Shown: piece by piece, positions 1-32,746 of the stretch
Layout of the letters: every line of letters starts with the position of its first letter
Numbering within the stretch: the stretch's first letter is position 1
DNA from: Leptolyngbya sp. Heron Island J
GTDB taxonomy: Bacteria; Cyanobacteriota; Cyanobacteriia; Phormidesmidales; Phormidesmidaceae
Assembly (NCBI RefSeq): GCF_000482245.1
Contig: NZ_AWNH01000026.1
Coordinates: 1-32,746, forward strand
Direction of reading: 5' to 3'
Length of the DNA stretch: 32,746 bases
The notes under the pieces: model-generated
Database searches by the model: none
Seen by the model: only the letters and a program-made list of their open reading frames with translations
What the model was told of the DNA's origin: nothing
Made by a program: the position numbers and the translations under genes

Positions 1-677
1 CAGTGCTCTGTTTACTTAGATATAGGGTTCGAGATAGGACGTTATGCAATATTTGTCATGAGTCCACTGTACGCCGGGAAGCGGCATACTAACCCCTTTG
101 CAGGATAAACCTACTGTCTGCTTACACAACCATCAAGTTTCCTTGGTTTGTGTCTGTGATTACTGTGGAGTGGACTGATAGGTTATTGAGTAAAGGATTC
201 AGAGGTTCTCTGATGCTATGGCCTAGTGAGGTGTAACGTTGGGCAATTACTTTGGTGAAGCTTTAAAGCACAACAGCACCCAGAACGATCTACCTGAAGA
301 ACTCTTCTACATTAAACAAGACGCTCAAGAGTCGTTGTTAGAAAAGTAATCTTGACTAAAAACAATGCTCTCTAGTGCAAGCAAGAAGAAATATCAGTGA
401 CCTGGTTGGGTGCTGGTATTGAGCCGTCAAACGATTCTGTTGAGATATCGATTGTTGACCTCCTTTGTTGTGGTTACGAGCTTTTCAGCTCATGTATTCA
501 GCATATTCCTTGAGTGGATCAATGTCTCTTCTCTGACATAAACGTTAATGTTGTTAGTTTTTGTTACTGGTCAGTGAGATAGGTCTCTAGGATGTTGTGG
601 TTGATAATACTGCAAGTGGTGGTTTGATCCGTTTAAAGTCGAACCGTTCAATCGTGGATTAAGAGCCAATGCGCTGA
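1..677. other. Gene-poor left edge
   Basis: No convincing gene was found in this stretch. A short open frame of 36 codons starting with TTG at 239 and ending at 349 encodes an acidic peptide (it begins LGNYFGEALKH), but it has no clear ribosome binding site and may be the tail of a decayed gene. The rest is AT-rich with many stops in every frame, as in decayed plasmid DNA. Confidence 0.4.
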
Positions 678-923
678 CCAAGACCGCAAATAGTTAGCCA
701 AGGGGCAGACCCGTTACCTAAATCGCGGAATGCGACGGGCAAGCTGAAGTACTTTAGACCATTGCCGTATCATATTACGCTGAGTCAGGCGGCCTGTTTG
801 GCGGCATGGATGCAGGATGTGGACGATGTGGGTGGTCCAGCAAAGGATTCTGAGTTTTTCTGGCAAGCAGAAAGCTTTATTACTTGCAATTTCAATTTAA
901 TCTTCTTTGCAAAGAAAATATAA
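678..923 (+). pseudogene. Open-frame relic of an unknown protein
   Basis: An uninterrupted plus frame of about 81 codons runs from just after a stop at 675-677 to TAA at 921. It reads like real protein in its middle part (GKLKYFRPLPYHITLSQAAC, then WMQDVDDVGGPAKDSEFFWQ), but it has no usable start codon or ribosome binding site near its beginning. A second frame also gives a protein-like stretch just upstream (LAKGQTRYLNRGMRRAS, about 695-748) that ends in a stop where the first becomes convincing. This suggests an old frameshifted gene. The family was not recognised. Confidence 0.25.
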
Positions 924-1081
924 AGATCCTTCACTGTCTAGCTCGTGTCTAGTGCGCAATGATTATTATGTGAGCAATCAAGGGTTATTAATGCATAGGC
1001 TGTCAGGACATTTGACAAGATAACGAGCGAAGTAATCGTTAATAACCGCTGTTGTTTGTAAATGGACAGGAGAACACAACG

Positions 1082-2266
1082 ATGCCCCAACCATCATCCG
1101 TAGTTAGATTAACGTTTGCTGGATTGATTGGATTTTCTGTATGGTCACCATTTGAGGCATCAGCTGCGACTTTTAGCAACACCATTAGTAAGCTATATGT
1201 TTTTGGCGATAGCCTTTCCGATGCGGGTAATGTCTTTAATGCTACAACAGCCGTTAATGAATTGCCACCTATTCCAGGTGTTGTTTTACCTCCCGTTAGT
1301 CCGCCGTCGCCCCCTTACTTTGAAGGACGTAACTCCAATGGTCCCGTTTGGGTGGAGTATTTGGCTGACGAACTCAATCTATCCCTAACCAACTCAACTG
1401 AACTATCTACACTGTTTCCAGGTTCACCAATTCCTTCCCCCATTACCTTGACACCTAACGGTCCGGCAGTCAGTCCCTTTTTCAACGGGACACTCTCTAC
1501 CACTGGAGTTAACTTTGCCTTTAGTGGGGCACAAACAGGGTTTCAAGGGTCGACTGATTTTGGTGAACTAATTCCTGGCATCTTAGCCCAGGTGGATTGG
1601 TTCCAGACAGATGTAGCACTAGCGAATACGATGGCGGATCCAGATGCTCTTTATGTCGTTTGGGCAGGGCCAAATGATTATTGGGATGCTGATCCGGGTG
1701 CTGACCTCAGCCTTTTAACCAGTACGGCGGTTAACAATCTAGAAACGGCAGTAGAACAACTCTATGCTACAGGAGCACGGAGATTTCTCATGCCAAATTT
1801 ACCGGATTTGGGGCAAACACCACGAGGTCAAATCTCTCCCTTAGAGACACAGCGTCTAACCAGTTTGACGCTAGCCCACAATGCACTTTTGGATACAGCG
1901 ATCGATGAGCTAAACCTGTTGCCAGATAGCCACGTGCTTTCCCTTGATGCGTTTTCGTTGTTCAATCAGGCGATCGATAACCCGGCTGACTTTGGATTTG
2001 CCAATGTTACAGATATTTGTTTGCTAGCACCCACATGTCAGGGAGATGAGACGGTCCAGGACAGTTTCTTATTTTGGGATGATCGTCATCCAACGACGGC
2101 AGCTCATCTAGAACTGGCAAATTCGGCCTTTACCCCTGAAACTGTACCGGAACCGTCTACCATTCCAGCACTTGGGCTTTTGGGTGGAGGACTGTTTTTA
2201 TTGCGTCAAGTCCTGAGAAAAAATCCACGCTCTCAGTGTCTGCGAAAGTCTTCAAAAGTGGCGTAG
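1082..2266 (+). CDS. Secreted GDSL/SGNH esterase with PEP-CTERM tail
   Basis: This 394-aa protein is predicted to be a secreted serine esterase or lipase of the SGNH/GDSL family, related to cyanobacterial 'phospholipase/lecithinase/hemolysin' proteins. The ATG at 1082 is preferred over the upstream TTG at 1052 because AGGAGA lies 8 nt before it. An N-terminal signal peptide with a likely cleavage after ASA (near residue 29) is followed by the nucleophile block FGDSLSDAGN (Ser44), a GPND block (residues 196-199) and the DDRHPTTAAH block holding the Asp333/His336 pair. A proline-rich insert lies near residues 61-80. The C-terminus is a PEP-CTERM sorting signal: VPEPS at about 355-359, a hydrophobic helix and a basic tail. 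This is normally recognised by an exosortase, so the protein probably passes through the envelope. The substrate is unknown. It stands alone, with no operon partner. Confidence 0.88.
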   Translation: MPQPSSVVRLTFAGLIGFSVWSPFEASAATFSNTISKLYVFGDSLSDAGNVFNATTAVNELPPIPGVVLPPVSPPSPPYFEGRNSNGPVWVEYLADELNLSLTNSTELSTLFPGSPIPSPITLTPNGPAVSPFFNGTLSTTGVNFAFSGAQTGFQGSTDFGELIPGILAQVDWFQTDVALANTMADPDALYVVWAGPNDYWDADPGADLSLLTSTAVNNLETAVEQLYATGARRFLMPNLPDLGQTPRGQISPLETQRLTSLTLAHNALLDTAIDELNLLPDSHVLSLDAFSLFNQAIDNPADFGFANVTDICLLAPTCQGDETVQDSFLFWDDRHPTTAAHLELANSAFTPETVPEPSTIPALGLLGGGLFLLRQVLRKNPRSQCLRKSSKVA

Positions 2267-2655
2267 ATTTTGTGATCTACTTGCTTATTTCTTGAGAAGG
2301 CTTGATCGGTCTTTATGTGGCAATACGACAAAAGTCATGGTTAAGACCTTTGCACTGCATTGGATGAAGGTATTTGATGGGTTTTTGCCTTTCCTTTCCA
2401 CTACCTCGATTTTAGCATTAGCGTTGTTTTTAGAGCCGTTGCTCCATAAACTTATTGGAGCGGATACTATGTGGGGGCACGGTTGCATTTTTGCATTCAG
2501 GTGAGGTTACACCGCTCACCTCAAAGCCTTTACACTTCGATTTGATTAGTTATACCGCTTTGCAGCAATTCAAGGCCTTCTAGGAGTTGCGATCGCAATA
2601 AATCCATCCCTTTATCCGGTGTCAGGGTTCGTATAGCCCGAAGGGCATGGCTTCG
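2267..2655. other. Intergenic region between convergent genes
   Basis: This gap separates the 3' end of the esterase gene from the 3' end of the primase gene. It contains a HIP1 octamer (2589-2596) and short palindromic repeat material from about 2630 onward that continues into the primase gene. A 70-codon plus frame (2292-2504) is hydrophobic in part, but it has no ribosome binding site or family resemblance and is not called. Confidence 0.4.
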
Positions 2656-2815
2656 CTAAGGCATAGCCTCTCTGGCGGAGACTCGCAAATAAGATAACCA
2701 CTGTTGTCTTTGTTCAGCGGTGAGATGGGCTAGAGAGGATATGGAAAATTGCGTTGGCGCTAGCGAAGCCACGCCCGATTGGGTCATAGTCGCTTCGAAG
2801 AAGCTTCGCAACTCC
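2630..2815. repeat. Short palindromic repeats (REP-like) at the primase 3' end
   Basis: Several GC-rich palindromic modules are packed here: AGCCCGAAGGGCATGGC at about 2635, TTCGCTAAGGCATAGCC just after it, GGCGCTAGCGAAGCCACGCC near 2757, and GCTTCGAAGAAGCTTCGC near 2791. Modules of this type (GGCTTCGC and its complement alternating) are common interspersed repeats in cyanobacterial genomes. Here they supply the last codons of the primase gene, giving a typical repeat-derived tail (SAREAMP) before the stop. Confidence 0.5.
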
Positions 2816-4566
2816 TCTCCTATCCTTCTTGGTCCCCAATCCAACCGCTGCAGCTGCTCTACTATCTCCACAATCGTCTCCAACGACTGCTGCTGAACTT
2901 CTGACAGCTCCGTGTCTAATAACTCAGCACAGAGCTCAGGCGGCTGTTGCCGTAGCCATGCTAGAGCCTCCACCATCAAAATCGGATCATCCAACGTTAG
3001 CCAATAAGCCATCTGCTGCAGGTGTACTGCCCTAGATTCCTGAGCAAAAGCCTCCTCAACCTCTATGACATTCTGAGTCGTCTGTAAATCGACAGCGAGC
3101 TGAGCCTTCGACAATATCTCTCGGATGCGCTGAATCTCTTCTCGGTTAGGATTACCACCCTCTGACTGAGATGTAATAGATTTGCGATCGCCAGAATCAT
3201 TGGTTTTATTGTTATTACCATCTACATCTTGTAATAAGCTTGTGGAGCTATGACAGTTTGGCGCGTCAGCATGGCCAAACTGTCCAGATTCATTATTAAG
3301 TTGCGGTGTGTGTGAGCATTTTTCTTGTAACTTCCAGAGTGGATGCCAGAGTTCTTTGTAGCGATATAGAGACCCACCGCCAATACCAAATTTTCGGAGG
3401 GCATTGAATCTGGAAGTTGCCTGTTCTGGAAGTTCATTTTTATCTGATAGTTCTTTAAGAGCATTTTGAATCTTGTCCTTGGTTTTTTGACTCTGCTGTT
3501 GGTTCCAGCTGGGTTCAGTATCTTCAGATTCTGGTTTCTCCTTTTTAGATTTATATTTTCCAAACTGTTCTCCATAGTGGAAGTAGTGACTTTTCTCGAT
3601 ACAGCTGACCCACTCTGAAACGCGGTCCTCGATTTCATGCTGATGACGACACCACAGCTCATAGCCTGGTAACGCTTTTGCTACAGCTAGAACTTCTTTG
3701 ATCAGACTGTCACCGGTTAGTGGTTCACCACCGTACATCACATGGTGAAATACATAGGTGCGCATGGTGATCCGACCTAGTAATCGATTTGTTTGTCCAT
3801 GGTCAGTCCAGCCTTGCTCGATTTCAGCATTGAGATCGTTTAGAAACTTGTCAGCTTTATTTGAGAGCCGATAACTCCTCCGTTTTTTCTGTCTGATTAT
3901 CCGTTGCAGTGTCTCATTGCTTAGGTTGTTGCGGCTCTGGCATTGCTTCCACTGATCGACAAAGGTAGTCTGGTCGGTCCAGATCGGTTCTAGATCATCG
4001 TTGAGTAAATACGACCCACGCTGTAGCGGTAACCGATGCGCGTTGAATAAGTTCGGCGTATTTTCAATTGTGTAGAGTCGAGCATTGGGAAAGACTTCAA
4101 GCTGACCAGGCGTGACCTTAAAGCCCTGACTTTCCAGAAGTAATGTGATACCACTGCCTACTTCCCAAGCTGTCAGTGATTCTGAAAATGGAAAATACAG
4201 ATGCAGGCCCTGACTATCGGATGAGGTGCAGGTGATCGCTGAGACCAGGCCTAATGGTTCCAATGCCTCGGCCAGTTTTTGAAAGGCAATGGGATCTCGT
4301 CTGGGATGGTATGCGCTGCCAATATCAATATCGAGCATGGCGTACTGGGTTTCCTTCCCAAACCGCACACCATATAGATAAGTACCCTGTGCAATCAGTC
4401 GGTCTGATAGTGGATGCCGACTTTCCGTTTGCCATTGGGGGCGTTTGCCCGGTGATGGATGGTTCGCATAAATGTAATCGTGACGATGGGGAAATAGTGC
4501 AAGAAATCGATTGCTTCGTTCTTGCACGTATTCAAATGGATGCGAGGCAGCTGCAACTATGACCAA
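2656..4566 (-). CDS. AEP-type primase / plasmid replication protein
   Basis: This 636-aa protein probably primes or initiates plasmid replication. Its first 165 residues show the archaeo-eukaryotic primase signature in order: motif I as LDIDIG (Asp79, Asp81, metal-binding), motif II as QGLHLYFP (His122) and motif III as LEVFP (Glu157). The middle part is basic and helical, then Ser/Asn-rich and low-complexity (about 345-480). The last 160 residues are helical and glutamine-rich. The start at 4566 is a TTG behind a strong GGGGAGG; the 3-nt spacing is short, so the GTG at codon 14 is possible. The gene is transcribed away from the 1.5 kb repeat-bearing gap, the usual position of an initiator next to its origin. 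Its C-terminal end is built from interspersed repeats. The AEP assignment rests on the motifs; no helicase domain was recognised. Confidence 0.75.
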   Translation of the reverse strand: MVIVAAASHPFEYVQERSNRFLALFPHRHDYIYANHPSPGKRPQWQTESRHPLSDRLIAQGTYLYGVRFGKETQYAMLDIDIGSAYHPRRDPIAFQKLAEALEPLGLVSAITCTSSDSQGLHLYFPFSESLTAWEVGSGITLLLESQGFKVTPGQLEVFPNARLYTIENTPNLFNAHRLPLQRGSYLLNDDLEPIWTDQTTFVDQWKQCQSRNNLSNETLQRIIRQKKRRSYRLSNKADKFLNDLNAEIEQGWTDHGQTNRLLGRITMRTYVFHHVMYGGEPLTGDSLIKEVLAVAKALPGYELWCRHQHEIEDRVSEWVSCIEKSHYFHYGEQFGKYKSKKEKPESEDTEPSWNQQQSQKTKDKIQNALKELSDKNELPEQATSRFNALRKFGIGGGSLYRYKELWHPLWKLQEKCSHTPQLNNESGQFGHADAPNCHSSTSLLQDVDGNNNKTNDSGDRKSITSQSEGGNPNREEIQRIREILSKAQLAVDLQTTQNVIEVEEAFAQESRAVHLQQMAYWLTLDDPILMVEALAWLRQQPPELCAELLDTELSEVQQQSLETIVEIVEQLQRLDWGPRRIGEELRSFFEATMTQSGVASLAPTQFSISSLAHLTAEQRQQWLSYLRVSAREAMP

Positions 4567-6089
4567 CCACCTCCCCTTTGGGCGAGTGGTTGATGGTCAG
4601 CATAAATGAGACAACATTGCACTGGACCAATCACCCCGAATACATCGCAGTAGAACTGGGGTGAAATTATTGCAGGTGATAGTACAGGCTAACTATCAAA
4701 CGATCTTTAGTTAAAACTTATTAGTTGTCTTATATTTCTGAAACCTTTTCTAGATAAGGGCTCTATAGAAACAAGGTGATAGTACACGGATATAAAGAGA
4801 CTTGATTAGGATGCATCAGTGAGGGAATTGGGAACTACTTGTCTTACTCTGTAATCCCTCCTGTGAGATGAGTTGAGGCCAATTTATGCATTTTTTTTAG
4901 ATAAGACAGACTGTATTTTCTAAATCGACTTTTTTGTTCCCTGATGGATGCTTAACCCAAATCAATTAGCTGACATACTTCTATATAAGTATTTTGAGGG
5001 CTTCTAAATTACTAAAAGCTCTGTAGTCCTCTAGTGATACGCAGGTGATTTAATACGGAGATATGTGTCTTATATCTTTTATAGATTTAGGATTTAATGC
5101 AATCCGTAGAACTGACAAAGACTAGCTGTAAGTACTGTTCTGTAAGGGATATAGGATCTGCTGTGGATAAAAAAGTGACTGCATACGGATAAAGATATCT
5201 TAAAAACTGAGACAAACTTAAATCCTTTCATTCTGCTGCTGGTCAAAGATCAGTGACTGTATGCGGATGAAGTTGTCTCTTTTTTGTCTGAGCTATTGGA
5301 TGTGTAAAACTGCCTTGAATCCTAACTTTTACGTTAATTGGAGAGATTAAGGTGATGGTATAAGGATAAGACTGTCTTGCTAGAAAAACGTAAAAATTAG
5401 TTCGTAAGATGTGTCATGCCTTGATCTGAAAAGTAGTGAAAGGATAGGGAGGTAATTGTCTTTAAGTGAGACAGGCAGGCGGCGTTAGCTGTAAGGGTTC
5501 ATAACTTTAAATCAGAGTATTTCTGGATTGCTTGCGTTGGAAGGCTTAGACGATCTAATGCCATGGGACAGTTAGGCATTTCAACGCCAAAATCCGTTTG
5601 GGAGGTGAGGTGATATGGATAAAATCAGTCTTTGCCTTGCAATTTTTTACGTTTACCCATATTCTTTAGCCCTAGCGGCTCCAATCACTGTCTTGACTAA
5701 GACGGACAAGTGATCGAATACGGAGAATTTTAGTGATTGAGACAAGCAGTTAAGACAGCCCTGCTGATAGGTGAGTCGATACGGATACTACTGTCTTATT
5801 GAGACAAAACTTTCGAGCAATTGTGGCGCTTGTCCATATGGGTGAGCCGATACGGATTTGCTTGTCTCATCTTAAGATGCTTGATCTGCAAAGCTTTGAA
5901 CGTAAGTACTGCTTTCGGTAAGACAAAGGTGTTAGGTTTGTGAGAGTAGGACAGTGACTGCTTTATTGGAGGTAGCAGTGGTGTTTGCTGTCATCTTTGC
6001 GATTGCTGATTTGAGAGATGAGTCGATCTGTAGTTTTTGCTATTTGACTGCTGTTGAAAGCTAGAGCCATCCCGAGGATTAGCAATGCC
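4567..6089. repeat. Origin-like region with dispersed ~30-bp iterons
   Basis: This is a 1.5 kb AT-rich gap without genes. It carries about ten same-orientation copies of a composite element with rough consensus RGTGA-N4-ATACGGAT, followed 4-6 nt later by TGTCTTA. Clear copies begin at 4775, 5044, 5174, 5252, 5351, 5604, 5709, 5770 and 5841, with a degenerate copy near 5436 and partial ones near 4674 and 5952. Spacing is irregular (about 60-270 bp). The right half often continues into an inverted partner, as in TGTCTTATTGAGACA (5792-5806), a 5-bp-arm palindrome. Repeats of this kind directly upstream of a replication gene fit an iteron-type replication origin or a binding array for a regulator. 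The DnaA box and melting region were not identified with confidence. Confidence 0.65.
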
Positions 6090-8093
6090 TTATGTTTTCT
6101 CCAGTTTTAGAAGTTTGCGCAAGCTAGTTTCGAGTTGATCAGTAATCTGCCGGTCACCACGCTCCAGTTTGCCAACATAATCAGCGCTGATTCCCAGAAA
6201 ACCAGCTAGTTCCTTACGCGACCAGCCACGCTCTTTACGACCAGCCTTAATTACTTCACCGGTCAGCTCATTCAACGCGATAGGTTCAGTGGCCAGCACC
6301 TTTTGAGGCTTTGGATTTTTCAGTTTGGCCAATAGCACTGGAATTGGGTGCGGAGGCTTGATATCCAGCTGGGCTCTCATCAGGCGCTCGATGATTTTCA
6401 CCTTGCGCCAGTCTGCTGGTTTAGGTGCGTTGCTATTGGGGCGTATCCACTCTGGATAGGTTTCAGGGTCGTATTCGATTTCCCAGCCTAGTTCTGTTAG
6501 TAGAGTAAGTGCTTTGTCCCAGCGCTTTCTGAGATCGCGGGCTTTGTATTTATCGGTGAGGGCGTTGTTTATATCTGTCTTGGTGATGACCTCTTCCAAT
6601 AGGTTGATAACGGTGTAGCCATAGGGATTTTGATTTCTGGCACGGATGCGGGCGTCGAGGGTGAGCTGGATGGCTAACCGTAGGGCCAGTTCGTTATGGT
6701 ACGGGTCTATTTTGAGGATGTCTCGGGCGAGAAAGCCAAACTGATGGAGGGCTTCTTTGGCTCGGTTTCCGGCTCGGTTGAGAAAATGCTTGGTCCAGCC
6801 GCCAGGGCTGACGGTGATGTAAATCTCTTCGGGTTTTTCAATTTTGCGGGTGGCTAGGTCAATTTGGCCGTGAGAGTCGATGAGGATGTCCCACATCCGA
6901 CCGACGGGCATACTTGCATCTACTTTGCGTTTGCCTCGACCTTCAATCCAGACAGATTTGACCATTAGACAAGAGAGGGCAAATGCAGCGGCAGCGACCG
7001 TGTTGCGTTTTTCGGCCAGGCTGCTGTTATGGTTGCGATCCCATCCGAGCAGACTAACTACATCTGTCGCTTTGAGGGTAAAAGAGCTTTTCCAGGGTTC
7101 GCTTTCGGCCATGGTTCTGGCTGCGAAGATCAGCTGCAGTTTGACGGTATCAAATCCAAATTTGTCGATGATCTGTTCAGCGGCTTCCCAGGGCAGTAAG
7201 GCAATATCACCTGGGTTGGTGATGTAGTGCTCAATAAAATTGGCGGGGTTGGTTTTGCTTTGGTGCTGGAAGACCGCCAAGTCATCTTCATTGCGTTGCC
7301 ATAGCTCGGGGCGCAGCTGGGCCTTGATGCTGCTAGCAATGGGAATCGAGGTGGGAATTGGGAAGACCTGGGCCAGGGCGAGGTCAGTGTAGGCGGCGGA
7401 GACAGGTCGCTGTCTAAGTCCCAGGAGCTGTTCTAAGTCTTGGAGAGAACAGCCGGGGAGATTGAGTCCTTCAACAATAATTTGGGTGATGTCCTGACAG
7501 TAAATCTGTCCAAACATGTTGAGCTTTTCTGAAAATTCAGATGCTTCAGGATGGTTGATATAATTGCCAACTGCCTTTTTAAGTTCTTCTGGGGCAATCG
7601 TGTCTAAAGAGTCTTCTTCCTGCTCCACTTCGATGACTTCCAATGCCCAAACCACCAGGTTAGAGCCAATGGCTTTAACAAATTCATCCTGGAAGTCTTG
7701 TCGCTCGAAGAACAAAAGTAGCGCTTCTTTGAGATGGTCTTGAATTGAGGTCTCATCTAAGTGAACATCAACACTTTGGCGAGGTTCTGTTTTCCCATCG
7801 GTTTCTTTCAAGAGACGGAAATGGGACTGGTTGAGGTCGAGGGCCTCAATTCCTTCTTTTTCGACCGTCAGCTCTACTTTGTGTTTGTAGATCTTGGCTA
7901 GGTGCTCGTAGAGCTGCAGGGTGATTAGGTCTGGAAGACTGGAGTGTTCTTGGATAGCTGTGGTCAGCTGTTGCAGGTAGTCAGTGGTCAAGACATCATT
8001 GATCAGTTTTGCCCAGCGGTAGCCCTTGTTGCCTAGGGGAATGGGGGACAACTCATAAACACTGCTTGAAGTCTGACTGTCTTGCTTGGCCAT
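6090..8093 (-). CDS. Large plasmid protein with C-terminal XRE helix-turn-helix
   Basis: This 667-aa protein is of unknown function. The only domain recognised is at the C-terminus (about residues 608-667): a Cro/C1-type helix-turn-helix reading AGRKERGWSRKELAGFLGIS, then YVGKLERGDRQIT. The first 600 residues are soluble and rich in helices, with acidic N-terminal parts and a basic stretch around 420-480. There are no membrane segments or signal peptide. The ATG at 8093 opens the frame; no strong ribosome binding site precedes it. The gene is downstream of the toxin/antitoxin genes and ends against the iteron region, so a role in replication or its control by binding the nearby repeats is attractive. 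That is inference from position and the DNA-binding tail only. Confidence 0.6.
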   Translation of the reverse strand: MAKQDSQTSSSVYELSPIPLGNKGYRWAKLINDVLTTDYLQQLTTAIQEHSSLPDLITLQLYEHLAKIYKHKVELTVEKEGIEALDLNQSHFRLLKETDGKTEPRQSVDVHLDETSIQDHLKEALLLFFERQDFQDEFVKAIGSNLVVWALEVIEVEQEEDSLDTIAPEELKKAVGNYINHPEASEFSEKLNMFGQIYCQDITQIIVEGLNLPGCSLQDLEQLLGLRQRPVSAAYTDLALAQVFPIPTSIPIASSIKAQLRPELWQRNEDDLAVFQHQSKTNPANFIEHYITNPGDIALLPWEAAEQIIDKFGFDTVKLQLIFAARTMAESEPWKSSFTLKATDVVSLLGWDRNHNSSLAEKRNTVAAAAFALSCLMVKSVWIEGRGKRKVDASMPVGRMWDILIDSHGQIDLATRKIEKPEEIYITVSPGGWTKHFLNRAGNRAKEALHQFGFLARDILKIDPYHNELALRLAIQLTLDARIRARNQNPYGYTVINLLEEVITKTDINNALTDKYKARDLRKRWDKALTLLTELGWEIEYDPETYPEWIRPNSNAPKPADWRKVKIIERLMRAQLDIKPPHPIPVLLAKLKNPKPQKVLATEPIALNELTGEVIKAGRKERGWSRKELAGFLGISADYVGKLERGDRQITDQLETSLRKLLKLEKT

Positions 8094-8262
8094 GGGGTAG
8101 GAGGGCTATCGAAATAGTTACCGTTTAGATAAGTTCTAGCTACCAAAAAAACTCAGCTATTGTGGCACCAATTGTTATGGGGGGTGATGGAATTAAGATT
8201 CGTGTAATTCCAAATGCCACTAACGCTTTTATTTAGAGGGATGATTGGTAAGGTTTAGAGTT

Positions 8263-8460
8263 TTAGGACTCATTCTGTTGGCGTTGCTGAATCTCTGACC
8301 AGAGGCTATCTAAAGTGACATCTCCGAGCCACTGTTGGCGGTCTCGCGTGTAGTCACCTGTGCCTATATCAAACTGCTTGAAAAAGCGCACGGCATTGAC
8401 ATAGCCTAGGCTCTCGACCAACGTACTAAAGGCTTGACGGTTAATTTCAGCGAGGGTCAT
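8263..8460 (-). CDS. Small antitoxin-like protein paired with PIN toxin
   Basis: This 65-aa acidic protein starts only 2 nt after the stop of the PIN-domain gene, so the two are almost certainly co-translated. Its sequence pattern (INRQAF near the start, FFKQFDIGTGDYTRDRQQWL in the middle, then a helix ending IQQRQQ) resembles small cyanobacterial proteins that accompany PIN-domain toxins. The likely role is to bind and neutralise the adjacent PIN ribonuclease. The antitoxin role is inferred from neighbour, size and recalled family resemblance; no classic DNA-binding fold is visible. The order toxin then antitoxin is the reverse of the common arrangement. Confidence 0.6.
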   Translation of the reverse strand: MTLAEINRQAFSTLVESLGYVNAVRFFKQFDIGTGDYTRDRQQWLGDVTLDSLWSEIQQRQQNES

Positions 8461-8462
8461 AG

Positions 8463-8939
8463 TTATGAGTCTCCATTCAGTTCGTTATCACTATCAACAT
8501 TTTCGTCAGTCATAATCCAGGTGACTGGATTTGATACAGGTACTGAGATATTGGTACGCCTTGAGCGTCGTAATAAGCGATCATCTGTTGTCAAAAAGCA
8601 ATCGACAGTCGCTGCTTCGGCACAGGCTAGATGCAAGGCATCGAATGGAGTGAAACCTGAGGCTTGTAATTCAGTAGCCCGTTGCATCATTGCTTCAGTG
8701 ACCTGAATTTTCTGGGTTGCTAACGAAAGGGCTGCTAATACCCTTTGACGGCGTTCTGGGTCAGCTGTTCGACTAATTTCAGCTTCTAGTGCGGTGCTAT
8801 TAATCAGTTGTAGATCACCTTGTTGGCAGCGCTCTAATATTGCTAGAACTGCTTCGCCCTCTAGACGTACTCGTTGCTGACGCCAATCGTCAAACGGACG
8901 ATTGAAACAGCAAACATCTAAGTAAAGGCGTTGAGGCAT
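8463..8939 (-). CDS. PIN-domain ribonuclease toxin (VapC-like)
   Basis: This 158-aa protein is a PIN-domain nuclease, probably the toxin of a type II toxin-antitoxin pair that cuts RNA and helps keep the plasmid. The acidic metal-binding residues are visible: Asp8 in YLDVCCFNRPF, Glu52/Glu54 in ALEAEI, Asp100 in PFDALHLACAEA and Asp119/Asp120 in LTTDDRLL. The C-terminal 25 residues are Asp/Asn-rich and extend past the fold. The ATG at 8939 is used, and the gene is followed after 2 nt by the small partner. The family is clear from the motif order. The target RNA cannot be told from sequence. Confidence 0.8.
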   Translation of the reverse strand: MPQRLYLDVCCFNRPFDDWRQQRVRLEGEAVLAILERCQQGDLQLINSTALEAEISRTADPERRQRVLAALSLATQKIQVTEAMMQRATELQASGFTPFDALHLACAEAATVDCFLTTDDRLLRRSRRTNISVPVSNPVTWIMTDENVDSDNELNGDS

Positions 8940-9045
8940 GGATAAAGCCGTGAGTTTAAGCTCAGAATATTACGCCATTATGATAGTTCACTACTATCGC
9001 TTGGGCTTTGGATGATTGCTTGTCTCTTCTACAAACAGCTTTCTA

Positions 9046-9852
9046 TCAACCGCCTAATCTTTCAGAGTCTAACCGCTGTCTAAATTTCATCTGAGTCATA
9101 CGGATAGCTTCATCATGGGCCTGCTCCAAATCGTCTAGTTCAAATACAGCCACCAGCTTTTCACAGTACTCAACCATTTCTAGTCCCAAGGTCTCAGGTA
9201 TATAATTGCGGGCGATATGCCGTGAGCCCGAGACAGGGGCTTCCCAAATGAGCTTTATTTCGTTAGCATCCATGCCAAACAGACCACGGTAGACATAGTT
9301 GGTCCACTTACCAAACTTATAGGGATTGTTTCCCCCTTGTTCGGCGACGGCGTAGGCCCAATCCTTTCTAGCTGGCTTGCCTGCCTGCCGAGCGACCAGC
9401 CACTGCTGAATCCGTTCGCTGTCCTCACGGGTATAGGTCTGCTTGAGAAAGGTATAGGCTTCCGCATATAAACCCTCAGCCGCAAACCAGGCTAAAAAGT
9501 CGATCAGTCCGTTTCTAGCCTTTGCCCGTAGCTTCCCAGGATTCTTTGCCCAGTCGCTGACCAGTTCCACCCAGTCGGAGGCTTCGATTACCCGGTAGGT
9601 GTTGCCGTCATTTGCCTTGATTTCTGATACCCTAAACTGCTTGCCAGATGGGAGCTTGAGGTAGTTCACCCCTTCGATTTCTGACACCCTATCGGCGAAG
9701 GTTTGGGCGGGTACATTGGTATGGCGACTCATGGTGCGATATCCCACACCAATGGTTGGACGGTCGGTGCCAAGTCCGTCAGGATCGATGATCACAACCC
9801 TGAAGTCGCGATCCTTAAATTTGATAGGGACTATTTGTCCAGATTCAAGCAT
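9046..9852 (-). CDS. Antirepressor-like plasmid protein (268 aa)
   Basis: No firm family was recognised. The N-terminal ~110 residues look like a small beta-rich domain in the style of phage antirepressors (for example FRVVIIDPDGLG, then TYRVIEASDW). The C-terminal part (about 185-265) resembles the C-terminal half of the KilA-N protein at 26446-27270: in both, a WTNYVYRGLF/YFARVHDALN-type stretch is followed by a RNYIPETLG/RDYFPSEVL-type motif, a Cys-Glu pair and an acidic helix ending in DA or EAI. The gene lies downstream of parA-parB on the same strand, and four copies of a direct repeat fill its promoter region. Two further copies lie inside the coding sequence and encode the similar peptides RVSEIEG and RVSEIKA. 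The protein may bind these repeats; that is inference. Confidence 0.55.
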   Translation of the reverse strand: MLESGQIVPIKFKDRDFRVVIIDPDGLGTDRPTIGVGYRTMSRHTNVPAQTFADRVSEIEGVNYLKLPSGKQFRVSEIKANDGNTYRVIEASDWVELVSDWAKNPGKLRAKARNGLIDFLAWFAAEGLYAEAYTFLKQTYTREDSERIQQWLVARQAGKPARKDWAYAVAEQGGNNPYKFGKWTNYVYRGLFGMDANEIKLIWEAPVSGSRHIARNYIPETLGLEMVEYCEKLVAVFELDDLEQAHDEAIRMTQMKFRQRLDSERLGG

Positions 9853-10037
9853 GGTTCTGATTCGTAATCGTAGATTTCTGACACCCTCAACCTTATGTAG
9901 GTCAACTCTTCTGACTGATTTACCTCAAAATTTCTGACACCCTCAAGAAGGTTTATCAAAACTAATTTCTGACACCCTCAAATCTTTTCTACATAGGGGC
10001 TTTAAGCTATAAGCCGCTAGATTTCTGACACCCTACC
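9619..10037. repeat. Six direct repeats of RATTTCTGACACCCTCAA
   Basis: Six near-identical copies in one orientation start at 9619, 9676, 9873, 9929, 9964 and 10020. The core TTTCTGACACCCT is perfect in five; the 9619 copy has one change (GATACC). Spacings are 57, 197, 56, 35 and 56 bp. Four copies lie between the 268-aa gene and parB; two are embedded in the 268-aa coding sequence. They are unrelated in sequence to the repeats at 4.7-5.9 kb. The position beside parAB fits either a centromere array or an iteron origin controlled by the 268-aa protein. Confidence 0.8.
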
Positions 10038-10167
10038 TTCAGCCTTAGATGTGAGATGAAATCTAAGGCTGTAGAACAAGTGTATTGATCTGGCTGATTT
10101 ATTAAATGTAGCCAGTAAAAACCGGATAATCACATTTAGTCCAACTATAGTCAGGCAGTGTATTTCT

Positions 10168-10193
10168 GTTTGAGAATTCTAGAATTCTCAAAC
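10168..10193. promoter_or_regulatory. Perfect 26-bp palindrome, candidate parS, at the parB stop
   Basis: The half-site GTTTGAGAATTCT is followed immediately by its exact reverse complement, with no spacer. The palindrome overlaps the parB stop codon (10188-10190). Related sites lie inside parB (10607-10632) and upstream of parA, so this is a good candidate ParB or ParA binding site. Confidence 0.65.
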
Positions 10194-11174
10194 GCTTAAC
10201 TGTTCAATCTCTTGTAAAAGTTTATCGATCTTAGTCAGGCGTTTTTGAACCTCTGTGGATTCGAGTAGAGACTTCTTTTTTCGGACCGTCTTAAATCGGG
10301 CAAAAATCTGATCGGAAATGGATAATTCAACTGGTTCACTATTTGCGGACTGTTCTCGTTCAAGATCCTTAACCAGTGCCATTACATCTTGTTTGGTTAA
10401 ACCCACAGCTTTCTCTACTAGGTCACTATGTAATTCTGCCTTCTGACGATTTAAGAGCACCGCATTCGTAGGTGATAACTTCCCCTCTCGTACCGCCTCT
10501 AAAATCTCAGGGGCCAAATTCAACATTGGCAACCGATTAGAAACAAAGCTAGCAAGCTTCATCCCAAACTCTCCAAGGATTTCAGTGATTAGCTTCAGCT
10601 CATCCTCGCTGAAAATTCTAGAATTCTCAGCGCCTCGTGAACGTGAATTCTTGACTCGATAAAGACCTGCCTTCACATCTTCAATCGGGATATCCAGGTG
10701 CAATGACAGCAAACTTAAAATACTTTCCGTCTGCTCAATTGCCGTAATTTCTTCATTCAGCAAGTGGGCGATTAGTGCCGCTTCTAATGCAGTGGCGTCC
10801 GGCATGTCCCGAACAATGGCCGGGATCGAGTCCATCTCCAACGCACAGCAACTGCGCCAGCGCCGCTCACCACTGATGATTTCATATTTACCCCTAGCAC
10901 CAGGCCTGACCAAGATCGGTTCAAGCACCCCATGCTTCGCAATCGACTCCTTAAGCCGCTCCATCTTTTGCGGATCAAAATAAAGCCGAGGCTGCTTTAA
11001 CCTCCCAGGGAGCTGGAGCGGTTGAATATCAGCAACCGGTAATCTAAACGACTGCCCCGAAAGTGATTTCAAACTTTCAATTTCTTCCTTGAGCTGGGCA
11101 ATCGTCTCACCCTCTTGCGCATTTAAGGCACCACTAAACATGGTCGCCATGGGTCGTTTACTGATGCGAGCCAT
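10188..11174 (-). CDS. parB: ParB centromere-binding partition protein
   Basis: This 328-aa ParB-family protein loads onto centromere (parS) sites and works with ParA to segregate plasmid copies. The N-terminal domain (about residues 40-140) has the nucleotide-binding boxes, including the box ISGERRWRS typical of the ParB/Srx CTP-binding fold. A helix-turn-helix region follows (about 145-230), and the C-terminus is a basic coiled-coil-like helix suited to dimerisation (KKKSLLESTEVQKRL). The ATG at 11174 lies 2 nt after the parA stop, so the pair is translationally coupled. Residues near NSRIFSEDE are encoded by a near-perfect 26-bp palindrome, meaning the gene carries a candidate binding site for its own product. 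Another overlaps its stop codon. Confidence 0.88.
   Translation of the reverse strand: MARISKRPMATMFSGALNAQEGETIAQLKEEIESLKSLSGQSFRLPVADIQPLQLPGRLKQPRLYFDPQKMERLKESIAKHGVLEPILVRPGARGKYEIISGERRWRSCCALEMDSIPAIVRDMPDATALEAALIAHLLNEEITAIEQTESILSLLSLHLDIPIEDVKAGLYRVKNSRSRGAENSRIFSEDELKLITEILGEFGMKLASFVSNRLPMLNLAPEILEAVREGKLSPTNAVLLNRQKAELHSDLVEKAVGLTKQDVMALVKDLEREQSANSEPVELSISDQIFARFKTVRKKKSLLESTEVQKRLTKIDKLLQEIEQLSV
10607..10632. promoter_or_regulatory. Near-perfect 26-bp palindrome inside parB
   Basis: The half-site CGCTGAAAATTCT faces AGAATTCTCAGCG, giving 12 of 13 matched pairs around the same AATTCTAGAATT core as the palindrome at 10168. The outer bases differ from that site, but they remain complementary to each other. 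This suggests selection for symmetry rather than a copied segment. Confidence 0.6.
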
Positions 11175-11176
11175 CG

Positions 11177-11977
11177 CTAATCCATCTCCTTAATGACTTC
11201 AACGGCAATTTTTTCGTAGAGCTTGTTGTTGGGATCCCCTGCTCTGTAGATACCCAATGGCAACCCAGCAGCTGCGGCATTGGCAATATAGGCATTGTCT
11301 TTAATCGTCGGAAACATCGGAATTTGCATGTGCCGCATAATATCAGGTAATCCCTCAATATCCGACAATCCCAAATTATCCCGATGCATTGCCCGGTTCT
11401 TAGCCCCATTTGGCACCACCCCAAACACCTTAGGCGCAGGCTTTAGACGTAACTCAGTGCGAGTCAGGCTAATCCACTCCAGCAATTTAGCCATCGCATC
11501 CATATCCTTGTCCTCTGGCTTCAGCGTGATAATTACATCTGTACTCGCCGACAGAGCCGCGATATGTAGCTGCTCAATCGTGCCAGGGCAATCAATAATT
11601 AGCACATCGTGAGGAAGCGGATGATCTTCCAATGCATCTGCCAATAAGTAAGCCCCACGCTTATCCAAAACGAGTCGCTGGGTCGTTTCCGTGAGTGGTA
11701 GTCCCCCCAGACAAGCATCGATCCCCTCAATGCGATCCCTCCAGACCGGAAACAGAGGATAGTCCCCTTTAAAGTCAGGCCGCAGCACCCAATCCATTGT
11801 TTTCTCCTTCGGGGGATCATCCAATCCACAGAAAAGAGTCAACGAACCATTAGGGTCACAACCAAACATCGCAACCTTTTTCCCTTTGCGGGCGAGCTGG
11901 TAAGCCAGGTTAACCGTCAGTGTGGTCTTACCAACGCCACCACTATTCGACATGATGGAAATAACTTTTTTCAGCAT
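11177..11977 (-). CDS. parA: ParA partition ATPase with variant Walker A
   Basis: This 266-aa ParA/MinD-type ATPase moves plasmid copies together with ParB. The Walker A region reads SNSGGVGKTTLTVNLAYQLA: the canonical lysine is Lys17, but the signature lysine of the deviant Walker A box (KGGxxKT) is replaced by Ser12. Walker A' (FGCDPNGSLT) and Walker B (DVLIIDCPG) are present. No N-terminal DNA-binding extension is seen, so it resembles the short ParA class; control of the operon may fall to ParB or another protein. It is the first gene of a parA-parB operon, with palindromic candidate operators 60-120 bp upstream. The ATG at 11977 is clear. Confidence 0.88.
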   Translation of the reverse strand: MLKKVISIMSNSGGVGKTTLTVNLAYQLARKGKKVAMFGCDPNGSLTLFCGLDDPPKEKTMDWVLRPDFKGDYPLFPVWRDRIEGIDACLGGLPLTETTQRLVLDKRGAYLLADALEDHPLPHDVLIIDCPGTIEQLHIAALSASTDVIITLKPEDKDMDAMAKLLEWISLTRTELRLKPAPKVFGVVPNGAKNRAMHRDNLGLSDIEGLPDIMRHMQIPMFPTIKDNAYIANAAAAGLPLGIYRAGDPNNKLYEKIAVEVIKEMD

Positions 11978-12030
11978 CTTTGTTGTGGCGAAGTTTCAAA
12001 GCGTGCGCGCACATCATAACTCAATCTGAC

Positions 12031-12096
12031 TAAAAATTCTCAGAATTCTTGAGTGAATAGTGAATTATTAAATTTGAGAATTCCAGAATTTTCAAA
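12031..12096. promoter_or_regulatory. Two palindromic operator/parS-like sites upstream of parA
   Basis: Two sites share the core of the palindromes in and after parB. At 12035-12047, AATTCT and AGAATT flank a single C, with patchy outer matches. At 12073-12096, TTTGAGAATTCC faces AGAATTTTCAAA with 10 of 12 positions paired. They lie in the parA promoter region, as expected for autoregulation or for a centromere placed at the operon head. Confidence 0.6.
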
Positions 12097-12224
12097 AGAT
12101 TTTTAGCTGTGATATGGATGCCTTAAGTGTTTCTTGAGCGGAGTCGAAAGGAACGCTGGCAGTGCCTTGTGTCTACCCTCCGATATCGGGTGCTATTAAC
12201 CAGCCGCTCTCTCCAAAAACAAAA

Positions 12225-13238
12225 TCACTCTTTACCAAATAACCCAGACTCTGACGACTGAAGCGTATCGTAAAAACTCTCTTTCGCCTTTAGTTCCAAA
12301 GCCCGTTTGGTATAGCGCCCAAACACATTCATTGACTTAATTCGCATCAGCCTGCGAACAAACTCAGGATTCATTCCCTCCAAGATCAACTGAGTCCCAA
12401 ATGTATGACGCAGCTGGTGCGGATGAATTTTCTCGTCCAGTTCTGCCAACTCAGCCAAATCCTTGATGCAGTTGTACACCCCTTTGTATCCCATCCGCTG
12501 TCCACGGTTCCGATTTGAGAGACTTACAAACAAAGGAGCCTCCAGGCTTGTATCAAACCCCTGGTTGAGACACCAACCCAAATAACTATCCAATGCATCA
12601 CATGCCTGGGCCGATAATGGCACAATGCCATCACTCCCCCACTTCGCCCCTTGAATCGAGATAGACCGATTGTCATAATCACCCACATTTCTTGCCGCCA
12701 CCTCATTCGCCCGCAAGCCATGCTTCAGTAGTTCAAAAATTGCTCGATCTCGCTCGTAGGTTTCTCCCCGAAACGGCAAAACCTCTTCCAATGCCTGAAT
12801 AATGGACACCTCCAAATCTTTTACCTGTGTAGGAGCCTCTATTACCTTTTCCAAACTCAACGCCGGATTGTATTGAATCAATCGCTTCACTGTCAGCCAC
12901 TTGAAAAAACTCTGGATTGCCGCCAACGCCTGATTGATACTGGCAGGCGATAAGGGCTGATCTAATGTGTTAGCTTTTGTCGTCGTTTTGAGATGAGTTT
13001 TGTAGTTCGTTAAATCCTGTTCTGTAACCTCCGGCCACCCTTTTCCAGTCAACCACCGCTGAAACTGACGCAGCTGTCGCGTGTAGGTGTTCTTCGTACT
13101 CGGTCGTAACTCCCGATCCTCTAGAAACCGATCTACCCAATCTGGTTCACGAGTTACCTCAGGAGCAACAGGATTTTTTGCCTTTGGTTTTCCGTCTTGG
13201 AACTCAAGAAACGTCGGTTGTGGATCAGGTTTAGCCAT
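12225..13238 (-). CDS. Tyrosine recombinase (Xer/integrase type)
   Basis: This 337-aa tyrosine recombinase probably resolves plasmid multimers or integrates a mobile segment. A SAM-like N-terminal core-binding domain (about 28-125) is followed by the catalytic domain. Arg176 (HGLRANEV), Lys199 (GAKWGSDGIVPL), His274 and Arg277 (HPHQLRHTFG) and the nucleophile Tyr309 (FGRYTKR) are all present. The remaining catalytic position, normally His or Trp in LLGHxS, reads LMRIKS here, so Ile300 stands in. Activity may be reduced or the loop may be shifted. The first 28 residues are a basic, proline-rich extension. No attachment site was recognised. The gene lies upstream of parA on the same strand, consistent with a plasmid maintenance role. 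Confidence 0.82.
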   Translation of the reverse strand: MAKPDPQPTFLEFQDGKPKAKNPVAPEVTREPDWVDRFLEDRELRPSTKNTYTRQLRQFQRWLTGKGWPEVTEQDLTNYKTHLKTTTKANTLDQPLSPASINQALAAIQSFFKWLTVKRLIQYNPALSLEKVIEAPTQVKDLEVSIIQALEEVLPFRGETYERDRAIFELLKHGLRANEVAARNVGDYDNRSISIQGAKWGSDGIVPLSAQACDALDSYLGWCLNQGFDTSLEAPLFVSLSNRNRGQRMGYKGVYNCIKDLAELAELDEKIHPHQLRHTFGTQLILEGMNPEFVRRLMRIKSMNVFGRYTKRALELKAKESFYDTLQSSESGLFGKE

Positions 13239-13305
13239 GGGTCACCGTAACACTGGTGCTAGGGTATCAAAATTGTTTTCGAGGCGTTCTACAGCTGAAT
13301 GAATT

Positions 13306-13929
13306 TTAGAGGATAGGCGTTTGTAGAATAGCCATTGCATTTTCTAAGGCTGTTTTTGCCGCCATCAATTGAGTACGTGCCTTAGTCAACTGGTTCCGTC
13401 GCTCAATCCCCGCTTGGGCGACAGTATGTCGTGATTCTCCCGTCTTCCCCAAATGAATGTGACGTACTAATCGCTGCTGTGTCTGGGGTTGAAACATTTC
13501 CCGATGAGCTGCCAGCTTGTTATACCAATAGGTGCCATAGGGCCGCTTGACTGCATAGGCATGTACTTCTGTTCCCTCTGGAGCAATATATTGTCCACTG
13601 TAGCTTTCTTTAAACTGAGTCATCTGCGTTTCCAACTCAGCCATGGACGCTTGCAGTGCTTCCATTAGTGCCCTAATCCCTAGAGATTCCATATCCTGAG
13701 GACACCCTCGCTGTCGCAACATTAATGTTGCAGCCGAACTAGCCGACACTGACAAAGACTGAGGACCCTGATCCTCAGCAGCCACCCGAAGATGAACCGC
13801 TTTACTATCCCCATCCAATTTGGCCAGCTCTGAACATGCCCCTAAGTTAGGACATTGAGACGCTACCAATCTCGGTGTTTGAGTAATAGTTTCACAGGAA
13901 AAACTAAATGGGCAGTACTTTCGAGTCAT
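13306..13929 (-). CDS. Unknown Cys-rich plasmid protein (207 aa)
   Basis: The family was not recognised. The N-terminal part has paired cysteines (CPFSFSC at residues 6-12 and CPNLGAC at 26-32) that could bind a metal. The second half is helical and basic, with a tyrosine-rich middle (VKRPYGTYWYNKLAAHREMF) and a final coiled-coil-like helix. The stop is 67 nt upstream of the recombinase start on the same strand, so the two may be co-transcribed. The recombinase and parAB surroundings suggest a plasmid maintenance role, but nothing in the sequence proves it. Confidence 0.55.
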   Translation of the reverse strand: MTRKYCPFSFSCETITQTPRLVASQCPNLGACSELAKLDGDSKAVHLRVAAEDQGPQSLSVSASSAATLMLRQRGCPQDMESLGIRALMEALQASMAELETQMTQFKESYSGQYIAPEGTEVHAYAVKRPYGTYWYNKLAAHREMFQPQTQQRLVRHIHLGKTGESRHTVAQAGIERRNQLTKARTQLMAAKTALENAMAILQTPIL

Positions 13930-13984
13930 AGTTTTATTCTAGCTATCTACTCAAACTATTTAGCTAGAACTAAGTCTGAAAGAT

Positions 13985-14005
13985 GGGTGCCCCCATTGAG
14001 CACCC
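13985..14005 (-). terminator. Hairpin after the HU gene
   Basis: GGGTGC and GCACCC pair around a 9-nt loop 30 nt beyond the HU stop codon. Read on the minus strand, the stem is followed by ATCTTTC, a weak U-run. It is probably the HU transcript terminator, though a modest one. Confidence 0.45.
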
Positions 14006-14035
14006 AAAGTAATGAATCGTTAAGCCTTAACCAAA

Positions 14036-14314
14036 CTATGAGTTTTTCACCCGATCCTTAAAGCCCTTACCTGCAGAAAAAGCAGGAATCGTCGTTGCCG
14101 GAATCTTGATCACTTCACCCGTTTTCGGATTACGCCCATCCCGTGCTTTGCGGTCCCGTGGCTCGAAACTACCAAAGCCGATCAACGTTACTTTTTCGCC
14201 ATCTGCAACGGTATCCATGACAGTCTCAATGGTGGCTGACACGATATTGTCGATGACATTTTTAGAAAGGTCAGTAGAGGTTGCGACCGCGTCAATCAAT
14301 TCACCTTTGTTCAT
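14036..14314 (-). CDS. HU-family DNA-binding protein
   Basis: This 92-aa protein has the standard length and pattern of HU: start MNKGELIDAVA, the central GFGSFEPRDRKARDGRNPKTG arm region and the end PAFSAGKGFKDRVK. It bends and compacts DNA as a dimer and often helps plasmid replication, recombination and partition. It lacks cysteine and shows no extension. The ATG at 14314 gives the usual N-terminus. It stands as a single gene with its own downstream hairpin. A plasmid-borne copy beside a recombinase and a partition operon suggests local use, but chromosomal-type functions are equally possible. Confidence 0.92.
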   Translation of the reverse strand: MNKGELIDAVATSTDLSKNVIDNIVSATIETVMDTVADGEKVTLIGFGSFEPRDRKARDGRNPKTGEVIKIPATTIPAFSAGKGFKDRVKNS

Positions 14315-14516
14315 AGCAAACCAGCTTAAAAAACAGGCTCTTGTTTTATCACAGCTCTAAGTGAGACACAAGCACTTATTTTCTGAAGAAAGTCCGGTTC
14401 GGTAACATGTAGATAGGTTTTAATGGGTTGCTTAATATCTAGTAGACATCATTGATTAGTAGCGCTATCATTGCCATAGTTCAAATGTATCTACGGCTGT
14501 CATAACGGTATAACCG

Positions 14517-14999
14517 ATGAAAATGCAGGCGCTGAAACAACGAGTTTGGAAGATCTGGAGCAAGCTAAATAGCTTCCGAGGCGAGCTTGTTGCAGTGTCG
14601 CAGAGCTACGTAGCCGAAATTAAAAGTTTTGGTGATCGTCGATATAAGAAGACCTGGGTAAAGGCGTTGGCACGTCTCCAAGCAATCTATCTACATCGGA
14701 ACTGTTTAGACGCCTGGATGTTAATTACCGAGAACTTTAATTTCACTCCAGACCGTTGGGATTATGAGTTCCGCTACGAGATTTTAGATGAGTTCCTGCA
14801 ATATTCAGACGGTCTGGAACTTATTAAAACAGGGCTAGAACAGATTTTCACATCGACCGATTTCACTGCTGACGAACAACAGGAAACAAGTCGCAATGGC
14901 TTTTTTGAACTTTTGGCGGGAAGAGAAGGACAACATCGAGGGCTCAGCCTCTCAGTTGGATCTATCCGGCAACTCGCAGGAACTAATACCGCCGCGTGA
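14517..14999 (+). CDS. Unknown small protein (160 aa)
   Basis: The family was not recognised. The product is basic at the N-terminus (KQRVWKIWSKLNSF) and aromatic-rich in the middle (NFNFTPDRWDYEFRYEILDEFL), with helical character and no membrane segment or signal peptide. The ATG at 14517 and a second ATG two codons later are both possible starts. The last 34 codons overlap the next gene in another frame, an unusually long overlap. This could mean that this protein's tail is dispensable or that the downstream gene starts later. A good terminator follows the second gene, so the two form an operon. Confidence 0.5.
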   Translation: MKMQALKQRVWKIWSKLNSFRGELVAVSQSYVAEIKSFGDRRYKKTWVKALARLQAIYLHRNCLDAWMLITENFNFTPDRWDYEFRYEILDEFLQYSDGLELIKTGLEQIFTSTDFTADEQQETSRNGFFELLAGREGQHRGLSLSVGSIRQLAGTNTAA

Positions 15000-15342
15000 G
15001 CGGGTAACTGGAGCAATTGTCTTTAAGCGTTTCACCAAATCCATTAAGGATAATGGCGGAGCTGGTGACGTGTATCCAGATGCGATCGCGGCCGAAACAG
15101 ACGAACTATTCGGCTGCAACGTTGAAGAACTCTACAGGGGGACCGGCGGTAAACCAGGCCGACGTGACACGTTACCCCAACCAGCTCAGGAAGCCTACAT
15201 GGTTAACGAGTCGATAACAGCAAACGAGCTTGAACGCCTGATCGGTACCATTGGAGGTGAGACCCAAGAGGAAGTAAACGACTGCATTGTAGGCGTTACA
15301 CGTCAGCAAGCCAAACAAACCCGTAAGTGGTTCCCTTGGTAA
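14896..15342 (+). CDS. Unknown protein (148 aa) overlapping the previous gene
   Basis: The family was not recognised. The central part reads like a conserved small domain (TDELFGCNVEELYRGTGGK, then RDTLPQPAQEAYM and ITANELERLIG), with mixed helix and turns and no membrane segment. The start at 14896 has AGGAAACA at a reasonable distance, but the frame overlaps the upstream gene by about 100 bp; a later start cannot be excluded because the first 35 residues are less compact. A strong terminator follows 42 nt after the stop. The resemblance is to orphan plasmid proteins rather than to a known enzyme. Confidence 0.55.
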   Translation: MAFLNFWREEKDNIEGSASQLDLSGNSQELIPPRERVTGAIVFKRFTKSIKDNGGAGDVYPDAIAAETDELFGCNVEELYRGTGGKPGRRDTLPQPAQEAYMVNESITANELERLIGTIGGETQEEVNDCIVGVTRQQAKQTRKWFPW

Positions 15343-15384
15343 TCTATTAGAGATAGTTCCGTCCGAATTACTAACTTGATGCCT

Positions 15385-15410
15385 AGCCCTGGCAACTGCC
15401 GGGGCTTTTT
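15385..15410 (+). terminator. Rho-independent terminator
   Basis: AGCCCTGGCA and TGCCGGGGCT form a ten-pair stem (one G-T pair) with a very tight loop, followed directly by five Ts. It closes the two-gene unit ending at 15342. Confidence 0.85.
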
Positions 15411-15440
15411 ACGAGTGGTAGATTGTGGAGATCAGCTGGC

Positions 15441-15623
15441 ATGAGCGAAAAGCTGCAAACGACGTTAGAACGTATCGCTGAACAGCAGGAAGCAAATAGG
15501 AATGCGATTTCGATCCTAATTGAGCGTCAAACCCAGAACGAAGCAACTATTACACGGCTACTTCAAATAATGGAGCGTCTAGCACCGCAAGTAATTGAAA
15601 ATACCGACTTCTCAGTGACCTGA
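15441..15623 (+). CDS. Short coiled-coil protein, copy 1
   Basis: This 60-aa protein is predicted to be one continuous helix with heptad pattern. It has one 14-residue unit of the form AISILIERQTQNEA and then TITRLLQIMERLAPQVIENT. The ATG at 15441 is preferred over the TTG at 15423 because GGAG lies 10 nt before it. A close paralogue follows at 16192-16431. Its function is unknown; such short coiled coils may oligomerise or bind a partner helix. The final residues (DFSVT) differ from the paralogue's ERLNDLSRNV, so the 3' end may have diverged by frameshift or truncation. Confidence 0.6.
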   Translation: MSEKLQTTLERIAEQQEANRNAISILIERQTQNEATITRLLQIMERLAPQVIENTDFSVT

Positions 15624-15686
15624 GTAGTGATGTATAAGTCTGAAATCTGATCCTCTTGAAAAGAAGTTAATTCACCAAGCTAATTA

Positions 15687-15983
15687 CTAGCAGAACAGTA
15701 GATAGTCTGGACCTTCATCGACGTCGCTTTCAACAAAGCAGTAATAGCCATCGGCAGTGGACCAGATGTTATCCAGGAGTTCACTAAATTGGCGTTTCAG
15801 ATCGTCTTCATCGGTATGCTTGAATGTGAGTTGATAGATCCAACCGCCAATATCCTCTTTTCTAAGTCCCAGTTTAGAAAAATAAATGAGTTCCACCATC
15901 TCCCTAACAACTTTCTCATTACGAGCAATGAACTTACTGTTCGCCTGAATATTTAAACTGATTGTGACCTTTGTTGTTTCCAT
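15687..15983 (-). CDS. Unknown small acidic protein (98 aa)
   Basis: The family was not recognised. The protein begins with a beta-like segment (TKVTISLNIQANSKF), has a central amphipathic helix and ends in an acidic, aromatic stretch (DGYYCFVESDVDEGPDY). No membrane segment, signal peptide or metal motif is seen. It is transcribed opposite to its neighbours and lies between the two coiled-coil paralogues, so it may have its own promoter in 15984-16191. Confidence 0.5.
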   Translation of the reverse strand: METTKVTISLNIQANSKFIARNEKVVREMVELIYFSKLGLRKEDIGGWIYQLTFKHTDEDDLKRQFSELLDNIWSTADGYYCFVESDVDEGPDYLLFC

Positions 15984-16191
15984 ATCGCCACTTTTCAGAC
16001 TCTATGACTTCCGACCACTATATTGTTTAAGGTTAAGCACAGGTGGGTTATGCCCATCATGGCAGTAGTTGTATCTACAATTTCCCTATTGCTGTGATGA
16101 TGCCGTATGGTGGTCTTTTGCAAAAGGGGAAGAAACCTAAGAGCTGGTTATATACTTGATCAGCAGTCTATGTCGTTGAAAGCCAATTTGT

Positions 16192-16431
16192 ATGAGTGAA
16201 GAACTACAAGCGACGTTAGAACGTATTGCTGAGCAGCAAGAGGCGAACACGACTGCGATCTCAACTCTAATCGAACGTCAAACCCAGAACGAAACCGCAA
16301 TTTCTAATTTGATTGAGCGTCAGGCCCAAAACGAAACGACCATTGCACGCTTGCTTCAAATGACAGAGCGTCTAGCACCTCAAGTGATTGAAAATACCGA
16401 GCGTCTAAATGACCTTAGTCGTAATGTTTGA
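16192..16431 (+). CDS. Short coiled-coil protein, copy 2 (expanded)
   Basis: This 79-aa paralogue of the protein at 15441 is again one long predicted helix. It has two consecutive 14-residue units (AISTLIERQTQNET, AISNLIERQAQNET) where copy 1 has one, so a 42-bp segment has been duplicated or lost. The DNA of the two genes is also clearly similar. No strong ribosome binding site precedes the ATG at 16192. The role is unknown. Confidence 0.6.
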   Translation: MSEELQATLERIAEQQEANTTAISTLIERQTQNETAISNLIERQAQNETTIARLLQMTERLAPQVIENTERLNDLSRNV

Positions 16432-16786
16432 TCCTGCGCCCCCGACGCTATCGAAAATGGGCCATAAGGCTACATCGCTTGTATAGCCTATGTTATAGCC
16501 TTTAATTTTTAGCAAGCCGCAGAAGTGTACCAAGAAACAGACAAAATAGCCCTAGTCAGCAGCGATTACTCTGGTTATTTGAACAACTCCATACTCTGAA
16601 GCACCCTATTCCTCGATCAAGGTCCAGCGTGCGGGAAGTCTATGTCAGATAATTTCTCTTATTTGACTTACACTAAAACTACGACTAAAAATATTACGCT
16701 AAATATGAGCTATCATAGCCCTTGAAACTGAAGCGTTCTGGCGATTACTCGATTTATGATGGTGGGTAATTCCAATCAAGTAGGCG
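16432..16786. other. Intergenic stretch without a gene
   Basis: No gene was recognised. A short inverted pair, GGCTA and TAGCC, near 16467-16487 could act as a weak terminator for the coiled-coil gene. The rest is AT-rich with frequent stops. Confidence 0.35.
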
Positions 16787-16867
16787 ATGACAGCCAAAGA
16801 TCGATTTCATAGTGCGGTTAAGATTGCCCTTGAAAAAGAGCAGTAGATAGTTACGGATGACCCACTG
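16787..16867 (+). pseudogene. xisH: xisH remnant with internal stop
   Basis: The frame from ATG 16787 reads MTAKDRFHSAVKIALEKEQ, a TAG stop at 16844, then IVTDDPL. This matches the well-known N-terminus of XisH proteins (a pattern like AKDxFHxAVKxALEKxGW-ITHDPL), with the stop at the place of the conserved tryptophan. After DPL the similarity ends and the frame closes at about 16900. XisH belongs to a PD-(D/E)xK-like endonuclease superfamily linked to the fdxN element of heterocystous cyanobacteria and normally sits beside xisI, which is absent here. This is a short dead fragment. Confidence 0.65.
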
Positions 16868-16900
16868 CGACCTAGTACGGAATATTCTGCAACAATCTAA

Positions 16901-18415
16901 ATGATGTCTTCCTTTAACAAGTCTAATAAGCCGTCACCAAAGCAGCAGCTACAGTATCATTGCGCGTCGCAGGAGATCGATCTTCAGTTTTGTCAGTGGC
17001 CTGAGACTCGCTTTGAACTAGTCAATGGGCAGTTTTTAGTTGGAGGGTCGCTAGAGGGCACTCGATGGCTGCTAAAGGAGGCGCTATTAGGCTGGGGGTT
17101 GGATGCGGCGATCTCATTTGCTCCCCTTGACCAGTGGTGGGAGGCGCTGCGACAGACATATGATCTAAATTGCCAGAGTGAAACAGACTGGCTGGTCTGG
17201 GCGGACTCGTTACCGCTGTCTGAGGATTATCGTAATTCTCCAAACCAGCCGCTCGGGTCTAGGTATATAGGTCAGCATCGGTGGGTACGTGACCATCTAC
17301 AGGCTGTGCTCATGTCTGCGGTTGGCCGTGCCAAATTGGGTAAGTGCTCGGGACCAAACTACGGCATGCAGCTGGGGCCAGATATGCTAACGCCTGACCT
17401 GCTGATGCTAACTGTCCAGCAGCTGGCGCAGGATATTTTCCATGATTACTATGTTGAGACTCCAGCTCATCTGGTCATAGAGATTGTGTTACCTGAGCAG
17501 CGTGAGGTGGATGAGCAAGTGCGCCGAGTGATGTATGGACAGGCTCAGGTAGCCCACTACTGGACGGTTGACCCGGTTGAGGAACGGTTTCAGTTTTGGC
17601 AGTGGACCCCCGAGGGGTATCAGTCTGGTCAGCTGGACTCTGACGGTTGCTACAGAGGTGTGGAATCCCTGAGCTTTAGTCCAGAGATTTTTTGGCTGGG
17701 GTACGAGCAAGATGTCTCGCCCTACACTCAGAAACTGCCGGCGATGACGGCCAAAGAACAGCCAAGGCCGTGGACGATAGAGCGGATGCCGGGAATGGAG
17801 CTGGGCTACGGCACGGTGCCATTTCGCCCAGTGGTTGACCTGATGCCTCAGTCTATTAGCGTTGAGCAATTTGTGTCGTGGTGTCCGGAGACAAAGCTGG
17901 AGGGTCCACCGTTTCCGCTACTGGGTGGGGAAACGGGGACGCGAAATGCGATCGCAATGGCGCTGATGAGCCTGGGGCTGGTTGAGACGGTGAAGCTGGC
18001 GGCAGGCTATGAGTGGGTGCGATCGCTACGGCAGGTAGCCCGATACCAGCAGGCAGACTCTCAGCGTCGCGAAATCTGGTGGCAGCAGGCTAGAGAGGTG
18101 GCTGTGGGGCTTGAGGCCGAGCATGGTGTCGGTGGTGTTGGTGTTATCGGTGCGCTGGTTGAGGATAGGCCGCTCAATCGGTGGTCGCAGATTCATTTAG
18201 TGATCTGGGATGTACCGGAGGATTTTAATCTGTGGCAGTTCTGGCAGACGCTACCCCAGGAGCTGCCGTTTGAGTTGACCGAAGCGGTCCGGGCTTTGCC
18301 CGGAGAGTGGCAGGAAATTTCTGGGCAGATGCAGGTCCTAGAGGGGGATTGGCATGGGTACGGCCCTCGTCCTCAGGAGAGGATGACGTTTCGATGGATA
18401 GAGCCTAATGATTGA
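16901..18415 (+). CDS. Uma2-like (DUF820) protein with long extensions
   Basis: This 504-aa protein contains a Uma2-type restriction-endonuclease-like fold. RFELVNGQFLVGG (Glu39) matches the usual N-terminal strand, PDLLML carries Asp166, HLVIEIVLPEQ carries Glu194, and the fold closes with AHYWTVDP and WQWTPEGYQ. Uma2 proteins are usually about 190 aa. Here roughly 80 extra residues separate the first strand from the core, and about 230 residues follow it, ending in Trp/Pro-rich sequence. The start has two adjacent ATGs (16901, 16904). It heads a tight run of four plus-strand genes. Enzyme activity is not established for most Uma2 proteins; nucleic-acid cleavage is plausible. Confidence 0.65.
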   Translation: MMSSFNKSNKPSPKQQLQYHCASQEIDLQFCQWPETRFELVNGQFLVGGSLEGTRWLLKEALLGWGLDAAISFAPLDQWWEALRQTYDLNCQSETDWLVWADSLPLSEDYRNSPNQPLGSRYIGQHRWVRDHLQAVLMSAVGRAKLGKCSGPNYGMQLGPDMLTPDLLMLTVQQLAQDIFHDYYVETPAHLVIEIVLPEQREVDEQVRRVMYGQAQVAHYWTVDPVEERFQFWQWTPEGYQSGQLDSDGCYRGVESLSFSPEIFWLGYEQDVSPYTQKLPAMTAKEQPRPWTIERMPGMELGYGTVPFRPVVDLMPQSISVEQFVSWCPETKLEGPPFPLLGGETGTRNAIAMALMSLGLVETVKLAAGYEWVRSLRQVARYQQADSQRREIWWQQAREVAVGLEAEHGVGGVGVIGALVEDRPLNRWSQIHLVIWDVPEDFNLWQFWQTLPQELPFELTEAVRALPGEWQEISGQMQVLEGDWHGYGPRPQERMTFRWIEPND

Positions 18416-18466
18416 GCAGGTTCCCAGCTTGCGCGTATCACAATAATACGAGGTTAGAGATTATTT

Positions 18467-19072
18467 ATGACCGTCCGGAAGCCCCCTTACTCTTCGACCA
18501 TTTATCAGCTCAAGATTACCCTCCGAGATATTCGTCCGCCCATCTGGCGACGCGTCCAGGTACGTGCCAGCGAACAGTTAGAGCATTTACACTATGTCGC
18601 TCAAATATCAATGGGGTGGACGAATTCTCATTTGCATTCTTTCACGATTCAGGGTACTGAATACGGCGTTCCGATGCCAGAGTTGGGCTTTGACGAGCTG
18701 GGATTGAAGGGCGAAAGCAAAGTCAGGCTGGGGAAGCTGATTCCCGGTGAGAAGTTTAAGTTTTTCTACCTCTATGATTTTGGCGATTCGTGGGAACACG
18801 AGATTTTAGTTGAAAAGGTGCTGAAGGCTGCCCCTGATGTTGACTATCCTGTCTGTATTAAGGCCAAGCGGGCTTGTCCACCTGAAGATTGCGGGGGGAC
18901 TTGGGGGTATCAAGAATTCCTGGAAGTGATTCAGGACCCGCAAAATTCTGAACATGAAGAAATGTTGGAGTGGGTCGGTGGGGCGTTTGATCCGGAAGAT
19001 GTTGACCTGGATGAGTTGAATCGTGAGCTGAAGCGTATTCCTGACTGGAAGCGTTTGAGTATTGAACTGTAA
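18467..19072 (+). CDS. Plasmid pRiA4b ORF-3-like protein
   Basis: This 201-aa protein belongs to the plasmid pRiA4b ORF-3 family (also seen as the IS1096 passenger TnpR). The hallmark segments are YQLKITLRDIRPPIWRRVQV at the N-terminus, HLHYVAQISMGWTNSHLHSF, FKFFYLYDFGDSWEHEI and ACPPEDCGGTWGYQEFLE. The length is typical and the family motifs are intact. The function is not known biochemically. The ATG at 18467 lies 51 nt after the Uma2-like gene, and the next gene starts 15 nt after the stop, so it is the second gene of a likely operon. Confidence 0.85.
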   Translation: MTVRKPPYSSTIYQLKITLRDIRPPIWRRVQVRASEQLEHLHYVAQISMGWTNSHLHSFTIQGTEYGVPMPELGFDELGLKGESKVRLGKLIPGEKFKFFYLYDFGDSWEHEILVEKVLKAAPDVDYPVCIKAKRACPPEDCGGTWGYQEFLEVIQDPQNSEHEEMLEWVGGAFDPEDVDLDELNRELKRIPDWKRLSIEL

Positions 19073-19087
19073 GGGGTTGGTGTTTCT

Positions 19088-19624
19088 ATGCCAAGGCGTG
19101 CCGATCCAAAATGTATCGCTTGCGCTCAGTTGAGTGCTGAAAAGGCGCGACAGTTACACGGGCCGCAGGGCGATGGCTGCTGGAACGAGAGGCGATGTCA
19201 TAGAAAGCGATCCCACTACCGCAATCGGCGTGAGCAGAATGAAAAACGGCGGACGAACTATCGGCAGCAGGTAGCTCAGCAACGGGCGGATAGTCGTGTC
19301 GAAACGGTATCGCTGGCAGTGACTGAGACGTCAATTCCCTATGCGAACCTATACATTTGGCGGGAGAAGCGGAAGGATGCTCCGGTACATGCGATCGCAG
19401 CCACGGTTATCCAAAATGGCCAAAAGGTACTAGAAGTTAAACCTATCCACTGTGCCGGATACCGCAAGCGTCAGCTAGAGCGCTACATGGAACAGAAAGT
19501 GATGCCCTATTTGAAAGAACGCTTTGGCATTACCCACTTTTCCAATGAGATTCGCCTAGAGCCCATCGAGTGTCCCCTCAAGGATTGTCCCTTGAAAGAG
19601 AAGTTTGGGGCAGCGGATGATTGA
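19088..19624 (+). CDS. Cys-rich, zinc-finger-like protein (178 aa)
   Basis: The family was not recognised. The N-terminus has cysteines at positions 9, 12, 31 and 37 (CIAC, then CWNERRC), enough for one zinc site, followed by a very basic helix (RKRSHYRNRREQNEKRR) suited to nucleic-acid contact. The middle shows a beta-rich part (VHAIAATVIQNGQKVLEVK), then a basic helix and a second Cys pair near the end (ECPLKDC, 162 and 167). The gene follows the pRiA4b ORF-3-like gene by 15 nt, with AGGGG upstream of the ATG, and overlaps the next start codon by 8 nt. It is third in the operon. Confidence 0.6.
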   Translation: MPRRADPKCIACAQLSAEKARQLHGPQGDGCWNERRCHRKRSHYRNRREQNEKRRTNYRQQVAQQRADSRVETVSLAVTETSIPYANLYIWREKRKDAPVHAIAATVIQNGQKVLEVKPIHCAGYRKRQLERYMEQKVMPYLKERFGITHFSNEIRLEPIECPLKDCPLKEKFGAADD

Positions 19625-20279
19625 TGTACGTCAGTTAGAGCTAGATCTGGGAGATGCCTTTGAGGATGCGGCGGAGATGCCTGAAGAGGCAAATATTCTA
19701 AAGCTATGGCAGCAGTTTGAAGTAGTGATGGCAGAGCTGCCCTGGCGGGAGCAGCTGCGGATGGGTGGGGAAGTATTAGCGCAGCTGGCAGAGATCTGTG
19801 AGGCGAAGTCTGAGGTGCTGTGGGAGGACTGGCAGGATGCGAATAATAGTGATGGGCCAGTGATGGACGGAGACTGGCTACGGGGATTAACGCGACAGAC
19901 TCAGGAGATCAATTTTTCAGGATTGGTACAGCGGTCAGGGAATTGCTCTGCTAGAGAGCAAGATGATGTTGCCGATGATGACTCTGTTGTGGGAGAGGTG
20001 GATAAAGCCGCAGTTCTGGCGCTGGTGGAGGAGCTGACTTTAGAAGAGGCTAAGGCAGAGGCGTTAGCAGTGTCCCATACTGAGGATGTGTCGGCTTGGG
20101 TGGCTGCGATCTCACTCGTGCAGAAATCAGTGCCCCAGCGATTGATAGATCTACAGCAGCAACTCCAGATGCCCTTGATAGAAGTTTGGGTTGCCGCTTT
20201 GCTGGGGGGCTTTCAGTTGGAGCAGCGGGGAGAGTTTTACGCCACAGAAGATGTTTGGATCGTTCATGACCAAGGCTAA
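19617..20279 (+). CDS. Acidic helical protein (220 aa), last gene of the operon
   Basis: The family was not recognised. The product is strongly acidic and almost entirely helical (QLELDLGDAFEDAAEMPEEA at the start, QLRMGGEVLAQLAEICEAK in the middle, then an Asp/Glu-rich linker at about 115-150). No membrane segment or catalytic motif is seen. The ATG at 19617 is chosen because it overlaps the stop of the preceding gene, indicating coupled translation; a TTG at 19605 is the alternative. The acidic character against the basic partner encoded just before it suggests the two may bind each other, which is inference. Confidence 0.55.
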   Translation: MIDVRQLELDLGDAFEDAAEMPEEANILKLWQQFEVVMAELPWREQLRMGGEVLAQLAEICEAKSEVLWEDWQDANNSDGPVMDGDWLRGLTRQTQEINFSGLVQRSGNCSAREQDDVADDDSVVGEVDKAAVLALVEELTLEEAKAEALAVSHTEDVSAWVAAISLVQKSVPQRLIDLQQQLQMPLIEVWVAALLGGFQLEQRGEFYATEDVWIVHDQG

Positions 20280-20542
20280 TTTTCTGAATTTATTGCTTTG
20301 GTTGGTCCGTATTGAATAAGTCTGGCTGCTGAGAAGTAGATCGCTATGGCAATGCCCAAATTTGCTTGAGGAGAAGTTTAAGTCATGGTGCAACTATTAA
20401 TGGCATTTGGGGGACCTTTGCGTATCATCGCCTTAGTCGGTCGTAGGGTTACTAGCGGTTGATGCGTGAAATGTTAGTCGAGCATGTCTTAGGTGACGTA
20501 CTTTTGATAGATGTGGGTTGGTCTTGATCGGGTTGGGGTGCT

Positions 20543-20951
20543 ATGGGTTCTCGGTTGGTTGGGCTGAAGGTGTTGATGCTGTCTTTGGCGTTGGTGGCAG
20601 TGCCGCTGCCGTTGGTGGGGCAGTCGGTGAACTTGGCAGGTGATGCTGAGACGGTGGTTGATGTGGGAGAGCAGGTACGGCAGTATTTGGCGCAGAGTCG
20701 GCAGGCGGTAGAACAAGAAGATTATGAGCAGGCGCTGGAGATTTCGCAGCGGGCGCTAGCATTGGCGCAGCAGTCTGGTGATGAGGGGCTAGTTGATGAA
20801 ATTATTTTGTATCAGTTGGATGATGTTTATTGGCGTTTGAGTAATTACCATCGCGGGGAAGGTACTTACAACAACGCCATAATTTTTTCTGGAATAGGGA
20901 TAGGATTAGCCCAAAAAATAGATAATCGAGATGCCGAAAAAGTCTATTTTC
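20543..20951 (+). pseudogene. TPR exoprotein cut short by IS6 insertion
   Basis: The frame begins with a signal peptide (LVGLKVLMLSLALVAVPLPL, then a likely cleavage after VGQS), then a TPR-like region (RQAVEQEDYEQALEISQRAL, followed by a second helical pair). This is the start typical of cyanobacterial secreted TPR proteins that often carry a C-terminal CHAT protease domain. At 20952 the reading runs into the left end of an IS6-type element and stops after about ten foreign residues (RLCCKKQYLL). The remainder of the gene is not found beyond the element, so it was lost rather than just displaced. It is non-functional as it stands. Confidence 0.65.
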
Positions 20952-21795
20952 GGCTGTGTTGCAAAAAGCAATACCTTTTGTGATCGCCGGGTAATCTGAG
21001 GCCTCATCGATCGTATCTGCTCATATCCCATGGCTTCATCAGAACCGTTCAAGTGGCATCATTTCAAACCTGAGATCATCCTACTGAATGTCCGATGGTA
21101 TCTGCGCTATAGCTTGAGTTATCGAGATTTGGAGGAAATGATGTTTGAGCGTGGCCTTAACGTCGATCACACCACTATCTTTCGTTGGGTTCAAGCGTAC
21201 AGTCCAGAGATGGATAAGCGCTTGAACCCGTCTCATCCACCCACCAATGATTCATGGCGGGTGGATGAGACCTACATCAAAATCAAAGGTGTTTGGAAGT
21301 ACCTCTATCGCGCCGTCAACTCTGAGGGGAATACCCTCGACTTCATGCTCAGTGCTAAACGCGATGCCAAAGCCGCCAAGTGCTTTCTTAAGAAGGTACT
21401 CAACGCATCCCATACGATTGAACCCAGGGTAATCACTGTCGATAAGAATGCCGCCTATCCGCCTGCGATCGAGGAGTTAAAGCAAGACGAAGCTCTACCG
21501 AAAACAGCAGAAACCCGTCAGGTAAAGTATTTGAACAATACTATTGAGCAGGACCACCGATTTATCAAGCGACGGATTAAACCTGGCCTGGGATTTGGCT
21601 CATTCAACACGGCTAGACGCACGCTCAAAGGATATGAGGCCATAAACATGATTCGAAAAGGACAGATCGATGGGATAGACAAAGGCGATATCATAGGACA
21701 GATCGCTTTCATCAACGAAATTTTCGGAGAGGTTGCTTAATAAGAGTTAGATCGGCAAGGAGCTTCTCTCTTTATGTTCTTTTTGCAACGCAACC
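20952..21795 (+). mobile_element. IS6-family insertion sequence (about 844 bp)
   Basis: Terminal inverted repeats are GGCTGTGTTGCAAAAAG on the left (20952-20968) and the complement of GGTTGCGTTGCAAAAAG on the right (21779-21795), 15 of 17 matching. They enclose one transposase gene. The flanking 8 bp (CTATTTTC and AAACTTAC) are not duplicates, so the present ends did not come from one simple insertion. IS6 elements move by replicative cointegration and often delete adjacent DNA, which fits. Confidence 0.8.
21030..21740 (+). CDS. IS6-family transposase
   Basis: This 236-aa DDE transposase catalyses replicative transposition of the surrounding IS. The catalytic residues are intact: Asp79 in WRVDETYIKI, Asp138 in VITVDKNAAYP and Glu173 in NNTIEQDHRFIKRR. 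The N-terminus has the usual helix-turn-helix region (SYRDLEEMMFERGLNVDHTT). The length and layout are standard for the family, so the enzyme may be active. The ATG at 21030 gives the conventional MASSEPFKW start. Confidence 0.92.
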   Translation: MASSEPFKWHHFKPEIILLNVRWYLRYSLSYRDLEEMMFERGLNVDHTTIFRWVQAYSPEMDKRLNPSHPPTNDSWRVDETYIKIKGVWKYLYRAVNSEGNTLDFMLSAKRDAKAAKCFLKKVLNASHTIEPRVITVDKNAAYPPAIEELKQDEALPKTAETRQVKYLNNTIEQDHRFIKRRIKPGLGFGSFNTARRTLKGYEAINMIRKGQIDGIDKGDIIGQIAFINEIFGEVA

Positions 21796-21808
21796 AAACT
21801 TACTATCT

Positions 21809-21846
21809 GGGGTAATTGAAGCGAAGCTGCAACGAAGTGCAATAAG
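21809..21846 (+). repeat. Tn3 left terminal inverted repeat
   Basis: This 38-bp terminal repeat starts GGGGTAATTG and ends GTGCAATAAG. It matches the right repeat without a mismatch, and one more base inside also pairs. Confidence 0.9.
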
Positions 21847-21987
21847 CTCGAGATGCCTGTTATGAATGGGTTTCACGCACTGATTTTTGTGAAGGTGAGA
21901 TACGCTGTAGCCTCTTAATGATAAGTTTGACTTATAGAGTCAAGCCTCGTTTTACGCTCACTGGAGATGTGATTCCAGGGGGCTACC

Positions 21988-24939
21988 ATGAAACGCAAGT
22001 GGGAAAACGATGAACTCATTGAGCATTGGTCAATTGATGACGATGACAGAGTGTTGATTCACAATAAGCGCGGAGCCAATCGATTGGGATTTGCCTTGTT
22101 GTTGAAATTCTTTCAACTGAAGGGTTACTTCCCCGAGAAGCAGCATGAAATCCCGAAAGTTGTGCGTCTGTTTGTCGCCGAACAGTTGGAACTAGCTGAG
22201 ACCCTCTACCAGACCTATAACTGGGAGGGCAGAGCCCTGAAATATCATCGCGTTGAAATCCGCAAGCATTATGGGTTTCATCGCATGAGTAAACAGGATT
22301 TCGACGTTCTGCGTCAATGGCTTATCGATGAGGTGTTACCCCAAGAAGTCGATGTGCGGCGGATGCAACAAGCCCTCTATACCGAATTAAGAGCCCGTAA
22401 GATTGAGCCACCGACCTACGCTCAAATTGAGCGACTACTCAAGTCCGCCCAGCGTCAATTTGAAATCCAACTGTGTGAGTCCATCATGACTCGGTTACCC
22501 GAGCCCTGTCGTCAGGCTCTAGATGCCTTGACCGGTCCCCAATCTGATTCCTATAGTCTGGCCCCAGCGGATATCGCCCTCAACCCGCTCAAGGCGGATG
22601 TCGGTGGGATCAGTCTGAACAGCATGATAGCTGAAGTCTCGAAACTCAAAACACTTCAGCAAGTCAAGGTGCCAACAGATTTGTTCAGTCACCTATGTGA
22701 GCGTATTGTGGAACGCTATCGGTTACGGGTTGAAACAGAGACACTGACTGAACTACGCCGACATCCTAACCCAATTCGCTACACCCTCCTTGCGGCCTTC
22801 TGTTGGGTGCGCACACAGGAGATTATCGACAATATTGTTGAACTATTTCTACACCTGGTCCATCGTCTGGAAAGTCGTAGTAAGAAGCGGGCGACTCAAG
22901 AGGTGGTCGCTAAGGCACAGAAAACCAATAACCACGATACGCTCTTGTATCAGATTGCTCTGGCATCCTTATCTGAACCCGACGGATTGGTTAGAGAGGT
23001 GATCTATCCAGTCGCTAATGAAGAGCAGTTAGAACGAGTGCTAGACCAGCTTGACGGAGCCGGAGGCACCTTTCAGGAACGCTTTCAGGCAAAGCTTCGC
23101 TCTGCCTATACTCACTATTATCGCCGCCTACTCCCGTTGATACTGGAAGTCATCGAATTTTGTTCAAATAACGCCAATCTGAGTCCCTTGATGGAGGCCA
23201 TTGACCTACTTAAACGCTATGTCGAAAAACCCCTTCAAGAGCCCTTTGCCGCTGATATTAACGTACCGATAGATGGGGTTCTCAGTCCGGAGAGGCAGGT
23301 GTCCGTGATGACAACGCGGTCAGATGATGAGACTGAGGTTGACCGGGCTGTCTATGAACTCAATGTCTTACGCACGGTACGCGAAAAGCTTCGATGTAAG
23401 GAAGTTTGGGTGGTGGGTGCTAAACGGTATTGCAATCCCGATGACGATTTACCTCAAGACTTTGAGACACGTCGACGAGAATACTATCAAGATCTCAATC
23501 AGCCCCTGGCGGTCGATGACTTTATCCAACAAATTCAGCAGGAAATGACAGAAGCCCTAACAGAGCTGCATCAAGGACTACCGGATAATCCCAAAGTAAA
23601 GATTTTAGACAAGCGTGGTGGTTGGATTCAGCTGACACCCTTGTCAGAACAGCCAGAGCCAGAGCATCTTAAAGCGCTCAAAGACGAAATCTCACGACGT
23701 TGGTCGGTGCTTCCTTTACTGGATGTCCTCAAAGAGACTGAATTTCGGCTCCAGTTCACCGAGCACTTTCAGAGCACAGCGAGTCGTGAAACCCTCGACC
23801 CTGCTGAGCTACGTAAACGACTACTGTTGTGCCTCTATGCCCTGGGTACCAATTTAGGGATTAAACGCATTGTCCATGGTGACCATGGTGTCGGGTACTT
23901 TGACCTCCATTACGTCCGCCGTAAGTTTCTCAGTAAAGCCGCCCTGCGACAGGCCATTACGGATGTCGCTAATGCTATTTTTCGGGTCCGCTTGCCTCAT
24001 ATCTGGGGAGACGCGACCACGTCATGTGCCTCTGATTCCAAACACTTTGGCACCTGGGACCAGAATCTTATGACCGAGTGGCATGCTCGATATAAACGTC
24101 GCGGGGTGATGATCTACTGGCATATCGAGAAGAAAGCTGTGTGTATTTATTCCCAGCTCAAGCGGTGTTCATCTTCGGAGGCCGCTTCAATGATTAAGGG
24201 GGTCTTAAGGCACTGCACCCAAATGTCTGTGGATAAAACGTATGTCGATACCCATGGTCAAAGTGAAGTCGGTTTTGCATTCTGCCATTTACTTGGGTTT
24301 CAGCTAATGCCCCGCATTCGAGGCATTCACAAGCAAAAACTGTTTTTGCCAGACAAAGGCCAGCTTCAGCAATATCCGAAGCTCAAAGCGATTTTCAATC
24401 GTCCTATTCGTTGGAAGCTGATCCGCGAGAACTATGACGCTATGGTCAAGTTGGCCACGGCCCTTAAACAAGGCACCGCTGAGCCTGAAGCCATTCTCTC
24501 TCGCTTTACCCGAAGTAACGCTAAACACCCTGTATATAAAGCATTAGCAGAATTAGGCAGAGCTATCAAAACCATTTTCTTATGTCGCTATCTGCATGAT
24601 GAGCGGGTGCGTCAGGAGATTCAGGAAGGCTTGAATGTGGTGGAAAATTGGAATAGTGCCAATGACTTTATCTTCTATGGCAAGAGTGGTGATTTCACCT
24701 CTGGTCATGTGGCGTTGCAAGAGGTCTCTATGCTTTGTCTGCATCTACTCCAAATTAGCCTGGTCTACATCAATACCTTGCTCATTCAACAAGTCCTATC
24801 GGACCCAGTTTGGATGCAGAAAATGGGGCCAAATGAGCTACGGGCTTTGACACCGCTTATCTATGCCCATGTCAATCCCTATGGGGTTTTTCGATTAGAC
24901 ATGGCTGAACGAGTGCCGATTGAAGCCATGGCCAGCTAG
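21988..24939 (+). CDS. tnpA: Tn3-family transposase TnpA
   Basis: This 983-aa transposase of Tn3-family size carries out replicative transposition of the surrounding element. The DDE residues sit where expected for the family: Asp683 (SCASDSKHFGTW), Asp754 (YVDTHGQSEVGF) and Glu886 (NVVENWNSAND). The N-terminal part carries the DUF4158-like DNA-binding region that recognises the terminal repeats (RLGFALLLKFFQLKGYFP). The frame is intact with no internal stop, so it could be active. The ATG at 21988 follows an AGGGGG motif 6 nt upstream. No resolvase gene is present, so cointegrates would need host recombination or an enzyme in trans. Confidence 0.95.
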   Translation: MKRKWENDELIEHWSIDDDDRVLIHNKRGANRLGFALLLKFFQLKGYFPEKQHEIPKVVRLFVAEQLELAETLYQTYNWEGRALKYHRVEIRKHYGFHRMSKQDFDVLRQWLIDEVLPQEVDVRRMQQALYTELRARKIEPPTYAQIERLLKSAQRQFEIQLCESIMTRLPEPCRQALDALTGPQSDSYSLAPADIALNPLKADVGGISLNSMIAEVSKLKTLQQVKVPTDLFSHLCERIVERYRLRVETETLTELRRHPNPIRYTLLAAFCWVRTQEIIDNIVELFLHLVHRLESRSKKRATQEVVAKAQKTNNHDTLLYQIALASLSEPDGLVREVIYPVANEEQLERVLDQLDGAGGTFQERFQAKLRSAYTHYYRRLLPLILEVIEFCSNNANLSPLMEAIDLLKRYVEKPLQEPFAADINVPIDGVLSPERQVSVMTTRSDDETEVDRAVYELNVLRTVREKLRCKEVWVVGAKRYCNPDDDLPQDFETRRREYYQDLNQPLAVDDFIQQIQQEMTEALTELHQGLPDNPKVKILDKRGGWIQLTPLSEQPEPEHLKALKDEISRRWSVLPLLDVLKETEFRLQFTEHFQSTASRETLDPAELRKRLLLCLYALGTNLGIKRIVHGDHGVGYFDLHYVRRKFLSKAALRQAITDVANAIFRVRLPHIWGDATTSCASDSKHFGTWDQNLMTEWHARYKRRGVMIYWHIEKKAVCIYSQLKRCSSSEAASMIKGVLRHCTQMSVDKTYVDTHGQSEVGFAFCHLLGFQLMPRIRGIHKQKLFLPDKGQLQQYPKLKAIFNRPIRWKLIRENYDAMVKLATALKQGTAEPEAILSRFTRSNAKHPVYKALAELGRAIKTIFLCRYLHDERVRQEIQEGLNVVENWNSANDFIFYGKSGDFTSGHVALQEVSMLCLHLLQISLVYINTLLIQQVLSDPVWMQKMGPNELRALTPLIYAHVNPYGVFRLDMAERVPIEAMAS

Positions 24940-24952
24940 GGAGCTTAGCGTG

Positions 24953-24977
24953 CCCCAACGATTTGAAATCGTTGGGG
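24953..24977 (+). terminator. Strong hairpin after tnpA
   Basis: CCCCAACGATTT and AAATCGTTGGGG form a perfect 12-bp inverted repeat with one base between, 14 nt after the transposase stop. No T-run follows, so it may end transcription inefficiently, block read-through, or protect the mRNA 3' end. Confidence 0.55.
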
Positions 24978-25067
24978 TGATCTCATTCTAAAAATAGGGG
25001 GGCACGCGGCACATTAAAACATAAGTCAAACTTATGGAAAAGGTCCTAAATTTTGCAATCCTGGGAT

Positions 25068-25904
25068 CTACCGTTCGCTTATTGCACTTCGTTGCAGCTT
25101 CGCTTCAATTACCCCTTCAAGGCATGCGATCGCAACTTCCACTCGCTCCGGCCAGCGCTCAACCGCCCGGCGTAGATGTGGATCGCCTAGATTAATTTCA
25201 AACTTTTTCTTTGTGGCGAGCAAAATCGGCGGCGCGTAAGTGTCTCGTTCTGAAGTTATTGCCTCATTGAGATGCCCTTCATTCTCACCTTGAGACGTAA
25301 GCCAACCGTTATCGCCTACTTCTGTTCTTACTTCAGAATTTTTAACACTGGTTTTTTGAGTTTCACTGACACACACACTGGGTGTAGTAGGTATAGATTG
25401 TTTTAAAGAGTTTAAAGCGATCTGAGAACCTTCCTGGACATGGGTTCCAGCCTCTGATCGTTTCCCTGAGGAAACAACTGTTTCCTCAGGGAAACGATCG
25501 TTTTCTGTAGGAAACAACTGTTTCCTGGACGCAACACTGTTTCCCTGAGGAAACACGTCCTTAAGATTGGACGGCCCTAGTGGATCAAGTTTCGATTTAT
25601 CCGTTCTGAGCTTAACCTTGGCTGCAATAATTTCCAGGTCAATCCAACTTTTCTGATCTAGAACTTTCAGGGCTTTGCTGACAGTGCCAGGGCTGCATTC
25701 GAGGGCTGTAGCGATTTCTCGAACGCCAACTACTAAATCTTTATCTCCCCAAGGGTCAAGTGTACGAAGGTAGTAAAGAACGTCCCGTTCCCTTGGTTTC
25801 AGCTCTTTGACGGCTTTCAGCCATTCATCATTTGTCAGCCTGTAATGACGTACAGACCTAGGTTGCGATTGAGGCTTAACCGCACCTTGATATTTATGTG
25901 TCAT
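25068..25904 (-). CDS. Winged-helix Rep-like protein, C-terminus replaced by Tn3
   Basis: This 278-aa protein probably binds DNA and may be a replication or copy-control protein. Residues 30-110 form a winged helix (LKPRERDVLYYLRTL, then VVGVREIATALECSPGTVSKALKVL). The middle is Ser/Thr/Asn-rich and holds a peptide repeat of the FPxE type (VFPQGN, LFPTEN, RFPEET), encoded by a palindrome array in the DNA. The last 16 residues (GVIEAKLQRSAISER and stop) are encoded by the Tn3 terminal repeat, so the original C-terminus is lost. The ATG at 25904 has no strong ribosome binding site. Whether the shortened product works is unknown. Confidence 0.65.
   Translation of the reverse strand: MTHKYQGAVKPQSQPRSVRHYRLTNDEWLKAVKELKPRERDVLYYLRTLDPWGDKDLVVGVREIATALECSPGTVSKALKVLDQKSWIDLEIIAAKVKLRTDKSKLDPLGPSNLKDVFPQGNSVASRKQLFPTENDRFPEETVVSSGKRSEAGTHVQEGSQIALNSLKQSIPTTPSVCVSETQKTSVKNSEVRTEVGDNGWLTSQGENEGHLNEAITSERDTYAPPILLATKKKFEINLGDPHLRRAVERWPERVEVAIACLEGVIEAKLQRSAISER
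25078..25115 (-). repeat. Tn3 right terminal inverted repeat
   Basis: This is the exact reverse complement of 21809-21846. It also supplies the last 16 codons of the winged-helix gene that the transposon interrupts. Confidence 0.9.
25456..25557. repeat. Array of GTTTCC/GGAAAC palindromes inside the winged-helix gene
   Basis: A perfect 21-bp inverted repeat with a 2-nt spacer (25456-25499; half-arm GATCGTTTCCCTGAGGAAAC plus A) is followed by a degraded copy (TTTTCTGTAGGAAAC-AACT-GTTTCC, to 25525) and a third palindrome (GTTTCCCTGAGGAAAC, ending near 25555). The motif GAAACAACTGTTTCC occurs twice, 40 bp apart. All lie in frame and encode the recurring FPxE/SSRK peptides. Confidence 0.8.
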
Positions 25905-25933
25905 AATCGAATCACAAAATTTTACTTAGATGA

Positions 25934-25965
25934 CCCCCGAAGTTACGAGCTTACGGGGGTTTTTT
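25934..25965 (+). terminator. Plus-strand terminator upstream of the winged-helix gene
   Basis: CCCCCGAAG and CTTACGGGGG pair (one bulged A) and are followed by TTTTTT on the plus strand only. No plus-strand gene lies upstream of it. In the opposite sense it sits 30 nt before the minus-strand start codon at 25904, so it could end an antisense transcript across that gene's leader. Confidence 0.7.
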
Positions 25966-26024
25966 ATACCCACAAAACCGGGCATGTACGTATGTACGTG
26001 AGTATCGTTTGATGCCTGAAGCCG

Positions 26025-26300
26025 TTAGCTGGCCTTGGGTGTAGATACTACATTTTCTTCAATCGAGTGCCAACGGACTACAATTTCCCCTCCCATTAAC
26101 TCAATCAACGCAGCTAGATCCATATAGCGTCTAGCATCTGGTTCTTCGAAGCATTTGCTCACAAGCTTAGAAACGTCGGTAGGTTTGGCCTTTCCACGTT
26201 CCACAGCAAGCCTTTTAGCTAACTCGTATTTGGACATATCAAGCGCTGTTAAACGCTTTTCCAAAATTTCTTTTAGCACTTTTTGTAGGTCGATTGACAT
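26025..26300 (-). CDS. Small helix-turn-helix-like protein (91 aa)
   Basis: This is a small DNA-binding-type protein. The stretch LTALDMSKYELAKRLA, followed by KPTDVSKLVSK and ARRYMDLAALIELMGGEIVV, matches the layout of Cro/C1-type folds, with the last part like the common 'L-x-A-L-x-x-x-G' helix. The ATG at 26300 is chosen over the ATG at 26339 because AGGT lies just before it and MSIDLQKVLKEILE is a natural start. It lies downstream of the KilA-N genes on the same strand, so it may be co-regulated with them. The target is unknown. Confidence 0.55.
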   Translation of the reverse strand: MSIDLQKVLKEILEKRLTALDMSKYELAKRLAVERGKAKPTDVSKLVSKCFEEPDARRYMDLAALIELMGGEIVVRWHSIEENVVSTPKAS

Positions 26301-26445
26301 GTACCTATAGACTACTCGACACGGTGCAAAATCGATCACGCTGAATCAAGTTTTTTTTACAATTTGTTTGATTAGCCACATTTTTTGCAGCGCAGGGACA
26401 GACAAGCTCCAGCCAAACAGCACAGTTTTTCCAGATTGGCACGTT

Positions 26446-27270
26446 TTACGCTTCTGGCAGCTCGAAGCCACCTTGACCAGTGGTCAGACGCTGACGGACA
26501 AACTTAATGTGTTCGACAAAATCTATAGGCGTAGGGACATAGCCCACATACAGCACCATTTCAGCCGCTCTATTGACGGCATCGAGCGGCTCTACTTCGT
26601 CTCTAATCATTAGGTTGGCAGAAACCTCACACATAGCAATGTAGCGACTCAGAACCTCGGATGGAAAATAGTCTCGAATCAGTTCATTTTCCCTAACCCT
26701 ACGGTTCAGCAGCACCGATAGACGTGCCCTCATCTCCTTGGCCGTTTCGCTAGTCACTGCCACATTAAGCGCATCATGAACCCGCGCAAAATAGCGCCCT
26801 CGGTACTTTTTGTCGTCATAACGCTTGATAGCTTCTAGATGGACCTTCACCTGGTCCGTCATCCTCAGCCGTGAGTCATCCTTGAGATTCGCCCGCAAAC
26901 CAACCCGGTCTATATCAGCAAGTGGACTACGCCCCGTCGTCATCCACTCACGCACCCAGCGGCTTACTTGAAGGGCAAATGCTGGGCTACACCACTGAGC
27001 AAATTGGATGGCTATATCTGGATGTGCCCAGGTTCCGCCACCGCCTCGCTTTCCTTTGATACCACTGGTAATGGTTATAAGTGCAGGGGAAGCAACCTGA
27101 TTATCAAATTCATTCAGCAACTCCTTCGTTGACTGCAAACATAGCCAGTCGTCAATTCGTTTACCAGTTGCCTGAGCTATCTGGTTAAGGTTGACGTAGC
27201 CGTCAGCCTCACGCTGCTCAATTTTGGCCTGATTAAAACTATGGATTATGTTGCTAAAGTCATTAACCAC
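26446..27270 (-). CDS. KilA-N domain protein (about 274 aa)
   Basis: This phage-antirepressor-like DNA-binding protein has the KilA-N pattern: IIHSFNQAKIEQREADGYVN, then GKRIDDWLCL, and the hallmark GGGGTWAHPDIAIQFAQWCSP. The C-terminal half is helical and resembles the end of the 268-aa protein at 9046. GTG at 27270 is preferred because GGGAG sits 7 nt before it; the longer TTG start at 27327 overlaps the upstream gene by 4 nt but has no ribosome binding site. Either way it follows the paralogous KilA-N gene closely, so the two are one transcription unit. KilA-N proteins are common in phages and large viruses; their role in plasmids is unclear. Confidence 0.75.
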   Translation of the reverse strand: MVNDFSNIIHSFNQAKIEQREADGYVNLNQIAQATGKRIDDWLCLQSTKELLNEFDNQVASPALITITSGIKGKRGGGGTWAHPDIAIQFAQWCSPAFALQVSRWVREWMTTGRSPLADIDRVGLRANLKDDSRLRMTDQVKVHLEAIKRYDDKKYRGRYFARVHDALNVAVTSETAKEMRARLSVLLNRRVRENELIRDYFPSEVLSRYIAMCEVSANLMIRDEVEPLDAVNRAAEMVLYVGYVPTPIDFVEHIKFVRQRLTTGQGGFELPEA

Positions 27271-27323
27271 CCTGTAACTCCCGATCAGACAATATTCGCT
27301 ATAGACGATGCTGTGAATTGTGC

Positions 27324-27890
27324 TCAATGAGCTGACTCATCAATTCCGAAGTCTGACAACATCGACCGCTGAAACAAGAACCACTCTCCCCTAACCTTGA
27401 ACTCGCTATATTTAGCGTGCAATGCTTCTTCAACTTCAGAATATCCATCAATAACAGCCAAAAGTTTTAGCTTTTTTGGGTTGCCTATTTGAAGCGCTGA
27501 AATTCTTTCATCAAGGGAGTCTCGCGTCGTTTTCCCGATTTTTGCGTACTTACCAGCCTTGACCAGATAAACAACTTTGCCATCCCTCTTTCTAGACGGG
27601 CGGTTACACCACTGGGCAAAGTGAACCGCGATATCTGGATGTGCCCAAGTTCCGCCTCCTCGATGGCCGCCTTTCAATATAATCAAGGGTTCTAGCCGCT
27701 TTCTCTGATCTAAGGAGGTAATTTGATTCTCAAATTCCTCAATTAGCGCTTTCGTGGAGTGTAAACGCAACCAATTATCAATTCGTTTACCCGCCGCGTT
27801 AGCTATCTGATTAAGGTTGACGTAGCCATCAGCCACAAGCTGCTCAATATTGGATTGGTTAAAAGTTCGAACAATCTTCTTGTCGGACAT
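27324..27890 (-). CDS. KilA-N protein fused to a GIY-YIG/T5orf172 domain
   Basis: This 188-aa protein has a KilA-N DNA-binding domain (about residues 8-95: VRTFNQSNIEQLVADGYVN, GKRIDNWLRL, GGGTWAHPDIAVHFAQWC). A T5orf172/Mug113-type nuclease-like domain of the GIY-YIG superfamily follows (about 105-178), reading VVYLVKAGKYAKIGKT, then ERISALQIGNPKKLKLL, EALHAKY and RGEWFLF. Such domains often hold catalytic Tyr, Arg and Glu residues, which are all present here. The protein could nick or bind DNA at sites chosen by KilA-N. The ATG at 27890 heads the pair. It lies downstream of a large nested inverted repeat. Confidence 0.8.
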   Translation of the reverse strand: MSDKKIVRTFNQSNIEQLVADGYVNLNQIANAAGKRIDNWLRLHSTKALIEEFENQITSLDQRKRLEPLIILKGGHRGGGTWAHPDIAVHFAQWCNRPSRKRDGKVVYLVKAGKYAKIGKTTRDSLDERISALQIGNPKKLKLLAVIDGYSEVEEALHAKYSEFKVRGEWFLFQRSMLSDFGIDESAH

Positions 27891-27938
27891 CCTAAAAACT
27901 CTGTTGAAAGTTGTTGTTCACTTCGTTCACGTTTTTTC

Positions 27939-28062
27939 GTGATTTGCGGCGTTGGCGGAGGATAGCTTATTCATTCCACTACACAGGTCTTATCTGCTTG
28001 CAATCCTTTCGTAGAGGACGCTCCATGAATAAGCTCTTGTCCAATCATGGGCCGCAAATCAC
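27939..28062. repeat. Nested inverted repeats upstream of the KilA-N pair
   Basis: Two perfect inverted pairs sit one inside the other: GTGATTTGCGGC (27939-27950) with GCCGCAAATCAC (28051-28062), and AGCTTATTCAT (27964-27974) with ATGAATAAGCT (28025-28035). Asymmetric gaps of 13 and 15 nt separate the outer and inner arms, and about 50 nt form the centre. The region lies between the RecA-like ATPase gene and the KilA-N genes, so it would form part of the leader RNA or a cruciform in the DNA. Confidence 0.75.
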
Positions 28063-28162
28063 TAGCTAGGGGATTGTGAGAGAGAAAAGAGAAGAAGGGT
28101 AAGGGTATTTTTTGAGGCACAGCCCCCATAAAAAGGGCCATGGTATAGCTATTGAAGATTAT

Positions 28163-29020
28163 CTAAGCGCTTTCTCTTAAGCTCTCAATCATGGCTACCA
28201 GGCGATCACAGTCCTGAGTAGACAATTGACTCGGACTCGTACAGCCCTCAAACTCAGCCTGAATAATAGTCTTCACAGCCCCCGTATCCAGACCCACCAA
28301 CGTTCTCGCTTCCTTGATACGCTGACACTTGCTCTCGGCAGACTCCGGCATCGGAGCACCGTCTGACAGCCACGTCAGTAACGTATTCGCCAGCTCTTCC
28401 CCTGGGTTGAGGTGGTCAGTATTTGCCAGCGCTGGGCAACGGGATTTGGAAATGGTGAGTAGATGGTTTAAGTCCAGCTCTCCGGCCAGGTCGAATTCAT
28501 ACTCAATACCGCTAGCCTGGATTGGGGCTGTACCCACCTTACGCGGAGTCGCCACGGTCTTACCCTTGCGGTTGGTAGTTTCTTCCACCACCCATTCCGT
28601 CTTGGTTCGCATCGTTGCGATGATGTGGGCCGGGCTCGACAACATGGCATCGATCAGGGCACGTTCCAGCGGTCGCACACTACCCCAAGCCTGAAAGCTA
28701 TTGCCTGCACGTCCCGTTTCATTCAGCTCCCAGAACCAGGCATGGCTAAGGCTGTCGATGATAATCACGTCGTAGTCACTACGGCCAGCGGTCTTGATCA
28801 GTTCTATGTACTGACTGGGGTGATGGTTGGTTAGGGGGGCCGTATCAAAATCAAACAGGTCAGCGTACTTGCTAGCGCTGCCGTGCTCAGTGTCGATTAG
28901 GGCAATGGAGCTGCCTAGGCGTTGGCCAATTTTCAAGGCACTGTAGGTTTTGCCAGAACCGCTGGGACCTGCAATCGCAAATCTGAGACGGGATTGAATC
29001 TTCGTCGCTTTTTGAAACAT
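28163..29020 (-). CDS. RecA/RAD51-like phage-type ATPase (AAA_24)
   Basis: This 285-aa P-loop ATPase resembles phage Sak4/AAA_24 proteins, which are short RecA/RAD51-fold ATPases linked to single-strand annealing and recombination. Walker A is GPSGSGKT (residues 18-25) and Walker B is DVIIIDSLSH (84-93). The acidic LIDTEHGSA segment after the P-loop and a later IATMRTKTEW strand fit the family. ATG 29020 is preferred over the upstream GTG at 29056 because MFQKATKIQSRLRFAI is the usual start. The small 92-aa gene and a SWIM-domain gene lie just before it in the same direction. A RecA-type protein beside a SWIM protein parallels known recombination-mediator pairs. Confidence 0.8.
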   Translation of the reverse strand: MFQKATKIQSRLRFAIAGPSGSGKTYSALKIGQRLGSSIALIDTEHGSASKYADLFDFDTAPLTNHHPSQYIELIKTAGRSDYDVIIIDSLSHAWFWELNETGRAGNSFQAWGSVRPLERALIDAMLSSPAHIIATMRTKTEWVVEETTNRKGKTVATPRKVGTAPIQASGIEYEFDLAGELDLNHLLTISKSRCPALANTDHLNPGEELANTLLTWLSDGAPMPESAESKCQRIKEARTLVGLDTGAVKTIIQAEFEGCTSPSQLSTQDCDRLVAMIESLRESA

Positions 29021-29081
29021 GGTTATTCTCGATGAGGTGTAGCGAATGCGGGGCACTACTCCCGCGTCAGTGCATCAGGTG

Positions 29082-29360
29082 TTAAAACATGTCGTCGCAG
29101 CTGCAGGGGTTGGGGTTGTCATAGCCACCAATCAAGTAAGCGTGGCTGAGAATACGCCACTCTACTTTTGAGCCATCATTCACAACCTGCTGATGAATCT
29201 CGGCCAGGGCTTTCAGAATTTGACGACTACCCCACCGTCTCAGCATTTGCTCTAATTCACTTTGATCAACATCCCATTCTTCAGCCTGTTGATCTTGTTG
29301 TTTCTCTCGGCTCTCCTGTTCTCTCAAATAGGCCAGCTCTACTGGTTCACATACACGCAT
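29082..29360 (-). CDS. Unknown small protein (92 aa) between SWIM and ATPase genes
   Basis: The family was not recognised. The N-terminal half is very acidic and glutamine-rich (REKQQDQQAEEWDVDQSELE); the second half is helical with two near-terminal cysteines (NPCSCDDMF). The ATG at 29360 is directly preceded by AAGGAATCAAAACC, and this ribosome binding site lies inside a long inverted repeat that pairs with the end of the SWIM gene, so its translation may depend on translation of that gene. It is likely part of the SWIM-ATPase operon. No function is proposed. Confidence 0.6.
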   Translation of the reverse strand: MRVCEPVELAYLREQESREKQQDQQAEEWDVDQSELEQMLRRWGSRQILKALAEIHQQVVNDGSKVEWRILSHAYLIGGYDNPNPCSCDDMF

Positions 29361-29491
29361 GGTTTTGATTCCTTAAATGACTAACAAACGCCCCGCAAGA
29401 GCAGGGCAGAACTGACCTAAGCCGCTAACGGAACGGGCACAGGTCGCGATTGCTGACCGCTGTTGATGTAGTCATTTAAGGAATCAAAACC
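29361..29491 (-). promoter_or_regulatory. 23-bp inverted repeat masking a ribosome binding site, with inner terminator-like hairpin
   Basis: The sequence starting GGTTTTGATTCCTTAAATGA (29361-29383) is perfectly inverted at 29469-29491. On the minus strand, the upstream arm lies in the last codons of the SWIM gene (FDSLNDY); the downstream arm contains the AAGGA of the 92-aa gene. The loop holds a second hairpin (29390-29407, GCCCTGC and GCGGGGC) followed by a U-rich stretch. This is the layout of a translation-coupled or attenuated junction. Confidence 0.7.
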
Positions 29492-29881
29492 AAGGTGACC
29501 GAGCACCGCATAACCATGCTTGCAACAGCCCTTACCCCAGAACTTGAACTGATTTTGATAGTCTTCACAGGTACAGGTAACAGCCGCTGGCAACACTTCC
29601 ACCACATAGGAACTATGCTTTGCATCGTTATGCACGGTGTAACGCTGAGGATGACTAGCCCACACAACCACACGCAGAACCTTCGCCATCTGTCGCCGCC
29701 ACTGCACAAAGTGACGCTTAAACGCCCGCTTAGGAACAAATGTAGGCCGATAGCCAGGTATCCAGACCCAGACAACGCTCCACCATTCACGCACCTGTAG
29801 CTCAGTCACGCGACGATAGATAAGCCTGCACATGCGACGCAAAGCCGCAGCAGAGTAAAGAATATTAGAAGGGGTTACCAT
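29417..29881 (-). CDS. SWIM zinc-finger protein (154 aa)
   Basis: This protein carries a SWIM domain (CxC...CxH): Cys103 and Cys105 in VTCTCEDYQNQ, then Cys120 and His122 in GCCKHGYAVLGHLG. SWIM domains bind zinc and contact DNA or partner proteins. In eukaryotes and archaea such proteins pair with RAD51/RadA paralogues. The first 75 residues are basic and Trp-rich (REWWSVVWVW, then FKRHFVQWRRQM), and may form a further binding surface. AGAGG lies upstream of the ATG at 29881. It is the first gene of the minus-strand operon and is divergent from the XRE regulator, whose operator lies between them. Confidence 0.75.
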   Translation of the reverse strand: MVTPSNILYSAAALRRMCRLIYRRVTELQVREWWSVVWVWIPGYRPTFVPKRAFKRHFVQWRRQMAKVLRVVVWASHPQRYTVHNDAKHSSYVVEVLPAAVTCTCEDYQNQFKFWGKGCCKHGYAVLGHLGFDSLNDYINSGQQSRPVPVPLAA

Positions 29882-29961
29882 TAGAAAACCTCTTTATGGG
29901 GTTACCAAAAGGCGATTGCTAGTACTTGCCGGTTCGAACAACCGCCTTGAATTACCCTCTT

Positions 29962-30016
29962 ATCATAACCTATAACGTTATAGGTTATGATGATGATATC
30001 ACGTTATAGGTTATGA
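29962..30016. promoter_or_regulatory. 30-bp palindromic operator plus half-site
   Basis: ATCATAACCTATAAC is followed directly by its exact reverse complement (29962-29991, no spacer). The right half (ACGTTATAGGTTATGA) appears again at 30001-30016, close to the GGAGG of the XRE gene. It sits in the shared region between the SWIM operon and the XRE gene, as expected for a repressor that controls both directions. Confidence 0.75.
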
Positions 30017-30029
30017 CTTAGGAGGTGCC

Positions 30030-30275
30030 ATGAATCCAAGTCAGATGAAAGTAACCAAAACCCTAACCATAGATGCACCCCAGCTAGGACAACGGATTAA
30101 AGCCGCTAGAGAGGCCGACAACCGGTCGCTGACCAGTATTTGCAAGCTGGTCGGCATGACCACGATGAACTGGTATCGGATCGAGGCTGAACAACAATCC
30201 TTGCCTATCGAAACCCTAGAGAAAATCGAGCAGGTGCTAGGTGTAGAGTTTGGCGTGAGTTTTGAGGATGAATGA
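30030..30275 (+). CDS. XRE-family transcriptional regulator (81 aa)
   Basis: This is a short Cro/C1-type regulator: helix-turn-helix over about residues 17-65 (LGQRIKAAREADNRSLTSIC, then MTTMNWYRIEAE and IETLEKIEQVLGVEF). A strong GGAGG (30021-30025) lies 4 nt before the ATG at 30030. The gene is divergent from the SWIM-ATPase operon, and a perfect 30-bp palindrome lies between them, so it probably represses itself and that operon. It lacks a ligand or protease domain, so its inducer is unknown. Confidence 0.85.
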   Translation: MNPSQMKVTKTLTIDAPQLGQRIKAAREADNRSLTSICKLVGMTTMNWYRIEAEQQSLPIETLEKIEQVLGVEFGVSFEDE

Positions 30276-30386
30276 TGCGCTGATAAGAGAAAATGCAACA
30301 ACTAGAGCTCAAGCCCAAACCTGACATACTCAACGCCTGTCCGTGGGCACGCCCACACCGTCACGGCGTCGCCTGCGGCGTAGTTA

Positions 30387-30575
30387 GTGCTCGCTGTGCC
30401 TGCTCCGCTGCCCTATGGACTGGCTACATGGCTCAGAGAGCAAGGCTGGCAGTCTAAAGCGGTGGCTACTGACCGGGGGCAGTATGCGGCGTTGCTGGTC
30501 GGTGGGTTTGCTGTGGAGCTGCTAGGGTGGGTGCCCAGGCCGGAGAGCCATGGAAGTGAGACAGCTGGTAATTAA
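30387..30575 (+). CDS. Possible small plasmid protein (62 aa)
   Basis: The sequence LPYGLATWLREQGWQSKAVA, then RGQYAALLVGGFAVELLGWV reads as a compact helix-strand protein, but the start is a GTG without a good ribosome binding site. An in-frame extension upstream is lost in GC-rich repeat-like DNA (30345-30380). A different frame from ATG 30293 (QQLELKPKPDILNACPW) looks like the natural beginning, so the gene may have been split by a short repeat insertion. It is called as a doubtful gene. The function is unknown. Confidence 0.35.
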   Translation: MLAVPAPLPYGLATWLREQGWQSKAVATDRGQYAALLVGGFAVELLGWVPRPESHGSETAGN

Positions 30576-30810
30576 TTATCTGCCCTGGTAGCTGTTAGAC
30601 GTGGAAGAGGCCACAGCCGAGACCCGCCCGAGCACCGAGCGCCACGCAGCCACTAAGGACCGCACCAGCGTGGGGACCCGTTGTCAAGGGCGGAGCGGAT
30701 GCGGAGAGTGAAGCGTCCCTTGAGCAATGGGCGCGGTGCGGTAGCCTATTTGGCGGTGGCGTAGGAGGGGCGCAGGGCGGCCACTAGCGAGGGACGAGCG
30801 AAACTGAGAC

Positions 30811-30846
30811 GTGCCGGTGTGAATACACGGGCACAACAGCTTTTTT
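30811..30846 (+). terminator. Hairpin 1 at the end of the candidate RNA
   Basis: GTGCC and GGCAC, then a G-G mismatch, then GTGT and ACAC around GAAT. Six Ts follow after AACAGC. It may be a weak or conditional terminator. Confidence 0.5.
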
Positions 30847-30871
30847 AGTAGGGGTTAAGGCTGGTGAGGTA

Positions 30872-30903
30872 GTAGCCGGTGGTACTCCACGGGCTGCGTT
30901 TTT
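30872..30903 (+). terminator. Hairpin 2, probable final terminator
   Basis: GTAGCC and GGCTGC (one G-T pair), a G-G mismatch, then GTGG and CCAC around TACT, followed by G and five Ts. This is the better terminator of the two and has the same plan as hairpin 1. Confidence 0.7.
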
Positions 30904-30905
30904 GG

Positions 30906-31591
30906 GTGGTTGAGATCGCGAGCTAAGCACCGCATATAAAACCGGTGATACGCGTGAAGACAGCCATGAAGTTACAACTGAACCCCTTCCCCAATAAGAC
31001 TTTTGGGATTATGAAAAAATATCTCCTATGTAACATCATGTAATGCTCAACAATTCTTCATGTCGCTTAAGTGATCTTCAACAAACAACAAATCTCTCTT
31101 AAATCAGAACATGTAAGCGGCGATCCCCATGGTTTTAATAGGTAAAGTGACGAAAATTTAGAGTTTTTTTCCTATTTCTTATCAAACTTTCCTAACTCGG
31201 TAGGTTTCCGTATCAACCATTAAAAATTGGCTGTATTGTGAGGTATTGCACCCATCCAAATCAGAGTGTCATACTCTGTGTGACTAGCAGCAACCTCAAT
31301 TGATATGGCAACAAGATTGCGGTTCCTACTAGTGTTTTCTTATCTGTTTTAAGTGCTCACATAATTGTTGTTGAAGGGAGGTGGACTGAGATAAAGAACT
31401 ACGAAACTGAGCTTCTATTTTCTGATTCGGATTTTTCTGAAACCCACATAAAATTAAGGCTTTTAGAAATCTCATAAGAACAGATTACTGTTCAGTAAAT
31501 CACTTTACCTAAGTAGTTCTTTATATAGAAAAATCAAAAGGCCACCTGTGCAAGAGGTGACCTATGTTTGTGCATCAATGGAGTCGAAACC
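30906..31591. other. AT-rich gap without a clear gene
   Basis: No supported gene was found. A 25-codon frame at 30967 is too short to call. An 11-bp perfect inverted pair (TAAAGAACTAC at 31392-31402 and GTAGTTCTTTA at 31513-31523) and a near-perfect hairpin just before the next gene (AGGCCACCT/AGGTGACCT, 31539-31562) are the only structures seen. The latter could affect expression of the small membrane protein gene. Confidence 0.4.
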
Positions 31592-31753
31592 ATGAAACAC
31601 TCAATCAATATCATAATCCCCACTGTCATTTTGGCAATAACCCTGCTTGGATTTGCTGTTATCTGGCGTGGGGACTCATCATTAACAATTCGGTCAACCT
31701 CATCTGAGAAAACTCATGAAATTGAAGTAAAAAGTGGTAAGGGAGGGTCTTAG
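31592..31753 (+). CDS. Small single-pass membrane protein (53 aa)
   Basis: This short protein has one membrane segment near its start (NIIIPTVILAITLLGFAVIW) and a polar, Ser/Lys-rich tail (RSTSSEKTHEIEVKSGKGG). ATG 31592 is chosen because GGAG lies 9 nt upstream; an upstream start at 31568 would add only eight residues. A strong hairpin follows 10 nt after the stop. The family was not recognised. Size and layout fit small membrane peptides such as type I toxins or regulators, but no antitoxin RNA was identified. Confidence 0.5.
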   Translation: MKHSINIIIPTVILAITLLGFAVIWRGDSSLTIRSTSSEKTHEIEVKSGKGGS

Positions 31754-31762
31754 GTAGCTTTG

Positions 31763-31799
31763 ATACCCCTCATAGGAGTAGTAACTTTATGAGGGGTAT
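31763..31799. terminator. Terminator after the small membrane protein gene
   Basis: ATACCCCTCATA and TATGAGGGGTAT form a perfect 12-bp stem with a 13-nt loop, starting 10 nt after the stop codon. Only a short AT-rich tail follows on the plus strand, so it may rely on stem strength. Confidence 0.65.
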
Positions 31800-32061
31800 T
31801 AAAAAATATGAAAAGGTTAAAACCTCGATAATGAGAACATAATTACGATGAAGCAGTCACCCTAATTTCCTATCACTAGGGTGCAATTGTACTCTTAGTC
31901 ACAAGGCGAACAATGACCGTCCACAGCGTAGCGATGTGCGGTGTGGCTAGTTTAGGTGGTGGGTGGGTTGCGATCGCAGGCCTTTCACGTAGAAACGGCC
32001 TCAAAATTCATGACTAAGCTAGCATGATGCGAGAAAAAGCATCGCTCACCGATAGGAAAAC
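31800..32061. other. Short gap without a clear gene
   Basis: A 34-codon frame from ATG 31913 has no good ribosome binding site and is built on GC-rich repeat-like DNA with a HIP1 octamer near 31969. It is not called. Confidence 0.35.
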
Positions 32062-32172
32062 ATGGACAAGAGTAATTCAGCACTAATTAAAGAACTTCAC
32101 GAGATAAACCGTAGTTTATTCAGCATCGCTCAAAGCTTGGACAAAATAGCTAATAGACATTATTGGAAATAG
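32062..32172 (+). CDS. Possible 36-aa helical microprotein
   Basis: MDKSNSALIKELHEINRSLF, then SIAQSLDKIANRHYWK and stop: a single amphipathic helix with leucine/isoleucine heptads. AGGAAAA lies 4 nt before the ATG, a good ribosome binding site. Nothing else supports it, and there is no recognised family. Its heptads recall the coiled-coil proteins at 15441 and 16192, but no close similarity is seen. Confidence 0.4.
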   Translation: MDKSNSALIKELHEINRSLFSIAQSLDKIANRHYWK

Positions 32173-32224
32173 TGAGAGTTGCCATCTGCAGTCCTGATCT
32201 GCTCTCTTTGCCTATCCGCTAGTG

Positions 32225-32746
32225 CTAACGTCGTAGCTCTAAACGGAAGTTGTGAAGCCCGCAAGCTGTTTCCATTACATCATCCACAAATCCCTCCACC
32301 CGATTACGGAATTTTTGCACCAAAATCTGACACCGTTTGATACCCCCAATATGATGTTCAACTTCCACCCGAAGACTCGATATGCCTCGATTGATCACTT
32401 TCTCGACCTCCGTTAATTCTCCATTCCGGGGCTTCTTCTTCGGTTGCACAATCGTCACTCCCTCGGGGTGATACCCTTGAAATCCCGTGTCTTGAAGTAA
32501 CGTGCTCCCTTTTGGAAACTGGTAGTCTTCTTCATCGGCTATCTTCTTGTCTTGTTTCTTTCCTTCATAGGTCCCACTCAAGTAAACCACCTTGCCTTTA
32601 CGCTCATTGATGATGACATTTGTGACACTATGAGTTTTCTTCTTGCCGCTATAGTATTCCTTCTGTTTATCCGGGTCCTTGGGACGGTTAATCCGACGTT
32701 CGGTCCCATCAATCATGAACTCTAGGCTGGGGCACTTTGATAGCAC
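32225..32746 (-). CDS. IS5-type DDE transposase, C-terminal part (runs off the window)
   Basis: The last 173 residues of a transposase are present, and the gene continues beyond the right edge. DDE residues visible here are an Asp in FMIDGTERRI, an Asp in LLQDTGFQGYHP and a Glu in RVEVEHHIGGIK. The layout (YYSGKKKTHSVTNVIIN, then RGISSLRVEVEHHIGGIKRC) is typical of IS5-family enzymes with the DDE_Tnp_4-like fold, as in the ISL2/IS1031-type groups. The frame is intact in the window. The IS end near 32180-32224 was not defined. Confidence 0.85.
   Translation of the reverse strand: MLSKCPSLEFMIDGTERRINRPKDPDKQKEYYSGKKKTHSVTNVIINERKGKVVYLSGTYEGKKQDKKIADEEDYQFPKGSTLLQDTGFQGYHPEGVTIVQPKKKPRNGELTEVEKVINRGISSLRVEVEHHIGGIKRCQILVQKFRNRVEGFVDDVMETACGLHNFRLELRR

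Follow-up and report, generated by a model that had tools for sequence, protein, structure and literature searches.

A damaged copy of the 3′ part of a probable structured RNA in a plasmid-like cyanobacterial contig, possibly one of several structured ends of plasmid transcripts

Is the GC-rich gap at 30600-30905 of this contig a new structured RNA, and of what larger unit is it a part? The window (the entire contig, 32.7 kb, of a genome of 8.06 Mb) looks plasmid-like: an integrase and a Tn3 transposase are matched by Pfam, and ParA and ParB genes are read by sequence. No tRNA was found in the window. The gap is divided as follows.

30600 to 30780, plus strand: rod domain, with which the 3′ structured domain begins (match to rod model R2 at 30637-30786, 153 bits, by construction because the window sequence is in the model; covariation in alignment A2).
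30677 to 30731, plus strand: tip helix of 14 bp with one bulge, kept save single pairs in 8 aligned copies from 3 genera.
30781 to 30782, plus strand: site of a deletion (about 95 nt when compared with loci L020 and L022) that takes away the 3′ arm of a 15-bp closing helix.
30811 to 30834, plus strand: first hairpin, hp1 (within the match to twin-hairpin model R1 at 30798-30913, by construction; alignment A1).
30872 to 30897, plus strand: second hairpin, hp2 (same R1 match, by construction; alignment A1).

The stretch folds at -137.5 kcal/mol, against -121.7 +/- 5.4 for its shuffles (z -2.94; 0 of 100 as stable). The sequence-only reading, which had proposed this fold by eye, is borne out on three points: the fold is real, the 14-bp helix is exactly as drawn, single bulge included (CCCGTTGTCAAGGG at 30677-30690 pairs with CCCTTGAGCAATGGG at 30717-30731), and the two end hairpins are built alike, each with a stem, a G-G mismatch, 4 bp and a loop of 4 nt. 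Energy alone does not tell the strand, since the complement, too, is more stable than any of 100 shuffles (z -3.64). The GC-rich sequence and a z of only -2.9, similar on both strands, would fit an ordinary intergenic stretch folding by chance, its hairpins being at most terminators. This explanation is very improbable: covariation stands against slid and shuffled controls (below), the 3′ domain of the relative L020 (423 nt) folds at -193.5 kcal/mol with z -7.6, and no intrinsic terminator (GC-rich stem followed immediately by a T-run) was found in 29800-31100, where shuffles expect 1.4 sites. By the same scan the U-runs, which had been taken to suggest a defined 3′ end, do not show one. Promoter-like sites: none in the window region scanned.

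The hairpin pair is kept in 11 aligned copies, all selected for having both; the second hairpin is lost in the copy L021:5969-6060. A 5′-truncated element at L107 (about 1500-1680) has hp1 and hp2 apparently fused into one hairpin. A reading frame through both hairpins was considered and dropped, their spacing not being kept in threes (by eye).

The first DNA search for related copies matched 6 of 143 genomes, own genome counted. The three models all contain the window's own sequence and were run on overlapping genome sets. R1 (twin hairpins) is matched at 15 places in 4 of the 8 genomes of the genus and in 5 of 290 relatives, the fifth being L047 (30 bits), a hairpin just after a gene read as ribosomal L28 that was dropped as chance or terminator; a weak R1 match at L021:5442-5551 (20.8 bits) was also dropped. 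R2 (rod) is matched in 10 of 388 genomes, four of them (G002, G093, G137, G315) by a single weak partial match of 33-43 bits that was left out. R3 (hairpin core, described below) is matched in 5 of 368 genomes, all within the genus. The exact rod pattern occurs in 9 stretches of GTDB genomes: seven belong to Leptolyngbya sp. PCC 7375, Adonisia turfae, a Leptolyngbya MAG and Nodosilinea sp. FACHB-131, the other two to unrelated bacteria. Viral contigs gave 0 matches to the rod pattern and 0 to the core pattern; a phage origin is not supported, as 17 pattern matches to gene A (below) in viral contigs include no relative. Twelve regions tested side by side span z -1.3 to -8.7 (window -3.6, with slightly different ends), six of them reaching only -1.3 to -2.6; stability is thus not uniform.

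The intact relative L020 gives the order from which the window departs: it begins with a palindrome that looks like a promoter (by eye) and runs through a GC-rich 5′ domain and gene A (96 codons) to the 3′ domain. The corresponding part of the window, with its divergent neighbours, reads as follows.

30293 to 30578, plus strand: frameshifted remnant of gene A just upstream of the rod (profile A3, two pieces).
30030 to 30275, plus strand: small helix-turn-helix gene (Pfam HTH_31), in the place of the 5′ structured domain of L020.
29417 to 29881, minus strand: gene for a SWIM-type zinc finger, divergent (Pfam E 7.6e-4, 19.4 bits against a cut-off of 19.6; cluster of 5 sources including the window).
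29082 to 29360, minus strand: gene D, divergent (cluster of 8 sources including the window).

The two pieces of the gene A remnant lie in different frames, one with internal stops. A search for the 5′ domain found nothing in the window's genome. The rod of L020 and L022 is closed by the 15-bp helix; the arm missing from the window is GTCTTGGCTGTGGCC, partner of GGCCACAGCCAAGAC in both. The window copy is a damaged remnant, a deletion derivative of the 3′ domain of a structured RNA module. As such, lacking the 5′ domain and lying beside a broken gene, it represents the module poorly, and its decay may explain a z of -2.9 rather than -7.6. Of the continuous rod first proposed the fold stands; the outermost pairs are probably not ancestral, since the closing helix has lost its 3′ arm here. 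Two repeats lie nearby. A perfect 24-bp inverted repeat (29360-29383 and 29469-29492, 85 nt apart) runs from the start of gene D into the 3′ end of the SWIM gene, and nested, operator-like palindromic repeats (ATCATAACCTATAAC/GTTATAGGTTATGAT, 29962-30016) precede the helix-turn-helix gene.

Gene A relatives are found in 13 of 388 genomes. In 6 pairs dN/dS is 0.05-0.11, which indicates purifying selection (only pairs compared in register; pairs with L092 left out), and gene A is a real protein gene. Its 96-aa product has no match in Pfam, NCBIfam, PHROG or PADLOC, nor in plasmid or phage records; plasmid records hold no match for the DNA of gene A plus 3′ domain, nor for the 5′ domain. The predicted structure (pLDDT 50) is too poor for use. 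Six distant gene A-like loci (L081-L086) have no R3 match and lie in genomes without R2 match, and in L081 and L082 gene A is followed by a terminator-like sequence, then by the next gene. Gene A thus does not need the element, and the link between them is limited to nearer relatives.

Most gene A loci read also have a conserved structured 5′ domain. This domain is found in 10 of 192 genomes, in 5 genera, the window's genome not among them. Its divergent neighbours, at the loci read, include at least one of a DprA-like gene, the SWIM gene and gene D (the DprA-like gene of L125 has a Pfam E of 0.003, below the curated cut-off). At L020:5672-6004, L122, L124-L127 and L025 it is a conserved, GC-rich, noncoding stretch with GGAAACCGACCGGAGTAAA and a GGCAGCAGACGC-like stretch. 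Four further pattern matches (L133-L136) were rejected as apparently protein-coding, unrelated sequence (by eye).

A large structured RNA acting in trans, made of 5′ and 3′ domains on its own or as an RNP, with gene A as an optional middle frame possibly encoding a partner protein, would fit this distribution: the 5′ domain is present with no gene A-like frame listed in L025 and L125 and with none seen by eye in L124 and L127, it runs into the rod in L025, it shows compensatory changes, and gene A itself is a real protein gene. The 3′ elements, however, also follow genes C, F and AAA_24, where no 5′ domain was seen; the 5′ domain of L020 is not clearly above its shuffles in stability (z -1.2); and the 3′ domains differ strongly among loci. 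The trans-acting RNA is accordingly given about one chance in four, and the reading preferred here is that of structured 3′ ends.

The window has a second, related element. Its core is CUA, a long hairpin and GAAA, and it was found between genes of the window after the core had been seen in relatives.

27930 to 28074, minus strand: second element with CUA-[long hairpin]-GAAA core (pattern and script; R3 127.5 bits, by construction).
28163 to 29056, minus strand: AAA_24/Sak4-like gene (Pfam E 1.8e-21; PHROG), whose end is just upstream of that element.
31914 to 31938, plus strand: short fragment resembling part of the L046 element (3 mismatches in 25; 0 matches in 100 shuffles).

The minus-strand element occupies the space between the AAA_24 gene and the gene that comes next; upstream of it, to about 28106, lie ACCCTTACC and a pyrimidine tract. 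Its own fold is modest (z -2.1; 8 of 200 shuffles as stable). The core script asked for CTA, a stem with no fewer than 9 pairs, G(A/G)AA, and ACCCTT or a 12-nt pyrimidine run upstream; it returned 15 distinct sequences in the loci examined, one of them on the window's minus strand. Because the script itself required pairing, independent support for the core comes from covariation and from a search by pattern with no pairing required: 9 of its 10 matches fell within the genus, and a backwards control gave 1 match in 192 genomes. The L108 match, the only one beyond the genus, lacks a paired hairpin (by eye) and was set aside. The CUA-[stem]-GAAA junction was also compared with a hammerhead, and that reading was dropped: CUGANGA is part of the hammerhead, and this part is missing, with no Rfam match. 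In loci of other families, L085 (2197-2265) and L084 (about 1875-1900), ACCCTT and CCTAG accompany pyrimidine tracts within or behind the GC-rich region; these are possibly distant forms of the core. L046 has a near-perfect long hairpin at 5774-5846 (minus strand), imperfect in the sister copies L076 and L092; one arm looks as if copied from the other by template switching.

Pairing is kept while letters change. The structures tested were derived from the same alignments and are favoured by the test. In the rod (8 sequences, 3 genera) both sides have changed in 6 of 35 pairs (reached by 7 of 500 shuffles) and 98.2% of cells are paired, against 93.9% in shuffles (reached by none of 500); the count of further pair types is reached by 452 of 500. 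In the core (10 sequences) double changes affect 11 of 22 pairs (0 of 500 shuffles), with 98.2% of cells paired against 84.1% shuffled; R3 matches are confined to one genus, so few independent events lie behind these figures. The twin hairpins (11 sequences) have double changes in 4 of 19 pairs, as high in 280 of 500 shuffles; no shuffle reaches their cells paired or their covariation score. The 5′ domain (14 sequences, one helix added by hand) has double changes in 7 of 12 pairs (33 of 500 shuffles) and a covariation score reached by no shuffle; with partners slid by +1, 5 pairs remain and the score is 0.19 instead of 0.47. Template switching at hairpins can mimic compensatory change. By these alignments the family has the helix-keeping compensatory changes of a structured noncoding RNA, weakly so for the twin hairpins alone.

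The alignments lean to the sense strand. For rod, core and twin hairpins alike, the alignment folds more stably in sense than in antisense (from the most stable sense fold down, -36.4/-23.7, -30.9/-20.6 and -28.0/-23.4). Minority pairs at Watson-Crick columns are 8 G-U and 0 A-C in the rod, 5 and 0 in the core, 10 and 6 (cells) in the twin hairpins, and 3 and 2 in the antisense rod structure. RNAalifold takes G-U but not A-C as a pair, which tilts these counts towards G-U.

At 14 of the 15 strong R1 matches a plasmid gene or remnant ends upstream on the same strand (own reading; the exception is L021:5969); at L019 and L028, and for the remnants at L023:5465 and in the window, the upstream gene was read from the sequence by eye and with profile A3. 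Genes of at least four plasmid families (A, C, F, AAA_24) have an element behind them on their own strand. Element types are swapped between genes: different types stand behind the same gene and one type behind different genes. For this position and swapping, a structured 3′ end is preferred over a single independent RNA.

Swapping of this kind would also suit a DNA element that moves or recombines (MITE, REP-like, or an attC-like folded single-strand site) and spreads behind genes, as would two inverted copies flanking a C/D/F...A core in 7 loci read (L019-L023, L045, L046), the truncated L107 copy with its apparently fused hairpins and the template-switch-like hairpin of L046. Such an element is nevertheless improbable, though less so than a chance fold. 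G-U exceeds A-C on the sense strand, the copies lie in sense behind genes, no clean insertion boundary was seen when the gene ends of 12 copies were aligned, and one transposase cluster (window 32225-32746 and L023) is common to only 2 of 16 sources.

The best explanation, with a probability of roughly 0.55, is that 30600-30905 is the damaged 3′ domain of a plasmid RNA module that forms structured 3′ ends of transcripts. The module would be carried on plasmids and islands of Leptolyngbya/Adonisia-type cyanobacteria and, where intact, would be transcribed in the sense of the preceding gene as the structured end of its transcript. This end would consist of a rod or a long hairpin, followed in many copies by the twin hairpins. 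As most gene A loci read have the 5′ domain, the mRNA of gene A would have an RNA domain on either side. Such ends would most likely protect, process or mark plasmid transcripts, and perhaps a plasmid protein reads the twin G-G-mismatch hairpins. A broader proposal is tentative, with the odds rather against it: a new class of large plasmid-borne cyanobacterial RNA, in which a small conserved protein gene lies between two structured domains, divergent from DprA-like and SWIM zinc-finger genes. Its 3′ module would have passed to the ends of further plasmid transcripts, where a plasmid protein may join it in an RNP. If true, a protein gene is enclosed by structured RNA that turns up behind several plasmid genes and whose helices persist despite letter changes. 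Leptolyngbya sp. PCC 7375 and Adonisia turfae are named hosts of related copies, in which a common structured 3′ end of plasmid mRNAs, and whatever reads it, could be looked for directly.

The sequence-only reading found that no common RNA family fits, and this agrees with Rfam 15 (GOLLD, ROOL, OLE and HEARO included), which at gathering scores gave 0 matches in the window and 0 in 10 related loci. At E <=10 the region 30400-31100 has one chance-level match (Vax2os1_2, 9.4 bits, cut-off 55), and at E <=0.5 nine loci have none. In the literature nothing was recognised as this element among the matches listed. The candidate new RNA is supported in part: covariation and a sense signal speak for a family outside Rfam, and the window copy is a decayed part of a larger module that recurs and is exchanged behind several plasmid genes. 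A hairpin in L019 (about 15853, minus strand), caught by a loose hairpin pattern, resembles domain V of group II introns.

GOLLD, ROOL and OLE are large ornate bacterial RNAs, and the element resembles them as a long structured RNA (PMC12286853). It differs in that its RNA lies around a protein gene and has related 3′ modules behind other genes; it also has no Rfam match at gathering scores and no match in viral contigs. HEARO, the omega RNA of IscB, is a structured RNA associated with a reading frame of mobile DNA, and the element is alike in this; it differs in having no Rfam match and in gene A, whose 96-aa product matches no family of Pfam, NCBIfam, PHROG or PADLOC. In integron attC sites and in REP/BIME a gene is followed by a folded element, with conserved short boxes around a variable hairpin. 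The same plan is seen here (attC compared by eye), but the element is much longer and carries a sense-strand RNA signal.
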